Below, piece after piece: positions 1 to 64,000 of a stretch of 64,000 nt of DNA. The notes below the pieces were generated by a model. That model was not told the origin of the DNA, made no database searches, and worked only from the letters and a program-made list of their open reading frames with translations. The position numbers and the translations under genes are program-made. Position 1 is the first letter of the stretch. Each line of letters starts with the position of its first letter. The stretch is from Flavobacterium araucananum (lineage in GTDB: Bacteria > Bacteroidota > Bacteroidia > Flavobacteriales > Flavobacteriaceae). The DNA lies in the NCBI RefSeq assembly GCF_002222055.1, contig NZ_MUGS01000044.1, positions 1-64,000 of the forward strand, written 5' to 3'.

Positions 1-16
1 TCTTTGTCCCATGTAG

Positions 17-89
17 TAGCGGGAACAGGACTCGAACCTGTGACCTTCGGGTTATGAGCCCGACGAGCTGCCTACTGCTCTATCCCGCG
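17..89 (-). tRNA. initiator tRNA-fMet (anticodon CAT)
   Basis: The minus strand folds into a 73-nt cloverleaf with the anticodon loop CTCATAA. Three features mark it as the initiator and not the elongator: the anticodon stem is GGG/CCC, position 1 (C) does not pair with position 72 (U), and the D stem has A11-U24. The discriminator base is A. The genome continues with CTA, so CCA is not encoded and must be added after transcription. I see no other tRNA nearby. Confidence 0.95.
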
Positions 90-101
90 ATGTTTCGGGT
101 G

Positions 102-131
102 CAAAGATACGCCGATTTTCTAGAAATCCAA
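102..131 (-). promoter_or_regulatory. promoter of the initiator tRNA
   Basis: On the minus strand the word TATCTTTG (102-109) fits the Bacteroidota -7 element TAnnTTTG. A GTTG (129-132) lies 19 nt upstream, where the -33 element is expected. The tRNA 5' end follows 12 nt downstream. Confidence 0.6.
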
Positions 132-178
132 CGAAAACTTTAAAAAATGTTTTATTTTCTGTATTGAGTTGATATGAC

Positions 179-186
179 TACCTTTG
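179..186 (+). promoter_or_regulatory. -7 promoter element of era
   Basis: TACCTTTG fits the Bacteroidota TAnnTTTG element and lies 20 nt before the era ATG, giving a very short leader. The surrounding ACTACCTTTGCAAA is identical to the word in front of der. No clear -33 TTTG is seen. Confidence 0.6.
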
Positions 187-205
187 CAAATTAAATAATA
201 CACAA

Positions 206-1087
206 ATGTCACATAAAGCAGGTTTTGTAAACATCATCGGGAATCCAAACGTTGGAAAATCAACATTGATGAACGCCTTTGTTGGAGAAAGATTATCAAT
301 CATTACATCAAAAGCACAAACAACTCGTCACCGTATTCTTGGAATCGTGAATGGCGAAGATTTTCAACTTATATTATCGGATACTCCCGGAATCATCAAA
401 CCAGCCTATGAAATGCAGGAATCGATGATGAACTTTGTAAAATCGGCTTTTGAAGATGCTGATATCTTGGTTTATATGGTCGAAATAGGAGAGCAGGACT
501 TAAAAGATGAAGCTTTCTTTAATAAAATTATCCACGCCAAAATTCCGGTTTTGTTGTTGTTGAATAAAATCGACAACTCAAATCAGGAACAATTAGAAGA
601 ACAAGTAGCATTCTGGACAGCAAAAGTGCCAAATGCTGAAATTTTCCCAATCTCGGCTTTACAGAATTTTAATGTACCGGAAGTTTTTGGACGTATCATT
701 GCATTACTTCCAGAATCTCCTGCATATTATCCAAAAGATCAATTGACAGACAAGCCGGAACGTTTTTTCGTAAACGAAACAATCCGTGAAAAAATCTTGT
801 TGAACTACAGTAAGGAGATTCCGTATGCAGTTGAAATTGTTACAGAAGAGTTTTTTGAAGATGACGCTATTATCAGAATCCGTTCGATCATTATGGTAGA
901 ACGCGAAACTCAAAAAGGAATCATCATTGGGCATAAAGGTGCAGCTTTGAAAAAAGTAGGTATGGAAGCCCGTGCCGATCTGGAGAAATTCTTCGGAAAA
1001 CAAATTCACATTGAACTAGTTGTAAAAGTGAACAAAAACTGGAGAAGCAACGCTAATATGTTGAAACGTTTTGGATATAATCAATAA
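206..1087 (+). CDS. era: GTPase Era
   Basis: Era is a small GTPase that binds the 3' end of 16S rRNA during 30S subunit maturation. All its hallmarks are visible in 293 aa: the G1 loop GNPNVGKST (residues 12-20), G3 DTPG (59-62), G4 NKID (120-123), a G5-like SAL near 150, and a C-terminal KH domain with the GHKG turn at 242-245. The length is typical of the family. The ATG at 206 directly precedes the G domain. The gene lies 20 nt after a TACCTTTG promoter word and is followed, 28 nt after its stop, by an unrelated membrane-anchored protein, so it may be the first gene of a short transcript. Confidence 0.97.
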   Translation: MSHKAGFVNIIGNPNVGKSTLMNAFVGERLSIITSKAQTTRHRILGIVNGEDFQLILSDTPGIIKPAYEMQESMMNFVKSAFEDADILVYMVEIGEQDLKDEAFFNKIIHAKIPVLLLLNKIDNSNQEQLEEQVAFWTAKVPNAEIFPISALQNFNVPEVFGRIIALLPESPAYYPKDQLTDKPERFFVNETIREKILLNYSKEIPYAVEIVTEEFFEDDAIIRIRSIIMVERETQKGIIIGHKGAALKKVGMEARADLEKFFGKQIHIELVVKVNKNWRSNANMLKRFGYNQ

Positions 1088-1115
1088 TTTTTTTCAAAAG
1101 ATTAAAAAGTAATTT

Positions 1116-2114
1116 ATGCAAGTTTCGACGAAGTATTCAATACCAATATGTTGCGGACTTATATTGATTGTGGGTATAAATTACTTTTTTAGTTCAAAAG
1201 AGAAAACGGTTGTATCTAAACCTGTTCTTAAAAAGACAGAGTTGATTCAAAAAAAAGAATCAGTTCCTTTTGACACAACAGCCTGCTCTGATGCTGATGT
1301 CAAATTGTTTTTAAGCAAATTCATAAAACAATTTAGCACCAATAAAGCTTCAAATATTAATCAATTCGTAAATAAAACTAATGGATTAGCAATATTTGTT
1401 AAAGATGGATATTATCCTATTTTAAGCTTTTCTGATCGAATTGATGATTGGATTGAATGGTTTAATTTTAAAATCTATGAGAATGTAGAATTTGGAAAAT
1501 TTCCTAAATATCTGGGCGATGGAGAATTTGAAAAGACCGGTTTTTATTATGCGAACTATCAAAATAAATTTCGTCTGGATGATTTTGATGATACGTACAG
1601 TAATCGGTCGAATGAAGATAAAAAACCATTTCGTCAACTCGAAAAAATATGTAATTACAGAGCCGATGTAATGTCTATAGATAAAAGCAGGGTTTTGACA
1701 TTGTATTTTAGTATTTACAAAAACAATAAATATTTGGTTGGGATTACTCAGGATGCTGTAGAGGATGTTTTATACACAGATCAGGAAAAAGAGTTTGTGC
1801 CTATAGATACAGAAGAGCAAGTCGAAGAGTTTTTATTAAACAATAGAAAGTTTTGTGACGTAGAGAATAAGGCATATATTGATTTTGATAAAAAAGAACT
1901 TATATATTATGATTTTGGCGATAAACCTTTTCAGTTTAGTAACTATAAGATAGGTCCTGTAGCTGTTATTTCAGGAAAAATCAAAATTCGCGATATTAAG
2001 TTTTTTAATTCAGATGAAGAGGAAGGATTTACTTTGAAATTATCTAATAAAGGTGATTTTAGTTCTTACAGAATGGGGGCAAGACCTCAATATATTTATG
2101 AAAAGTGTAAATAA
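1116..2114 (+). CDS. hypothetical protein with N-terminal membrane anchor
   Basis: I do not recognise this 332-aa protein. Residues about 8-25 (IPICCGLILIVGINYFF) form one hydrophobic segment followed by lysines, so the protein is probably anchored in the inner membrane with the rest in the periplasm; there is no lipobox cysteine at the end of the segment. The remainder is rich in Asp, Lys, Phe and Tyr without a motif I can name. It starts 28 nt after era without an obvious promoter and could be co-transcribed. Base composition matches its neighbours. Confidence 0.7.
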   Translation: MQVSTKYSIPICCGLILIVGINYFFSSKEKTVVSKPVLKKTELIQKKESVPFDTTACSDADVKLFLSKFIKQFSTNKASNINQFVNKTNGLAIFVKDGYYPILSFSDRIDDWIEWFNFKIYENVEFGKFPKYLGDGEFEKTGFYYANYQNKFRLDDFDDTYSNRSNEDKKPFRQLEKICNYRADVMSIDKSRVLTLYFSIYKNNKYLVGITQDAVEDVLYTDQEKEFVPIDTEEQVEEFLLNNRKFCDVENKAYIDFDKKELIYYDFGDKPFQFSNYKIGPVAVISGKIKIRDIKFFNSDEEEGFTLKLSNKGDFSSYRMGARPQYIYEKCK

Positions 2115-2230
2115 TTGAAAAACAATTATTGAAAATCAAGAAGGTTAAAGGTTTGTAATCAGGTTAATAAAAGGATTTTTAGATAATACAAAATTGTGAT
2201 TTTTGATATTGACTGAAGTTCTTGTAACCC

Positions 2231-2327
2231 TGAAGCCCTAGCCCTGATAGAAGTGAAAATCCTTTTGTGACGCTTTTTTAGCGGAACAAAAGATTGAAAC
2301 GAATAGCAGGAAATAGCTCCTGAAAAA
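2231..2327 (+). ncRNA. structured RNA, probably Flavo-1 family, copy 1
   Basis: The segment has conserved CTAGCCCTGATAG near its 5' end, then a long stem ATCCTTTTGT / ACAAAAGAT closed by a small inner stem, then AGCAGGAAATAGCTCCTG, which folds as CAGGA/TCCTG and is followed by A-rich sequence. A second copy with the same word order lies at 56930-57018 on the minus strand, so the motif repeats within this window. The family name Flavo-1 is from memory; its function is not known to me. It lies about 155 nt before der but upstream of the der promoter word, so it may be a separate transcript. Confidence 0.6.
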
Positions 2328-2342
2328 TATAAAAACATAGGT

Positions 2343-2366
2343 ACTTAGAAACTTAGCAACTTAGCC
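2343..2366 (+). repeat. 8-bp tandem repeat ACTTAGnn x3
   Basis: ACTTAGAA, ACTTAGCA and ACTTAGCC follow each other without a gap and end 11 nt before the TACCTTTG element of der. The array covers the place where a -33 element would be. Confidence 0.8.
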
Positions 2367-2377
2367 ACTTTTTTAAC

Positions 2378-2385
2378 TACCTTTG
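2378..2385 (+). promoter_or_regulatory. -7 promoter element of der
   Basis: TACCTTTG within ACTACCTTTGCAAA, the same 14 bases as in front of era. It predicts a leader of roughly 90 nt that contains the CTGAAATCTAAAAT repeat. Confidence 0.6.
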
Positions 2386-2446
2386 CAAAAAATTAAAATA
2401 AAGCATTTTGGATTACAAGTGATTAGGTTTTTAGGAAACTAAAAAT

Positions 2447-2474
2447 CTGAAATCTAAAATCTGAAATCTAAAAT
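2447..2474 (+). repeat. 14-bp tandem repeat CTGAAATCTAAAAT x2
   Basis: Two perfect, adjacent copies end 8 nt before the der start codon and so lie in its 5' leader. The same word forms a perfect hairpin at 11575-11610, so it belongs to a dispersed family. Confidence 0.8.
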
Positions 2475-2482
2475 TTACAAAA

Positions 2483-3793
2483 ATGAATAACATTGTTGCG
2501 ATAGTAGGAAGACCTAATGTAGGGAAATCAACCCTTTTTAATAGGCTGATACAAAGAAGAGAAGCTATTGTAGATTCGGTTTCTGGAGTTACCAGAGATA
2601 GAAACTACGGTAAAAGCGAGTGGAACGGAAAAGAATTTTCGGTGATTGATACCGGCGGATACGTTCGCGGTTCTGATGACGTTTTTGAAGGAGAAATCCG
2701 CAAACAAGTAGAATTAGCTATTGATGAGGCTGATGTTATTATTTTTGTGGTTGATGTTGAGGAAGGAATTACACCTATGGATGACATCGTTGCCCGTTTA
2801 TTGCGCAAAGTGACTAAGCCAGTTTTATTGGCCGTTAATAAGGTAGATAATGCCATGCGTGAGAAAGATGCGATTGAGTTTTATAACCTTGGTTTAGGAG
2901 AATATTATACGTTTGCAAGTATTTCAGGAAGTGGAACAGGAGATTTATTAGATGCTTTGATCGAATCTTTTCCGGTAAAACCAGAACCAGTTCAGGAAGA
3001 AGTAGTTTTACCTCGTTTTGCTGTTGTAGGACGTCCTAATGCTGGTAAATCTAGTTTTATCAATGCCTTAATTGGCAAAGAACGTTTCATGGTTACAGAT
3101 ATTGCAGGAACTACACGTGATGCAATTGATACAAAATTTGACCGTTTTGGTTTTGAATTTAATTTGGTTGATACTGCGGGAATCCGTCGTAAAGCCAAAG
3201 TAAAGGAAGATTTAGAGTTTTACTCCGTAATGCGTTCTGTTCGTGCAATTGAGCATGCAGATATCTGTATCTTGATTATTGATGCTACCCGTGGATTTGA
3301 AGGTCAGGATCAAAGTATTTTTTGGTTGGCAGAGAAAAACCGTAAAGGTGTTGTAATCCTGGTAAACAAATGGGATTTGGTCGAAAAAGATACTATGTCG
3401 ACCCGTGATTACGAAGCTAAAATCAGAGAAGAATTAATGCCTTTTACTGATGTGCCTATTTTGTTCGTTTCGGCTTTAACCAAACAACGTTTATTAAAAG
3501 CATTAGAAGCTACCGTTCAGGTTTTCGAAAATAGAAAACAAAGAATCCCAACCTCTAAGTTTAATGAATTTATGTTAAAGGTGATCGAAGCATATCCGCC
3601 ACCGGCAACAAAAGGAAAATATGTAAAAATTAAATATTGCATGCAGTTACCAACCCTAACACCTCAGTTTGTGTTTTTTGCTAATATGCCACAATACGTT
3701 AAAGAACCATATAAGAGATATCTTGAAAATAAGATTAGAGAAAATTGGGACTTTTCAGGAGTACCAATCGATATCTATATCAGAGAAAAATAA
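2483..3793 (+). CDS. der: ribosome-associated GTPase Der (EngA)
   Basis: Der is a tandem-domain GTPase needed for assembly of the 50S ribosomal subunit. Both G domains are complete in 436 aa. Domain 1 has GRPNVGKST (9-17), DTGG (56-59) and NKVD (119-122). Domain 2 has GRPNAGKSS (183-191), DTAG (230-233) and NKWD (295-298). The C-terminal KH-like domain ends with IDIYIREK. Length is typical. The gene stands alone between its own promoter word and a strong terminator. Confidence 0.97.
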
Positions 3794-3800
3794 AATTAAA

Positions 3801-3827
3801 AGTCCTCATAATGAGGACTTTTTTTAT
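3801..3827 (+). terminator. Rho-independent terminator of der
   Basis: AGTCCTCA / TGAGGACT forms a stem with a three-base loop, followed by a run of seven T. It starts 8 nt after the der stop codon. Confidence 0.9.
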
Positions 3828-3947
3828 GCCCTTTTTTAATTGTAGTTTTTTAGGCTGAGGTTAGTGGCATGCTATTTGAATAAATGTTGGATTTACAATA
3901 AACCTTTTGGCTCTTTTAGAGTCTTACTGTTTCTAACGAACCATCTT

Positions 3948-6701
3948 ATGACCAAATTTTTCTCTTTTTTAGTGCTTTTCCTTTTTTGTTATTCGGCGGC
4001 CAATGCCCAGAATGACATTGTTCTTAGAGGAACCGTTGTGGATATTAATACACAACTTCCGATGGAAATGGCAACCGTTTATTTTTCTACTGTCAAAGAT
4101 TCTACAGTAATAGAATATGCAACGACGGATAAAAATGGTGTCTTTAGAATAAATACTAAAAAGATAGATAAACCCGTTTTTCTGAAAGTAAATTATATGG
4201 GATATCAGCCCTTGGTTGAAGAACAAAAAGGACTTATGGAAAGCAAGGATTTTGGTAAATTATATTTGCTCGAAAGCGTAAATGCTTTAGATAATGTAGT
4301 AATCAAAAGTGAAGCTCCACCCATTACAATCAAAAAAGATACTTTAGAATTTAATGCCTCTTCGTATAAAGTTCGTCCCGATGCAAATGTCGAGGCTTTG
4401 CTGAAACAATTGCCAGGTGTTGATGTTGATAATGATGGTAAAGTTACCGTGAACGGAAGGGAAGTTACACAGTTTTTAGTAAACGGTAAAACTTTTTTTG
4501 ATAGAGATGGTGCTTTGATCTTAAAAAATTTGCCCGCAGAAATTATAAAAAAAGTTCAGGTTTCAGATTTTAAAACCAAGAAAGAAGAACTCGCAAAGCA
4601 GGAATCGACATCAGATTATTCGAGTATAAATCTAACCATTGACGAAAAGAAAAATAAAGGATTTTTTGGTAAAGTACTTGGCGGATATGGCTCTGATGAT
4701 CGATACGAAAGTAGCCTGATCATGAATTTTTTTAAAGATCAGCAAAAAATAAGTATTCTGGCTTCGTCTAATAACATCAATTCTACAGGATTTTCGATGG
4801 ATGATGTATTTGATAATATGAGCGGAGGAAGAAATAGCAAGACAAGCAGTCAAAGCTCAGGAGGAGGCAAAGGAATTACACAATCTAATCTGGCAGGAAT
4901 TAACTATTCTGATGCCTGGACTAAAGATTTTGATGTTTCGAGTAGTTATAATTTTTCAAACACCATTAATAATAACGAAAGCAAGTCGAACCAGACTAAT
5001 TTTTTGCCAACAGGAAATATTTTAACTTCATCAGATTCTAAAACCAGAAATGAAAACACAGGTAACAAAGTAAACTTAGAATTAGAATATAAAATTAATC
5101 CAAGTACACGACTTTTTATTACGCCAAGATTCAATCAAACGCGATCAAACAGTACATCAAACTCTTCGACATCTTCTGAGGATGAAAATGGGCAGGCTTT
5201 GAACGAAAGTACTTCAGAATCAAAAAATGAAAACACAAGTACCAATTTTGCCAATACGATCAATTTTAATAAAACATTCGAAAAAAAGGCCCGTAATCTA
5301 AGTTTTGTTTTTGATAACAACAATACAAGAAGCGATGCAAATGCGCTTAACCTCTCAGAAACTATTTTCTATCAGGATAACAAACCAAATGATGAGAGAA
5401 ATCAAAACAGTAAAAATAATACCAGCTCAGATATTTACTCGGCAGATCTTGAGTATACAGAACCTATCACAGATTCGTTACGAATAAGATTTGGTTCAGA
5501 TTTTAACTGGACAAAAACCATAAACGATCAAAAAACATATAATTTTGATTCGAATACTGATTCTTATTCAGACTTAAACGAATCGCTGACAAACTATATT
5601 ACTTCTACTCAGAATTCTGTTAGTCCGAAAATGGGGATTACTTTGCAAAAAAATAAATACACAATTAACCTGAATACAAAGACGTCTATTGTTGATTATG
5701 ACAATCACTCTTTGTATTTAGGCAATTCGACTGATTTGAATAAAAAATATGCTTTGCCTTTTGCAAGTGCTCAAATGCGATATAAATTTAGTCGCTCTAA
5801 AAATCTGACTTTAAAATACGATTATTCAAACGCACTTCCCAGCGCAACCCAACTATTGCCGGTTTTAAATTTGACAAACCCATTGAATACCGTGATCGGG
5901 AACCCAAATCTAAATCCTATCGAAAAGAATAGTGCAGGTATCGATTTTAAAAACTTTGATTTTCGTACCAGATCAGGTTACAGTATGTTTGTAAAAGCAG
6001 ATTACTATAACAACGATGTGGTTTCGACTTCAATTTATGACGATAGCGGGAAAAGAACAACCACTTATGCCAATATATCAGGAACTTATATTGCGTCTGT
6101 TGGCGGAAATTGGAACCAATCTATAAAAAAAGATGCACATGTTTTAAGATACGGTTTAGGGATAAATGGTAGTTACTCTTTTGATAAAGGGTTTACCAAT
6201 GCCGTTTTGTACAATGCAAAGTCAGCAGCAATAACCCCCAAACTTTACCTGACTTATGAGTATGGAGAATTGCTTAGCGTTTCGCCGTCCTATAGTTTAA
6301 CTTACAATGAAACCCAATACGAGAACTACACGCGCGACGCAAGTTCAAATGTAGTACACAGAATCAATTTGCAAACGACAAGTTACTGGCCTGCAAATTT
6401 TATTTTTGGAAATGATTTCGGATATACCTACAACTCTAATATTTCTGATGATTTCAAGAAAGATTTCTACCTCTGGAATACCAGTTTGTCGTATGGTTTT
6501 TTTGATAAAAAAGTATATGCAAAAATAAAAGTTTACGATGTTCTAAACCAGAATCAGAGTGCTACAAGAACGATCTCGGCAACTTCGATACGCGATGAAG
6601 AAAACACCGTTCTTAAGCGTTATGTAATGTTTTCAGTAGCCTATAAAATTGGAAATTTTGCCGGTACCGAAAAAGGAGGGAAGAGAAGGCAAAGAGAGTA
6701 A
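3948..6701 (+). CDS. TonB-receptor-like outer-membrane beta-barrel protein
   Basis: This is a 917-aa outer-membrane protein of the receptor-like beta-barrel type. The ATG at 3948 starts a clean signal peptide (TKFFSFLVLFLFCYSAANAQ); the frame is open upstream to a GTG at 3864, but that would bury the signal peptide. After cleavage there is a carboxypeptidase-regulatory-like domain (about 25-105), then a plug-like region containing LLKQLPGVDVDNDGKVTVNG, then a long barrel rich in Asn, Ser, Thr and Tyr. The substrate is unknown and no SusD-like partner is adjacent. The C-terminus is basic (KGGKRRQRE), which is unusual for a barrel end and may be a short tail. Confidence 0.85.
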   Translation: MTKFFSFLVLFLFCYSAANAQNDIVLRGTVVDINTQLPMEMATVYFSTVKDSTVIEYATTDKNGVFRINTKKIDKPVFLKVNYMGYQPLVEEQKGLMESKDFGKLYLLESVNALDNVVIKSEAPPITIKKDTLEFNASSYKVRPDANVEALLKQLPGVDVDNDGKVTVNGREVTQFLVNGKTFFDRDGALILKNLPAEIIKKVQVSDFKTKKEELAKQESTSDYSSINLTIDEKKNKGFFGKVLGGYGSDDRYESSLIMNFFKDQQKISILASSNNINSTGFSMDDVFDNMSGGRNSKTSSQSSGGGKGITQSNLAGINYSDAWTKDFDVSSSYNFSNTINNNESKSNQTNFLPTGNILTSSDSKTRNENTGNKVNLELEYKINPSTRLFITPRFNQTRSNSTSNSSTSSEDENGQALNESTSESKNENTSTNFANTINFNKTFEKKARNLSFVFDNNNTRSDANALNLSETIFYQDNKPNDERNQNSKNNTSSDIYSADLEYTEPITDSLRIRFGSDFNWTKTINDQKTYNFDSNTDSYSDLNESLTNYITSTQNSVSPKMGITLQKNKYTINLNTKTSIVDYDNHSLYLGNSTDLNKKYALPFASAQMRYKFSRSKNLTLKYDYSNALPSATQLLPVLNLTNPLNTVIGNPNLNPIEKNSAGIDFKNFDFRTRSGYSMFVKADYYNNDVVSTSIYDDSGKRTTTYANISGTYIASVGGNWNQSIKKDAHVLRYGLGINGSYSFDKGFTNAVLYNAKSAAITPKLYLTYEYGELLSVSPSYSLTYNETQYENYTRDASSNVVHRINLQTTSYWPANFIFGNDFGYTYNSNISDDFKKDFYLWNTSLSYGFFDKKVYAKIKVYDVLNQNQSATRTISATSIRDEENTVLKRYVMFSVAYKIGNFAGTEKGGKRRQRE

Positions 6702-6702
6702 A

Positions 6703-6745
6703 AAAGGTTCAAAGATGCAGAGTTACAAAGGCGCAAAGGTTTTAA
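6703..6745. repeat. degenerate copies of the GCAAAG-type intergenic word
   Basis: Words such as TTCAAAG, TTACAAAG and GCGCAAAGG follow each other. They look like decayed relatives of the GCGCAAAGACG...AGTCGCAAAG elements at 16566 and 17151. The rest of the gap to 6901 shows nothing recognisable. Confidence 0.4.
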
Positions 6746-6901
6746 CGTAGAGGCGCACAGCAGTACGTCTTTTATTATTATTATTATTGAATTTCAAAAT
6801 TGAATGGGCTCCTGTTTAGCTGGAAGAAAAAAAAGAAGAGTTTGCAATGGCTTTCGCAAATTTTAATAATCTCACATCTCAGAAAAAAATCTGCAATAAA
6901 A

Positions 6902-6933
6902 AAACGAGATAGATTTAAAAACCTATCTCGTTT
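6902..6933 (-). terminator. terminator of the TonB-dependent receptor gene
   Basis: AAACGAGATAG / CTATCTCGTTT forms an 11-bp stem with a 10-nt loop. On the minus strand it is followed by a T run. It lies about 27 nt beyond the stop codon of the minus-strand receptor. Confidence 0.85.
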
Positions 6934-6959
6934 AATGTATTTAGATTAACGAATTGTAT

Positions 6960-9506
6960 TTACAACGAATATTTTAAAGTTATACCATAAGTTCTTTGAT
7001 CACCTATAACGCCAGCATATTGACCTGTATTTCCACCTGCAGGCAATAATTGCTCGTAGTAATCTTTATTCAGAAGGTTACGTCCCCAAAAGTGAATCGA
7101 TAAACCCTGAGAAGCACGGAAACCTAAACGAGCATTAAAAATAGCATAACCGGGAACAACTAGGTATTTTGAAGCCGATGGGCTTGATGAAAATTCAGAA
7201 CGAGCATAAGAATCAAGAGCTATAAAAGCTTTTCCTGAGTTTCCAAAGAATTTTGCATGATTAGAAAGTTCACCTCCTAAAGATCCTGCCCATTTTGAAG
7301 CACCTGGTAATTCAGTTCCTGAAACATCCTTGAACGCTACCGGAGCTCCGGTTTCTTCTAATGGAAGTGGTGCATTTGTAAATTTTACATACTTACCATC
7401 TGTATAAGTGGCAGCACCATTTATAGTCAAATGCTCACTTACAACAAAACTTGCATCAAGTTCAGCACCTCGTACACGTACTTTATCAGCATTGGCAAGA
7501 TATCCACGATTTACACCCAACTCAGCAGCCTGAACGTTCGTTTGAAAATCTTTGATGTCTGTATTAAAGAAAGTCAGGTTAAAAACGGAGTTTTTAAAAG
7601 GCGACGTTTTTACTCCAATTTCATAATGGTTTACTTTTTCCGGCTTGATTACCGCAAGATCAAGTAAAGGCAATCCTTTTGAATCTGTTGGAAGTCCTGC
7701 AACATTTACACCAACCGGTTTGTAACTTTTTGCATAAGTAGCATAAGCATTAATTCTGTCCGAAGCTTTATAAGACACCGTAATGTTTCCTGAAAAATCA
7801 GTATTATCAGTACTGGAGTCAAAAGCCTGATCAGAATAAACCAATTTTTTTAAAGCAAGCAATGCCGGATCAGTAGTTTGAAGTCCTCCGTATGTAGTAC
7901 GCGCATAATGTGCATCTTTTTTGTCGAAATTATATCTCAAACCCGGTAAAATATGCAAACGATCCGTCACAGCCCAATCAATTTGACCAAATACCGCAGC
8001 ACTTGATGATCTTATATTTGCATCAGTTTTAATTCCGTATCCTTCAAAAAGACCCGGAGTTTTCCATAAGGCACTGGTAGTACTTTGTGCAAATCTCCAC
8101 TGTGCATTACCGGATTCTTCTGTACCATCTGTTTGAGAAGTCTGGTCGATAAAAAACGCGCCTACTACACCACTTATTTTAGAGGTAAGCTGACCTGCAT
8201 AACGTACTTCTTGTGTAAATTGTGTTTGTCTTGTTGGGTTTTGAGATAATGCCAATACCTGTAGTCCTGTAAAATCTCTGTCATTTGATGGATCCCAGTT
8301 CCAAAAACGCCAAGCAGTTGTTGAGGTAAGTGTTCCTGAACCAATTTTGGTATCAATGTTTAGAGAGATACCACCCATATCCTGTCCCGAACGCCATGGA
8401 GTATCATGATCGATTTTACGGTCAAAAGCATTTAAACTAGGCAGTTGATAATTGAAATCTTTAATAATAGCATCAAACTGGCGATAAGCAGGTCTTTGTG
8501 TAGGAGCAACCCCTGCAACAACCTGTGCATACCCGTCCGGACGTTGTGTTGTAATATCTGCAGCCAAAATAATATTGGTATTTACAGTAGGTGTCCAAAG
8601 TAACTGACCTCTAATTCCCTGATTGTTCAATGTATTTGTAGGTCTTCCTGTTGCAACATTATCAATTAAACCATCACGTTGTGTACCTGAAAAGGATAAA
8701 CGACCTGCAACTTTTTTTCCTAAAGCTCCCGTTACAGATGCTTTGGCTTGCAAGAAATTATAGTTTCCGTAACTTACTTCAAAATCTGCACCTGAGGTAA
8801 AACTAGGCTTACGGGTAGTAATATTAAACGCTCCTGAAGTGGTGTTTTTACCAAACAATGAACCTTGTGGTCCGCGCAATACCTCGATTTGTTCAACATC
8901 AATAAAGTCTAATGTAGTTGCTGCCGGACGAGCATAATAAACACCATCTACATAAAAACCAACTCCGGGATCGATACCGTCATTAGTAAGCCCAAAAGGA
9001 GAACCAAGACTACGAATGTTGATTCCTGTATTTCTTGGGTTTGAGGAATAAAGCTGTACGGACGGAACCAGTTCCTTGATACGGTTAACATTAAAAGCTC
9101 CTGTTTGTTCTGCTTGTTTACCAGTAATAACGGATATCGCAATAGGCACATCCTGAACTTTTTCGATTCGGCGTCGGGAAGAAACTACAACTTCTATAAG
9201 TTCGTTTTCTTCCTTAATTGTTAATTGTAGCGGGGTCGATGGTAGAGCAGTAAGTTCTACTTCTGTAGTTTTGTATCCTACATATTGAATCAAAAGTGTT
9301 ACAGGAAGTTTCCCTTTACTGTCGATACTAAATTTTCCGTTATTATCTGTAGTAGTGTTAGAAGTCGTTCCTTTTATAACAACGTTTGCAGCTTCTAGTG
9401 GTATGTTTTCGCTGGTTTTAACTACACCTTCGATGTTTTGTGCAAATGATATTGAGAAAGTTAAAACAGATAGAATTGTAAATATATTTTTTATAGAATT
9501 TTTCAT
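6960..9506 (-). CDS. TonB-dependent receptor
   Basis: This is an 848-aa outer-membrane active transporter. It has a signal peptide ending FSISFAQ, a carboxypeptidase-regulatory-like domain (about 24-105), a plug domain with QDVPIAISVITG and the IEVLRGPQGSLFGKN motif, and a C-terminal barrel ending YGITLKYSL. The plug wording resembles siderophore or small-molecule receptors more than SusC, and no SusD partner is present. An Rrf2-type regulator lies upstream in the same orientation, about 250 bp away, which suggests that regulator controls it. The substrate cannot be told from the sequence. Confidence 0.93.
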   Translation of the reverse strand: MKNSIKNIFTILSVLTFSISFAQNIEGVVKTSENIPLEAANVVIKGTTSNTTTDNNGKFSIDSKGKLPVTLLIQYVGYKTTEVELTALPSTPLQLTIKEENELIEVVVSSRRRIEKVQDVPIAISVITGKQAEQTGAFNVNRIKELVPSVQLYSSNPRNTGINIRSLGSPFGLTNDGIDPGVGFYVDGVYYARPAATTLDFIDVEQIEVLRGPQGSLFGKNTTSGAFNITTRKPSFTSGADFEVSYGNYNFLQAKASVTGALGKKVAGRLSFSGTQRDGLIDNVATGRPTNTLNNQGIRGQLLWTPTVNTNIILAADITTQRPDGYAQVVAGVAPTQRPAYRQFDAIIKDFNYQLPSLNAFDRKIDHDTPWRSGQDMGGISLNIDTKIGSGTLTSTTAWRFWNWDPSNDRDFTGLQVLALSQNPTRQTQFTQEVRYAGQLTSKISGVVGAFFIDQTSQTDGTEESGNAQWRFAQSTTSALWKTPGLFEGYGIKTDANIRSSSAAVFGQIDWAVTDRLHILPGLRYNFDKKDAHYARTTYGGLQTTDPALLALKKLVYSDQAFDSSTDNTDFSGNITVSYKASDRINAYATYAKSYKPVGVNVAGLPTDSKGLPLLDLAVIKPEKVNHYEIGVKTSPFKNSVFNLTFFNTDIKDFQTNVQAAELGVNRGYLANADKVRVRGAELDASFVVSEHLTINGAATYTDGKYVKFTNAPLPLEETGAPVAFKDVSGTELPGASKWAGSLGGELSNHAKFFGNSGKAFIALDSYARSEFSSSPSASKYLVVPGYAIFNARLGFRASQGLSIHFWGRNLLNKDYYEQLLPAGGNTGQYAGVIGDQRTYGITLKYSL

Positions 9507-9707
9507 TTTTATAGTAAGTATATGTGATTAGTAGAATTTAAATTAAATTTTTTTTACCAGCACATACACATCATAGAAGAATTGTTTTTTACGGTTGTGA
9601 ATTGACTATTTTGATTTTTTTGCAAAAGGTTTTTAGATACACCCGATCGATTGTAATTTACTTTCATGTGGTTAAAATTTTGTAAATTGGTTTGTTGATT
9701 TTTTTTG

Positions 9708-9715
9708 CAAATATA
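9708..9715 (-). promoter_or_regulatory. candidate -7 element for the TonB receptor
   Basis: On the minus strand TATATTTG fits TAnnTTTG. It implies a leader of about 200 nt before the receptor ATG. No matching -33 element is seen. I see nothing else in the 9507-9756 gap beyond T-rich runs. Confidence 0.35.
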
Positions 9716-9756
9716 TGTAAATTCTATAGATTTACTAGGAATTAGAAAATATTTTT

Positions 9757-10170
9757 TTATTTCTTTACCAGTGAGGCGATTGTGATGCCTTGCATCGCTT
9801 TAAGAGTTTCATCTCGAATGATCATTAAGCCATGTCTTAAGCTGCATTCTTCCTCAGTTTTACAATCTGAGCATGGTTCGTAGAAGTTTAACGAAGCACA
9901 GGGTAAAAGCGCAATTGCACCGTCGAATAAACGGTGAATTTCTGCCAGAGTAATATCATTTTTGGAGCGTATCAAATAATATCCGCCAAATTTTCCTTGC
10001 TTACTACTCACAAAACGTCCACGTTTTAGATCTAATAGAATTTGTTCTAAAAACTTTTTAGGAATATTGGCGCCATCAGCAATTTCTATCGTTCTGGAAA
10101 TGTGATTTTCGTCTTGTTCTGCTAAATAAAGTAAGGCCTTAAGGGCGTATTTTGCTTTATGTGATAACAT
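9757..10170 (-). CDS. Rrf2-family transcriptional regulator with four cysteines
   Basis: This 137-aa protein has the N-terminal winged helix of the Rrf2 family (LSHKAKYALKALLYLA, wing KQGKFGGYYL) and a C-terminal cysteine cluster: C91, C100, C103 and C109. Rrf2 proteins such as IscR and NsrR use three cysteines to hold a Fe-S cluster; the spacing here differs from IscR, so cluster or metal binding is inferred, not shown. It precedes the TonB receptor in the same direction and may regulate uptake in response to redox state, iron or sulfur supply. Confidence 0.88.
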   Translation of the reverse strand: MLSHKAKYALKALLYLAEQDENHISRTIEIADGANIPKKFLEQILLDLKRGRFVSSKQGKFGGYYLIRSKNDITLAEIHRLFDGAIALLPCASLNFYEPCSDCKTEEECSLRHGLMIIRDETLKAMQGITIASLVKK

Positions 10171-10281
10171 CTGTTTTTTAATTATTAATTGTAAATTATG
10201 AATTATAAATTTTTAGTTTAGAATGTAAAACTAAACAAAACCTGAAACAAAAAAATGAAAACTGCGACTGAAAACTGAAAC

Positions 10282-11106
10282 TTACCAGCCTCCGCTGGAA
10301 CCTCCGCCAGAGAATCCGCCACCACCAAAACCACCGCCAAAGCCACCGCCTCCGCCAGATGATCCGCCGCCAAAACCTCCGCCAAATCCGCTTCCGCCAC
10401 TTCTGCCAAGACTACTTAACAGGATTACGTCAAGAAGGCTTGGACCACCGCCGCTATTGTTGCCAGAATTGCCTCCACCGCCTTTGTTTCGAGACAGTAA
10501 AATTAATACAATTACAACAATTACAATAAAGGGCAGTATCGGAAAATTATTTCCTTTGGTTTGCTTGCGTTCCCCTTTAAACTTGCCTTTAAAAACATCA
10601 ATTATAGCATCTGTTCCTTTGTCAAGCCCATTGTAAAAACTTCCTGCTTTAAATTCAGGAATAATAATATTTCTGATTATTGTTCCGCCAATTCCGGCAG
10701 TCAGACGATCTTCGACTCCGTATCCGGGATTTATGGCTATTTTTTTCTCATTTTTTGCGAGTAAAATAATAACGCCATTGTCATCTTGTTTTGTTCCGCC
10801 AATTCCCCAGGTTTGTCCCCATTTTGTGGCCAGTTGGCTAACATCTTCACCTTTTAAGCTTTCGATCGTGATCACGACAATTTGAGTTGTGGTAGAATCG
10901 GAATATCGAATTAGCTTTTCTTCCAGTTGTGCTTTTTCAGACGCACTTAGAATGTTGGCATAATCGTATACTGAAGTTTGTAGACTTGGTTTCTCCGGAA
11001 TTGTAAATTGTGCAAAAATACAATTGGTGGTAAGAAATGCTAGTAGCAAAAAAGTAAACTGAAAAATTCTTTTAGAATTTGAAATTTTATTTTTGGAAAT
11101 TTTCAT
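10282..11106 (-). CDS. TPM-domain membrane protein (YgcG-like) with Gly-rich tail
   Basis: This 274-aa protein has a signal peptide (ends NCIFAQ), a TPM domain (about 35-165), a transmembrane segment (FPILPFIVIVVIVLILL, about 180-200) and a tail made almost only of Gly, Ser and Phe that ends GGSSGGW. This is the YgcG layout: an extracytoplasmic TPM domain anchored by one helix. Proposed roles for TPM proteins range from thylakoid photosystem repair to acid phosphatase activity, and the bacterial role is unclear. It lies 3 nt after a second TPM gene and downstream of lemA in one operon. Confidence 0.85.
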   Translation of the reverse strand: MKISKNKISNSKRIFQFTFLLLAFLTTNCIFAQFTIPEKPSLQTSVYDYANILSASEKAQLEEKLIRYSDSTTTQIVVITIESLKGEDVSQLATKWGQTWGIGGTKQDDNGVIILLAKNEKKIAINPGYGVEDRLTAGIGGTIIRNIIIPEFKAGSFYNGLDKGTDAIIDVFKGKFKGERKQTKGNNFPILPFIVIVVIVLILLSRNKGGGGNSGNNSGGGPSLLDVILLSSLGRSGGSGFGGGFGGGSSGGGGGFGGGFGGGGFSGGGSSGGW

Positions 11107-11109
11107 TGT

Positions 11110-11547
11110 TTATCCTTTTGATATTTCGTTTGATAATTCGTTGGTATCACCTTCAAACCACGGAAAATTAGTTTTTAATTGATTACCGGCACTTAAAATT
11201 CCGTCAACGATTCCTTGCTTGAAGTTTCCGGATTTAAATTGTGTTACCATTTTCTCTTTGGTCGAATCCCAAAAATCTGCGGCTACCACATCATTTATGC
11301 CTTTGTCTCCGCAAATGGCAAAAGTTTTATCCGCCACTGCAAAGTAAAATAAAACCCCATTTTGAAGTTGGGTTTCGTGCATTTTTAATTCATGAAAAAC
11401 TTCTAAAGCCCTGTCAAAAGGAACTTTAGAAGTTGTTTGTTCTATATGTACTCTAATTTCGCCAGAAGTATTTTTTTCGGCTACGCGAATAGCTTCAACA
11501 ATATCTTGTTCTTCTTCTTTGGATAAAAAATCTTCTACTTTTGACAT
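11110..11547 (-). CDS. TPM-domain protein without membrane anchor
   Basis: This 145-aa protein has a TPM domain (LSKEEEQDIVEAIRVAEKNTSGEIRVHI at the N-terminus, described here only by its position at residues 9-36) but no signal peptide or membrane helix, so it should be cytoplasmic or depend on its partner for location. It sits between lemA and the membrane-bound TPM gene, only 3 nt before the latter, which argues that the two TPM proteins are made together. Confidence 0.82.
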   Translation of the reverse strand: MSKVEDFLSKEEEQDIVEAIRVAEKNTSGEIRVHIEQTTSKVPFDRALEVFHELKMHETQLQNGVLFYFAVADKTFAICGDKGINDVVAADFWDSTKEKMVTQFKSGNFKQGIVDGILSAGNQLKTNFPWFEGDTNELSNEISKG

Positions 11548-11574
11548 TGAAATAATTTTAGAGTTTAGATTGTT

Positions 11575-11610
11575 GATTTTAGATTTCAGTTTTATCTGAA
11601 ATCTAAAATC
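11575..11610. repeat. perfect 15-bp palindrome of the CTGAAATCTAAAAT word
   Basis: GATTTTAGATTTCAG (11575-11589) and its exact complement (11596-11610) enclose a six-base loop TTTTAT. It lies between lemA and the first TPM gene and could act as a partial terminator or processing site. The word is the one found in tandem before der (2447-2474). Confidence 0.85.
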
Positions 11611-11627
11611 ATTAATCGGAAATATTT

Positions 11628-12209
11628 TTAGAATTTTACTTCAACCGGTTTATCAGCACCTGCAACAGCCTCAAAGTATGGTTTTTCTTTATAATCTAAG
11701 AACCATTTGTTTGGGATAGCAAGTACATATCCGTTGTAATCTTGTACAGCTTCGTTAAAACGGGTTCTTGCTGTCAAAATTTGATTTTCTGTACTAGCCA
11801 ACTCATCCTGTAATTTTAGAAAATTTTCGTTTGCTTTTAGGGTTGGGTATTGCTCAACAGAAACTAATAATCTTGACAAAGAAGAAGATACTCCACTTTG
11901 TGCCTGGTTAAATTGAGACAGTTGTTCCGGAGTTACATTGCTTGGATCGATTGTTACAGAAGTAGCTTTTGCACGAGCTTCGATAACCGCCGTTAAAGTT
12001 GATTTTTCGAAATCAGCAGCCCCTTTTACGGTGTTTACTAAATTCCCGATAAGGTCATTTCTTCTTTGGTAAGTCGTACTCACATTTCCCCATTCTTTGT
12101 TAACTGCCTGACTTTTTTGCAAACCGGTATTTTTAATTCCAATTGACCAAAAAGCAATAATAGCGATTAATACTACTATAATTCCTACGGGGATTAACCA
12201 TTTTTTCAT
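11628..12209 (-). CDS. lemA: LemA family protein
   Basis: LemA-family proteins are small membrane-anchored helical proteins of unclear function. This one has 193 aa, an N-terminal membrane helix (residues about 5-24) with a very short cytoplasmic part, then a helical body with the family pattern of Arg and Asn (TYQRRNDLIGNLVNTVKG) and EQYPTLKANENF. The body should face the periplasm. In the same minus-strand run it follows merR and precedes two TPM genes; the LemA plus TPM pairing is common in bacteria and suggests a shared envelope role. Confidence 0.93.
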   Translation of the reverse strand: MKKWLIPVGIIVVLIAIIAFWSIGIKNTGLQKSQAVNKEWGNVSTTYQRRNDLIGNLVNTVKGAADFEKSTLTAVIEARAKATSVTIDPSNVTPEQLSQFNQAQSGVSSSLSRLLVSVEQYPTLKANENFLKLQDELASTENQILTARTRFNEAVQDYNGYVLAIPNKWFLDYKEKPYFEAVAGADKPVEVKF

Positions 12210-12250
12210 ATTCGTTTTAATTTAAGTTTGTTTTTAATGTAATAAATATA

Positions 12251-12583
12251 CTATAATTCGTTCTTAATTTCGTTCAACTGTGTTTTTATGGTCTCTAATT
12301 TACGTATTATTTCGAATTTATCTAATGTTTTCTTTTGTCCCTCTTTCAAATGTGTTCTGGCACCATCAAGTGTAAAACCTCTTTCCTTGACCAGGTGATA
12401 AATTAACTGTAGGTTGGTAATATCATCCGGAGTAAACATTCTGTTGCCTTTGGCATTCTTTTTAGGTTTTAAAATATCAAATTCGCTATCCCAAAACCTT
12501 ATCAATGATGCATTGACATTAAAAGCCCTGGCAACTTCGCCAATACTATAATACCTTTTATCCTTTGAAAGCTCAATATGCAT
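12251..12583 (-). CDS. MerR-family transcriptional regulator
   Basis: This 110-aa protein carries an N-terminal MerR helix-turn-helix (YYSIGEVARAFNVNASLIRFWD, residues about 11-32) and a wing with the typical R-M-F-T pattern (GNRMFTPDDI). Only a short helix follows, so there is no effector-binding domain and the signal cannot be guessed. It lies 47 nt after the M23 peptidase gene and 41 nt before lemA in the same orientation. Confidence 0.88.
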   Translation of the reverse strand: MHIELSKDKRYYSIGEVARAFNVNASLIRFWDSEFDILKPKKNAKGNRMFTPDDITNLQLIYHLVKERGFTLDGARTHLKEGQKKTLDKFEIIRKLETIKTQLNEIKNEL

Positions 12584-12630
12584 GATTTTTAATTTTCTAT
12601 TTTATTCCAAAAATACGACTTTTTGGAGTA

Positions 12631-13608
12631 TTAATCTAATGACTGATTTTCCTGATTTGCCATTTGCGAAATCAATACATATTCTACCGCAGAAATATTT
12701 CCGTAATAAAAGTTCAGCGGATTTACAACTTTTCCGTCTTTGTGTACTTCATAATGACAATGCGGACCCTCAGATCTACCGGTACTTCCTACGTATCCAA
12801 TTACATCACCGCGTTTTACATGTTGTCCCGCCCTGCAATTGTATTTGCTTAAATGGGCATACAAACTTTCGTATCCAAAACCATGACTGATTACCACATG
12901 ATTTCCAAATCCCGAGGCAGAGTTATCTGCTCTTTCTACAACGCCATCGCCCGTAGCATAAACAGGAGAACCGGTATTAGCAGCAAAATCCATACCGTTA
13001 TGCATTTTTCGCACTTTTGTAAAAGGATCTGTTCGATATCCAAAACCGGAAGCCATTCGTTTTAAATTCTCATTACGAACAGGCTGAATGGCAGGAATTG
13101 CCAATAGTAAGTTTCCTTTTACACTCGCCAATTTCAAAATTTCATCTAATGATTTTGACTGAATTGCTAATTCTTTCGATAATCTGTCAATTCTTTTCGT
13201 AGTATTTAATACCAGTTGCGAATTGTTATAACCTTCTAAATCTTTATACCGTTTAGAATCTCTAAAACCTGCTTTACGAATCGAATCCGGAATTTCGGTT
13301 TTATTAAAATAAACCCTGTAAATATTGTTATCCCTATTTTCTAATGCCGCGGTTACATCATCAATTTCGTCCATTTTCTTGTTCAGAATAGAATATTGTA
13401 ACTTCAAATTCTCAAGTTCCCGGGTTTGTAACCGATCTTTTGGCGTTTCAAAGTAAGGAGTGTTGATTAAAAGTACAAAAACCAAAAAACCAAAGAGTGC
13501 AGCAGCCAGCAAAAACAGTAATGCGTAACCGATTTTGATTCTTTTTCTGGTTTTTATTTTCGTATAAGCCAGATTTTCTGAGTCGTAATAATATTTTACT
13601 TTCGCCAT
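12631..13608 (-). CDS. M23-family peptidoglycan endopeptidase
   Basis: This 325-aa protein is membrane anchored by a helix at about 27-48, has a coiled or helical stalk (about 65-170), and ends in a LytM-type M23 metallopeptidase domain. Zinc-binding motifs are complete: HNGMD (HxxxD) and the later HCHYE (HxH), with the conserved GDGVVERA between them. It should cut cross-links in peptidoglycan during growth or division. It is the first gene of the minus-strand run ending with the TPM genes. Confidence 0.92.
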   Translation of the reverse strand: MAKVKYYYDSENLAYTKIKTRKRIKIGYALLFLLAAALFGFLVFVLLINTPYFETPKDRLQTRELENLKLQYSILNKKMDEIDDVTAALENRDNNIYRVYFNKTEIPDSIRKAGFRDSKRYKDLEGYNNSQLVLNTTKRIDRLSKELAIQSKSLDEILKLASVKGNLLLAIPAIQPVRNENLKRMASGFGYRTDPFTKVRKMHNGMDFAANTGSPVYATGDGVVERADNSASGFGNHVVISHGFGYESLYAHLSKYNCRAGQHVKRGDVIGYVGSTGRSEGPHCHYEVHKDGKVVNPLNFYYGNISAVEYVLISQMANQENQSLD

Positions 13609-13622
13609 ATTTTAAAATACCC

Positions 13623-13630
13623 TATTTTTG
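13623..13630 (+). promoter_or_regulatory. candidate promoter element toward alaS
   Basis: TATTTTTG followed by CA fits TAnnTTTG. It lies 250 nt before alaS, so a transcript from here would carry the repeat at 13709-13855 in its leader. Confidence 0.35.
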
Positions 13631-13655
13631 CAGCTTGTAAAATTAGTTAGTCGAA

Positions 13656-13663
13656 CAAATTTA
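13656..13663 (-). promoter_or_regulatory. candidate promoter element of the M23 peptidase operon
   Basis: On the minus strand TAAATTTG fits TAnnTTTG and lies 48 nt before the ATG at 13608. Confidence 0.4.
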
Positions 13664-13708
13664 ATAAATGTTTCAGTTGTTCTAAGTTTTTTTTCAAGAA
13701 TAAAATAC

Positions 13709-13855
13709 AATTAGATAATGTGTCAATTTGATAATTAGATAATGTATTTAAAGTGAAATTTATTGTCTGGAATAGTAAGTTTCTACTTAAAAAAATAACA
13801 TTAACATATTTTCAGATGAAGTAAATTATCTAATTGACAGATTATCAAATTATCA
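13709..13855. repeat. AT-rich inverted word array upstream of alaS
   Basis: The words ATTAGATAATG and TGTCAATTTGATAAT occur on the left (13709-13745). Their complements occur on the right (13824-13855). The two halves can form a long imperfect hairpin around a 75-nt centre. No coding potential is seen. Confidence 0.65.
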
Positions 13856-13879
13856 CATTATTACATTTCTAATTATAAC

Positions 13880-16528
13880 ATGAAATCACAAGACGTACGT
13901 AAACAATTTTTAGACTTTTTTAAAAGCAACGGGCACTTAATCGTTCCGTCGGCTCCTATTGTACTTAAAGACGATCCAACCCTAATGTTCAACAACTCGG
14001 GAATGGCCCAGTTCAAAGAATATTTTTTAGGAAACGGAACGCCAAAAAGCAAAAGAATAGCCGATACGCAAAAATGTCTTCGTGTTTCAGGAAAACATAA
14101 TGATCTTGAGGATGTAGGTTTTGATACGTATCACCATACGATGTTCGAAATGTTGGGGAACTGGTCTTTTGGAGATTATTTCAAAAAAGAAGCAATCAAT
14201 TGGGCTTGGCAACTTTTGACCGAAGTTTATAAAATCCCGAAAGAGAATCTTTATGTTTCTGTTTTTGAAGGAAGCAAGGAAGATAATGTTCCTTTTGATC
14301 AGGAAGCTTGGGATATCTGGAAAACATTGATTGATGAAGACCGAATTATCCTTGGAAATAAAAAAGATAATTTCTGGGAAATGGGAGATCAGGGACCCTG
14401 CGGACCTTGTTCTGAAATTCACGTAGATTTACGTTCAGATGAAGAAAAAGCTTTAGTTTCTGGTAAAAGTTTAGTAAACAATGATCACCCGCAAGTTGTT
14501 GAAATCTGGAATAATGTATTTATGGAATTCAACCGTAAAGCTGATGGTTCTCTGGAAAAACTTCCGGCACAACACGTAGATACCGGAATGGGTTTTGAGC
14601 GTTTGTGTATGGCTTTGCAAGGAAAAACATCAAATTATGATACAGATGTTTTTACACCACTTATCGAAAAAGTAGAACAAATTACAGGTTTAAAATATAC
14701 TCCAAACGATGTCACTCTGAGCGGAGTCGAAGAGTCAGAAGAACAAAATAAAACCAATATTGCGATTCGTGTAGTAGTAGATCACGTTCGTGCGGTTGCG
14801 TTTGCAATTGCCGATGGTCAATTACCATCAAACACAGGAGCAGGTTATGTAATACGCAGAATTTTGCGTCGTGCAATTCGTTACGGATTTACATTTTTGA
14901 ATACCAAAGAGCCTTTTATTAATAAATTGGTAGAAGTTCTGGCAAACCAAATGGGAGAATTTTTCCCGGAAATCAAATCGCAACAACAGTTGGTTACCAA
15001 TGTAATTCGCGAAGAAGAAGCTTCTTTTTTAAGAACGCTGGATCAGGGATTACAATTGTTGGATAATGTAATTGCTCAAACTAAGGGATCAGAAGTTTCT
15101 GGTGCAAAAGCATTTGAATTATACGATACTTTTGGTTTTCCTAAAGACTTAACCGCTTTGATCCTGAAAGAAAAAGGAATGTCTTTAAACGAAGCAGAAT
15201 TTGATGCATCGATGCAGGAACAAAAAAATCGTTCACGCGCAGCATCAGAAGTTTCAACAGAAGACTGGTCAGTTTTGATTCCTGGAAATGTAGAAACTTT
15301 CGTTGGTTATGATAAAACAGAAAATGATGTAAAAATTACCAGAATTCGTAAAGTTGATTCTAAAAAAGATGGGATTTTATATCAAATCGTTTTAGATAAT
15401 ACCCCATTTTATCCAGAAGGAGGAGGACAAGTGGGTGATAAAGGAACATTGGTTTCTGCAAACGAAACGATCGAAATTATTGATACGAAGAAAGAGAACA
15501 ATTTGATTTTGCATTTTGCAAAACAATTGCCGGAAAATATTGAAGCTGGTTTTGTGGCAAAAGTAAATGCTGATTTAAGAGGTTCAACTTCTAAAAATCA
15601 CTCTGCTACGCATTTAATGCATTTGGCTTTGAGAAACCTTCTGGGAACTCACGTAGAGCAAAAAGGTTCATTGGTAAACCCGAACTATTTACGTTTTGAC
15701 TTTTCGCATTTTTCTAAAGTTTCTGATGATGAATTACGTCAGGTAGAAGCAAATGTGAATGCACAAATTGAAGCACAATTGCAATTAGTAGAACACAGAA
15801 ATATCCCAATTAAAGAAGCATTAGACAAAGGTGCAATGGCTTTATTTGGAGAGAAATACGGCGATAATGTCCGTATGATTGAATTTGGTGAAAGTAAAGA
15901 ACTTTGCGGAGGAATTCATGTGAAAAACACAGCAGAAATCTGGTATTTCAAAATCATCTCTGAAGGTGCAGTAGCGGCTGGAATTCGTCGTATTGAAGCC
16001 ATTACAGGCGATGCGGTAAAAGATTTCTATCAAAATCAGGAAAATACTTTATCTGAAATAAAAGAAACATTAAAAAATCCACAGGATATTTTAAAATCAG
16101 TAGCTTCTTTACAGGATGATAATGTTAAATTGAAAAAGCAAATCGAGCAATTACTAAAAGAAAGAGTAAATGCATTAAAAACAGAATTAGAGAAGGATTT
16201 CCAGGAAGTAAACGGAGTAAATTTCCTTGCTAAACAGGTAGATTTAAGCATGGCTTCGACTAAAGATTTAGCTTCGGCTTTAGGAAGTTCAAAACCAGAT
16301 TCGTTTGTGTTTTTAGCTTCGATAGAAGATGGTTTGCCAAATATTCATTGTTATATCGCTAAAGAATTAGTAGCTGGGAAAAGCTTAAATGCAAACGCTG
16401 TTATCAAAGAATTAGGAAAATATATTGAAGGAAACGGGGGAGGACAGCCTTTCTTCGCATCCGGAAAAGGAAAAAATGCTACAGGAATTACTGAAACGTT
16501 AGTTCACGCTGTTGATTTTGTAAAATAA
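13880..16528 (+). CDS. alaS: alanine--tRNA ligase
   Basis: Alanyl-tRNA synthetase charges tRNA-Ala and edits misactivated serine and glycine. The 882-aa protein is full length: class II catalytic core with [12 protein letters not shown] near residue 35, then the tRNA-binding region, an editing domain whose zinc ligands are visible as HSATH (H574, H578) and CGGIH (C676, H680), and a C-terminal oligomerisation domain starting with a coiled coil (about 715-775). It is followed by a strong terminator. Confidence 0.97.
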
Positions 16529-16565
16529 CGGCTTAAGAATTTTTACAAAACGTTCTTTTTATATT

Positions 16566-16617
16566 TCGCGCAAAGACGAAGAGTCGCAAAGTTTTTAAAA
16601 GCTTTGCGACTTTTTTT
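16566..16617 (+). terminator. alaS terminator, left member of an inverted repeat pair
   Basis: AGTCGCAAAG (16582-16591) pairs with CTTTGCGACT (16602-16611) and is followed by seven T. The unit starts upstream with TCGCGCAAAGACG. The whole unit recurs almost unchanged in opposite orientation at 17151-17198. Confidence 0.85.
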
Positions 16618-16650
16618 ATTTTATCGAAATTAAATTTGTAAGTTTATACT

Positions 16651-16658
16651 TAATTTTG
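16651..16658 (+). promoter_or_regulatory. promoter element of the GxxExxY gene
   Basis: TAATTTTG followed by CA fits TAnnTTTG and lies only 5 nt before the ATG. This predicts a leaderless or nearly leaderless mRNA. Confidence 0.45.
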
Positions 16659-16663
16659 CAAGT

Positions 16664-17041
16664 ATGAATGAAAATGAAATTTCAGCTATCGTAGTTGATA
16701 TCTGTTATAAAATGCATGTGAAACTTGGTCCCGGTTTATTAGAATCGGTTTATGAAGCAATTTTACATTATGAATTAACTAAAAAAGGATTATTCGTCGA
16801 AAGACAAAAAACGCTTCCAGTTATCTGGGATGAAATTAAACTCGATATTGGTTTTCGAACTGATTTAATAATTGAGAACAAATTGATTTTAGAAATTAAA
16901 TCAATTGAAAAAATAACAGAGGTTCATGCAAAGCAAGTTATGACATACTTAAAAATCACAAAAATGAAATTAGGCTTGCTGATAAATTTTAATGTGCCTT
17001 TAATCAAGTTTGGTATTACAAGAATTGTTAATAATCTTTAA
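16664..17041 (+). CDS. GxxExxY family protein
   Basis: This 125-aa protein matches the GxxExxY family: the name-giving motif is seen as GPGLLESVYE (about 23-32), followed by the strand pattern ERQKTLPVIWDEIKLDIGFRTDLII and ILEIKSIEKI. The D...E.K arrangement resembles the PD-(D/E)XK nuclease fold; nuclease activity is not established for the family. It stands alone, with its own promoter word, and is bracketed by two near-identical inverted terminator elements (16566-16617 and 17151-17198), which makes the cassette look like a unit. Confidence 0.85.
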   Translation: MNENEISAIVVDICYKMHVKLGPGLLESVYEAILHYELTKKGLFVERQKTLPVIWDEIKLDIGFRTDLIIENKLILEIKSIEKITEVHAKQVMTYLKITKMKLGLLINFNVPLIKFGITRIVNNL

Positions 17042-17150
17042 GTTAGCTCAATATTAAAAAACATTATAAAAGATACAGAATCAAATACTTTTCGACTTTG
17101 CACGATTTTTTTCTTTTTATTATATTGAGATAGAAACTTATTTATAAAAG

Positions 17151-17198
17151 AAAGCCGCAAAGCTTTTAAAAACTTTGCGACTCTGCGTCTTTGCGCGA
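17151..17198 (-). terminator. ABC transporter terminator, right member of the inverted repeat pair
   Basis: On the minus strand the sequence reads TCGCGCAAAGACGCAGAG, then a CGCAAAG / CTTTGCG stem and a T-rich run, just after the transporter stop. It matches the left unit in about 41 of 43 core positions. A more degenerate relative (CGACTTTGCACG) lies at 17093-17104. Confidence 0.8.
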
Positions 17199-17205
17199 TT
17201 AAATA

Positions 17206-18951
17206 TTACTTTCTTTCCCCAATTTGCTGACGCCACATCGCATAATACAAACCTTTCTCTACAATCAAATCTTCATGTTTCCCTGATTCAATAATCTTAC
17301 CTTGTTCAAGTACAAATATTTTATCAGCATGCAGAATAGTAGATAATCGGTGTGCGATTAAAACTGTAATTCTGTTTTGGTCAGATATATTTCTAATCGT
17401 AGTATTAATTTCTTCTTCGGTAATAGAATCCAATGCAGAAGTAGCTTCATCGAAAATCAATAAATTTGGATTTCTTAAAATAGCGCGAGCAATTGATAAA
17501 CGTTGTTTTTCGCCACCGGAAACTTTTATTCCGCCTTCACCAATTGTAGTGTTTAGGCCATCTTCGGCGCGTTGTAACAATTTCTCGCAACTTGCACGTT
17601 TTAAGGCATCGTATAAATCTTCGTCTGTTGCATTTGGTCTTACAAACAATAAATTTTCGCGAATCGTTCCTGAGAACAACTGAGCATCTTGCGTAACGAA
17701 TCCTAATTGTTTTCTTAAATCAAGCAAATCAATATCAGTAGAATCAATTTCGTTGTATAGTACCTGACCTTCAGCCGGTGTATACAATCCCACTAATAAT
17801 TTTACCAGAGTTGTTTTTCCGGAACCCGAAGGTCCAACAAAAGCAACGGTTTCGCCTTGTTTAATTTCAAAATTAATGTTTTCTACCGCTTTAAATTTTG
17901 CTGTTTTATGTTGAAAACTTACATTATTAAAAAGCAAAGATCGAATAGCTCCAACATGTTTTGGATTTTTTGGACGAAATTCTTTTGGTGCACTTAATAA
18001 AGTTTTAAAGTTTTCCATCGAAACTTTAGTTTCATTCAGTGCAATAATAAAATTCCCTAACTCTTGTAGAGGGCCAAAAATAAAGAAAGTAAAAAATACC
18101 ATGGTTAATAAATCACCAACGATTATTTTTTGTCCAAACAAGAAATAGTATAACGTAAATACCACACAAGTTCTTAAAAAGTGAACGGTTGTTCCCTGAA
18201 TAAAACTCAAACTTCTGATAAAACGAATTTTCTCCAATTCAAGTTGCAGAATTTTAAACGTGTTTAGATTTAGACGCTTTTCTTCCTGATACGTTAATCC
18301 CAGACTTTTTACAAGTTCAATGTTTCTTAAACTCTCAGTCGTAGAACCTGCCAAAGCATTGGTTTGATTGACAATTTTTCTAGAAACGATTTTTATTTTT
18401 TTACCCAGATACGAACTAATTAAGGCAATAATAGGAGCAGTAACCAAAAAGATAAGCGAAATGCGATAATCGATTCTGGCAACGTAAACAATTACAAATA
18501 TGAAACCAATGATGGTTTGAAAGATTAATGAAATCGAAAGTGTAATTAATTTTTCAGAGTCAGAACGTACTTTAGTCAGCTTACTTAAAGTTTCGCCACT
18601 TCGTTGATCTTCAAATTCAGCATAAGGCAAATCGAGGGATTTTTTGATTCCGTCCGTATACATTTGGGCTCCTGTGCGCTGAATTACGACATTGGTAAAA
18701 TAATCCTGAAAGTTTTTGGTAATTCTGGAGATCATTGCGGCACCAAGAGAAAGCCCGAGCCAGAATGATAACGATTTTATAAAACCAATTTCGTTTCCTT
18801 CGTATTTATGCAGACCAACACCGCAATCCTGCATTAATTTACCCGTAATTATTGAGTCTGATAAGCTGAAACAAATGTTTATAGAGGCCATAATCAAAGC
18901 AAAAAGCAACAGCATTTTATGTTTGATTATATAAGAATATAATAATTTCAT
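17206..18951 (-). CDS. ABC transporter, fused permease and ATPase (MsbA type)
   Basis: This 581-aa half-transporter should work as a homodimeric exporter. The first 310 residues hold six predicted membrane helices. The nucleotide-binding domain shows Walker A GPSGSGKTT, a Q-loop (TQDAQLFSG), the signature VSGGEKQRLSIARA, Walker B LLIFDEATSALD and the H-loop IAHRLST. The family includes lipid flippases and drug exporters, and the substrate cannot be told here. It is a single-gene unit with promoter word and terminator of its own. Confidence 0.93.
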   Translation of the reverse strand: MKLLYSYIIKHKMLLLFALIMASINICFSLSDSIITGKLMQDCGVGLHKYEGNEIGFIKSLSFWLGLSLGAAMISRITKNFQDYFTNVVIQRTGAQMYTDGIKKSLDLPYAEFEDQRSGETLSKLTKVRSDSEKLITLSISLIFQTIIGFIFVIVYVARIDYRISLIFLVTAPIIALISSYLGKKIKIVSRKIVNQTNALAGSTTESLRNIELVKSLGLTYQEEKRLNLNTFKILQLELEKIRFIRSLSFIQGTTVHFLRTCVVFTLYYFLFGQKIIVGDLLTMVFFTFFIFGPLQELGNFIIALNETKVSMENFKTLLSAPKEFRPKNPKHVGAIRSLLFNNVSFQHKTAKFKAVENINFEIKQGETVAFVGPSGSGKTTLVKLLVGLYTPAEGQVLYNEIDSTDIDLLDLRKQLGFVTQDAQLFSGTIRENLLFVRPNATDEDLYDALKRASCEKLLQRAEDGLNTTIGEGGIKVSGGEKQRLSIARAILRNPNLLIFDEATSALDSITEEEINTTIRNISDQNRITVLIAHRLSTILHADKIFVLEQGKIIESGKHEDLIVEKGLYYAMWRQQIGERK

Positions 18952-18976
18952 GTGTGAGTTTAATTTATAGAAGATG

Positions 18977-18984
18977 CAAAAGTA
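18977..18984 (-). promoter_or_regulatory. promoter element of the ABC transporter
   Basis: On the minus strand TACTTTTGCA fits TAnnTTTG plus CA and lies 25 nt before the ATG at 18951. The remaining sequence to 19290 is T-rich and shows nothing recognisable. Confidence 0.5.
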
Positions 18985-19293
18985 ATGAATAGTTTGCCTT
19001 TGTAAAGATGGTTTTTGTTATTAAAAATGTAATTTTTTTTACAGCAGAAATTATTGGTATGTTTTTTTAAGTCTTGAATGTTTGAATTTTTCAGGAAACG
19101 TATTTCTTAACATTGAAACAGTAAATTAAAGTAAGAAAAAAACTAATATAATATGAGGTATTTTGCTTTTGGATATTTTTTTTCTAAGATAATTAGTAGT
19201 TATTTTATTTGTAATCAACACATTAGTGATTATTGTAAATTGCATTATTTGTTTTATTGTGGAATCCCGTAAGGTTTTGATTTGGGGTTGTAT

Positions 19294-19301
19294 TACGTTT
19301 G
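19294..19301 (+). promoter_or_regulatory. promoter element of the lipoprotein gene
   Basis: TACGTTTGCA fits TAnnTTTG plus CA and lies 27 nt before the ATG at 19329. Confidence 0.5.
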
Positions 19302-19328
19302 CATTGATAACAAATTTAACCAATCAAA

Positions 19329-20108
19329 ATGAAAAAAATTTTATGCCTTTTTAGTGCTTTATCAATGGTACTAATCTCTTCTTGTTCTAGTGATGATTCA
19401 TCATCTGATAACGCATCTGGAACATTATTACCTACAAAAATTACTGAAACAACTGTTGAAAACGGAAAATCAGGAAGTCTTACTTACACATTTACTTACG
19501 ACGGTAATAAATTGAAAGAAGTTGGAGCTACTGATGCTTCAAGATCTGTTTATACTTATACAGGAGATGTTATAACAAAAGTGGAGTCTTATAAATCAGG
19601 TATTTTGCAAGTTACAGACGTTTATACGTATGAAGCTGGAAAATTAGCTACTAGAATTACTGTAAGAGAAGCAAATAAAACTACTCAGGATAAACTGACT
19701 TTCGTTTATAATGCAAATGGTACGGTTACTACAAAATCTTCTTCGATAGAAAATAAAATAGAAACTAAATACGACACTACTACTACTTATACTTTTTCGA
19801 ACGGGAATCTTGTTACTACAGAATACCTTGACGGTGTAAAAGAAAAAATTACAAGTACATTTGATGATAAGAAAAGCCCTTTTACTAATATTACAGGAGC
19901 AAAATTGTTGTTAGATTTAGATAATAATTTTGATTTTTCTTCAGTAAATAATACAGTTACAAACGTTACTACAAATTATGATGGTGACGGAAAACTGACT
20001 CAAACAGCAACTGTAACGACTACTAACAAATACAATGGCAGTAATTTCCTTACTGAGGTATTTTCAGGAGATGCAAAAGATTCTGAAAAACTTGAGATTG
20101 CTTACTAA
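19329..20108 (+). CDS. surface lipoprotein, TFTYDGNK family, paralogue 1
   Basis: This 259-aa protein begins with a lipoprotein signal peptide (MKKILCLFSALSMVLISSC); the acidic SSDDSSSD after the cysteine resembles the signal that sends Bacteroidota lipoproteins to the cell surface. The body is a series of Thr- and Tyr-rich strands (TFTYDGNKL, YTYTGDVITK, TFVYNANG) reminiscent of YD/Rhs-type strands. It shares TFTYDGNK, an NITGxxLLLD-like block and SVNN with the gene at 21529, so the two are paralogues. Function is unknown. Confidence 0.8.
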   Translation: MKKILCLFSALSMVLISSCSSDDSSSDNASGTLLPTKITETTVENGKSGSLTYTFTYDGNKLKEVGATDASRSVYTYTGDVITKVESYKSGILQVTDVYTYEAGKLATRITVREANKTTQDKLTFVYNANGTVTTKSSSIENKIETKYDTTTTYTFSNGNLVTTEYLDGVKEKITSTFDDKKSPFTNITGAKLLLDLDNNFDFSSVNNTVTNVTTNYDGDGKLTQTATVTTTNKYNGSNFLTEVFSGDAKDSEKLEIAY

Positions 20109-20129
20109 TTAATTTTAAGTAATAATCGA

Positions 20130-20172
20130 AAATCCCCAATCATCTTAACAGTTGATTTGGGGATTTTTTTAA
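20130..20172 (+). terminator. terminator after the first lipoprotein gene
   Basis: AATCCCCAA (20131-20139) pairs with TTGGGGATT (20157-20165), with extra ATC/GAT pairing inside, and is followed by a T run. Confidence 0.85.
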
Positions 20173-20232
20173 TAGAAAAAATTGACTTTTTGTTAGATAA
20201 AAAGATTTTGTTTTTTTTGAAACTTTTATCCC

Positions 20233-21372
20233 TTAAAACTTACCTGATTTAGAAGACCATTTTATAGTTTCATTGAATATTAAGACAAGACTACCGTCAT
20301 CTTTTAGGTGTAATTTTGCTCCGGGAAATTCTGAAGTATTACTGGTCCATGTTGTGACTAAAGGTGAGCCAATTGAAGTAGAACTTTTGCCTTTTATTAC
20401 AATGTTTCCATTGTTTTCTAAATAACATGAAGACATTTTATCATATCTTTTATTTCCTACCTGCCATATCAAATTATCATTTGTATCAAGGATAGACAGA
20501 GTACCACTATAAAAAGCTAGTCTATATTTTCCATTAGGCGATTTGATAGCTTGTGTCCATGGTATATAATCAAGTCTTTCTTCAGGTTCTACAATTGATC
20601 TAATAGTGAAGGGATACCAATTATTTATAGAATGCATGTCAACCGATGATAATCCATACGTTGCACTTACACCCACACCATTGGTTGTAAGAGATGAAGG
20701 TATAAGATAATGCATGATAGAAAGAGGATCATATTCGCTATAATTAGTACTACTTTCTTTCTTGATGACCCATCGATCTGTTTCTTCATTTGACCACCCC
20801 ATAAGTTCGCTATAATATTTATAAACCTTTGGTAAATTCCATTTAATATTTGCAGAAGGATTTTGTGTCTCATGATGTAAGCCTAATGCATGTCCAAATT
20901 CATGTAATATTGTTTGAGCTGCCCATTCTTCTTTTGCAACTTTTAGAGTTCCTAAGCGCATTGTTTGAGAAGATGTTTCACTACCAGGGCTTTTTCCCAA
21001 TTGCGACCAAGCACCAGGGCTGCCCACATCAAAACCAATTCGAATATGGGCATATTGATCTTTAGAGACATATTCAAATTTTAGATTTGCGTATTTTATC
21101 CATTCAGCTGCATATTTTTTTACTATTTCATGTTGCCAGCTTTCGCCATCTAAGAATTTAATTTTTATAATCTGACCAGTTTCCCATCTGGGCCAATTTA
21201 TAATCGCTGCACTTGATTTTGAAGTTACATTCTTTTGTGAATTTTTTAAATCAAATGTACAGATTTCTGTTTCGTCGGCAGAAGAGAATGAGTTTTGTGT
21301 AGTTTCGTTATTCTTATCACAAGAGAAAAAAATAAATGTAAAAGCGGCAATTACGAATTTTAGTTTTTTCAT
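20233..21372 (-). CDS. astacin-like zinc metalloprotease lipoprotein with lectin-like C-terminus
   Basis: The 379-aa product starts with a lipoprotein signal (FTFIFFSC, Cys18). The protease domain shows the astacin zinc signature HEFGHALGLHHE: H157, E158, H161 and H167. The Met-turn SIMHY (218-222) is also diagnostic of astacins. The C-terminal 100 residues read like a bulb-type (mannose-binding) lectin: SPNGKYRLAFYSGTLSI and KLHLKDDGSLVLIF followed by KWSS. A membrane-tethered protease with a carbohydrate-binding tail is inferred. It is divergent from the lipoprotein gene at 21529 and convergent with the one at 19329. Confidence 0.88.
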   Translation of the reverse strand: MKKLKFVIAAFTFIFFSCDKNNETTQNSFSSADETEICTFDLKNSQKNVTSKSSAAIINWPRWETGQIIKIKFLDGESWQHEIVKKYAAEWIKYANLKFEYVSKDQYAHIRIGFDVGSPGAWSQLGKSPGSETSSQTMRLGTLKVAKEEWAAQTILHEFGHALGLHHETQNPSANIKWNLPKVYKYYSELMGWSNEETDRWVIKKESSTNYSEYDPLSIMHYLIPSSLTTNGVGVSATYGLSSVDMHSINNWYPFTIRSIVEPEERLDYIPWTQAIKSPNGKYRLAFYSGTLSILDTNDNLIWQVGNKRYDKMSSCYLENNGNIVIKGKSSTSIGSPLVTTWTSNTSEFPGAKLHLKDDGSLVLIFNETIKWSSKSGKF

Positions 21373-21528
21373 TTTATATCGATTAAGTTAGCTTGCAATT
21401 TACATGTAAAAAGACTACAGAAAAAGGATAAATCTTTAATATGTCTTAAAGTGTTGTAATTAAAACTTATTGTGGATACGGTGCTTTTGGAAAAAGATTT
21501 CTTTTGTGTAAGACCTAAAACAGATATT

Positions 21529-22317
21529 ATGAAAAAGAATTTATTTTATTATTTACCGTTACTGCTTTTGCTTTTGAATTCTTGCTCTAGTGAGGAGAAT
21601 AATGATTATCCTAATTTAATTTTACCAAAAAAAATAATATATAAAGATCAAAATAATAAGATTTATGAAACTACAACTTTTACTTATGATGGTAATAAAA
21701 TTGTAAGTGTTGTTAATTCAGATTTATATATTGATTTTACTTATGATGGCAATCGAATAGTAAAATCAATTCAATACCGCAATTATGGCGAAAGCTATAC
21801 TGAAAAATTATATAGTTACTCAAATGATAAATTACATAAAGTAAATTTATCTTATTCTGATAGAGAACGTGAATATATATACACTTATAATAATGACATA
21901 ATTACAAAGCAAATTCACAACGTGGATAATAAAATTGGATCAGATGAAAATACTGAAGATGTATTTATTGTCTTGAATGGGAATATAGTTAAATCAAAAT
22001 GTAATTTTGGAAACGGGTATGATGTTATTAGTAATTCTTATTATGAGTATGATACAAAAAACAATGCTTTTAAAAATGTTACAGGATTGAATTTACTGAT
22101 CGATCAATTTAATTTTGGTGATGAAATAAGTTCTCCTTCAGTAAATAATATAACAAGATACAAAGTTTATTATATTCAAGGTTCAAAATCAACAATTGTA
22201 TTTGAGCCTTCCGGGAATGTTATGAAATATGAATATAATTTGGAAGGGTATCCAATAAAAAAAACAACTTACGATTATGCTGATCAAATAATTGAAATAA
22301 TAGAATATACCTATTAA
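21529..22317 (+). CDS. surface lipoprotein, TFTYDGNK family, paralogue 2
   Basis: The 262-aa product starts at the ATG at 21529, which gives a proper lipoprotein signal (LPLLLLLLNSCSSEEN); a GTG further upstream in frame would push the signal peptide inside. The acidic residues after the cysteine again suggest surface export. Repeated Tyr-rich strands (TFTYDGNKI, DFTYDGNRI, EYIYTYNNDI) and the block FKNVTGLNLLID match the paralogue at 19329. Function is unknown; its neighbour is the divergent astacin-like protease. Confidence 0.8.
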   Translation: MKKNLFYYLPLLLLLLNSCSSEENNDYPNLILPKKIIYKDQNNKIYETTTFTYDGNKIVSVVNSDLYIDFTYDGNRIVKSIQYRNYGESYTEKLYSYSNDKLHKVNLSYSDREREYIYTYNNDIITKQIHNVDNKIGSDENTEDVFIVLNGNIVKSKCNFGNGYDVISNSYYEYDTKNNAFKNVTGLNLLIDQFNFGDEISSPSVNNITRYKVYYIQGSKSTIVFEPSGNVMKYEYNLEGYPIKKTTYDYADQIIEIIEYTY

Positions 22318-22337
22318 GCAAATATTCTATTTCTTAT

Positions 22338-22371
22338 AAAAACCAAATACTTCTGTGTTTGGTTTTTTTTA
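22338..22371 (+). terminator. terminator after the second lipoprotein gene
   Basis: AAACCAAA pairs with TTTGGTTT, partly extended by AC/GT, and is followed by eight T. Confidence 0.85.
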
Positions 22372-22411
22372 TTGGTAAAAATTGGTGAAATTCGTGTTTA
22401 AAATAAAAACC

Positions 22412-23368
22412 ATGCAATTCAGAACCCAGATTCCAATTTCTAAAGCCAATAATCCTATTGATTACAATTCGAAATTAATTTCGATTGGTTCTTGTTTTGC
22501 AGAAAATATGGCAGAGAAATTCGATTATTTTAAGTTTCAAAATACTACGAATCCTTTTGGGATTATTTTTAATCCGGTTTCGATCGAAAAAATAATTAGC
22601 CGGGTAGTAAAGCAGGAATGGTATACAGAGAAAGATGTTTTTTTTTATAACGAACGTTGGCACAGTTATGAAGTTCATTCGGATTTAAGCAATTCTGATA
22701 GGCAGGAATTGCTGGAAACATTAAATAAAGCTGTTTCAGAAACCTATAATTACTTACAAGAAGCCACTCATATTATCATTACTTATGGAACTTCCTGGAT
22801 TTATAGAAACATAGAAACTGACGAAATTGTTGCCAATTGCCATAAAGTTCCTCAAAAGCAATTTTTGAAAGAATTAGTATCAGTCGAAATAATTCAGAAA
22901 AGCATTCAAAGTACGATTGGTTTAATTGAGACCTTAAACCCAAACATAAACTTCATTTTTACTGTTTCGCCGGTACGACATATAAAAGATGGCTTTGCAG
23001 AAAATCAATGGAGTAAATCAAATCTGTTTGCAGCACTTCATTTTAATCTGAAATCTGATATTAACAATCTAAAATTAGAATATTTTCCTTCGTATGAAAT
23101 CATGATGGATGAACTTCGCGATTATCGTTTTTATGCCGAAGATATGTTGCATCCCAACCAAATTGCGATCGATTATATTTGGAAACTTTTCAGTGAAAGT
23201 TATGTTGCAGAAAATAGTATGTTGACGATGCAGGAAGTCGATGAAATTCAAAAGAGCCTTCGCCATCGAAGTTTCAATCCGGAATCTGAGCAACATAAGA
23301 AATTCCTAGTTAAACTTCAGCAAAAAATAGCGCTTTTAGCAAGCAAACAGCCGCACATTAAATTTTAA
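22412..23368 (+). CDS. GSCFA-domain protein
   Basis: The 318-aa protein carries the motif that names the GSCFA family (SIGSCFAEN, residues 24-32). The family belongs to the SGNH/GDSL-hydrolase-like proteins, and the later HPNQIAIDYIW is consistent with a catalytic D/H block near the end (DMLHPNQIA). The ATG at 22412 is chosen because the conserved domain starts right after it; the frame is open upstream only through a TTG at 22382. No signal peptide is visible. The substrate is unknown. Confidence 0.85.
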   Translation: MQFRTQIPISKANNPIDYNSKLISIGSCFAENMAEKFDYFKFQNTTNPFGIIFNPVSIEKIISRVVKQEWYTEKDVFFYNERWHSYEVHSDLSNSDRQELLETLNKAVSETYNYLQEATHIIITYGTSWIYRNIETDEIVANCHKVPQKQFLKELVSVEIIQKSIQSTIGLIETLNPNINFIFTVSPVRHIKDGFAENQWSKSNLFAALHFNLKSDINNLKLEYFPSYEIMMDELRDYRFYAEDMLHPNQIAIDYIWKLFSESYVAENSMLTMQEVDEIQKSLRHRSFNPESEQHKKFLVKLQQKIALLASKQPHIKF

Positions 23369-23376
23369 ATTGAATA

Positions 23377-23504
23377 GCCGTTGGTTTTAACCAACGGATT
23401 AGAAAAGAAAATCTCTTTGGCTTTAGCCAAATCAACTTTCTATTTCGGCTAAAGCCAATTTAATCATAATTTGCTTTCCGTTGGTTAAAACCAACGACTA
23501 CTCA
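23377..23504. repeat. nested inverted repeat of the GTTGGTTTTAACC word
   Basis: CCGTTGGTTTTAACCAACG (from 23378) and its exact complement (23478-23496) are the outer arms. TTGGCTTTAGCC (23417-23428) and GGCTAAAGCCAA (23447-23458) are the inner arms. Each arm can also fold on itself. Downstream, to 23751, there is a short GCGCCTTCTTGGC word and then AT-rich sequence leading to tamB. Confidence 0.85.
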
Positions 23505-23751
23505 AAAAAAGATAAACTTAATTTATTGTTTTTTTTATTGAATTTTTGCGATAGTTAAAAAAGAAAAACTTCGTGTCTTCGCGCCTTCTTGGCAAAATAA
23601 AAAGTAAGAAAATAATTATTTGTCCGTAAAATTTTAGAATAATTGCGTGTAATTATGTAAATTGTTAAGGTTTAAAATTCACAATTTTGTAGACTGTAGC
23701 AATACACTTTTATAATACCGCAACTTTAATCTAAACGTGTTTTATTGACTT

Positions 23752-26700
23752 ATGAATAAGAAACCAATTCATTTTCTTAAAAAAACACTACGTATACTAC
23801 TTTGGTGCGTGGTTTCTATCATTGCACTTTTATTGCTTCTAATTGTACTCATACAAGTTCCGTCGATTCAAAATTATGTAAAAGACAAGGCGATTACCTA
23901 TTTGCATGAAAAGATAAAAACGAAAGTTTCCCTGGATCATATTTCGATTAAATTCCCGAAAGATGTAGTTCTGGAAGGTTTTTATTTTGAAGATCAGAAA
24001 AAAGATACTCTACTTGCAGGTAAACGTTTAGAGGTCGATGTCGATTTGTTTAAACTCGTTAGTAGCGAACTGGAGATCAATTCGGTTTCGCTGGAGAATG
24101 TTACCGCAAATATTTCGCGAAATAAAGATGGCGCATTCAATTTTGATTATATCATAAAAGCTTTCGAATCAAAAGAACCAAAAGTACAGGATCCGGATAG
24201 CAAACCCTTTAAAATATCTGTTGTAAAAGTAAATCTTGATAAAGTTAAATTCAACTTTAAAGATGATTTTTCTAAGAATGATATCAAAGTAAATCTAACG
24301 CATTTTGATACCAAATTTAAGGAATTCGACTTGGATAAAATGAATTTCGATATTCCGAATATTAATCTAAACGGATTAAAATTAGTGCTGGACCAGGATG
24401 TTGTCGAAAAAATTGCCGAAGTATCGGTAAAAACCGTTGATACTATTTCTAAGCGAAAAGACTTCAATTTAAAACTCGCAAAAATCAGTTTGTCTAAAAT
24501 TGATATTGCTTACGACAATAAAGATTCGAAACTTGATTCAGGAATTAAATTAGGAAATCTTGATCTTACGGTCAATAAAATAGATCTTAATAATCAGGTA
24601 TTGGATTTTGACACATTCGAACTAAAAAACCTTAGAGGAAATCTGCGATTAGGTGCAAAAGACAAACAAATTAAAACACCAAGTTTAGATTCAACCGCAA
24701 TAAAACAAGCGGGCTGGAAAATAAAACTGAATGATGTTGATATACAAGACATCGCTTTTAGATTTGATGATATGCAATCAAAACCGGTTTTAAAAGGAAT
24801 TGATTACAGCCATCTTGATTTGGATAAATTCAACTTCAAGGCACAAAAACTATATTATGGCAACGATACCATTTCTGGAAATATTAAAGCATTAGCAGTA
24901 AATGAAAAAAGCGGATTAGCGGTTGAGTCTTTAAAAACCAATTTTTTTTACGGACCTAAAAATGCATATTTGAATGATCTGTATTTAAAAACACCACAAA
25001 CACTTTTGCAAAATAAGATTAAACTAGCATATCCGTCGCTTAACGCATTAAAAAAAGATATTGCAAACCTGACTTTGGATGCGAATCTAAATCAGTCTAA
25101 AATAGGTTTTAAAGATATTTTGCTTTTTGCCCCTGATTTGCAAAAAACAAATCCGTTTAAAAGTAATCCAAATGCAATTTTGTATTTGAATACACGATTG
25201 ACCGGAAAAATAAAAGACTTAACTATACCGCAGTTCGAAATGAGCGGAATAGGAACAACAAAAGTTGCGCTTTCAGGAAAAATAACTGGTTTGCCAGATG
25301 CTAAAAATGCTTATTATGATTTGGATATCAAGAAGTTGTCAACTACTTCTAAAGATATTTATTCGTTTATTCCCGCAGGAACAATCCCTAAGAATATTCA
25401 GTTGCCATCTCAACTGAATTTGCAGGGAAAATTTAAAGGATCACTTCAAAATTTTAAAACAAGTCTGGCTTTAAACAGTAGTTTCGGAAATGCAAAAGTG
25501 GATGGTTTATTTGATCAGCGTGTTAAGAAAAAAGAGAAATATGATGCGACCGTTTATTTGTTGGATTTTGATTTAGGGCGATTGATCAAAAATGATTCAA
25601 TCGGAAAAATTACGCTTAAAGCCAAAGTAAAAGGCAAAGGTTTAGACCCAAAAACAGCTCAGGCACAATTTGACGGACTGGTTCAGAAAGCAGTTTTTAA
25701 TAGATATACATATCGGGATTTAGCTTTGAAAGGAAATATCGAAAACGGATCCTTTGACGTAAAATCAGGAATGAAAGATCCTAATTTGCATTTTGATCTT
25801 GTTGCCAGCGGAAACACAAAAGACAAATATCCGTCAATACAATTAAAATTAAACCTGGATATTGCCGATTTAGAAAAGCTAAATCTTCATGCCGGACCAA
25901 TGAAGTTACGAGGTAACATCGACGCAGATGTTGCAAATAGCAATCCTGATTTTCTAAACGGAAAAGTGTTTCTTTCGAACATTCAGATTTTGCAGGACGC
26001 AGAACCTATTGTGCTGGATTCTATAAGAGTTGTAGCTTTTGCAGATAACAATAGAAATAATATTAAAATTTCGTCTCAGTTTTTAAAGGCAGAAGTAGAC
26101 GGAAAATATAAACTGACCACACTAACGGCGGCAATAAAAAAATCATTGTCAAAATACATGGATCTAAAAAATCCAAAGGTAAATGGAGAGTCTGATGAGC
26201 AACGTTTGGCTTTTACGCTAAAAATTGATAATGACCCGATTCTTTTTAAACTGGTTCCAAAATTAACAGGTTTAGAGCCTGTTACGATTACCGGAAAATA
26301 TAATAATACAACAGATTCACTAGAAGTAAAAGGAACGATTCCGAGGATTGTGTATGCAGATAATACTATTGCCGACGGAAAAATAAATATCGAAGCAAAG
26401 GAAAATGCATTAGAATATTTGGTTTCTGTAGCGACCATCGAAAGTGGTTCTCTCAAAATTCCGTTTACGAGTTTATCAGGAAAAGTCGAAAATAATCTTT
26501 TGACGTATGCACTTGAAGTAAAAGATGTAAAAGACAAACAACAGTATTTTATTGCCGGAGAATTTAAAACTGAAGATTCTAAAAACATTTTCAAAATTGA
26601 CGCAGAAAATTTTGTGCTTAATTATGATAAATGGAGTATTGATCCTGAAAATGCAATTGAATTTGGAGCGAAAAGGCTTTATATCAATAAATTTTATTTA

Positions 26701-28842
26701 GCAAATTCAGGAAACGAATTAAAAATTCAGTCTCAGGGAGATCAGGATAATGCACCATTAAAAGTTGATTTTGTAAACTTCAAAATCGAGACGATTATGA
26801 ACATTGTAAAAAAAGATAAACTCTTAATGCAAGGTTTGATTAATGGAAATGCGGTGGTCGAAAACGTAATGATGAAACCAACTTTTACTTCTGATTTAAA
26901 AATAGATCAATTTGCGTTTAGAGGAGAACCGGTTGGAGATATTGCGATAAAAGTAGATAATAAAACCAATAATTTATTGGCGGCAAATGTTATCCTGAGC
27001 GGAGAAGGAAATGACCTGAATCTTACAGGGAATTATAAAATTGACGATAGTAATCTGGATTTTAATTTAGATATAAACAAACTGAACATTAAAAGTATTC
27101 AGGGTTTTAGTATGGGTAATATTACTGATGGAACCGGATTTTTGGCGGGGAACTTTAAAATTACGGGAAAAGCATCTGAACCAAAAGTCAACGGAGAATT
27201 AAACTTTAAAGAGACCGGTTTCAGAGTAACGAAACTCAATTCTTTTTTTAAAACCCAAGACGAAAAAATCACGCTTCAAAATGAAGTAATTACATTCGAT
27301 AAATTTACTTTTCATGATGAAAATGATAACGAATTAACCATAAACGGAACGATAAAATCAGCTGATTATACCAATTTTGATTTTGGTTTAACGGTTGTGG
27401 CAGACGATTTCAGAGCCATACATTCTAAAGAAGCAGACAATGATTTGTTTTATGGAGATTTGATCCTGGACACCAAACTAAACATTAAAGGAACTCTTGA
27501 GAATCCTGTTGTTGGCGGAAATATAAAAATAAACAAAGACACCAAGTTTACGGTTGTTTTACCACAATCTGATCCTTCGATCGCAGATAGAGAAGGTATT
27601 GTAGAGTTTGTCGATGAAGATAATATGTATCTGAAACAAACAGTTGCAATGGAGGACAAACTAAATCAATCTCAGCTTATTGGTATGGATGTTAGTGTTG
27701 AAATCAATATAGATAAAGAAGCTGAACTTACCTTGGTGATCGACAAAGGAAACGGGGATTATCTGAACCTAAAAGGGGAAGCGCAACTTACAGGAGGAAT
27801 AGATCCGTCCGGAAAAACGACTTTAACCGGTAAATATGAGTTTTCTGAAGGAGCTTATGAAATGAACTTTAATATGATTCGACGCAAATTCGATATTCAA
27901 AAAGGAAGTTCTATCACCTGGAATGGTGAGCCTACAATGGCGAGTTTAAACATCACGGCTGTTTATAAAGTAAGTACCGCACCAATAGATTTATTGGGGA
28001 ACCAATTGCCAACAGACAACCCTACGGTTAGAAATACATACAAACAAAAAATTCCGTTTCAGACCTTATTGAAAATGAATGGGGAACTTTTGAAACCGGA
28101 AATTACTTTTGATATTGTGCTGCCTGACGGAAATTATGATGTCTCTACAGATGTTGTCTCGCTTACACAAACAAAGCTGGAACAATTGCGACAAGAACCG
28201 GCAGAATTAAACAAACAGGTTTTTGCTCTTTTATTATTGAACAGATTTATTGGTGAAAATCCTTTTTCGAGCGAGAGTGGCGGAACAAGTGCAGAATCTC
28301 TGGCAAGACAAAGTGTGAGTAAAATACTTTCGCAACAATTAAATGATCTTGCGGGAGAATTAATTACAGGGGTACAGTTAGAATTTGATCTGGAATCGAC
28401 AGATGATTATACTACAGGGACAATGCAAAACAGAACCGATTTGAATGTTGGTGTTTCTAAAAAACTATTAGACGACAGACTAAAAGTAACTGTAGGAAGC
28501 AGTTTTGCAGTCGAAGGGCAGGAACGAGCCAATGAAGAAAGTACCAATATTGCAGGAGATGTGGCATTAGATTATCAACTAACCAAGGACGGGCGATATA
28601 TGGTTCGTGCGTATCGAAAAAATGAATATCAGGTTGCAGTAGAAGGACAGGTTGTAGAGACGGGAGTTGCTTTTATTATTACCATGAGTTACAACAAATT
28701 CAGAGAGCTTTTTCATCGTAGTGCAGCCGAAAAAGAAATGATCAAAGAAGAAAAGCTACGCAAAGAAAAAAGAAAACTCAAAGAAAAAGAAGAGAAGAAA
28801 AAAGAAGAAAATCAAATAGAAGGAAATGAGCAAAAGACATAG
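23752..28842 (+). CDS. tamB: translocation and assembly module protein TamB
   Basis: This 1696-aa protein is the inner-membrane, periplasm-spanning TAM subunit, an AsmA/TamB-type lipid-transfer-like protein. An N-terminal membrane helix (about 12-34) is followed by repeated amphipathic strands through the whole length, as expected for the long beta-groove. The conserved C-terminal DUF490 region contains GNYDVSTDVVSL. The last 40 residues are a highly charged Lys/Glu tail. The gene overlaps tamL by 17 nt, so the two are translated together. In Flavobacterium the TAM pair has been reported as important or essential. Confidence 0.92.
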   Translation: MNKKPIHFLKKTLRILLWCVVSIIALLLLLIVLIQVPSIQNYVKDKAITYLHEKIKTKVSLDHISIKFPKDVVLEGFYFEDQKKDTLLAGKRLEVDVDLFKLVSSELEINSVSLENVTANISRNKDGAFNFDYIIKAFESKEPKVQDPDSKPFKISVVKVNLDKVKFNFKDDFSKNDIKVNLTHFDTKFKEFDLDKMNFDIPNINLNGLKLVLDQDVVEKIAEVSVKTVDTISKRKDFNLKLAKISLSKIDIAYDNKDSKLDSGIKLGNLDLTVNKIDLNNQVLDFDTFELKNLRGNLRLGAKDKQIKTPSLDSTAIKQAGWKIKLNDVDIQDIAFRFDDMQSKPVLKGIDYSHLDLDKFNFKAQKLYYGNDTISGNIKALAVNEKSGLAVESLKTNFFYGPKNAYLNDLYLKTPQTLLQNKIKLAYPSLNALKKDIANLTLDANLNQSKIGFKDILLFAPDLQKTNPFKSNPNAILYLNTRLTGKIKDLTIPQFEMSGIGTTKVALSGKITGLPDAKNAYYDLDIKKLSTTSKDIYSFIPAGTIPKNIQLPSQLNLQGKFKGSLQNFKTSLALNSSFGNAKVDGLFDQRVKKKEKYDATVYLLDFDLGRLIKNDSIGKITLKAKVKGKGLDPKTAQAQFDGLVQKAVFNRYTYRDLALKGNIENGSFDVKSGMKDPNLHFDLVASGNTKDKYPSIQLKLNLDIADLEKLNLHAGPMKLRGNIDADVANSNPDFLNGKVFLSNIQILQDAEPIVLDSIRVVAFADNNRNNIKISSQFLKAEVDGKYKLTTLTAAIKKSLSKYMDLKNPKVNGESDEQRLAFTLKIDNDPILFKLVPKLTGLEPVTITGKYNNTTDSLEVKGTIPRIVYADNTIADGKINIEAKENALEYLVSVATIESGSLKIPFTSLSGKVENNLLTYALEVKDVKDKQQYFIAGEFKTEDSKNIFKIDAENFVLNYDKWSIDPENAIEFGAKRLYINKFYLANSGNELKIQSQGDQDNAPLKVDFVNFKIETIMNIVKKDKLLMQGLINGNAVVENVMMKPTFTSDLKIDQFAFRGEPVGDIAIKVDNKTNNLLAANVILSGEGNDLNLTGNYKIDDSNLDFNLDINKLNIKSIQGFSMGNITDGTGFLAGNFKITGKASEPKVNGELNFKETGFRVTKLNSFFKTQDEKITLQNEVITFDKFTFHDENDNELTINGTIKSADYTNFDFGLTVVADDFRAIHSKEADNDLFYGDLILDTKLNIKGTLENPVVGGNIKINKDTKFTVVLPQSDPSIADREGIVEFVDEDNMYLKQTVAMEDKLNQSQLIGMDVSVEINIDKEAELTLVIDKGNGDYLNLKGEAQLTGGIDPSGKTTLTGKYEFSEGAYEMNFNMIRRKFDIQKGSSITWNGEPTMASLNITAVYKVSTAPIDLLGNQLPTDNPTVRNTYKQKIPFQTLLKMNGELLKPEITFDIVLPDGNYDVSTDVVSLTQTKLEQLRQEPAELNKQVFALLLLNRFIGENPFSSESGGTSAESLARQSVSKILSQQLNDLAGELITGVQLEFDLESTDDYTTGTMQNRTDLNVGVSKKLLDDRLKVTVGSSFAVEGQERANEESTNIAGDVALDYQLTKDGRYMVRAYRKNEYQVAVEGQVVETGVAFIITMSYNKFRELFHRSAAEKEMIKEEKLRKEKRKLKEKEEKKKEENQIEGNEQKT

Positions 28843-31144
28843 CAATATAAAGATCAGATATGTAAAATATTTTATAGCGCTATCCTTGTTTTTTACTTTT
28901 GGATGCAGCAATACAAAATATTTACCGGAAGGAGATTTATTGTACACAGGAGGTTCTGTAACAGTAAAGGATTCTATTATCAAAAAGAAAGACAGAAAAG
29001 CGCTGGAGAAAGAACTGGAAGATTTATTGCGTCCTAAACCTAACAAACAAATACTGGGGTTACGACCTAAATTATGGATTTACAATCTTGCCGGTGAACC
29101 CAAAAAGAAAAAAGGAATTCGCTATTGGCTGCGCAATAAAGTGGGTGAGCCCCCAGTACTTTTCAGCAAAGTCGATCTGGATTATAATGCATCGGTTTTA
29201 CGAAATTTTACAGAGAATCGTGGTTATTTTAAAACCCGTGTCAGCGCTGATTCGACTGTGAGAAACAAAAGAGTCACAGCAGAATATACGGTTATACCCA
29301 AAAAGCAATACATTATTAAAAGTGTCACTTTTCCTGATGATTCCCTGGCAATGTCAAGGATAATTGGACGATCAAGCCGAAGAAGTTTATTGAAAGTTGG
29401 AAAGCCGTATGATCTCGAAATTATAAAAGCAGAAAGAGAAAGAATTGATGCAAGGCTTAAAGAACGAGGATATTTTTACTTTAACCCTGATTATATTTTA
29501 GCACAGGTCGACAGTAGTAAAGGCGATCATGAAGTAAAAGTGAGGTTGGTAATAAAAGCTGATACACCGCCAAAAGCCCTAACGGCTTATAAGATTAATA
29601 AAATAGTGGTATATCCAAATTTCACTATTTCAAAAGACAGTACAAAATACACCAAAAAAGATATTGTTCAGTATAAAGACTTTACAATTATTGATACCGC
29701 AAATACGTTTAAACCAAGAGTTTTTGACAGGGCAATCTATTTCAAAAAAGGGGATTTGTACAGTCGAAAAGATCATAATCTGACTTTAAATCGTTTTGTG
29801 AACCTTGGAACTTTTAGCTTTGTAAAAAATGAATTTAAACCATCTGACAGCTTAAAAAACACGTTAGATTCATATTACTACCTGACACTTTTGCCTAAAA
29901 AATTTATTCGTGTTGAAGTTTTAGGGAAAACAAATTCAGCAAGTTATACCGGAACAGAAATTAATGTAAATTGGAACAACCGGAACTTATTTCGTGGTGC
30001 CGAATTGTTTACGGTATCTGTTTTTGGTGGTGCCGATTTTCAGCTTTCAGGAACAAATAATGGGAAGAATATTTATAAGTTGGGAGCAGAAACAAGTCTG
30101 ACCTGGCCAAGATTTATCGTTCCGTTTTTTCATGTCGAAGGTTCCAGCGAATATGTTCCAAGAACCAAAGCAACATTGCGATATGAATTTCAAAACAGGA
30201 CACAATTGTATGCTTTAAATTCGTTTAAAACCTCTTTTGGTTACCAATGGAAAGAGAATATTAGAAAAGAACATCAATTCAATATTATTGATATTACTTA
30301 TGTGAGCCCAAATAATGTTACGGCAGAATATAAACAAGATATTCTTGCAGATGCTTCACTAGGAAAAGTCATTGAAAAACAATTGATTTTTGGACCAACC
30401 TATTCGTATACCTACACCAACACCATGCAAAAACGTAAAAAAAATACGTTCTATTTTAATGGCGAATTAGATTTGGCTGGAAATATAACAGGTTTGGTTA
30501 CGGGTGCAAATGCCAAAAAGAACGATACCATAAAAATATTTGATGTTCCGTTTAGTCAATTTGTAAAAGTTAAAGCAGACTTTAGACATTATTTAAAATT
30601 GAGTAAAGAAAGCGAGTGGGCGAGCAGAATTATTGTTGGTGCAGGACTTCCTTACGGGAATTCAGGTGCTTTGCCAACATCCAAACAATTTGTTGTGGGA
30701 GGAACCAATAGTATTCGTGCCTTTAGAGCAAGATCTCTGGGACCTGGAAGTTACCTTAATAAAGAAACAGATAATTCGTATTTACCGGATCAATCAGGAG
30801 ATTTAAAATTAGAGTTTAGTACAGAATACAGGGCAAAACTATTTAGTATTGTTCGAGGTGCCGTATTTATTGATGCTGGAAACGTCTGGCTTTTAAATGC
30901 GGATAAGGATAAACCCGGAGGAGAAATCACTAAAGATTTTATGAAAGATATTGCAGTGGGGGCAGGAGCGGGATTACGTTTTGATTTGTCTTTTCTGGTC
31001 TTAAGAACCGATTTGGCATTTCCGCTAAGAAAACCTTATTTACCACAAGGCGAAAGATGGGTAATAGACGATATTAATTTTGGAAGCGGACCGTGGAGAA
31101 AAGATAATCTGATATTGAACATCGCAATTGGATATCCATTTTAG
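28826..31144 (+). CDS. tamL: TamL, lipoprotein form of the BamA/TamA outer-membrane barrel
   Basis: This 772-aa Omp85-family protein starts with MSKRHSNIKIRYVKYF and a hydrophobic stretch ending FTFGC, a lipobox. A lipid-modified TamA is the Bacteroidota variant called TamL. POTRA-like domains span about 90-370. The barrel follows, with the Omp85 signature region seen as VVGGTNSIRAFRARSLGPG (about 625-643) and a C-terminal strand LNIAIGYPF ending in Phe. Together with TamB it should help insert or lipid-supply outer-membrane proteins. Confidence 0.92.
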   Translation: MSKRHSNIKIRYVKYFIALSLFFTFGCSNTKYLPEGDLLYTGGSVTVKDSIIKKKDRKALEKELEDLLRPKPNKQILGLRPKLWIYNLAGEPKKKKGIRYWLRNKVGEPPVLFSKVDLDYNASVLRNFTENRGYFKTRVSADSTVRNKRVTAEYTVIPKKQYIIKSVTFPDDSLAMSRIIGRSSRRSLLKVGKPYDLEIIKAERERIDARLKERGYFYFNPDYILAQVDSSKGDHEVKVRLVIKADTPPKALTAYKINKIVVYPNFTISKDSTKYTKKDIVQYKDFTIIDTANTFKPRVFDRAIYFKKGDLYSRKDHNLTLNRFVNLGTFSFVKNEFKPSDSLKNTLDSYYYLTLLPKKFIRVEVLGKTNSASYTGTEINVNWNNRNLFRGAELFTVSVFGGADFQLSGTNNGKNIYKLGAETSLTWPRFIVPFFHVEGSSEYVPRTKATLRYEFQNRTQLYALNSFKTSFGYQWKENIRKEHQFNIIDITYVSPNNVTAEYKQDILADASLGKVIEKQLIFGPTYSYTYTNTMQKRKKNTFYFNGELDLAGNITGLVTGANAKKNDTIKIFDVPFSQFVKVKADFRHYLKLSKESEWASRIIVGAGLPYGNSGALPTSKQFVVGGTNSIRAFRARSLGPGSYLNKETDNSYLPDQSGDLKLEFSTEYRAKLFSIVRGAVFIDAGNVWLLNADKDKPGGEITKDFMKDIAVGAGAGLRFDLSFLVLRTDLAFPLRKPYLPQGERWVIDDINFGSGPWRKDNLILNIAIGYPF

Positions 31145-31148
31145 TTTT

Positions 31149-31274
31149 GCCACGAATTTCACGAATTTACACTAATATATATTTTGCGCATAATATTCAA
31201 TTTCACAAATTTATAATTCGGAAAATTCGAATTATAGATTCCTAACATTAGTGTAAATTCGTGAAATTCGTGGC
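31149..31274. repeat. inverted repeat with perfect 28-bp arms (GCCACGAATT family)
   Basis: The left arm 31149-31176 (starts GCCACGAATTTC) and right arm 31247-31274 are exact complements over 28 bp. Inside, TATAATTCG and CGAATTATA (31212-31236) form a second hairpin. The element fills most of the space between tamL and the DUF4230 gene. Confidence 0.92.
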
Positions 31275-31341
31275 GGAAAAAAAACTTCTTGGCGAAAAAA
31301 ACTAAAAAAAAAGAAGTAAATTGCTCTAATAAAATAATAGA

Positions 31342-31971
31342 ATGCAAAATTTAATAAAAAGAATAATAGTTTTAGCTGCGGTCGTACTTATTATAGTTTT
31401 GGCTTTTAAATACTGCGAGTTCAAAAAAGACGACGATTCTACAATCGATTATAACACCAACCTGATTCAGCAACAAATCCTGAATGTTGGTAAATTGGTC
31501 GTTACCGAAGGACATTTTTCAGAAGTCATAACCTATAAAAACCAACAGAAATATTTGATGGATATGGTTTCTTTTGAGAAAAAAGCATTGGTTGTAGTCA
31601 ATGCAAATGTTACCGTTGCATACGATTTGCATAAAATGAAGTATGATATCGACGAAAAAAATAAAACAATCACCATTCTTAATATCCCAAAAGAAGAAAT
31701 TACAATCAATCCCGATATTCAGTTTTATGACGTAGAGCAAAGTAAACTGAATCCGTTTACGGGAGAAGATTACAATAAAATCAACAAATCTGTAAAGGCA
31801 AATTTGGCTAAGAAAATCGAAAAATCGACCTTGAAGACAAATGCCCAAAACAGATTAATAAGCGAATTGTCTAAGATTTTAATTCTAACCAATTCAATGG
31901 GTTGGAAATTACAATACGAAGGAAAAACAATCGAATCTGATAAAGATTTTAATGAGGATTTGAAGTTGTAA
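31342..31971 (+). CDS. DUF4230 family membrane-anchored protein
   Basis: The 209-aa protein has an N-terminal membrane helix (about 7-24) followed by a soluble domain that matches DUF4230: strands around LVVTEGHFSEVITYKN and KKALVVVNANVTVAYDLHKM, then ITILNIPKEEITINPDIQFYD. The function of this family is not known. It lies behind tamL, separated by the 28-bp-arm palindrome, so co-transcription is uncertain. Confidence 0.85.
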   Translation: MQNLIKRIIVLAAVVLIIVLAFKYCEFKKDDDSTIDYNTNLIQQQILNVGKLVVTEGHFSEVITYKNQQKYLMDMVSFEKKALVVVNANVTVAYDLHKMKYDIDEKNKTITILNIPKEEITINPDIQFYDVEQSKLNPFTGEDYNKINKSVKANLAKKIEKSTLKTNAQNRLISELSKILILTNSMGWKLQYEGKTIESDKDFNEDLKL

Positions 31972-32019
31972 GTTGAGGAAGGTTCAAAGGTTCAGAGAGG
32001 CAAAGGTTCAAAGGTTTTG

Positions 32020-32136
32020 TTTCTCGCAGATTTAGCAGATTTTAATATCGCAAAGGCTCAAAGTTTTTTATTTAAAAATAATCCAAGAAAGATTAAAAAA
32101 ATAAAAATCTGCTCAATCTGCCAAATCTGCGAGAAA
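32020..32136. repeat. inverted repeat of the TCTCGCAGATTT word
   Basis: TTTCTCGCAGATTT (32020-32033) and AAATCTGCGAGAAA (32123-32136) are exact complements, and the inner AGCAGATTTT / AAAATCTGCT extends the pairing. Outer flanks (AGAGGCAAAGG at about 31995 and CTTTGCGACTTAGTGCC at 32157) belong to the GCAAAG word family. It occupies the gap between two convergent genes. Confidence 0.8.
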
Positions 32137-32188
32137 AATTCACACAGTATAAAAAACTTTGCGACTTAGTGCCTTCGAGGCAAATGTC

Positions 32189-33946
32189 TTAAACCGCTTC
32201 TTTATCAAAAATCAAATCCAGACCACCAACTATTAAATGTGCTACTTCTGGACGTTTTACTTTCAATTGATCCAGATAAACCAATACTTGCTGCAAAAGT
32301 TGCTCGTCATTTGATTCTTTCAAAAGCTCTGCAATTTCAATCGTTAGCAACCAATCGTTAGAGTGGTTTTTTTGAAGTTTTTCAAAGACAGATTTTAGTT
32401 CATTTTTAGAATCTTTATTCTCTCTAATCATACGAACGGTTTGATAAAGAACTTCAAGATCATCACGTTCGTCTGAATGTTTTGCTTTTATGGTAGTTGT
32501 TTTGGGTACTGTGTCGATCAAATCAAAACTATTAACATCGGCAGGTCCGGAAAAAGCAGAAACTACTTTTTTACCAATCGCCATATCATAATTTCCCCAT
32601 TCAGGCTGAAACAAAATCGTTTCGCCATGTGTTACAGTACAATTTCTAAAACTAATCAGGATAATTTCTCCGTGTAAGTTTCGTGAACCCGTAATAATTT
32701 CACCCTCAACAATAATATTACCTTCAAACTCTAATCTTACAGTTTCATTTTCAACTATGCTGTACGCTTGCAAGTCTTTAGGGCTCATATCTTCGATTGC
32801 TAAATTAAAGCCTTTTAGTTTCCCAATCGGACTTCCAAATCCTTCCGGATGTGTCAAAGTTCCGTGACCAACCAATTCTTTTTCGCGATACGATAAAGCC
32901 GTTTTTCCGGTGGTTTGTATGTAAACCGGCTTTCCTTCGTCTTGAATAACATTTGTAAAAAACCCTGAAATTTGTAAACCGGTACTCAGTTCAATTGTTC
33001 CTAAAGCATTTGAATGTATTAGTTTTTGAATCCCTGAAAGTCCTCCGGTTCTTAAAGCCATTTTATTAGCAAATTCTTCTAAAATTAAGCTTAAATAAGC
33101 AAAATTAGGCGTTACATATAGTTGAGGTTGCAATTGTGTGATATCAAAATTTTGATTGGCAGCCGAGATATCATAAGGAATTTTCTTTACGTTATCTGTC
33201 ATACACCACGCACTTTCCCCGATAGATGAAAGTAATCCGGCGCCATATATTTTTGGATTTTCAACCGTTCCAATCAAGCCATATTCAACCGTCCACCAAT
33301 GCAGATTTCGAATTTGCGCCATTTCAGATAATTCACCCATATTATTCTGTAAATCGGCAACCGCTTTTTCGGCTTCGTCTATTTTTTCCTGTGGTGTATC
33401 TTCGGCTTCTTTTAAGATTGAAAGCAATCGAATCGCTTCATACATCTGATAATCTTTGTGGGAGGAGATTGCTTTACAGCCAATTTCACCAAACCTGCGT
33501 AAATATTCGGCATATTCAGGATTGGCAATAATAGGAGCGTGTCCGGCACCTTCGTGAATAATATCCGGTGCAGGAGTATATTCTATGTGTTCTAACTGGC
33601 GAATATCTGATGCGATCACCAAAACATTGTACGCCTGAAATTCCATAAAGGCATTTGGCGGAATAAATCCGTCAACGGCAACAGCAGCCCAACCAATTTC
33701 AGTCAGGATTCTGTTCATACCATACATACTTGGTATAGCATCAATTTCGATTCCCGTTTTGCGCAAACCGTCTAAATAAGAATGATGAGCAACTTTTGAT
33801 AAATAATCTACATTTTTGCGCATTACATAACGCCAAACCGCTTGATTTATAGGAGTATAATCGCTATAATCCTGAGGTTTAATAAATTGCTTTAAATGTT
33901 TAGGCAATCGCTCTAATAATGGATTTGTTTCAATACTTGCATTCAT
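32189..33946 (-). CDS. biopterin-dependent aromatic amino acid hydroxylase
   Basis: The N-terminal half of this 585-aa protein is the tetrahydropterin-dependent hydroxylase domain. The iron ligands H131 and H136 are in DIIHEGAGH, and the third ligand E is probably in the YGLIG / FGEIGCKA region. It should convert phenylalanine to tyrosine. Bacterial phenylalanine hydroxylases have about 260-300 aa; here about 250 further residues follow (from about 330), containing an ELVGHGTLTHPEGFGSPIG block and ending in a helical region. This long form is what I associate with Bacteroidota homologues. It stands alone. Confidence 0.88.
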   Translation of the reverse strand: MNASIETNPLLERLPKHLKQFIKPQDYSDYTPINQAVWRYVMRKNVDYLSKVAHHSYLDGLRKTGIEIDAIPSMYGMNRILTEIGWAAVAVDGFIPPNAFMEFQAYNVLVIASDIRQLEHIEYTPAPDIIHEGAGHAPIIANPEYAEYLRRFGEIGCKAISSHKDYQMYEAIRLLSILKEAEDTPQEKIDEAEKAVADLQNNMGELSEMAQIRNLHWWTVEYGLIGTVENPKIYGAGLLSSIGESAWCMTDNVKKIPYDISAANQNFDITQLQPQLYVTPNFAYLSLILEEFANKMALRTGGLSGIQKLIHSNALGTIELSTGLQISGFFTNVIQDEGKPVYIQTTGKTALSYREKELVGHGTLTHPEGFGSPIGKLKGFNLAIEDMSPKDLQAYSIVENETVRLEFEGNIIVEGEIITGSRNLHGEIILISFRNCTVTHGETILFQPEWGNYDMAIGKKVVSAFSGPADVNSFDLIDTVPKTTTIKAKHSDERDDLEVLYQTVRMIRENKDSKNELKSVFEKLQKNHSNDWLLTIEIAELLKESNDEQLLQQVLVYLDQLKVKRPEVAHLIVGGLDLIFDKEAV

Positions 33947-34179
33947 TTCGAAAACGTTGTAGATTAGAATGTAAAATTACGAATTTAGACCGCTAAAATA
34001 ATTTTTTTTACGATAGATTTTTAATAATAAGATCGTTTTATTACACAATCTTTAATTTAATTCTGTCCTGCCAAAATTCAGAATCAACCTTATTTTTTGT
34101 TTTTTATATAAAATGCAACTACAAAATAATAATAAAAATAGTTAGTTTTACAATTAGTATCATTTGGACTCATACAAAC

Positions 34180-35256
34180 ATGAAAATTTTCTTTATCGTT
34201 TTAGCAATAGTTATTTTAGGCTTTTTAAGCATTCGGTTTTTTCTATTTAAAATAGGGAAACCGGTAAATCTAAAAGTGTCAAATTCATATTTTCATCATT
34301 ACAGAAAAAATCTAATTGTTTATTCGCCTATGGGCAATTGGTTTGAATTAGGATATTTTGAATCTGAGGCAGATGTTGCTACTTTTCAACCTATTAATGA
34401 AGATTTTGGAAAAGATAAAAATACTATTTTCTGGAAAGGAAAAAAACAATGGGTTGATTATGATACTTTTAAAATCGATGCTTCTGTCATCAAAGACAAA
34501 AATCATGTGTACAATAGCAATGGTAAGAAATTTGACGTGCTCGAAATTATTGAGGATGCTGATCCAAAAACATATCAGTTATTAGATCCATCGATTAAAG
34601 ATTACCAAAAATATAATTGGTTTAAAGATGTAAATGCTGTTTACTATAAAAATAAAAGAGTAGAAGGCGATCCTGCTACTTTCAAACCTTTGAATGATGC
34701 AATTGCTGTTGATGCCAATTTTATTTATGCTATTATTACTTATAGAGGTGAAGGTCTTGAAGTGATGGAAGTAAATGACGTTGTCCGCAAACATAAAAGG
34801 ATAGATGGAGAAATTCATTCTATAAACGAAACGTATGCTCAGATTGGCAATTCTATTGTTTCTGCTTTTACGAAAGCTGAATTTGAACTTAACACATTTG
34901 ACACGATTGCAACAGTAAAAAAGATAGATTATTGGAAAATAATTGTGAATGATGTTTTAATCAACAAAGGCATAATAGTCCCTGAAATTGATGTAAAAAC
35001 TTTTGAAATATTAGATTACAATTTCTCAAAAGACAAGAACCACGTTTATTATGATTGCAAAAAAATAAAGGAAGCCAATTATTCAAGTTTCAAAATTATT
35101 TCAGAAGAATATTCGAAAGATAGTAAGCATGTTTATTTTAAGGATGTTATTATAAAAGAAGCAAATCCTGAAACGTTTAAAGTGACCTCGCAATATGGTA
35201 TTTGGGAAGATGGAGAAAATCAATTCAAAAATGGAGAGATTTTATCTTCAAAATAA
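34180..35256 (+). CDS. DKNYY-repeat family protein with membrane anchor
   Basis: The 358-aa protein has an N-terminal hydrophobic segment (about 3-22) and then repeats of the pattern D-K-N-x-[VI]-Y/F followed by FK: FGKDKNTIFWKGK, VIKDKNHVYN, FSKDKNHVYYDCKKI and YSKDSKHVYFKDV. This is the DKNYY family, extracytoplasmic and of unknown function. Its stop codon lies 4 nt from that of the convergent haemoglobin gene. Confidence 0.82.
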   Translation: MKIFFIVLAIVILGFLSIRFFLFKIGKPVNLKVSNSYFHHYRKNLIVYSPMGNWFELGYFESEADVATFQPINEDFGKDKNTIFWKGKKQWVDYDTFKIDASVIKDKNHVYNSNGKKFDVLEIIEDADPKTYQLLDPSIKDYQKYNWFKDVNAVYYKNKRVEGDPATFKPLNDAIAVDANFIYAIITYRGEGLEVMEVNDVVRKHKRIDGEIHSINETYAQIGNSIVSAFTKAEFELNTFDTIATVKKIDYWKIIVNDVLINKGIIVPEIDVKTFEILDYNFSKDKNHVYYDCKKIKEANYSSFKIISEEYSKDSKHVYFKDVIIKEANPETFKVTSQYGIWEDGENQFKNGEILSSK

Positions 35257-35260
35257 AAAT

Positions 35261-35641
35261 CTATTTCTCTAAATTTCTAAAATATTCAATTTTATAATTG
35301 AACATATAAGCCATATTTGCAGCGCGTATTTTAGCTTCTTCGGCTATTGTGCCAACAAATAAACCATCAACCGTTGAGGTAAAAATTTCCATCCAATGGT
35401 CAAAATGCAGTTGATTTACAGGCAATTGTTTGTGCGGAGGGAATGGGCTTCCGGAATACGTGTGCTCTTCTAAAAGAATGGTTTGCCAAAAACGATACAT
35501 TTTTTCCAAATGTTCCGGCCATCTTCCTAACATCCTTTCGTTGAATATTGGACCAAGTAAATCGTCCTTTTGTACTTTATCATAAAAAGTATTTACTAAA
35601 AGTTTTATATCGTCCAGTTTCGAAATATCTTGAAGTGCCAT
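35261..35641 (-). CDS. group III truncated haemoglobin
   Basis: This 126-aa cytoplasmic protein matches the group III truncated globin family: FYDKVQKDDLLGPIF at the N-terminus, the FWQTILL helix, and the HWMEIFTSTVDGLF region where the proximal histidine sits (H82 or nearby). Length is typical. Such globins bind oxygen, nitric oxide or peroxide at low oxygen; the exact role is unknown. It is a single-gene unit. Confidence 0.9.
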   Translation of the reverse strand: MALQDISKLDDIKLLVNTFYDKVQKDDLLGPIFNERMLGRWPEHLEKMYRFWQTILLEEHTYSGSPFPPHKQLPVNQLHFDHWMEIFTSTVDGLFVGTIAEEAKIRAANMAYMFNYKIEYFRNLEK

Positions 35642-35706
35642 TTTTTTATATTTAAAATCAACTGCAAAAATACAATTTAAGAACCTTCTTAAGTACTGAT
35701 AATTAT

Positions 35707-35748
35707 CATTTTCTAAATATTCATTTTCTAAATATTCATTTTCTAAAG
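35707..35748 (+). repeat. 15-bp tandem repeat CATTTTCTAAATATT x2.8
   Basis: Three consecutive copies start at 35707, 35722 and 35737; the last is incomplete. The rest of the 410-bp gap up to the GH30 gene at 36052 is AT-rich and shows no gene or clear promoter. Confidence 0.85.
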
Positions 35749-36051
35749 CCTATTATAAAAGCAGCGCTATTAATGTACCAGAGCATTGGAAATTAAGACT
35801 TGTATGTTTTTTTAGAAAGCAATAAAAAATAAAGTAAGATTTTTAGTAAATTAAAAGAATTTAAGACGTTGTTAATCAGTTATTTGAAAAATATATAGAT
35901 AAGTTTTTGTAAAGGTGAAATTTTGATATGATGTGTATTTGTAAAGCTTTAAAATTATCAATTCAGAGAAAATTAACATAATATTGATGTGAATTAGTAA
36001 AATTAATCTTAAAAAATAAGAAAAATTTAATTATCAAAACCTCAAAAAAAG

Positions 36052-38193
36052 ATGAAAAAAACTACCCAAAATCGAACCACACCATTAAATGTTACTATAA
36101 TGATGTATGTCATTATTATGATTTCGTTTGCTAAGATGAATGCTCAAACGGTTACTCCATGGATTACCAGCGGAGATCAGACAAGATTATTGCAACAACA
36201 GACCACTGTTAATTTCGGTTCTAATTCAGGAACGAATCCTTCGACGATAACGATTAATGCCGGAACAACTTATCAAACCATGGACGGATTTGGTTATACC
36301 CTTACCGAAGGAAGTTGCGAAGTGATTAGCGGAATGGCAGCAACTCAGCAAAATCAATTGTTAAATGATTTGTACAATCCTGCCACAGGTCTAAATGCCA
36401 ATGTGGTTCGTATTAGTATAGGGGCTTCTGATTTAAGCAGCTCTTCGTACAGTTATAATGAAACTTCGGGAGATGTTAATATGAATAATTTTAGTCTTAA
36501 CGGACCAGATTTGACATATTTAGTTCCAATCCTAAAAAAAATTCTGCTTATTAATCCAAATATAAAAATATTGGCAACCCCTTGGTCAGCTCCACGCTGG
36601 ATGAAAACCAATAATTCGTGGGTTGGTGGTAGTCTGCAAACACAATATTACGCTGCCTACGCAAGATATTTTGTAAAATATTTTGCAGCAATGCAGGCGC
36701 AGGGAATCTCAATTTGGGGTATCACACCTCAAAACGAACCAGAAAATCCAAATAATGAACCAAGCATGTTGATGAATTCTACAGAACAAAAGAATTTTAT
36801 AAACACTCAACTTGGACCTCAAATGGCAACTGCGGGTTATGGAAATATAAAAATCATAGCTTTTGATCATAATTGTGATAATACTGCTTATCCTATAGAT
36901 GTCTTAAATAACAGCAGCTATGTAGATGGAGCAGCGTTTCATTTGTATTTAGGAAATATTTCGGCAATGTCTACAGTTCGAAATGCAACCAATAAAAATG
37001 TTTATTTTACAGAACAATACACTAGTTCTGGTGGCAGTTTTGGTGGAGATTTTGGCTGGCACATGCAAAACGTAGTGATTGGAAGTACAAATAACTGGGC
37101 AAAAACTGTGCTGGAATGGAATGCAGCAAATAATTCCAGCTTAGGGCCACGCACTCCTGGCGGATGTACAACCTGTTTGGGCGCGGTTACGGTGAACAAC
37201 AGTACGAGTTATACTAAAAATGTGGCGTATTATATTATTGGGCAAATATCAAAATTTGTAAAACCGGGTGCCGTAAGAATTGCTTCTTCCAGCACAAGTG
37301 GTACTATACTTTCTACAGGATTTAAAAATCCTGACGGATCTATTGCACTGGTGGTTTATAATTCAGGATCTGCAAATACAATTAGAATCGTTTCCGGAGC
37401 AGCTGCATTCGATTACTCAGTTCCGGCTTCGTCAGCCGTTACATTCAATTGGGCATCAGGAACGCCATCATCATCATTTCCGGGATACTATAATATTATA
37501 TCAAGAAATAGTAACAAAGGATTGGATGTGGCAGACAATTCGACAACAAGCGGAGGCAGAATTCAGCAATATGATATTACCAATGGAGGCGGAAATAACC
37601 AACGCTGGAAATTTGTTTCTGACGGAAGCGGTAATTATTACATCATCGTAAAATCGACCGGAATGTACTTGGCAACTGAAAACAATAGTACTGCTGATGG
37701 CATAAAAGTACAGCAAAGAACATTCTCTGCTTCGAATGAATTTAAATGGACGGTTACAAGTCTTGGTGGAGGGTATTATAAAATCATTAATCTAAATAGT
37801 GGAAAATCATTAGATGTAGAAAATGTTTCGACTGCAAATGGTGCCAATATTCAGGTTTGGGCGTATACAGGAGGATTAAATCAGCAATGGCAGTTGGTAC
37901 AAGTCGAAACTTCGACAGCAAAGAAAGTAGCCGTAGAAGAAGTTAACACCACCAATGATTTTTCTCTTTACATCAATTCTACAAATGATTATTTAAAAAT
38001 TAATACACCAAACTCAGGTTTGGGACAAGTAGAAGTTTACTCGGTTACCGGTCAAAGTATTTTAAAAAGAAACATTGATTTTATAAATGGAAATGAAGCC
38101 GAAATAGAAATTTCTAAATTACCAAAAGGACTTTATGTTGTTAAGGTTATTGACAGTAAGAGATCGTATTCTAAAAAAGTGCTGAAGCAATAA
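36052..38193 (+). CDS. secreted GH30 glycoside hydrolase with CBM13-like domain and T9SS sorting signal
   Basis: The 713-aa exoenzyme has an unusually long signal region ending KMNAQ (about 1-32), a GH30 catalytic domain (about 55-480) with the acid/base E229 in QNEPE and the nucleophile E321 in YFTEQ, a ricin-like lectin domain (about 490-635, with three QW-type repeats such as NQRWKF and NQQWQLV), and a type A T9SS C-terminal domain (about 640-713) ending in KKVLKQ. GH30 covers beta-1,6-glucanase, glucosylceramidase and xylanase activities, so the substrate is open. Confidence 0.92.
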   Translation: MKKTTQNRTTPLNVTIMMYVIIMISFAKMNAQTVTPWITSGDQTRLLQQQTTVNFGSNSGTNPSTITINAGTTYQTMDGFGYTLTEGSCEVISGMAATQQNQLLNDLYNPATGLNANVVRISIGASDLSSSSYSYNETSGDVNMNNFSLNGPDLTYLVPILKKILLINPNIKILATPWSAPRWMKTNNSWVGGSLQTQYYAAYARYFVKYFAAMQAQGISIWGITPQNEPENPNNEPSMLMNSTEQKNFINTQLGPQMATAGYGNIKIIAFDHNCDNTAYPIDVLNNSSYVDGAAFHLYLGNISAMSTVRNATNKNVYFTEQYTSSGGSFGGDFGWHMQNVVIGSTNNWAKTVLEWNAANNSSLGPRTPGGCTTCLGAVTVNNSTSYTKNVAYYIIGQISKFVKPGAVRIASSSTSGTILSTGFKNPDGSIALVVYNSGSANTIRIVSGAAAFDYSVPASSAVTFNWASGTPSSSFPGYYNIISRNSNKGLDVADNSTTSGGRIQQYDITNGGGNNQRWKFVSDGSGNYYIIVKSTGMYLATENNSTADGIKVQQRTFSASNEFKWTVTSLGGGYYKIINLNSGKSLDVENVSTANGANIQVWAYTGGLNQQWQLVQVETSTAKKVAVEEVNTTNDFSLYINSTNDYLKINTPNSGLGQVEVYSVTGQSILKRNIDFINGNEAEIEISKLPKGLYVVKVIDSKRSYSKKVLKQ

Positions 38194-38236
38194 GCTGGAA
38201 ATCGGAAATTCAATTAGTAATTTTATTTTTGATTTT

Positions 38237-38275
38237 AAAAGGCTGTCTGATTTAATTCAGGCAGCCTTTTTGTTT
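38237..38275. terminator. terminator between GH30 gene and ilvA (may serve both strands)
   Basis: AAGGCTGTCTGA pairs with TCAGGCAGCCTT except for one base, and is followed by TTTTTGTTTTT on the plus strand. On the minus strand it lies just beyond the ilvA stop codon and is followed by TTTTAAAATC. Confidence 0.85.
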
Positions 38276-39520
38276 TTATCCTATCAATTGGGTAAATAAA
38301 TCCTGATTGTCGTTCAGGTATTGAAACTCAAAACCATTTTGGGTCATATTCATTTTAATCGCCAGAATATCATTTTTATTTTTAAGTTCTAATCCAACCA
38401 CAACAGAACCTACTTCGCGACTATTTTTCTTGGCAAACTGAAAATAAGTGATGTCATCATCCGGCCCTAAAATATTGTTTACAAATTCTTTTAAAGCTCC
38501 CGGACGTTGCGGGAACTGAATCATGAAGTAATGCATCAAACCTTCGTAAAGTAAAGAACGTTCTTTTATTTCGGCAGTTCTTTCGATATCATTATTGCTT
38601 CCGCTCACTATGCAAACAACATTTTTGCCTTTAATTTTGTCTGCATAAAAATCTAAAGCAGCAATTGTCAAAGCTCCCGCAGGTTCAACAACCATTGCTT
38701 CTTCATTGTATAAACGCAAAATTGTGGTGCAAACTTTTCCTTCAGGAACCAGAATAATGTCTTCGAGATTGTATCGGCAGATTTCAAAAGTTTTGTCGCC
38801 AACTTGTTTTACAGCAGCTCCATCTACAAATTTATCGATTGTTTTTAAGGCAGTGTTTTTATTTTCTTCGATAGACGTTTTCATTGATGGCGCCCCTTTT
38901 GGTTCAACACCAATGATTTTAGTAGTAGGGCTTAAATGCTTAAATACTTCAGATAAGCCGGAAGCCAGTCCGCCACCACCAATAGGCACAAAAACATAAT
39001 CGATAGGTTCTTTATAGCTTTCAAGAATTTCTAAACCTACCGTTCCCTGACCCGCAATTACTTTTTCGTCATCAAAAGGATGAATGAAAATTTTATGATT
39101 TTTGATGGCATCTGCTGTAGCCGATGCATAAGCATCATCAAATGTGTCTCCCGTTAGTACAATTTCTACAAATGATTTTCCAAACAACTGAACCTGTTTT
39201 ACTTTTTGCTTTGGAGTTGTTTTAGGCATATAAATTTTGCCCTGTATTTGCAAAAGATGACAAGAGTATGCAACACCCTGAGCATGGTTTCCGGCACTTG
39301 CACAAACAATTCCAATAGCTTTTTCTTTTTCGTTCAACGAAGAAATCTTGTTATAAGCACCTCTGATTTTATACGAACGTACAATTTGTAAATCTTCTCT
39401 TTTTAATAAAATAGTAGATTCAAATTCTTCCGAAAGATTCAGATTTTGTGTAAGCGGAGTAGCGGCAACTACATTTTCGAGTTGCTTTTTGGCAGCAAGT
39501 ACTTCGTTAAATAGATCCAT
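38276..39520 (-). CDS. ilvA: threonine ammonia-lyase (threonine dehydratase)
   Basis: This PLP enzyme converts threonine to 2-oxobutanoate. The 414-aa protein has the lysine-binding motif SYKIRGAYNKI, the Gly-rich PLP phosphate loop GGGGLASG, and a C-terminal ACT-like regulatory part (about 330-414), shorter than in E. coli IlvA. The ATG at 39520 begins the conserved domain; an in-frame GTG 24 nt upstream is less likely. No other isoleucine gene is adjacent, so biosynthetic versus catabolic use is open. Its neighbour sdaA encodes the serine-specific deaminase. Confidence 0.92.
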   Translation of the reverse strand: MDLFNEVLAAKKQLENVVAATPLTQNLNLSEEFESTILLKREDLQIVRSYKIRGAYNKISSLNEKEKAIGIVCASAGNHAQGVAYSCHLLQIQGKIYMPKTTPKQKVKQVQLFGKSFVEIVLTGDTFDDAYASATADAIKNHKIFIHPFDDEKVIAGQGTVGLEILESYKEPIDYVFVPIGGGGLASGLSEVFKHLSPTTKIIGVEPKGAPSMKTSIEENKNTALKTIDKFVDGAAVKQVGDKTFEICRYNLEDIILVPEGKVCTTILRLYNEEAMVVEPAGALTIAALDFYADKIKGKNVVCIVSGSNNDIERTAEIKERSLLYEGLMHYFMIQFPQRPGALKEFVNNILGPDDDITYFQFAKKNSREVGSVVVGLELKNKNDILAIKMNMTQNGFEFQYLNDNQDLFTQLIG

Positions 39521-39539
39521 AATTTTTAAATTGTTTGTT

Positions 39540-39599
39540 GCCACAGATTAATGAATTTAAAAAGACTTTTAATCTGTGAGAATCTGTGAAATCTGTGGC
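39540..39599. repeat. inverted repeat of the GCCACAGATT word
   Basis: GCCACAGATT (39540-39549) and its complement AATCTGTGGC (39590-39599) enclose two further AATCTGTGA copies. Confidence 0.8.
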
Positions 39600-39623
39600 A
39601 AAAAATATAATGTTTGTTTTTTT

Positions 39624-39705
39624 GCCACGAATTCCACAAACTTTCTCTAATTTTTATTGCTTTCAGCTAAAAGATTAATTCGTGAACATTCGTGAAATTC
39701 GTGGC
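39624..39705. repeat. inverted repeat of the GCCACGAATT word
   Basis: GCCACGAATT (39624-39633) and AATTCGTGGC (39696-39705) are the arms, with two more TTCGTGAA copies inside the right half. It directly follows the GCCACAGATT element, so two related palindromes are stacked between ilvA and sdaA. Confidence 0.8.
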
Positions 39706-39715
39706 AACTTTTTTT

Positions 39716-41143
39716 TTAACAATCCGCCATATTTACAGCAATTGCCAATCCGCCTTCAGAGGTTTCTTTGTATTTAGAATTCATGTCTTTTGCCGTTTGC
39801 CACATCGTATTGATAACTTTATCGAGTGGTACTTTTGCATTTTTAGAATCAGTTTCAAGAGCTAATTCTGCAGCATTTATAGCCTTGATGGCGCCCATTG
39901 TATTTCTTTCGATACACGGAATCTGAACTAAACCGCCAATTGGGTCACAGGTTAAACCTAAATGATGCTCCATAGCGATTTCGGCAGCCATTAAAACCTG
40001 AGCAGGAGTTCCGCCCATTAATTCGCAAAGTGCTGCTGCTGCCATTGATGACGAAACACCAATTTCGGCCTGACAACCGCCCATTGCAGCAGATATAGTG
40101 GAACCTTTTTTGAAAATACTTCCAATTTCGCCTGCAACCATCAAAAATTGTTTGATTTCTTTTTCGCCTGCATTATGGTTTTCAATAACCAGATAATACA
40201 TTAAAACAGCCGGAATTACACCAGCACTTCCGTTTGTAGGAGCCGTAACAACACGACCTAAAGAAGCATTTACCTCATTTACGGCAAGTGCAAAACAACT
40301 TACCCATTTCAGGATCTGACGAAATTTTACTTCGGTTTTTCTAATCTCTTCCAACCACGTCTGAGGGTTCGAATAGTTTGATAAACCTATTAAGTTTTGG
40401 TGCATATCAAAAGCCCTTCTGCGAACATTTAATCCGCCCGGAAGTATACCTCCGGTATGGCAGCCAATATACATACATTCTAACATTGTGTTCCAGATTC
40501 GCATTAATTCAGTGTGAATTTCCGGCTCTGAACGCATCGATTTTTCGTTTTCGTAAACAATTTCAGAGATTGTTTTGTTCTCAGAAACCGTATAATTTAA
40601 CAGCTCAACAGCATTTTGAATGGGGAAGGGGAATGCACATTTTATTTCCTCTTTGATCTTGGCATTTGTACGTTCTTCTTTTACGACAAAGCCACCACCA
40701 ATAGAATAAAAAGTAGATTCGTATTCAGAATCATCCGCTTTAAAGGCTGTAAATTTTAATCCGTTTGCATGAAAAGGTAGAAACTCTTTATTGAAAACAA
40801 TATCCTGAAGAAAATAAAACGGAATTTTGTATTCGTTTGCCAGGACAATCTCATTGGTGTCTTCGATCGTTTTAATGATTCCGGCAATATTATTGACCGG
40901 AATATATTCAGGATCTTGCCCGCTTAAACCTAACATTACAGATAAATCAGTAGCGTGGCCTTTTCCGGTTAAAGAAAGGGATCCGTATAAATCGACTTTT
41001 ACTCGTTTTATTTGTTCTAAAATTGATTCGTTTTTTAACTCTTCTAAAAAACGTTCTGCGGCTCTCCAAGGCCCTAAAGTATGCGAACTTGAGGGACCAA
41101 CGCCAATTTTAAGCATATCAAAAACAGAGATACATTCTTCCAT
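39716..41143 (-). CDS. sdaA: L-serine ammonia-lyase, single-chain Fe-S type
   Basis: This enzyme deaminates serine to pyruvate with a [4Fe-4S] cluster. The 475-aa protein joins the beta and alpha parts in one chain: N-terminal [19 protein letters not shown], then cysteines in [24 protein letters not shown] and [14 protein letters not shown] that include the cluster ligands. An ATG 48 nt upstream is in frame, but the family begins at [10 protein letters not shown]. The promoter word TATCTTTG at 41163-41170 lies between the two ATGs and so would exclude the upstream one. Confidence 0.94.
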
Positions 41144-41162
41144 TGTGCAATATTTATTAAGA

Positions 41163-41170
41163 CAAAGATA
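41163..41170 (-). promoter_or_regulatory. promoter element of sdaA
   Basis: On the minus strand TATCTTTG fits TAnnTTTG and lies 19 nt before the ATG at 41143. It supports the shorter start. Confidence 0.5.
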
Positions 41171-41314
41171 ATTGAATAATGCAATGAACATTTATTTTCG
41201 TTTGTTAATGTTGCAGTTTTGTTAAAAAAAATATTAAATTTTAATAATTTGACAACGAAACAAATTTTATTGCTTAATATGCGGTTTTCGTGAGAAGTTC
41301 GCATTTTTTTTAGG

Positions 41315-41322
41315 TATTTTTG
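41315..41322 (+). promoter_or_regulatory. candidate promoter element of the antiporter gene
   Basis: TATTTTTG fits TAnnTTTG and implies a 5' leader of about 130 nt before the ATG at 41463. Confidence 0.35.
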
Positions 41323-41462
41323 TAATGAAGCAATCACTAAAGAATCCGATTTTTTTTAGCTTTAGAATAAATCGGTCAACCATAACTTCTGAGATCTCAT
41401 TTTAATTGAAATACCACTTTTTGCGAAAAATTAAAATACCACAAAGAAGATAAAATTACATT

Positions 41463-43610
41463 ATGATAGAATTTTTCAAGCATTTTTTACAAGAATTCGA
41501 ATTACCACTTACAAACCCAGTATTGATTTTTTCGTTAATACTTTTCATTATTCTCTTGTCGCCTATTTTACTTAAAAAAATAAATATTCCGGGGATTATC
41601 GGTCTTATTATTTCGGGCGTAATCATTGGGCCACATGGACTTAATATTCTGGCAAAAAACTCAGCAGTAGATTTATTTTCGACAATCGGACTTTTGTATA
41701 TTATGTTTATTGCAGGTCTGGAACTGGATATGAATGAATTTAAGGCCAACAGAAATAAGAGTTTACTATTTGGTTTTTTTACTTTTATTTTTCCTTTATC
41801 GATTGGATTTCCGGTTTGTTTCTATTTATTAAACTACGATTTTAATGCCAGTTTCTTAACCGCAAGTATGTTTGCAACCCACACTTTAGTAGCATACCCA
41901 ATTGTGAGCAAACTGGGTATCGCAAAAAATCAGGCAGTTGCTATAACGGTTGGAGGAACTATCTTGACAGATACAGCTGTTTTGATTATTCTGGCGGTAA
42001 TTATGGGAAGCAGTCAGGGAAATCTGAATCAGGCTTTCTGGATAAAACTAACGGTTTCATTGGCAATTTTCTCCGCTATTATGTTTTTGGTGATCCCAAG
42101 GATTGCAAAATGGTTCTTTAAAAAACTCGAAAGCGAGAAACACGCTCATTATATTTTTGTGCTTTCTGTAGTTTTCTTCGCTGCATTTCTTGCCGAAGTA
42201 GCAGGAGTAGAGCCTATTATTGGAGCTTTCGTTGCCGGTTTAGCGCTAAATCCTCTAATTCCGCATTCATCTGCTTTGATGAACAGAATTGAGTTTATCG
42301 GGAATTCATTATTTATCCCTTTTTTCCTGATTTCTGTAGGGATGCTGGTAGATATTAGTGTAATTTTAAGCGGACCAACAGCATTGATCGTTGCAGGAAC
42401 TTTGAGTGTTGTTGCTATTTTTGGAAAATGGATTGCAGCCTTTTTTACTCAGATTGTTTTTAAATATACAAAGACAGAAAGACAACTTATTTTTGGATTA
42501 AGCAGTGCACACGCAGCGGCAACTCTGGCCGTTATTCTGGTGGGATTTAAAGCTAAGATCCTGGACGAAAATATCTTAAACGGTACGATCATCTTAATTT
42601 TAATTACTTGTATTGTGGCTTCTTTTGCTACTGAAAAAGCAGCTAAAAAAATTGCGATTTGCGAAGAAGAAGTGTCACATGAAGAAGCAAATAGCGACCA
42701 GATTTTAGACGAACATATCATGATCCCGTTAGCCAAAACTTCGGCAACAGCCACTTTATTAGATTTTGCGCTTTTGATAAAAGATAAAAAATCAGCTAAT
42801 CCGGTAACCTTGTTAACGATTGTTCCGAATAACGATCAGGCCGAAAAAAATATTTTAAAATATCGAAAAGCAGTGGATAAATTTGTCATTCAGGCATCGG
42901 CTTCAGAAGTTAAGATCAATACGATTGCCAGAATTGATCATAATCCGGCGAGCGGAATTGCCAGGACTTCAAAAGAAATCATGTCGGATATTGTGATTGT
43001 AGGATGGCCTAGAAAAACAGGTTTTCTGGATAAAATTTTTGGAGAAAACGTAGATTCAATTATCAACAATGTCGATAAAAGTTTATTCATTTGCAGATTT
43101 CAAAAAACATTTATAGAAGAAAAAAGACTGGTTTTTATATGTCCGCCATTTTCTGAAAGAGGAGTAGGATTTCATCTTTTGCTACAAAAAATCTGCCGTT
43201 TGTCGCAGGAATTAAGTATTCCGATTGTGATTTATGGTGAATATAAAACGCACCAAACGATTCAACAAATTGCTACAAATTTAAAATTAAATCCAAAATT
43301 AGGCTTTAAAAGCATTATGGATTGGGATGATTTTGAAGCTATTTCAGACGAGATTAAACCAACCGATTTGATCGTTTTTAATTTATCCCGAAAAGGTTCT
43401 GTTTCATACCAATCTATTTTTGATAAATTGCCTCAGAAATTCGAAAAATCATTCAGTGAAAACAATCTGATTTTGGTTTATGCACAAGACGACCGCAAAG
43501 GAACTTCGATGGATGCTTACGAAGATTTTACGGCAACTCCATTGACAAAAGGTCTTGAAGCCATTGAACAAATTGGTAGAGGTTTGGGGAATATTTTGAA
43601 GAAAAACTAG
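41463..43610 (+). CDS. CPA2-type cation:proton antiporter with cytoplasmic USP-like tail
   Basis: The 715-aa protein has about 12 membrane helices in its first 390 residues, with the family pattern GLIISGVIIGPHGLNIL near residue 45, and a soluble tail that looks like universal-stress-protein folds (IMIPLAKTSATATLLDFAL, about 420-565, and a further segment to the end). It should exchange Na+ or K+ for H+ across the inner membrane. Tail nucleotide binding is possible but no clear motif is seen. The following DUF2625 gene starts 28 nt later in the same direction. Confidence 0.9.
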   Translation: MIEFFKHFLQEFELPLTNPVLIFSLILFIILLSPILLKKINIPGIIGLIISGVIIGPHGLNILAKNSAVDLFSTIGLLYIMFIAGLELDMNEFKANRNKSLLFGFFTFIFPLSIGFPVCFYLLNYDFNASFLTASMFATHTLVAYPIVSKLGIAKNQAVAITVGGTILTDTAVLIILAVIMGSSQGNLNQAFWIKLTVSLAIFSAIMFLVIPRIAKWFFKKLESEKHAHYIFVLSVVFFAAFLAEVAGVEPIIGAFVAGLALNPLIPHSSALMNRIEFIGNSLFIPFFLISVGMLVDISVILSGPTALIVAGTLSVVAIFGKWIAAFFTQIVFKYTKTERQLIFGLSSAHAAATLAVILVGFKAKILDENILNGTIILILITCIVASFATEKAAKKIAICEEEVSHEEANSDQILDEHIMIPLAKTSATATLLDFALLIKDKKSANPVTLLTIVPNNDQAEKNILKYRKAVDKFVIQASASEVKINTIARIDHNPASGIARTSKEIMSDIVIVGWPRKTGFLDKIFGENVDSIINNVDKSLFICRFQKTFIEEKRLVFICPPFSERGVGFHLLLQKICRLSQELSIPIVIYGEYKTHQTIQQIATNLKLNPKLGFKSIMDWDDFEAISDEIKPTDLIVFNLSRKGSVSYQSIFDKLPQKFEKSFSENNLILVYAQDDRKGTSMDAYEDFTATPLTKGLEAIEQIGRGLGNILKKN

Positions 43611-43638
43611 TATAAAATAATTATTTACAATTGAATTA

Positions 43639-44382
43639 ATGACACTCAAGTTTCCCTTAATTACATTGCTATTTTTAACTTTTACAATAACGGCACAAAA
43701 CAAAATGAAAACCGCTGAAGAACTTATTGACAAAAAAGACCCCGCTTGGGCAACTGTCGAAGACTGGATTAAAACGGCAAAAAACAAAGTAGAAGTTTTA
43801 CCCGTTGATGCTGTAAAAGCAAAAGACGCCTTATATAAAACACAAGTTACAACCCATTCGCCAATGGGAGCAATTATTTTTATGACAGGAGGTCTTTTAG
43901 TCGATGATGGCTGGATTCGAATCCTGGGTTCCGGAAATTCAAAATTTGACCGTACACTTCCGGACTGGAACAAAGGAAAATCATTTAAAGAATTTGGCGA
44001 AACGCCATCCTTTTTCTTAATTGCAGATGACGCAATTGGAGGTTTTTATCTTTTGAACGGTGGTGGATTAGGAGCTGATTTAGGGAAGGTTTATTATTTT
44101 TCTCCTGATAATCTGGAATATGAACAACTCGATATTACGTATTCTGAATTTTTGGAATTTTGTTTTAATAATGATTTAGATAAGTTTTATCAAGGCAACA
44201 GATGGAAGGGGTGGAGAGAAGAGGTTTCAAAATTAAAAGGGGATGAAGTTTTTAATTTTTTCCCGTTTCTCTGGACAGATGAAGGAAGTGATATTAATAA
44301 AAGTTCCAGAAAAATAATTCCCATTCAGGAACAATATAGTTTAAATCTGGACTTGAGAAAGCAACTTGGTTTTGATAAATAA
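43639..44382 (+). CDS. DUF2625 family protein with signal peptide
   Basis: The 247-aa protein matches DUF2625: WATVEDWIKTAKNKVEVLP, the MGAIIFMTGGLLVDDGWIRILGSG block and FFLIADDAIGGFYLLNGGG. The function of the family is unknown. This copy has an N-terminal hydrophobic stretch ending TITAQ that looks like a cleavable signal, which would place it in the periplasm. A second in-frame ATG (MKTAEELI) would give a cytoplasmic form of about 222 aa, so the location is not settled. Confidence 0.82.
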   Translation: MTLKFPLITLLFLTFTITAQNKMKTAEELIDKKDPAWATVEDWIKTAKNKVEVLPVDAVKAKDALYKTQVTTHSPMGAIIFMTGGLLVDDGWIRILGSGNSKFDRTLPDWNKGKSFKEFGETPSFFLIADDAIGGFYLLNGGGLGADLGKVYYFSPDNLEYEQLDITYSEFLEFCFNNDLDKFYQGNRWKGWREEVSKLKGDEVFNFFPFLWTDEGSDINKSSRKIIPIQEQYSLNLDLRKQLGFDK

Positions 44383-44416
44383 AACTTGGTTTTGAGATTT
44401 GATAAATTTGAAAATT

Positions 44417-44779
44417 ATGAAACACAAAGCAACATCAATCAGACCTTTTATTGGAGCTAAAGATTTTGAGATCTCCAGAAGTTTTTATCGCGATCTGGGC
44501 TTTGAAGAAGGCGTTTTAGAACCCAACTTTTCTGTTTTTAAAACCGGAGATTTGGCTTTTTATCTTCAGGATTATTATGATAAAAGCTGGAACGAAAACA
44601 CTATGATTTTTCTGGAAGTCGAGGATGTTGACTACTACTATAAGGAACTTTTGAAACTCAATCTAACAGAGAAATACGGTGTAAAATTAACGCCAACACG
44701 CCATCTTGATTGGGGAAGTGAATGTTTTTTGCACGACCCATCCGGTGTATTATGGCATTTTGGGAAGTTTAATAAATAA
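44417..44779 (+). CDS. glyoxalase / bleomycin-resistance superfamily protein
   Basis: The 120-aa protein has the beta-alpha-beta pattern of the vicinal oxygen chelate fold: SIRPFIGAKDFEISRSFYRDLGF at the start and a second module ending LHDPSGVLWHFGKF. It is a small single-unit member that would work as a dimer; substrate unknown. The ATG at 44417 directly precedes the domain; the open frame further upstream begins with a TTG. Confidence 0.85.
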   Translation: MKHKATSIRPFIGAKDFEISRSFYRDLGFEEGVLEPNFSVFKTGDLAFYLQDYYDKSWNENTMIFLEVEDVDYYYKELLKLNLTEKYGVKLTPTRHLDWGSECFLHDPSGVLWHFGKFNK

Positions 44780-44785
44780 TTTTTT

Positions 44786-44877
44786 GTCACGAATTTCGCA
44801 AATGAACACGAATTTTGTTCAAATTGACATAAAATTTAAGCGTATTTCAATTAATGGAAATTAGTGAAATTCGTGGC
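44786..44877. repeat. inverted repeat of the GCCACGAATT word, degenerate copy
   Basis: GTCACGAATTTC (44786-44797) pairs with GAAATTCGTGGC (44866-44877) with one G-T. The TTTTTT before and AAAAAA after are complementary as well, so it could end both convergent transcripts. Confidence 0.75.
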
Positions 44878-44896
44878 AAAAAAAGGTAAAAACAAA

Positions 44897-45577
44897 TCAT
44901 ATCATAAACTTTGCTAAATGAATTGTATTACTTTCACGCTGATACCAATCATTATAAACTAATTCCAGATTTTCGACGGTGAATTCTCCAAAATTATAAT
45001 CGCGAAATTTTTCGACAACTTGTATTAATTTGGCAGAATCCTGAATTTTTTCCTGAAATCTTAAAACAGTAGAATGTGCTGTTGCAATGGCATAACGGCT
45101 ATCGATACTTTGTTGTAAAGCTGATTTTCTAAAATTCTCTCTCAGTTTATTTCTAAAATTATCCAAAGATTTATTGGTTGGAAAACCTTGAATCATTACC
45201 GCAGAAGGCGAAGCTGTAACGCCTCGAAATTCAATTTTAATTTTATCTAAATGCACCAGACTTTGCTGAATTACATCTGTATAGTCCCTAATATTGATTT
45301 TGTCTAAAGTAAAATCCTTATAACAGGAAATAATCGACATTACGGTAATATGCAGGTCTGAATCCGGATAATAATACTGATTGGGATCAATTGCTTTTAA
45401 CTCTTCTAGAAACAACTGAATATTTGCTTTAATACTTTCGCTTGGGCGAATGAGCAACGTGATTCCAAATCGGGAATCTGATGCATCATTTATTTGTGTA
45501 TCAACGTTATAATTCCCTGCTAAAATTGCTTCAGAAGATGTTTTGTAAAGTTGCTTATAATGTTCCGTTAAATCCAT
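44897..45577 (-). CDS. 2H phosphoesterase (2'-5' RNA ligase-like) protein
   Basis: The 226-aa protein has two HxTx/HxSx motifs spaced as in the 2H phosphoesterase superfamily: LHITVMS (about 97-103) and AHSTVLR (about 172-178). Members act on 2',3'-cyclic or 2'-5'-linked nucleotides. No partner gene points to a substrate. It follows the AHSA1 remnant in the same orientation, 63 nt apart. Confidence 0.82.
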   Translation of the reverse strand: MDLTEHYKQLYKTSSEAILAGNYNVDTQINDASDSRFGITLLIRPSESIKANIQLFLEELKAIDPNQYYYPDSDLHITVMSIISCYKDFTLDKINIRDYTDVIQQSLVHLDKIKIEFRGVTASPSAVMIQGFPTNKSLDNFRNKLRENFRKSALQQSIDSRYAIATAHSTVLRFQEKIQDSAKLIQVVEKFRDYNFGEFTVENLELVYNDWYQRESNTIHLAKFMI

Positions 45578-45640
45578 ATCAAATTAGTGTTTTTTTTACA
45601 GGTTTGGCGGCGAACTTGAAATATGAAACAGGAAACGTTT

Positions 45641-45946
45641 CTATGCCAATCCTTTTGGGAATCTATCCAGAACCAAATTCAATTGAATGTTATGCTCCAA
45701 ATATGCTTTTGCTCCAGCTAAAACTAACGTAAAACCTTCTGTTGAATTGCGTACCTGATCGATTATTTTGTCTGAATCTCCTTTTAAACCGGAATTGGTA
45801 ATGCTTACAAAAGTTTCATTTTCGTTTAGCGCAGTAAAAACCCATTCGACTATAGTCGTTTCATCAGGATTTCCCCATTCGATTACAATCTTTTTATTTT
45901 CCTGCAATACAGTAGTCGTTGCTGTTAGTAAAATAACATATTCCAT
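45641..45946 (-). pseudogene. AHSA1/SRPBCC-domain protein lacking its N-terminal part
   Basis: The 101 residues match only the C-terminal two thirds of an AHSA1-type START-fold protein (KKIVIEWGNPDETTIVEW, FVSITNSGLKGD, GFTLVLAGAKAYLEHNIQLNLV, described in pieces). Family members have about 145-160 aa with an N-terminal helix-strand block (for example an APPEKVW-like segment) that is absent here. The 45 nt between this frame and the upstream gene cannot hold it. Either it is a 5'-truncated remnant or a short functional variant. Its ATG sits inside a 10-bp inverted repeat. Confidence 0.6.
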
Positions 45947-45969
45947 ACAAGTTTTTACCTGTATGGAAT
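45940..45969. repeat. perfect 10-bp inverted repeat over the AHSA1 start codon
   Basis: ATTCCATACA (45940-45949) and TGTATGGAAT (45960-45969) enclose a 10-nt centre. It includes the ATG of the truncated frame. Confidence 0.85.
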
Positions 45970-45991
45970 TTAAAATCTAAAAAGAACATTG

Positions 45992-46942
45992 TTATTCTCT
46001 TATAGTTGTTTTATCGTTCAGCGCCATTTCGGCAATTTCATCTTTACGTTTAAAGCTCACACCTTTATGTTGTTGCATGTATCGAACAAGATTGTTTGCT
46101 GCTTTTACCATTTGTGGAGTTCCGCCAATACGATCGTGAAAACTAATCGACATTTGTCTGCGTTGTGTTTCACTTTCTGCATACAATTGGTCAAATTCCA
46201 TTTTGACCTGATTTAAAAACTGATCAGCCGAAAAGTTTTTTCCCTCGATCAAAACGATATCATTACATCGGAGCGTATAGGGAACTACGGCAAAATCTTT
46301 ATTTTTTACCTGAATAATAAAAGGTTCATCTCGGCTTATATCGTCGATATGATATTTAAACCCAAGTTCCTGCAGGATATTGAGCGTGTTTGTGCCGCGG
46401 CGCAGCCAGTTTGCATTATAACCAACAGCGGTAAATCCTGTTACATTTTTGATGGCATCGACACCATCTTTTATAAATTTCTTTTCTTCGTCGTAGGGCA
46501 TTGTATATTGAGTGCTCCAATTCATGCCGTGCGCTGCAGCTTCGTGTCCTCGTTGTACAATTTCTTTGGCGAGTTCCGGATTTTTCAAAACGGCGGTTCC
46601 TACCATGTGCGAAGTCACTTTTATGCCCAGTTTATCCCAATTGTCCAGCATACGCGGAATCCCTTCTTTATAACCGTAATTATACCACGTTGCAGCAGGC
46701 AAATCGATATATCCTTTTTGGATGTTTTGAGGAAACGGACTTTCGGCATTTTCCGGTTGTCCGCCAGCTTCAAATTGCATCGAAATCGAAACTACTAATC
46801 GTGAACCATCTGCCCATTTTGCTTTTTGGGGCGTTAAAAATGATTCTGTTTTTGATACTTCAGAGAATGTTTCTATTGGATTGATCATTCCCACCATTCC
46901 AATAATTCCTGTTTGTTTTATAAAATTTCTTCTGGAACTCAT
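45992..46942 (-). CDS. Tat-exported polysaccharide deacetylase-like protein
   Basis: The 316-aa protein has a twin-arginine start (SSRRNFIKQTGIIGMVGM), so it should be exported folded. The body is a NodB-type deacetylase fold close to PuuE/allantoinase-like members: HEAAAHGMNW (HxxxxH metal motif, about 131-140), YNANWLRRGTN and SISFHDRIGG near the end. A substrate such as a ureide or an acetylated sugar cannot be told apart. It starts 4 nt after the doxX-type gene and is probably in one operon with it. Confidence 0.88.
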   Translation of the reverse strand: MSSRRNFIKQTGIIGMVGMINPIETFSEVSKTESFLTPQKAKWADGSRLVVSISMQFEAGGQPENAESPFPQNIQKGYIDLPAATWYNYGYKEGIPRMLDNWDKLGIKVTSHMVGTAVLKNPELAKEIVQRGHEAAAHGMNWSTQYTMPYDEEKKFIKDGVDAIKNVTGFTAVGYNANWLRRGTNTLNILQELGFKYHIDDISRDEPFIIQVKNKDFAVVPYTLRCNDIVLIEGKNFSADQFLNQVKMEFDQLYAESETQRRQMSISFHDRIGGTPQMVKAANNLVRYMQQHKGVSFKRKDEIAEMALNDKTTIRE

Positions 46943-46946
46943 GTTC

Positions 46947-47339
46947 TTATTTTTTAATTAATAAATCAATTGCCCAACTATTCGAATCAATAAAATGTAG
47001 TAATAAGGCAAAAAAAGCAATATGAATTAATTGCGAAGGAACTGCTTCCCAGTTCTCTATCATAGCGGTCCCAAATAATAAAGCCAGCATGACAAATCCT
47101 CCGGCTATCAGGGAAGGTTTTGTAAATAAACCTAATAAAAGTAGTAAACCAATACTAAATTCTGCTATTGGTAAAATGTAGCTAAAAGGTGTTACGATGA
47201 ATTTAGGCAGCATAGAATTTTTGAAACTGCCAATCATCCAATTGCTAAAAGTGGTTAATTTAGGGAGCCGCACAAGCCCGTGCCCAAACATGCTTATGGC
47301 AATAGCAAGACGTACTAATAAAAAGGAGGTTGTTTCCAT
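46947..47339 (-). CDS. DoxX-family membrane protein
   Basis: The 130-aa protein has four membrane helices and the DoxX-type start FLLVRLAIAISMFGHGLVRL. Members are often linked with oxidoreductases or stress response, without a fixed function. The ATG at 47339 is chosen; the open frame begins 24 nt further upstream but only with a TTG. It is divergent from the AraC regulator and 4 nt upstream of the deacetylase gene. Confidence 0.85.
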   Translation of the reverse strand: METTSFLLVRLAIAISMFGHGLVRLPKLTTFSNWMIGSFKNSMLPKFIVTPFSYILPIAEFSIGLLLLLGLFTKPSLIAGGFVMLALLFGTAMIENWEAVPSQLIHIAFFALLLHFIDSNSWAIDLLIKK

Positions 47340-47388
47340 ATTTTGTATGATTTTATAATACAAAGTTGAGAAGAATGCCTTTTTTAAA

Positions 47389-47421
47389 TTTGTACAATCA
47401 TTGGAATAATTTGTATTTTTG
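47389..47421 (+). promoter_or_regulatory. promoter of the araC-type gene
   Basis: TTTG (47389-47392) and TATTTTTG (47414-47421) are separated by 21 nt, a good match to the Bacteroidota -33/-7 arrangement. The -7 element ends 4 nt before the ATG, so the mRNA should start at or very near the start codon. Confidence 0.65.
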
Positions 47422-47425
47422 AATT

Positions 47426-48259
47426 ATGGAAATTAGAAACTTATACCATCCTTTCGAGCTTCAGTTTTTAGAAGTTCTTGAATATGAACCTAAGGAGCGC
47501 AAGAACACGTTTTTTGAAATGGTTTTTATTCTGGAAGGAAAAGGAGTTCAGATTATTAACGATCATAGATTGCCTTATGCCTGCGACAAACTGTTTTTAA
47601 TTTTCCCGCAGGATACACACAGTTTTGAAGTTATCGAAAAGACTAAGTTTTTCTTTATCAGGTTTCAGGACAGTTATCTTAAAACGCAAAGCAACAATTG
47701 GATTCAGAAATTAGAATTTATTTTTCATAACCACAATCATCTGCCGGGTTGTATTTTGAAAACCGTTTCGGATAAACCTTTGTTACGAGCCATGATCGAA
47801 GCTTTGATTCGAGAAGAGAACACTAATTTTCCGCAGCAGCAAGAAGTAATCAGGCAAATTTTGAATACTATAATAACCATTGCTGCCAGAAATATATCGC
47901 TTATTGCACCGCTGGCAGTTGCTCCGGCGAATGCAGAACCAAGTTTGGATTTACTTAATTATGTGCACCAGAATATTTATCGACCGGAAGCCTTAAAAGC
48001 ACAAAAAATGGCAATGGAATTTAATATCTCACCTACTTATATCAGTGAATATTTTAAGACTAAAACCGGACAAAGTATCCAACAATATACGATTGCCTAC
48101 AAAATTAAACTCATCGAAACGAGATTAAAATTTACCAATATGCAAATCAATGAGATCGTTTATGAATTTGGTTTTAGCGATGCAAGTCACTTGAATCGGT
48201 TGTTTAAAAAATATACAGGATTGAATCCAAGTGACTATAAAAAACAGTTTAAAAAATAG
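47426..48259 (+). CDS. AraC-family transcriptional regulator
   Basis: The 277-aa protein has an N-terminal cupin-like sensing part (about 1-140, with EMVFILEGKGVQII) and a C-terminal AraC DNA-binding domain of two helix-turn-helix units (KAQKMAMEFNISPTYISEYFK and INEIVYEFGFSDASHLNRLFKKYTG, about 190-275). It is transcribed divergently from doxX and the deacetylase gene and may control them. A leaderless start is predicted. Confidence 0.9.
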   Translation: MEIRNLYHPFELQFLEVLEYEPKERKNTFFEMVFILEGKGVQIINDHRLPYACDKLFLIFPQDTHSFEVIEKTKFFFIRFQDSYLKTQSNNWIQKLEFIFHNHNHLPGCILKTVSDKPLLRAMIEALIREENTNFPQQQEVIRQILNTIITIAARNISLIAPLAVAPANAEPSLDLLNYVHQNIYRPEALKAQKMAMEFNISPTYISEYFKTKTGQSIQQYTIAYKIKLIETRLKFTNMQINEIVYEFGFSDASHLNRLFKKYTGLNPSDYKKQFKK

Positions 48260-48274
48260 AATAATCAGGTAGTT

Positions 48275-48856
48275 TTAAACTTTTTTGGTATCAATCCATT
48301 TTCCAACGGTTGGCGGAACATAATTTTTCATTTGATTCAATAAATCATCAATATCATCACTTACCAAAAGCATTTGTTGATTAACATCTTTCAATAAACC
48401 TTTTTCGACCATAACTTTGGTTAATTCGATCAGAGAATCATAAAATCCATTAATGTTCAATATAGCGATTGGTTTTTTGTGTAAGCCTAATTGTGCCCAG
48501 GTCAGCATTTCAAAAAGTTCTTCGAGTGTTCCAAAACCACCAGGAAGAGCAATTACACCATCGCATAAATCATTCATTTTGGTTTTTCTTTCGTGCATAC
48601 TTTCCACCAAAATTAATTCGGTTAAACCAAGATGTGCAATTTCTTTTGATCTTAAAAAGTTGGGTAGAACCCCAATTGCTTTTCCGCCATTGTTTAAAAC
48701 TCCATCAGCTACAGCACCCATCAAACCTACGTTTGCTCCGCCATAAACCAGTTCTATATTTTGTTTGGCAAGTGTTTGCCCAAGTAAAGTCGCTTGTTCT
48801 TTGTAAATTTCTTCGGTACCAAAACTTGATCCGCAAAAAACGGTTATTCTTTTCAT
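48275..48856 (-). CDS. LOG-family protein (nucleoside 5'-monophosphate phosphoribohydrolase)
   Basis: The 193-aa protein matches the LOG family (long annotated as lysine decarboxylase-like): N-terminal ITVFCGSSFGTEE, and the diagnostic PGGFGTLEE (about 106-114) with a preceding ERKTKM. Members release a base from cytokinin-type or purine nucleotides. Its stop lies 15 nt from that of the convergent araC gene. Confidence 0.9.
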   Translation of the reverse strand: MKRITVFCGSSFGTEEIYKEQATLLGQTLAKQNIELVYGGANVGLMGAVADGVLNNGGKAIGVLPNFLRSKEIAHLGLTELILVESMHERKTKMNDLCDGVIALPGGFGTLEELFEMLTWAQLGLHKKPIAILNINGFYDSLIELTKVMVEKGLLKDVNQQMLLVSDDIDDLLNQMKNYVPPTVGKWIDTKKV

Positions 48857-48886
48857 TGTTTAATTTTTAAAAGTAAAATGCATATT

Positions 48887-48921
48887 AATTATGAATTATG
48901 AATTATGAATTATGAATTATG
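48887..48921. repeat. 7-bp tandem repeat AATTATG x5
   Basis: Five perfect copies lie between two minus-strand genes. ATAATTCATAATT follows at about 48933, so the region can fold into a hairpin and may help end the acetyltransferase transcript. A single AAATTATGAATTATAAA relative lies at 10194. Confidence 0.85.
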
Positions 48922-48931
48922 AATGGATTTT

Positions 48932-49471
48932 TTATAATTCATAATTTTCAGCCTTCAACTCATATTCAAAATGCGGGATATCAACGCCATTGCTGGTAAC
49001 ATTCATTTCGGCAACTTTTAAACCGCCCAGTTTTGCTACTGCTTTTTGCGAACGAATATTATCTGCACCAATATGAAATAATATCGAATCGACATGTTGA
49101 AAAGCATAATCTATCAATAGTTTTTTATTGGATTTATTGTATAATCCGCCCCAAAATTTTCGGGCAATAAAGGTAAAACCAATTGCAATGCTGGATCTCT
49201 CCGGATTGTAATCATAATAACGGGTGTTGCCAACAATTTCATTTGTTTTTTTATCTAAAATCAAAAAGGCACTTTTTGAGTTGATGGCCGCATCAAAAAA
49301 AGAGCGGAAAACTTCTATTTTATATCGGTCTTTCATGGGGTGTTGTTCCCAAATCAAGGGGTCTGAAGCGACTTTATAAAGGGCATCAAAATCACTTTCC
49401 TGCAACGGAACTAATTTTGTAATTTCGTCTTCGAGAAGCGCAGGTTGTAAGTTAAATTCAGAATTATTCAT
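48932..49471 (-). CDS. GNAT-family N-acetyltransferase (RimJ/RimL type)
   Basis: The 179-aa protein reads like the RimJ/RimL type: LVPLQESDFDALYKVASDP, then the acetyl-CoA region FTFIARKFWGGLYNKSNKKLLIDYAF and HIGADNIRSQKAVAKLGGLK. Substrate unknown. It lies about 70 nt after the lactonase gene in the same direction, separated by a degenerate GCCACGAATT word at 49518. Confidence 0.85.
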   Translation of the reverse strand: MNNSEFNLQPALLEDEITKLVPLQESDFDALYKVASDPLIWEQHPMKDRYKIEVFRSFFDAAINSKSAFLILDKKTNEIVGNTRYYDYNPERSSIAIGFTFIARKFWGGLYNKSNKKLLIDYAFQHVDSILFHIGADNIRSQKAVAKLGGLKVAEMNVTSNGVDIPHFEYELKAENYEL

Positions 49472-49539
49472 TTTTCAGAGTTTTTATAGTTTTTGTTTGC
49501 CATGAATTGCACGAATGGCCACGAATTTAAAATAAAAAT

Positions 49540-50664
49540 TTAAATCCTTTTGATCTGCACACAGGAAACATTCTCCATTTTAATTTCATTTCCCACTTTT
49601 TTAAGCAATCCTGTTTTTGTATTTCTTTCAAAGACTATTACGTTTCCGGAAATGACATTGGTTGCAATTAGAAATTTTCCACTTTCATCAATGGCAAAAA
49701 TTCTCGGATGATTTCCTAAAGTCGATTGATAGCCAATATTTTTCAAGAGACCATTTTTGGCAATAGAAAAAATAGCGATATTGTTTTCTTTTCCGCGATT
49801 TGTAGCGTACAAAAATTTTCCGTCCGGCGAAATATGAATATCTGAACTTTCAAAACCCGTTGTTATAGTATCGGGATGCGTATTTATGCGCTGGATTTGT
49901 TTTAAGGTTCCGTTTTGGTATTGATAAACACTTATGGATCCAGTCATTTCTTCGATGCAATACCCGAATTTTTCATTAGGATGAAAAGTAAAATGCCTGG
50001 GTCCGGCTTCTAAATCGGTTTTTGTAAACGGAATATTCGTTTCTGTAAGAGGTTGCTTTAAAGTTTCATCAAAATGATAACAGCGAATTTTATCAGCACC
50101 TAAATCAGGCAGAAACAAGTAATCGTTTTGAGGCGAAAATACGGTCGAATGCACGTGTGATTTTGTTTGTCGTTCTTTATTTACGCTCCCGTCTGCATAC
50201 TGAAAATTTTGTGTAAGCGAATCAATCTGACCATTTTCGAGTAATGGATGAACGGAGACACTACCTTCAGTATAATTACCATTTACAAGCCATTTGCCGT
50301 TTTTATGAACAGACAGATAAACCGGATTTTCTCCACCACTGGATTGTTTGTTTAAAAAAGTAAGGGTTTTATTTTTGGGATTAAATTCAAAACTACTCAC
50401 ACTTCCTGCATTTGGCGTTTTGGTATCCGTACAGGCATAAACATATTTTCCGTTGGGTGATAAAGTCAGATACGATGGATTGATACTATTCGTTGCCGAA
50501 GTTACTTTGGTCAGGTTACCCTTTGACAGATCCAATTGATAAACCTGAATAGATTCTGCCGCTTTATCACGGTTATACGATCCTAAAAATACATAGGTCT
50601 CTTGTGCAAACATATTGAATGTGAACAAAAAAGCAATCGCAAAAAAAGTTGTTTTTAGTTTCAA
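49540..50664 (-). CDS. lactonase family protein (beta-propeller), secreted
   Basis: The 374-aa protein matches the seven-bladed 6-phosphogluconolactonase-type propeller: repeated blades such as SPNGKYVYACTDT, SPQNDYLFLPDLGADK, HPNEKFGYCIEE and SPDGKFLYATNRG. A signal peptide (ends FNMFAQ) sends it out of the cytoplasm, which argues against a pentose-phosphate role. The start must be TTG at 50664: an in-frame stop lies just upstream and the next ATG would destroy the signal peptide. Confidence 0.85.
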   Translation of the reverse strand: MKLKTTFFAIAFLFTFNMFAQETYVFLGSYNRDKAAESIQVYQLDLSKGNLTKVTSATNSINPSYLTLSPNGKYVYACTDTKTPNAGSVSSFEFNPKNKTLTFLNKQSSGGENPVYLSVHKNGKWLVNGNYTEGSVSVHPLLENGQIDSLTQNFQYADGSVNKERQTKSHVHSTVFSPQNDYLFLPDLGADKIRCYHFDETLKQPLTETNIPFTKTDLEAGPRHFTFHPNEKFGYCIEEMTGSISVYQYQNGTLKQIQRINTHPDTITTGFESSDIHISPDGKFLYATNRGKENNIAIFSIAKNGLLKNIGYQSTLGNHPRIFAIDESGKFLIATNVISGNVIVFERNTKTGLLKKVGNEIKMENVSCVQIKRI

Positions 50665-50686
50665 AGGTTTATTTTTTAGTTTCGGT

Positions 50687-50836
50687 TTTCAGTTGCAGTC
50701 CCAGTTGCAGTCGCAGTCGCAGTCCCAGTTTTCAGTTATTCAATCTATAATCTTTCCTCTTTATTCTATACTCTTTACTCTTTATTCTATAATCTTTATT
50801 CTATACTCTTTAATCTTTATTCTTTCCTCTTAATTC
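50687..50836. repeat. two tandem word arrays: CAGTCGCAGT and CTTTATTCTATAA
   Basis: 50687-50732 is built of CAGTTGCAGTC, CAGTCGCAGTC and CAGTTTTCAGTT units. 50741-50836 is built of degenerate CTTTATTCTATA and CTCTTTA units, pyrimidine-rich on the plus strand. The first family recurs at 53119-53257 and at 10255-10276. Confidence 0.75.
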
Positions 50837-50837
50837 T

Positions 50838-51935
50838 TTATTCCACCCCATTCCACCATTGTTCAAATTTCTGGTTTTCGTTTTTAAGTTCGACTAGTTG
50901 CCCAATCATTGGTGTAATTAGCGGAATTGGGTTTGCTGAGGCTGCGTTTAATTCAGTTACTTTTTTTAGAGGTTCGTCCCAAGAATGAAGTGACAGTGAA
51001 AATTTTGAAGAATGAACCGGAAACACTCTTTTTGCTTTTATATCTGTCATGGCTTTTATAACATCTTCGGGTAGATTATGAATGTATTTCCAGGCAGGAT
51101 TATATTGTCCGTTATCGATAAGTGCAATATCAAAAGGACCAAATTTAGTACCTATTTCTGCATAATGAGTATCGTAACCGCTATCACCGCCAAGGTACAT
51201 TTTAAAATTTTTGGTTTCCAGCACAAAAGACATCCAAAGGGTATTGCAGCGTTTAAAACTTCTGCCGGAAAAATGTCGTGACGGAGTGGTATAAAGTGTT
51301 AAGTTCTGATCGAGTTCTATTTTTTCATGCCAGTCTTTTTCTATGATGTTTTCAGTTGCAAATCCCCAAAATTCAAAATGAGAACCTACACCAAGGGCAC
51401 AGATTATTTTTTTTGTTTTAGGCTTTAATTTCAGGATTGTTTTATAATCCAGATGGTCATAATGATCGTGTGTAATCAGTAAATAATCAATTTCCGGCAG
51501 ATCATCGACAGTATAAATATCAGTTCCTTTAAACGATTTTGTAGTACCTGGAACAGGTGAGGCGTTGCCGCTAAAAACGGGATCGATTAAAAAACGTTTT
51601 CCCTCAAGCTGAATGTAATATGACGAATGTCCAAACCAAACCAGAATATCCTGATCGATAGAAAGTTCGAGTAAATTGGTTTTTTGGGACGGAATCAGGT
51701 CTGTTGGAATTTTTCGTTTTACTTTTTTAAACAAAAAATCAGAAATTACCGTAAAGTAGCTGTAGCCTTCTGCAAGTTCTGGTGTAGCAGAGCTGTTTTC
51801 GAATTTTCCGTTCTTGAATTGTGGTGATTTTTGTATTAAGGCTAATCGTGCTCCGGAAGGTTTTTTACCAAATTGCGGATGCTGTAAAAAGAGAATAAGG
51901 CTTGCAACTAAAAGTAGTATAAGGGTAATAATCAT
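50838..51935 (-). CDS. MBL-fold metallo-hydrolase, NAPE-PLD-like, membrane anchored
   Basis: The 365-aa protein has an N-terminal membrane helix (about 2-19) and a metallo-beta-lactamase domain close to NAPE-PLD: WFGHSSYYIQL, the metal motif THDHYDHLD (about 155-163), the downstream HFSGRS, LGGDSGYD and FPVHSSKF blocks. The family cleaves N-acyl phosphatidylethanolamines in animals; bacterial substrates are mostly unknown. It lies in a run of minus-strand genes but is bordered by repeat arrays. Confidence 0.88.
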   Translation of the reverse strand: MIITLILLLVASLILFLQHPQFGKKPSGARLALIQKSPQFKNGKFENSSATPELAEGYSYFTVISDFLFKKVKRKIPTDLIPSQKTNLLELSIDQDILVWFGHSSYYIQLEGKRFLIDPVFSGNASPVPGTTKSFKGTDIYTVDDLPEIDYLLITHDHYDHLDYKTILKLKPKTKKIICALGVGSHFEFWGFATENIIEKDWHEKIELDQNLTLYTTPSRHFSGRSFKRCNTLWMSFVLETKNFKMYLGGDSGYDTHYAEIGTKFGPFDIALIDNGQYNPAWKYIHNLPEDVIKAMTDIKAKRVFPVHSSKFSLSLHSWDEPLKKVTELNAASANPIPLITPMIGQLVELKNENQKFEQWWNGVE

Positions 51936-52047
51936 GATAATTTTTAATTTGAGGAATGTGTTTTTTTTGTTTCATCATCGACAGCATTAATAAAATCAGC
52001 AACACTGTTTTGGGTTTTGGTAGTTTTATTCTTTGCCAATGTCTTTT

Positions 52048-53094
52048 TTATTTTTGAGTTAACAAATCGCTTTTCAATAAAATATTTTTAATTTTAAATT
52101 CTGAAGCATAGAACAAATCCGGATTCTCGTTCATTTGATTTTCTAAAACAATCAGACTTACATCGCTTTCCGGAAAATACAAATTTACAGAAGAAAATCC
52201 ATCGCCCAGACCTGTGTGACCTATATATTTGAAGGTGTCTTTTTCGATAATCCGAATCCCGTAACCGTAACCTTCTTTTTCTTTACCAAAGAAATTATGT
52301 TGCGACAAAACATTATATTTTAGCATTAACTGATACGTTTCAGGTTTCAGAATTTTTGCTTTATGAAGATTATTATTCCAAATTGCCAAATCCTTTACAG
52401 TCGAAACAATCCCATCTCCGCCTAAAGTTTCGGGTGTAATCTGAGAATCTTTTTTTACTTCAAAAATACCTTTAGAATTATAATGCCCTGAAACCAGATT
52501 TGAAGCTTTTGCGGGAGAATAGGCAAAGGTATTTTTCATGTTTAACTTACTGAAAAGTGCATTGGCTACTACAGAATAACTTTTTTGGGTTGTAAATTCG
52601 ACAATTTTACCCAACAAATTAAAACTTAGATTCCCGTATTTAAAATCAGTTCCGGGTCTAAAAGCCAATGGTTTTTGCAAATCAACGATGCCGTGTGTAT
52701 GGTTTAAAAGTTGATGAACCGTTATAGAATCTGCCCAGGTTTGGGTAAGTTCCGGCAAATATTTTTTGATGGGTGCGTTAAGATCGATTTTTCCTTTTTC
52801 GACTTCCAGCAAAATCAAAACAGCAGTAATTAGTTTGCTATTTGACATGATTTCGAATTGGCTATCGATTGTCAAAGGTTTTTTAGAATTAAAATTGGCA
52901 AACCCTTCTACTTTAGAATATAAGGTTTTTCCGTTTTTAGAAATCAGGACAACACCATTAAAAACCGGCTCGGTATTTTTAAGCAGACTATCAATCTGAA
53001 AAGAATAATTGTCTTTTTTTTGAGCAAAAGAATTACAATTTGAAAATATAAAAACTAAAGGCAGGAAGTAGCAAAATCTGGAAATAAAATTCAT
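52048..53094 (-). CDS. serine hydrolase of the class C beta-lactamase / DD-peptidase family
   Basis: The 348-aa protein has a signal peptide with a possible lipobox (FIFSNC, Cys20), the active-site SxxK as SNSK in the QFEIMSNSKLITAVL region, the YxN-type motif in KYGNLSFNLLG, and a C-terminal HTGLGDGF that stands for the KTG/HTG box. It should be an envelope hydrolase or peptidase; resistance function is not implied. It precedes the MBL gene in the same direction, 112 nt apart. Confidence 0.88.
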   Translation of the reverse strand: MNFISRFCYFLPLVFIFSNCNSFAQKKDNYSFQIDSLLKNTEPVFNGVVLISKNGKTLYSKVEGFANFNSKKPLTIDSQFEIMSNSKLITAVLILLEVEKGKIDLNAPIKKYLPELTQTWADSITVHQLLNHTHGIVDLQKPLAFRPGTDFKYGNLSFNLLGKIVEFTTQKSYSVVANALFSKLNMKNTFAYSPAKASNLVSGHYNSKGIFEVKKDSQITPETLGGDGIVSTVKDLAIWNNNLHKAKILKPETYQLMLKYNVLSQHNFFGKEKEGYGYGIRIIEKDTFKYIGHTGLGDGFSSVNLYFPESDVSLIVLENQMNENPDLFYASEFKIKNILLKSDLLTQK

Positions 53095-53118
53095 TTTTTT
53101 TAAAGGTTTTTTTTAAGT

Positions 53119-53257
53119 TTTCAGTCCCGGTCTCAGTTTTCAGTCTCGGTCTCGGTCTCAGTATTCAGTCTCAGTCTCAGTTTTCAGTCTGGGTTGTAAG
53201 CTGCGACTGCGACTGAATACTGCGACTGAATACTGCGACTGAATACTGAAAACTGTA
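53119..53257. repeat. inverted pair of CAGTCTCAGT / CTGCGACTGAATA arrays
   Basis: The left half (53119-53190) consists of CAGTCTCAGT and TTTTCAGTC units. The right half (53201-53257) consists of GCGACTGAATACT units, three nearly perfect. The halves are complementary in kind and can form a long imperfect hairpin between two minus-strand genes. Confidence 0.8.
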
Positions 53258-53264
53258 TACAAAT

Positions 53265-53633
53265 CTAGAACATTCCGTTTTCGTTAATGGGTTCTCTTGG
53301 TATAGGTTGTCCTAAATCCCAGAATTCGACAATTTTATCCAGTTTAAATTTAAGAATATGCACAACGGCAAAACCCAGATCAACAGGAGTTTGTTTTAAA
53401 TGAGAATGTACGGCAACCAGATTTCCATCTTCGAGGATATGGTGAATTTTAAAAACTTTATTCGGGTTTGTTCTCGTAGATTCTTCCATTGCCAGCATCA
53501 AAGTATCGGCATCACCTTTGAAATAAGCATTATGATGTTTAAATTTTTTACTTACATACAGTCGAAACGCTTCATGTGAATGCCCTTTTGCAGCGAGATT
53601 TAAAAAATTTTGGGCTATTTCTTTCCTGGTCAT
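53265..53633 (-). CDS. SnoaL-like / NTF2-fold protein
   Basis: The 122-aa protein matches the SnoaL-like polyketide cyclase family: NFLNLAAKGHSHEAFRLYV, HHNAYFKGDADTL and a C-terminal KIVEFWDLGQPIP, the D-L-Q ending typical of this group. No signal peptide. Such proteins bind small molecules or catalyse simple isomerisations; the specific role is unknown. Confidence 0.85.
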   Translation of the reverse strand: MTRKEIAQNFLNLAAKGHSHEAFRLYVSKKFKHHNAYFKGDADTLMLAMEESTRTNPNKVFKIHHILEDGNLVAVHSHLKQTPVDLGFAVVHILKFKLDKIVEFWDLGQPIPREPINENGMF

Positions 53634-53813
53634 AATCTTAAAATTTAAAAGCTAACTAAGTTATAAAATAAGTATGTAGCAAAATCAAAAATTAACCAAT
53701 AATTTCAGAATTATTAACACATCAAAACATCGATTTTATAAATGCAAATTGGCGTTTGGCTAATTAAAAATCACATCGTTTTTTAGGCAATAATAATTCT
53801 GAAGACCTTAATC

Positions 53814-54494
53814 TTACCCCAGCATAAAGTTTACAATAGCTTCAGAATGTATTTTTGTGGTATCAAAAACAGGAATAGAAAAATGGGATTGATCCATCAA
53901 TAACGGAATTTCGGTACAACCCAAAATAATACCCTGAGCACCGCGCGCAATGAGTTCGTTGGCAATGTTGATATAATTTTGCTTAGAATCCGGATTGACG
54001 ATCCCTCTGCCTAGTTCTTCTTTGAGCACGTGTTGCATATAATCGCGGGTTTCCTGTTTTTCAGGAATAAGAACCTCTAAGCCAAAACTTTTGAGGTGAT
54101 CTTTATAAAAATCCATTTCCATTGTAAACTGAGTTCCTAAAAGACCAACAGTTTTAATTTTTTCCTGCGTTATGGCTTTTGCAGTTTCGGTCCCGATGTG
54201 AATCAACGGTAATCCAATTTCTTTTTCGATTTCGTCAGCATACATGTGTGCCGTATTGGCGCACAATACAAGGGCATCGACACCGCTTTTCTTTAAACTC
54301 AGGCAGGCATTCAATAAGATTTCGTATGATTGTTTCCAGCTCTTTTCCTGTAAATCGCCAAAATTTATAGAATAAATCAGGCACTCTGCAAATTGCAGTC
54401 CGCCTAGCTTTTTATTTACGCCTTCGTTAATTAATTTATAATAATCAATTGTCGAAATCCAGCTGATTCCGCCTACAAGTCCAACTTTTTTCAT
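53814..54494 (-). CDS. aspartate/glutamate racemase family protein
   Basis: The 226-aa protein starts VGLVGGISWISTIDYYK and has the two family cysteines: C in VLCANTAHM (about 80-88) and C in ILGCTEIPLL (about 192-201). Both catalytic cysteines being present argues for an active racemase. The ATG at 54494 starts the conserved domain; the frame runs further upstream only through a TTG. It follows the small membrane-protein gene 34 nt downstream. Confidence 0.88.
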   Translation of the reverse strand: MKKVGLVGGISWISTIDYYKLINEGVNKKLGGLQFAECLIYSINFGDLQEKSWKQSYEILLNACLSLKKSGVDALVLCANTAHMYADEIEKEIGLPLIHIGTETAKAITQEKIKTVGLLGTQFTMEMDFYKDHLKSFGLEVLIPEKQETRDYMQHVLKEELGRGIVNPDSKQNYINIANELIARGAQGIILGCTEIPLLMDQSHFSIPVFDTTKIHSEAIVNFMLG

Positions 54495-54528
54495 TGTTAT
54501 TTTGAGATCTGTTGTTGTAAAAATGCCT

Positions 54529-54945
54529 TTATAATTTCTTTTTCTGAACCAGTTTGCTTGCCAGAAAAGCTGTTGGCAAATAAGCAAAAATTAAATCTAT
54601 TGCAGAAAACCAGACAGGCGAAGGAAGTGTATATACATTTACAATACCACCTAATAAAAAGAAAGCGCCAATTAGTAAGGCCAATTTTGTTTGGTGACTG
54701 GCAGCAATTAATACAGTTGTCAAAGCGCCTGCAAAAGTCCCGATGGCATGTGCTAAAAATGGAAAAATAAAATGTTTGGGTTCAAACAAATGCATCGTCG
54801 CTTTTAATCCTTCCATTGTGGTAACGTCAGCACCGTTTGGAGGCGGAATCACGGAACTACTCATTAAGATAATTGCCATATTGACAACGCTTCCAACAAA
54901 AAGACCAATAATAACGGCGAGCGTATTCTTGAAAATAGAATTCAT
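54529..54945 (-). CDS. small four-helix membrane protein
   Basis: The 138-aa protein has four predicted membrane helices (about 8-28, 58-82, 85-105, 110-130) with a short loop SSSVIPPPNGAD between the first two. I do not recognise a named family with certainty. It lies 46 nt after the AraC gene and 34 nt before the racemase gene in the same direction. Confidence 0.75.
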   Translation of the reverse strand: MNSIFKNTLAVIIGLFVGSVVNMAIILMSSSVIPPPNGADVTTMEGLKATMHLFEPKHFIFPFLAHAIGTFAGALTTVLIAASHQTKLALLIGAFFLLGGIVNVYTLPSPVWFSAIDLIFAYLPTAFLASKLVQKKKL

Positions 54946-54991
54946 AATTTTTATTTTAGAAGAACGAATTTACTAAAATTATGACTTGTAT

Positions 54992-55906
54992 TTAGTTAAA
55001 AGATTGTCTGAATTCTATTGGAGAAACATTTGTTTTGGTTTTAAATAATTTGCTAAAAGATTGATGATGTTCAAAACCCAGATCAAAAGCAATTTCGCTT
55101 ATTGACAAGTTTGTTGTTGAGAGTTTTTCTTTGGCTTTTTCGATCAATTTATCGTGTATGTGTTGTTGTGTGCTTTGACCGGTAAGCGATTTTAGTAATC
55201 CACTTAGATAATTGGGCGTAACATTCAACGTTTCGGCAATATAATGCACGCTTGGCAACCCTTTTACAGACAATGACTGACTGCCAAAATAGGCTTCGAG
55301 TAAGATTTCTAAACGTGCCAGAATCTCATGATTGCTTATTTTTCTGGTAATAAACTGGCGGTTATAAAAACGTTCAGCATAGGTAAGCAGCAATTCGATT
55401 TGAGCAATAATTACGTCCTGACTAAATTTGTCGATATTCGATTGGTATTCTTGCTGAATATTTTTCATGATGCCAATAATCATTTTCTCTTCTTTGTCTG
55501 AAAGATGCAAAGCTTCATAAACCGAATAACCAAAATACTCGTATTGTTTGATTTTTTTTGCCAGTGGCGTATTCCACAAAAAATCAGGATGAACAATTAA
55601 TGCCCATCCTGTATGTTGCAACTCCGCATTGCCCTCTATAGAAAAAACCTGACCGGGCGAAATAAACAACAAAACACCTTCGTTAAAATCATATTCCTGC
55701 TGGCCGTATCGCATCTTGGCATTTGGGCTGCGTTTTAAGGCAATCGAATAAAAATCAAGCAGCAAACTTTTGGGTTCATCTTCGTTTAAGCGTTTAAGAT
55801 CTTCAAAATTATAAACGCTTACCAAAGGATGTTCAGGTTTTGGCAAATCTCTAAATTCGTGAAATTCGCTTATTGTTTTTATGCGGTGTGGTTGATTATT
55901 TGCCAT
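54992..55906 (-). CDS. AraC-family transcriptional regulator
   Basis: The 304-aa protein has an N-terminal cupin-like part (about 20-160, with FNEGVLLFISPGQVFSI) and a C-terminal AraC domain with two helix-turn-helix units (HYIAETLNVTPNYLSGLLKSLTG and ISEIAFDLGFEHHQSFSKLFK, about 220-300). The stop of the NmrA-type gene is 12 nt upstream, so both are probably on one mRNA and the regulator may control that unit. Confidence 0.9.
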   Translation of the reverse strand: MANNQPHRIKTISEFHEFRDLPKPEHPLVSVYNFEDLKRLNEDEPKSLLLDFYSIALKRSPNAKMRYGQQEYDFNEGVLLFISPGQVFSIEGNAELQHTGWALIVHPDFLWNTPLAKKIKQYEYFGYSVYEALHLSDKEEKMIIGIMKNIQQEYQSNIDKFSQDVIIAQIELLLTYAERFYNRQFITRKISNHEILARLEILLEAYFGSQSLSVKGLPSVHYIAETLNVTPNYLSGLLKSLTGQSTQQHIHDKLIEKAKEKLSTTNLSISEIAFDLGFEHHQSFSKLFKTKTNVSPIEFRQSFN

Positions 55907-55918
55907 AGCCTAAGGTAC

Positions 55919-56815
55919 TTATTTCTGGTTAAAGATTGCAGCAAATTCCGGAGCATAATCTGCCAGTTTTACTTTGCCCATAACCGCTGGTTTGTTTCGT
56001 GAGTAATCTTCGCCCAATAAACCATTGTAAAGTCCGGCGTACATCTCGACCAATCCCTGCGCAATTTTAGGCTGCATACCCACATTTACCAAACCGTTTA
56101 AGGTTTCGTCATCGCTGATTAAAACCCATTTTAAATCTGGTTTTCCTATGGCTTCTCCCAAAATTCGGGCAGTTTCGTCGCCTGTAACTTCTTCGCTTAC
56201 GACATAACGAACATTTTTCCCGTCTGGCTCAGTAATTAATTCTTCGGCAATTGCTGTGGCAATATCATTAGGAGAAACAAACGGAATCATCCTGTCGGCA
56301 CCATAATTTGCAGCAATTATTCCCTGAAATTTAATCATTGGTATATAAGCCAGTAAATTATAAAAGAAAGAAGTTGGACGCATAAATGTAATCGAAACAT
56401 CCTGAAGTTTGTTCAAAACACCTTCGATCTCATTGTAACGCTGAATAATTCCTGAGTTTTGTTCCAGATGTGCGCCAATACTGCTTAAAAACACCACACG
56501 TTTCACGGCTGATTTCTGGATTGCCTGCGCATAATTATTCCCAATTTTTCGGGTAAAAGCGTCCAGATCAAGATTGGGGTCAAAATAATTGGCACGCGGG
56601 ATCATACAATAAACCGCGTCTGCGCCTGTAAAAATTTGGGTCAAAAAAGCGACATCTTCTACAGAGCCAATGGCTGCGTGAGCTCCCAAAGATTCAATTT
56701 CGGCTTTTTTATTATCGCTACTGCTAATTACCGTAACCTGATGCCCTTCTTGCACTAACTTCTGTGTCAATGGCTTGCTGATGTTCCCTAAAGAACCTGT
56801 AATTATAATTTTCAT
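55919..56815 (-). CDS. NmrA-like NAD(P)-binding protein
   Basis: The 298-aa protein begins with a Rossmann fold, KIIITGSLGNISKPL, and continues with VTVISSSDNKKAEI and the NmrA-type VKRVVFLSSIGAHLE, with FMRPTSFFYNLL further on. It may be a quinone or flavin oxidoreductase or a redox-sensing regulator. The ATG at 56815 begins the fold. A longer reading from an ATG at 56863 adds 16 residues of no family likeness. A CAACTTTGTA word 20-30 nt upstream resembles the promoter region of doxX. Confidence 0.85.
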   Translation of the reverse strand: MKIIITGSLGNISKPLTQKLVQEGHQVTVISSSDNKKAEIESLGAHAAIGSVEDVAFLTQIFTGADAVYCMIPRANYFDPNLDLDAFTRKIGNNYAQAIQKSAVKRVVFLSSIGAHLEQNSGIIQRYNEIEGVLNKLQDVSITFMRPTSFFYNLLAYIPMIKFQGIIAANYGADRMIPFVSPNDIATAIAEELITEPDGKNVRYVVSEEVTGDETARILGEAIGKPDLKWVLISDDETLNGLVNVGMQPKIAQGLVEMYAGLYNGLLGEDYSRNKPAVMGKVKLADYAPEFAAIFNQK

Positions 56816-56929
56816 CTCTATAAATTTTATAGTACAAAGTTGCGCAACATTCAAACAACACATTTAGCCAAAACTATTATTATCGCAGTCTAATTTTTAT
56901 TTTCAGGAGCAGAAGAAATATTTTCAAAA

Positions 56930-57018
56930 GACCTTTTGTCCCGCTGTCCGCTTTATCTTTTTCTTTTTGCTATCGCTTAAAGAAAAAGGATGCCGCTGCC
57001 ATCGGGGCTAGAGTAGCG
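56930..57018 (-). ncRNA. structured RNA, probably Flavo-1 family, copy 2
   Basis: Read on the minus strand it has CTAGCCCCGATGGCAGCGG, then ATCCTTTTTCTTT pairing with AAAGAAAAAGAT around a small inner stem (AAGCGATAGC region), then AGCGGACAGCGGGACAAAAGG. This is the same order of elements as copy 1 at 2231. It ends about 115 nt before the NmrA-type start codon but upstream of the likely promoter, so its link to that gene is unclear. Confidence 0.65.
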
Positions 57019-57063
57019 GTTTATATTTTTATAAGAACTTTTTTTTCCAAAAGAATCGATGGC

Positions 57064-57097
57064 AAACCTAACAGGTTTTAAAAACCTGTCAGGTTTC
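57064..57097. repeat. palindrome of the AAACCTGACAGGTTT word
   Basis: AAACCTAACAGGTTTT (57064-57079) and AAAACCTGTCAGGTTT (57081-57096) are complementary except for one base, with each arm itself a half-palindrome. It could serve as a terminator for a minus- or plus-strand transcript. Confidence 0.8.
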
Positions 57098-57233
57098 TTT
57101 GTCAACACCCAAATAGAATGATATAAAGCAGTTTAAAACCGTAAAATTAGTGCGCATTGAGATTAAACGATCATTGCGAAGTAATAAAATCAATAAGCAA
57201 TGTAAAAACCTTACAAGATACAGCGGTTTTTGG

Positions 57234-57241
57234 TATCTTCG
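57234..57241 (+). promoter_or_regulatory. candidate promoter element of the leader RNA
   Basis: TATCTTCGCA differs from TAnnTTTGCA by one base and lies 40 nt before the leader hairpin. No -33 TTTG is seen at the expected distance. Confidence 0.35.
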
Positions 57242-57280
57242 CAGTCCTAAACGTTAAACCATGATATTAAAAAAACTTTA

Positions 57281-57364
57281 GCCCGTGTGATATGGTGATG
57301 GTATTGGAAACAACCGCAACGCTCTTGCAGCGTAGGACACCTAAACCATGCGGGCTTTTTTTTT
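57281..57364 (+). promoter_or_regulatory. orphan attenuator-like leader with terminator
   Basis: GCCCG (57281-57285) pairs with CGGGC (57351-57355), extended inward by ATGGT / ACCAT, and is followed by nine T (57356-57364). Inside are two smaller hairpins: TTG-GAAA-CAA and ACGCT/AGCGT. A 24-codon frame with clustered Thr codons runs through it. This is the layout of an amino-acid operon attenuator, but the next plus-strand gene, an M14 peptidase, lies 1.6 kb away and two minus-strand genes intervene. Confidence 0.6.
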
Positions 57365-57366
57365 AA
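57292..57366 (+). CDS. putative Thr-rich leader peptide, 24 aa
   Basis: The frame starts MVMVLETTAT and ends TPKPCGLFF. It holds four Thr codons, three of them within ACA ACC GCA ACG, plus several Val, Met and Leu codons. The frame ends inside the T-run, so the terminator itself is part of it. I recall similar RRTPKPCG-type leader endings in front of threonine genes in Bacteroidota, but cannot check this here. Translation is not shown. Confidence 0.45.
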   Translation: MVMVLETTATLLQRRTPKPCGLFF

Positions 57367-57380
57367 GAACATTATAATTT

Positions 57381-57607
57381 ATTAACCCGTTGGGTATAAT
57401 TAATTTTAACACATAGAAACATAGCTTTTGGATCTATAAAAAAGGCGTTTCACTTGTTTAAAATGCACATAGCCTAGCTATGTGAAAGAAATGTATTTCT
57501 TTTTGCATTCCTTTTGACTAAAAAAAGCTATGTTTCTATGTGTTAAATATATATTTTTTGACCCAAGCGAAGCAAACAGACGAAGTAATTACACCCAACG
57601 GGTTAAT
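57381..57607. repeat. 227-bp nested palindrome
   Basis: The outer arms are ATTAACCCGTTGGGT (57381-57395) and its exact complement (57593-57607). The middle arms are exact complements over 25 bp: 57405-57429 (starts TTTAACACATAG) and 57523-57547. A core hairpin CACATAGC-CTA-GCTATGTG lies at 57466-57484. The three levels sit within one another, which would allow a large cruciform or RNA hairpin. Confidence 0.92.
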
Positions 57608-57634
57608 TTATTAAAATCAATTAAAAGAGAAATT

Positions 57635-57976
57635 TTACGTTTTTATCAAATCCATTCTGCTTATTTTTTGATCCTTTATTTCAAAAATAACTACTTGTTC
57701 TTTTTTTTCAGGACTTCCGTTTCGACCCGAAACATATTCATGAACTATTGCTTTATTATCAAAAAAGATGGTTTTTATAATTCCGGCATTCAAATCAGGA
57801 GATTGCTCAAAAAGGTTGCGAAACATTTCTTCACATTCTTTATAGCCATTAATTGCGAGTGTATTTTCGGGAAAACTGTATATTTTAATAGGCTCAGTAT
57901 ACAAAGACATCATACTTTTTAGGTCTCTGGTATTAAAAGCTAACATTTGCAAATCGATAATTTCTTCTATATTCAT
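57635..57976 (-). CDS. SnoaL-like / NTF2-fold protein
   Basis: The 113-aa protein has the N-terminal helix and cone pattern of the fold: IIDLQMLAFNTRDLKSMMSLYTEPIKIY, EMFRNLFEQSP and a C-terminal VVIFEIKDQKISRMDLI. It is a steroid-isomerase-like small protein; substrate unknown. It starts 18 nt after the stop of the membrane-protein gene upstream on the same strand. Confidence 0.82.
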   Translation of the reverse strand: MNIEEIIDLQMLAFNTRDLKSMMSLYTEPIKIYSFPENTLAINGYKECEEMFRNLFEQSPDLNAGIIKTIFFDNKAIVHEYVSGRNGSPEKKEQVVIFEIKDQKISRMDLIKT

Positions 57977-57994
57977 TTTATATTCAAATTCGTT

Positions 57995-58774
57995 TTATTC
58001 AATTCGTTTTACCACATTATCAAGATCATCAACGACTAGTTTAAAGATGATTTTATCGTTGGGGAAATGTTTTTGCATGTCGTTTCGCAGCTCAACAAAA
58101 GACAAGTAAGAAGCTAAATCATTATGGATCGATTCGTTGCAGGAAATAGATATTTCGTAGCTTTTATCGGTTTTCTCCAGGTAAATATATTTAGTAATGC
58201 TTTCGTCAAAAAAGTTTTCTTTCTTAAAAGCGTCGGCAATTTTATCAGCTTCATTTTCATTAATATTGCTTTGATAAGCAATTTCATGATTCATAGTGCC
58301 ATATTTTTTTGTAGACTCGGTAAGTCTTCCGTTGGCGGCTTCGTTCAAAAACGAAACTCCTAAAAGCACCGCAACCGTAACAATGCAACCCAGAAGAGAA
58401 ATTCCTGCCGTTCGCCACCCGCCAAACTCTTGGCCGCCATTTTTTTTATGCTCGTTTATTTTTTCTTCCTGAAAACGTTTTGCCAAATAACTGGCAACCG
58501 ACATGTAAATAATTGGAAATATAATGTTTGGAATATTTATATTTTCCGGAATTAAAAAGATTAAACCAAAAATGAAGATGGTGGAAAGTACGGTAATAAT
58601 CCAGGTCTTTTTTACTTTATCAAAATCGTTAAAAACGCTAAAGTTTTCGGCAATAAAATACCCTGCAACCAATGGTCCTCCTAAAAAAGTCCCTATCCGA
58701 ATTGCATTTTCAGAATAGATTTTTTCTGTTGGCACTTCTTCAAAAACCGATTTTTCGATTACTGCTTCTTCCAT
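57995..58774 (-). CDS. hypothetical membrane protein
   Basis: The 259-aa protein has a short charged N-terminus and four likely membrane helices (about 26-46, 56-75, 82-100, 124-145), followed by a soluble C-terminal domain of about 110 residues ending in VKRIE. I do not recognise the family. It is probably co-transcribed with the SnoaL-like gene. Confidence 0.72.
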   Translation of the reverse strand: MEEAVIEKSVFEEVPTEKIYSENAIRIGTFLGGPLVAGYFIAENFSVFNDFDKVKKTWIITVLSTIFIFGLIFLIPENINIPNIIFPIIYMSVASYLAKRFQEEKINEHKKNGGQEFGGWRTAGISLLGCIVTVAVLLGVSFLNEAANGRLTESTKKYGTMNHEIAYQSNINENEADKIADAFKKENFFDESITKYIYLEKTDKSYEISISCNESIHNDLASYLSFVELRNDMQKHFPNDKIIFKLVVDDLDNVVKRIE

Positions 58775-58960
58775 CGTTACTGTTATTTAAAGTTTTATGA
58801 AACGAAAATACAAATTATAACCACAACATTCTGCGGATTTTTTTACTTTAAAAATTAGAAATGTAAATTGAATATAATGATCCAAAAAGTTATTTCTGTA
58901 ATAAATAATTCAAACATTGAGACTAAAAAAGGAATATTTTTTGCGATTTTTAGATTGGTA

Positions 58961-58994
58961 CAAAGTTAATTGTTATTTTTAACGACCTTTCAAA
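58961..58994 (-). promoter_or_regulatory. candidate promoter of the membrane-protein operon
   Basis: On the minus strand TTTG (58991-58994) and TAACTTTG (58961-58968) are 22 nt apart, matching the Bacteroidota -33/-7 layout. The implied leader of about 180 nt is long, so the assignment is weak. Confidence 0.35.
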
Positions 58995-59006
58995 TTTAAC
59001 TTACTT

Positions 59007-61514
59007 ATGAAGAAAACATTTCTCGCGACAGTATTGCTGTTAACCGTTTCTTTTTCGGGTTTTGCACAACTAAAAACACCATCAGAATTTATTCCCAATT
59101 ACGGAAAACAAATTAGCTATTATCATCAGGTCGAAGATTATTTTAATTATCTGACGGAACAATCGCAATCCATCAAAAAACAAAAATACGGAGCAACAAA
59201 CGAGCAACGGGATCTTAATGTTTACTATATCTCTACGCCTGAAAATCTGGCAAATCTGGAACAAATCAGGAATAATAATTTGGCCGCAATTGGACTATCT
59301 GATAAAAAAAATCCGGCAGTCGAAGATAAAATTATTGTTTGGCTAAGTTTTAATGTACACGGAAATGAATTTGCAGGAACCGAAAGCGCGCTAACGGTTG
59401 CTTACGAACTTTTGAATCCGTCGAATGAAGCGGCAAAAGAATGGCTAAAAAATACAATCGTAATTCTGGATCCTTGCATAAATCCTGATGGATACTCTAG
59501 ATACGGGAATTGGTTAAGAGAAATCTCGGGCAAAAAAACACATCCGGGATTGTATGATCGCGAGCACATGGAAGTCTGGCCGGGCGGGAGATACAATCAT
59601 TACCTTTTTGACCTGAACAGGGATTGGGCGTGGCAAACGCAAATAGAATCGCAACAACGCATAAAATTGTACAATCAATGGATGCCGCAGGTACATACAG
59701 ATGTGCATGAAATGAGCTATAATTCTCCTTACTTTTTTCCGCCCGCAGCAGAACCTTTGCATGAGTTTATAGAACAATACCAAAAAGATTTTTATAATGT
59801 TTTGGGTAAAAATATCTCTCAAAAATTCGACAAACAAAACTGGACATACACGACTCGCGAACGATTTGATTTATTTTATCCCAGTTATGGCGATACATAT
59901 CCTACCTACAACGGTGCAGTGGGCTTAACGCTGGAGCAGGGCGGGATAGGAGCCGGGCGCGAAGTTACGATGGAAAACGGTGCAAATGTTACCATAAAAG
60001 ATCGATTGACACATCATGCAACTGCAGTTCTGACGGTGGTCGAAAGTGCCGCTTCGCAAAAAGACGTTTTGATAAAAGGTTTCAGGGATTTTCATACCAA
60101 TGCCAGAAAAAAAGCAAAAGGGGTTTATAATACTTATGTCCTGAAAAGCAATCCTAAAATAGAACAACTGACAGCGTTATTGAAGAAAAATGATATTGAA
60201 TTTGCTTATGCAGATGCTTCTGCAAATGAATCGGGTTTTCATTATCAAAGCAAGAAAAACGAAAGTTTTAAGATAGATCCCAACGATTTGATCATAAAAG
60301 CAGATCAGCCAAGATCTGTTCTGGCTCAGGTTTTGTTTGAACCCAATCAAAAATTAAATGATAGTTTATCGTATGATATTACAGCCTGGGCTTTGCCTCT
60401 GGCGTATGGTATCGAAGGTTATGCGGTAAAAAATAATCTTGTGATAAAAACGAAAACCAAAATCGAAGTACCGGAAAAAAATATTCCGGCAAGTGTTTAT
60501 GCTTTTTATGTACCCTGGAATAACAGGGTTTCGGCTCAGGTAGTTTCCCTATTGCATCAGGCAGGAATAAAAGTGAGATCGGCAATGAAAAAAGCAGTTT
60601 TTGGTACCGTTTCCATCGAACCAGGCGGCTTGATTATAAGCAGGGCCGATAATCCTAAAATTGCTGATTTTGAAAAAACAGTAAGCGATATCATCAAGAT
60701 CAAAACCGATTATAGTTTTATAACCACTGGTTTTTCGACCAATTCTAAAGATATTGGCGGGGAGAATTTTGTACTTCTAAAAGCGCCAAAAATTTTAATG
60801 TTGTCCGGCAAAGGAGTGGTTTCTACAGAGTTTGGTGCGACGTGGTTTTATCTGGACGAAACAATTGGTTATCCGGTAAGTATTGTCGAGACGGCTAATT
60901 TTGGTCGTGTCAAATTGTACAACTACAATACGTTGATTCTCTCAGAGGGACAGTATGATTTTGCCGATGATCAGAAAAAACAAATCGATGAATGGGTAAA
61001 AAATGGCGGAAAAGTAATTGCAATGAGCAGTGCTATTTCGCTGTTTCAGGATCGCGAAGGGTATGCTTTGAGTTTATTTGCAAGTAAGGAGGACAAAGAA
61101 AAAGCAGAGAAAGAGGACAAAGAGACCGAACTTAAAAAACGCTTTCTGGATTTTGAAGGTTCAGAGCGAAGAGGGATTTCAGGCTCTATTCCGGGTGCGA
61201 TAATCGAGAATAAATTAGATAAAACCTATCCTATGGCTTTTGGGTTGGGTAATACTTATTTTAGCCTTAAAAGCAACGAAAGATCATTTTCGCTACTTAA
61301 AAATGCCATAAATGTAGCTTATATTCCTAAAGGATATTTAAGTTATGGTTTTGTGGGTAACGATATCAGGAAAAAACTAAACGAAACGGTGAGTTTTGCC
61401 GTCGATAAAAAAGGCGACGGAACGGTAATTTATATGATGGATAATCCGCTTTTTAGAGGTTTCTGGGAAAACGGAATTCTGCTATTCAGTAATTCGCTGT
61501 TTTTAGTCAATTAG
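59007..61514 (+). CDS. secreted M14-family zinc carboxypeptidase
   Basis: The 835-aa protein has a signal peptide ending FSGFAQ and an M14 domain (about 30-350). The zinc motif HxxE is seen as H118 and E121 in NVHGNE, and the third histidine is H230 or H234 in VHTDVHEM. The remaining 480 residues have no clear known module; GGKVIAMSSAISLFQ near 670 suggests a glutamine-amidotransferase-like fold. No T9SS signal is seen, so it is probably periplasmic or outer-membrane associated. It is much longer than classic carboxypeptidases. Confidence 0.88.
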   Translation: MKKTFLATVLLLTVSFSGFAQLKTPSEFIPNYGKQISYYHQVEDYFNYLTEQSQSIKKQKYGATNEQRDLNVYYISTPENLANLEQIRNNNLAAIGLSDKKNPAVEDKIIVWLSFNVHGNEFAGTESALTVAYELLNPSNEAAKEWLKNTIVILDPCINPDGYSRYGNWLREISGKKTHPGLYDREHMEVWPGGRYNHYLFDLNRDWAWQTQIESQQRIKLYNQWMPQVHTDVHEMSYNSPYFFPPAAEPLHEFIEQYQKDFYNVLGKNISQKFDKQNWTYTTRERFDLFYPSYGDTYPTYNGAVGLTLEQGGIGAGREVTMENGANVTIKDRLTHHATAVLTVVESAASQKDVLIKGFRDFHTNARKKAKGVYNTYVLKSNPKIEQLTALLKKNDIEFAYADASANESGFHYQSKKNESFKIDPNDLIIKADQPRSVLAQVLFEPNQKLNDSLSYDITAWALPLAYGIEGYAVKNNLVIKTKTKIEVPEKNIPASVYAFYVPWNNRVSAQVVSLLHQAGIKVRSAMKKAVFGTVSIEPGGLIISRADNPKIADFEKTVSDIIKIKTDYSFITTGFSTNSKDIGGENFVLLKAPKILMLSGKGVVSTEFGATWFYLDETIGYPVSIVETANFGRVKLYNYNTLILSEGQYDFADDQKKQIDEWVKNGGKVIAMSSAISLFQDREGYALSLFASKEDKEKAEKEDKETELKKRFLDFEGSERRGISGSIPGAIIENKLDKTYPMAFGLGNTYFSLKSNERSFSLLKNAINVAYIPKGYLSYGFVGNDIRKKLNETVSFAVDKKGDGTVIYMMDNPLFRGFWENGILLFSNSLFLVN

Positions 61515-61534
61515 AAAAACAAATCAATAGAAAT

Positions 61535-61571
61535 CTGCTTTTCAGTTCTTGTCCTGAAAAGCAGTTTTTTT
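61535..61571 (+). terminator. terminator of the M14 carboxypeptidase gene
   Basis: CTGCTTTTCAG (61535-61545) pairs exactly with CTGAAAAGCAG (61554-61564), followed by seven T that reach the stop codon of the convergent lipoprotein gene. Confidence 0.9.
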
Positions 61572-61974
61572 ATTTTATACGAGTGTAACTAGATCCAAAA
61601 CAGTCTGCACATTCATCGCTCAGGTACAAATTATTTCCTTCGATTTTAAAAGATTTTGGGATAAAATATTTATCAGGATTATCGCTTACAATCATTGGTC
61701 TGTCTTCTCCAAAAATAGATTTTTGAGTTTTTATCGCAAAGGTATTCTCATGAGTCAGTTTGCCGTTGCTATATTCTTTAAGCGTAGAACCAGAAAATTC
61801 AATATAAATAACAGCATTCAACGATTCAGGAGTATCGGTTGATCCCGTAATTCCGCCGGAAGTTTGCACTAAACTCCATTTGCCTTCTAATGATTTCTTA
61901 ATAGATGTATCAGAATCATCGCTATTGCAGGACATAAATAATATTAAAGCAAGTATTAAGTAAAGTTTTTTCAT
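61570..61974 (-). CDS. small lipoprotein, lipocalin-like
   Basis: The 134-aa protein has a lipoprotein signal (LILALILFMSC) followed by acidic NSDDSDTS, a surface-export-like pattern. The body starts LEGKWSLVQTSGGI, the GxW opening of lipocalin-like calycins, and later has YIEFSGSTLKEYSNGKL. It is short for a full lipocalin. Function unknown. Confidence 0.82.
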   Translation of the reverse strand: MKKLYLILALILFMSCNSDDSDTSIKKSLEGKWSLVQTSGGITGSTDTPESLNAVIYIEFSGSTLKEYSNGKLTHENTFAIKTQKSIFGEDRPMIVSDNPDKYFIPKSFKIEGNNLYLSDECADCFGSSYTRIK

Positions 61975-62049
61975 GGTTTAAAATATTACATTGGTTTAAT
62001 TAATAGATGTAAATTTAGTTAAATGGTTGCTTTATAATTGCTTAAATAA

Positions 62050-62481
62050 TTATTGTATAGGTTCATCCAGCTTAAATAAAATAAATTCTCCGTGTCCGGA
62101 TGCTCCTCTTTCTTTTTCTATAAATCCTTTTTTTATATAAAAAGCTACGGCTTTGGTATTATTTTCTAAGCATTTTAAAGTAACCGGAAAATGGGTTTCC
62201 TTAATTGCAGACTTTAGCAATAATGTTCCCAAACCTTTATCCTGATAAGTTTGGTCTACATATAAATTATGAATAAAATTATTGGGCATCCAGATCGAAA
62301 TAAATCCTACAGGAACATCCAGATCAATTGCTACAAGAACCAATTCTCCTTTTGTATCTCTTTCAAAATCTTCTAATTTAAATTCTGAAGGATCAAGCCA
62401 TGAAAACGTCGTTTGTCTTTCTTTAAGGTATAATGTTCTTAAAGTTGGATAATCACTATTTTTAATTTCTCTTATTTCCAT
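62050..62481 (-). CDS. GNAT-family N-acetyltransferase
   Basis: The 143-aa protein has the GNAT core: VGFISIWMPNNFIHNLYVDQTYQDKGLGTLLL with the Q/RxxGxG/A acetyl-CoA motif seen as QDKGLG, and the later NTKAVAFYIKKGFIEKE. Substrate unknown. The flanking sequences to 62614 show no promoter or terminator I can name. Confidence 0.87.
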   Translation of the reverse strand: MEIREIKNSDYPTLRTLYLKERQTTFSWLDPSEFKLEDFERDTKGELVLVAIDLDVPVGFISIWMPNNFIHNLYVDQTYQDKGLGTLLLKSAIKETHFPVTLKCLENNTKAVAFYIKKGFIEKERGASGHGEFILFKLDEPIQ

Positions 62482-62614
62482 ACTTATTTAAAATCAGGTT
62501 AAAAGGGATTTTTTAGATTTCTATTTCAGTTCTAAAGGCTATCACGGCATCTCCTTTTATTTGAATGGGACATTTGTAGCGTGTCTGCAAATGGGTAAAC
62601 AGGCAAAATTGATA

Positions 62615-63259
62615 CTACTTCCTTGTTAGATCCGTAATGAGCAAAGGATTGTTTTCTTTGAGCTTATTGTATAATTCTTCGGCAGTTTCCGGATTTTCTT
62701 TTAGATAGTCAAATTCGGCCGTAGTGATGCCAACAATTTGCAAAAAAGAAACTTCGCCGTGTGGGGTTTGTATTTTTTCCAGTTCAGGATCTGCAACAAT
62801 CAGCAAAGCTGTAATATCAGTCTCGGTATCAAGACGAATTGGTCCGTTTGCAGGCATATAATGAAACTCTTCGAACCAGTTACCGCTGTTAAACACATAT
62901 TTGGCAATATTTTGCAACAAGGCAATAGGCCAGCTTGGGGTTTCGCTATCATCCTTAAACGGTTTTAGCCTGAAGGTAAGTTCGAATCCCCATTTGCTAA
63001 ATTCGCTTTCCAGTTTTTCTTCGTCATAATATAATTCCGAAAAGCCATAAGTGATATAGTGATAATGGTCTGTTAGTTTTTTACTTTCATAAACACTTAT
63101 TCCGTCAAGCGGATCTTCTCCGCCAAGCATATAATTTATTGGAGGCATAAAATGTTTGGGTTCCTGATTGGGATAAAGGCGTTCGAATTCCTTATCAATT
63201 GATAGCCAGCCCACTGCATCTTCGTCTGTAAATTGTTTTTTGTATTCGTCTAATGTCAT
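62615..63259 (-). CDS. SUFU (suppressor of fused) domain protein
   Basis: The 214-aa protein contains the pattern of the SUFU domain: GISVYESKKLTDHYHYITYGFSELYY, GFELTFRLKP, and LLQNIAKYVFNSGNWF. In bacteria this domain occurs in small stand-alone proteins, sometimes as immunity proteins in toxin systems; no toxin gene is visible nearby. It is separated from the carbonic anhydrase by a terminator. Confidence 0.8.
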   Translation of the reverse strand: MTLDEYKKQFTDEDAVGWLSIDKEFERLYPNQEPKHFMPPINYMLGGEDPLDGISVYESKKLTDHYHYITYGFSELYYDEEKLESEFSKWGFELTFRLKPFKDDSETPSWPIALLQNIAKYVFNSGNWFEEFHYMPANGPIRLDTETDITALLIVADPELEKIQTPHGEVSFLQIVGITTAEFDYLKENPETAEELYNKLKENNPLLITDLTRK

Positions 63260-63341
63260 GTTTCCTTTTATAAATAATTGATATATAAAAGTATCATTTT
63301 TTGTTAAAGTGTGCCGCTAAAAATTAAAAAATATGAAGGCA

Positions 63342-63375
63342 CAAAAAAATCCGATACAGTTTGCATATCGGATTT
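63342..63375 (-). terminator. terminator of the carbonic anhydrase gene
   Basis: On the minus strand AAATCCGATA pairs with TATCGGATTT, followed by a T run. It lies about 28 nt beyond the stop codon at 63403. Confidence 0.88.
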
Positions 63376-63402
63376 CTTTAGAAGAATATTTTTGGTTCGA
63401 AA

Positions 63403-64000
63403 TTATAACTGTGTTACTTTTCCGGTATGAACATCATATCGCATCGAAACAATTTTAGTTTTATATTCTTTCAAAATCGAATTCTCTTGTATGAGTTTTG
63501 TCGAGTGTTTGATATTGGCATCAATTGCACCCAGATAATTGTTTACTTTGGGCTTTACTTTATCGGCTTCGATTTCTTCATTTTCCAATGAAATAGTTTC
63601 TACGATATTATCGATATGATTAAAATGCTTTTTGTAGGCTCCGTCTTTATCATTAATGTAGGCTTTTATAGCACCACATTCTGTGTGTCCCAACACTACA
63701 ATTAATTTTGTATCCAAATGCTCTACAGCATATTCGATACTGCCCATATCAATATCTGATATTAGATTACCGGCATTTCGTATTACAAACAAATCGCCAA
63801 TACCCTGATCAAAAACAATTTCTGGAGATACCCTGCTGTCTGAGCATGTTATGATTACGGCAAAAGGTTTTTGTCCGTCCTGATTCTTTAATACAGATTC
63901 TTTGTTTTGGTGGGGATGTATAGAGGTTTGATCTAAAAAACGTTGATTACCGGCAGTTAATTTTTCTAAAGCACTCAGGTTTTTACTTTCCTTGACAGGA
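63403..64000 (-). CDS. beta-class carbonic anhydrase, 5' end beyond the window
   Basis: The enzyme interconverts carbon dioxide and bicarbonate. The frame is open from the window edge to its stop at 63403, about 199 residues, so the start lies outside. The zinc site is complete: CSDSRV gives Cys and the Asp-Arg pair, GHTECGA gives His and Cys. FDQGIGDLFVIRNAGN between them is typical of the beta class. The visible N-terminal part (ALEKLTAGNQRFL) is the usual opening helix, so only about 20-40 residues, possibly a signal sequence, are missing. Confidence 0.93.
   Translation of the reverse strand, partial: PVKESKNLSALEKLTAGNQRFLDQTSIHPHQNKESVLKNQDGQKPFAVIITCSDSRVSPEIVFDQGIGDLFVIRNAGNLISDIDMGSIEYAVEHLDTKLIVVLGHTECGAIKAYINDKDGAYKKHFNHIDNIVETISLENEEIEADKVKPKVNNYLGAIDANIKHSTKLIQENSILKEYKTKIVSMRYDVHTGKVTQL

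Follow-up and report, generated by a model that had tools for sequence, protein, structure and literature searches.

A c4-2 RNA of Flavobacterium araucananum as a Probable Orphan of a C4-Type Antisense Module Family

Introduction

What is the role of a short genetic unit in which a promoter-like word, a small reading frame, a base-paired stem and a run of T follow one another with no evident operon behind them? This question is raised by positions 57234-57366 of a 64,000-nucleotide stretch of Flavobacterium araucananum DNA (contig NZ_MUGS01000044.1, positions 1 to 64,000), the whole of which is called the window here. A sequence-only reading had taken the unit for a threonine- or branched-chain-type attenuator that was cut off from its operon or had become a stand-alone small RNA. 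Here, we present the analysis of this locus and its homologues, and propose with a probability of about 0.8 that the element is an orphan copy of a C4-type antisense RNA gene and not an amino-acid attenuator.

The RNA family concerned, c4-2, is already known and named. It reportedly goes back to Weinberg in 2017, and as the repeat layout described below may already be found there, we do not claim that this layout is unpublished. The literature searched yielded no function for c4-2, and the Rfam 15 paper lists the family (RF02944) in a table row. C4-type control is established for phage P1, whose annotation lists a1, b1, a C4 RNA of 77 nt, a2 and b2, followed by icd (73 aa) and ant1. RNase P is reported to release C4 from a longer transcript, and in the mature RNA the b' loop partially masks ribosome-binding sites and the a' loop confers specificity (PMC5320573); silencing together with RNase P processing is described for P1 C4 (PMC5320573, PMC8198154), and Icd is described as an inhibitor of cell division (PMC8198154).

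A c4-2 RNA in the Place of an Attenuator

An Rfam scan of the window placed a c4-2 RNA core with stems P1, P2 and P3 at 57281-57357 of the plus strand (64.6 bits, E = 4.2e-12 for the window; gathering cut-off 41 bits). The match is full length (model positions 1-79 of 79), and RF02944 is the sole Rfam family reported for this interval by a scan that retains only the best of overlapping clan members, RF01695 included. The three-stem fold is backed by covariation among homologues: in an alignment of 20 chosen c4-2 copies, 17 of the 26 predicted pairs show compensatory changes on both sides with the pair kept. Two of the 26 consensus pairs are broken in the window copy (columns 11-74 and 19-38, both A-C). 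The fold energy of the element is ordinary compared with shuffled sequences (z = -0.90), so the evidence for the element is the covariance match and not the energy of its hairpin. Membership in the c4-2 family is virtually certain. Like the C4 RNA of P1 and P7 (RF01695) and its c4-a1b1 target (RF03163), the family belongs to Rfam clan CL00128, as shown on phage P1, and forms a three-stem RNA of about 77 nt; its sequence differs from that of P1/P7 C4.

The individual parts named by the sequence-only reading are all present, namely the promoter-like word TATCTTCG (57234-57241), a 24-codon ATG frame (57292-57366, plus strand; MVMVLETTAT...) and the closing stem GCCCG.../...CGGGC with nine T (57356-57364), and the order of short frame, hairpin and T-run, with Thr codons clustered in the frame, does resemble an attenuator that was severed from a threonine or branched-chain operon. 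However, the hallmarks of an amino-acid operon attenuator are a conserved leader peptide in which the regulated amino acid is abundant and, behind it, the biosynthetic operon; the element has an unconserved frame and no long plus-strand ORF directly behind it. Of 109 c4-2 copies, 100 have an ATG at the corresponding position, but the frames that it opens vary from 1 to 111 codons, 72 of the 100 ending after 11-15 codons. The start that they commonly share, M(V/L)AVLETTAT, is a one-frame translation of the P2 hairpin. The frame is therefore judged non-coding, as it is unconserved in the 109 copies; from the sequences compared, it is a shadow of P2 to which the Thr codons belong, rather than a conserved coding feature. 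What relatives conserve is the stem, which had been expected to be kept together with the frame, as part of a c4-2 three-way junction with compensatory changes, and the next gene in 100 of 109 copies is a small ORF. We reject the thr/ilv attenuator on the frame test in 109 copies and the RF02944 match, and grant it almost no probability. The remark that no operon follows holds insofar as no long plus-strand ORF stands directly behind the RNA, the next one in the ORF list being 835 aa at 59007; the missing piece is the small ORF. Similarly, a regulatory-type RNA without its usual gene, possibly a stand-alone small RNA, is what remains of the proposed cut-off leader, without the link to amino acids.

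Distribution of c4-2 RNAs and Their Small ORF

A second copy elsewhere in the genome had been suggested as worth looking for, and a whole-genome Rfam scan gave eight c4-2 matches, seven above cut-off. With the source genome counted each time, the family occurs in 6 of 60 relatives, all of the same genus. A survey of 398 genomes of this genus gave 73 with a match, of which 70 were above cut-off, and a sample of the phylum with 395 genomes gave 11, of which 10 were above cut-off. The 109 copies examined derive from 107 loci plus two second copies; since they are mostly the best-scoring ones, orphans may be under-counted among them.

In 100 of the 109 copies, an ORF of at least 55 codons, classed by length only, has its start in the interval from 10 nt upstream to 60 nt downstream of the RNA end. 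The nine copies without it are L004, L006 (the window copy), L022, L059b, L083b, L089, L095, L104 and L107. The commonest kind encodes 77 aa, a simple motif of which recurs in 85 of the 100 ORFs; other c4-2 copies precede ORFs of little visible similarity, and in L044 the longest frame is not the ORF of the family. A median dN/dS of 0.22 (2283 pairs of 70 ORFs of 77 codons, with identical and saturated pairs dropped) is the basis on which we regard the 77-aa ORF as being under purifying selection. Among 304 named matches for the associated ORF, the best 80 are from Flavobacterium or close kin. No known family was found for the 77-aa product, given that Pfam matches were below cut-offs and that NCBIfam and PHROGs gave none (chromosomal proteins). 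Its AlphaFold model (pLDDT 81) has three helices and no Foldseek match in PDB at E <= 0.001, and one 77-aa query had no tblastn match at E <= 0.01 in phage and plasmid collections. One locus of the source genome (L113, 1501-1734) contains a resident 77-aa ORF of the module family and no c4-2 match in the locus as fetched.

Guides and Target Words Change Together

In complete modules the loop of P3 (a') is complementary to a variable word of 7-8 nt that is present twice, once in the 5' leader (V1) and once at the start of the ORF (V2). Coupling was assessed on 47 distinct a' segments, leaving out five subfamily-B copies that lack the b' element. The match of a loop with its own V1 has a mean of 7.30 nt, compared with a permuted mean of 4.82 nt (highest of 20,000 permutations, 5.51), and for the own V2 the corresponding values are 7.02 and 4.64 nt (highest of 20,000, 5.26). 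Own matches of at least 6 nt are found for 44 of 47 loops at V1 and 43 of 47 at V2, as opposed to 20% and 17% of mismatched pairs; the three to four loops that stay below 6 nt on one side include that of the window copy. With all 109 copies and a wider loop segment, the means are 7.42 nt (V1) and 7.06 nt (V2) vs permuted means of 5.66 and 5.15 nt.

A second complementarity links the UAGGA element (b'), on the 3' side of P3, with a UCCUA box that precedes the word. Of the 91 copies with TAGGA, 80 have TCCTA within the 75 nt leading up to the RNA, and in several of the 13 non-TAGGA copies the b' box covaries with its target, for example TAAGA with TCTTA and TAGAG with CTCTA; one copy (L091) has b' = CAGGA without a matching box. 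Predicted duplex energies follow the same partition, with means of -14.2 kcal/mol for cognate and -8.4 kcal/mol for non-cognate pairs (n = 44). For 41 of the 44 V2 sites the cognate RNA ranks among the best five, and for 17 it is the best. Within the source genome, it is the best partner for six of the seven V2 sites that have a cognate RNA, the exception being a subfamily-B copy (L008). The fit between guide and words that marks a C4-type antisense module is found in the family at large and not in the window copy.

From the sequences alone the fit of guide and words in complete modules is clear; co-transcription and silencing are proposed by analogy with C4 of phage P1. One promoter would drive a transcript made up of the leader (b1-a1), the c4-2 RNA and then b2-a2 at the start of the small ORF, where a' and b' would pair with the word and the UCCUA box, and translation of the small protein would be blocked. 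Flavobacterium mRNAs are reported to be without Shine-Dalgarno sequences, initiation being governed by local structure and by the nucleotides that precede the start codon (PMC6847099), and for this reason a block of translation by pairing at V2 is plausible. We consider that the c4-2 family very probably acts as a C4-like antisense RNA. It would thereby gain a mechanism with strong sequence support, tied to phage antirepressor control, and the chromosomal modules, which retain the RNA and a conserved small protein as the guide changes together with two target words, provide a natural set of separately matched antisense pairs.

Relation to Phage C4 and Antirepressors

As in the c4/icd/ant layout of P1, c4-2 modules have target words both before the RNA and before a small ORF. 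In contrast to P1, where the operon runs into ant1/ant2, a single small ORF follows c4-2 in the copies examined, and in the window copy none. Many chromosomal C4-type RNAs per genome that differ in a' are also reported for the Group 1 C4-like sRNAs of Acinetobacter baumannii; unlike c4-2, these are C4 proper from another phylum, with expression shown by RNA-seq (PMC5320573).

Relatives of the 77-aa protein are encoded on two IMG/VR contigs (L235 and L236), in both cases behind an antirepressor-like ORF. This ORF contains Bro-N at 2.3e-25 in L236 and below cut-off in L235, and its PHROGs matches include anti-repressor families (6.8e-47 in L236, 2.5e-5 in L235). Directly upstream of the Bro-N antirepressor of L236 lies a c4-2 match of 28.2 bits, which is below cut-off. 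Positions 2170-2340 of L235, which match no Rfam model at E <= 0.1, show a C4-like layout with a word-guide-word triple of 11-12 nt before the antirepressor-like ORF, and L348 is similar. The triple is present in 17 of 22 near relatives of the L235 and L236 antirepressors (L267-L281, L347-L353), or in 13 of 18 after collapsing five that are identical over 210 bases (L268-L272), compared to 2 and 1 of 22 in controls. More distant antirepressors have it in 2 of 65 cases (controls 4 and 0), the division into near and more distant having been set after a first look at the data. On P1 itself the triple detector gives an overlap of 0, and another script finds GTTAGTGA/GTTAGTG there. An exact c4-2 pattern had no match in viral contigs, and no viral relative of a subfamily-B ORF was found. 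Taken by analogy, the chromosomal c4-2 modules look like phage immunity operons reduced to an RNA and a small protein.

The Window Copy and Its Surroundings

The window copy retains much of this layout, all on the plus strand. The word TATCTTCG at 57234-57241 fits TAnnTT(T/C)(G/A), which we take to be the Bacteroidota -7 promoter consensus, with a predicted transcription start at about 57243-57246; in 89 of the 109 c4-2 copies, a word of this pattern lies upstream of the box at a distance of no more than 16 nt. It is followed by a b1-like UCCUA box (57245-57249), complementary to the UAGGA b' element at 57333-57337, and by an a1-like word V1 (57251-57258) of the ACGTTAAA type. The guide loop of P3, UCUUGCA (57323-57329), is the complement of TGCAAGA and is identical in L063, L065 and L086, whose V1 and V2 contain TGCAAGA. 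V1 of the window copy is of the CGTTAAA type, as in L040 and L094, and misfits its own loop. Unlike the 100 of 109 copies with an ORF, the window copy lacks both the ORF and the second target word, and a search with the 77-aa protein in the source genome gave no homologue on the contig of the window at E <= 1. The T9 run after P1 (57356-57364), a predicted intrinsic terminator, is the longest among the 109 copies, 80 of which have a longest run of 4 T. With promoter, RNA core and b' kept, T9 would end transcription just after the RNA, and the copy, if transcribed, would yield a short free antisense RNA with the guide UCUUGCA, for which no cognate module was found in the genome.

Homology to other c4-2 modules stops near 57364, adjoining a palindromic multi-copy repeat at 57382-57607, the outer limits of which are approximate. 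For this repeat, scoring of 40 of 190 candidates gave 50 match rows in the genome, a figure that counts the query and self-complementary matches. Compared with relatives, about 1.1 kb of the window (56894-57994) lies between aligned blocks, where the gap is 79 (L124), 43 (L126) and 644 (L125) positions; the stretch contains a Flavo-1 RNA, the c4-2 RNA, the palindromic repeat and a 113-aa ORF. Since the stretch is longer in the window, and since the 29 loci of relatives fetched around the neighbouring gene showed no c4-2-like core in a simple pattern search, the c4-2 RNA probably sits in inserted or rearranged DNA.

The core of the window copy is closest to L035 (0.910), the two loops being one T apart, and L063 and L065 follow closely (0.896). 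The TGCAAGA modules of relatives lie in a region that is syntenic with the L003 module of the source genome, where the word varies: three genomes have TGCAAGA, two have CTTTCAGA, one has CGTTAAA and the source genome has TTCGAGA. The window copy, with a guide that fits TGCAAGA modules and a leader word of another type, most likely derives from a module through recombination between paralogues, with loss of the ORF beside the multi-copy repeat.

Two Flavo-1 RNAs (RF01705) are found in the window, at 2236-2317 of the plus strand (76.5 bits) and at 56933-57013 of the minus strand (71.9 bits). One of them is about 270 bases from the c4-2 orphan, and a Flavo-1 RNA is also contained in L017. A short palindrome of the AACAGGTTTT/AAAACCTGTC type at window 57066-57096 has sub-threshold microRNA matches.

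Relic or Working RNA

We lean towards the view that the window copy is a relic that no longer regulates rather than a working orphan. If it had a target in trans in a c4-2 module or some other gene of the same genome, the retained promoter-like word, fold and T-run would have an explanation, and the best resident duplex, with V2 of L002, reaches -11.2 kcal/mol. The RNA that belongs to this V2, however, reaches -17.2 kcal/mol, TGCAAGA is in no resident module found (best resident match 5 nt), and L113, the resident ORF that lacks a c4-2 match, carries a different word (-3.1 kcal/mol). Sites of the form CCTA-N0-10-TGCAAG are not enriched in the genome (56 vs 60 in a reversed control); among the 20 that were fetched out of 56, six have an ATG within 25 nt, and one of these six opens a frame of more than 60 codons (L248, 131 codons). 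With no matching module and no enriched site, a working trans target in the source genome was rejected, and action on a resident gene is very unlikely.

A less remote but still unlikely role is immunity, in which the orphan would be retained against incoming modules or phages that carry a matching word at the start of an ORF or antirepressor, in line with the immunity or new host targets proposed for stray C4 RNAs in Acinetobacter (PMC5320573). With the V2 of modules from related genomes, the guide of the window copy has a 7-nt match (-16.9 kcal/mol). For a wider comparison, 42 copies of seven genomes comprised 26 complete modules, 15 incomplete ones and one truncated module left unclassed (G000 C85:300527); G281, with eight copies, was left out of this in-genome test. 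Ten of the 15 were kept as strict orphans (6 genomes), after exclusion of two with an ORF (G587 C7:192520, G298 C3:598362), two with a V2 match (G298 C3:598549 and C5:1813371) and an ambiguous one (G181 C11:576468). For nine of the ten, a module in another genome gives a match of no less than 7 nt; for eight, the best match to a resident module does not exceed 5 nt. Relics of replaced modules, however, predict nearly the same matches, and the avoidance of resident modules is suggestive at most, being not significant against random sets of the same size (0.079) in a test to which two genomes contributed just one complete resident module each. One orthologous orphan pair is identical at 6 of 10 loop positions vs 385 of 390 outside the loop (p = 2.4e-5), but a second pair shows no significant loop excess (6/9 vs 155/185, p = 0.18), so that faster turnover of orphan loops than of their scaffold is significant in one of the two pairs tested. 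The two broken consensus pairs also speak against a working window copy.

More speculative still, and quite improbable on the present evidence, is the extension of this idea to a dispersed, hypervariable self/non-self system of Flavobacterium, in which orphans act as antisense immunity and guides turn over faster than their scaffold. If this were true, no guide but its own would silence a given c4-2/small-ORF module, species would carry alleles of different specificity in the same syntenic region, and cells would keep orphan c4-2 RNAs against modules or antirepressor phages that they lack. Whether relics or not, the orphan copies can be used to ask directly if stray C4-type RNAs shield cells against foreign modules, and what had been read as an orphan attenuator becomes a concrete and testable antisense RNA.

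Tandem c4-2 RNAs, 100-168 bases apart, occur at four loci (L357, L361, L369 and L370). No ORF follows in L357 and L361, and in L369 and L370 one ORF stands after the second RNA.
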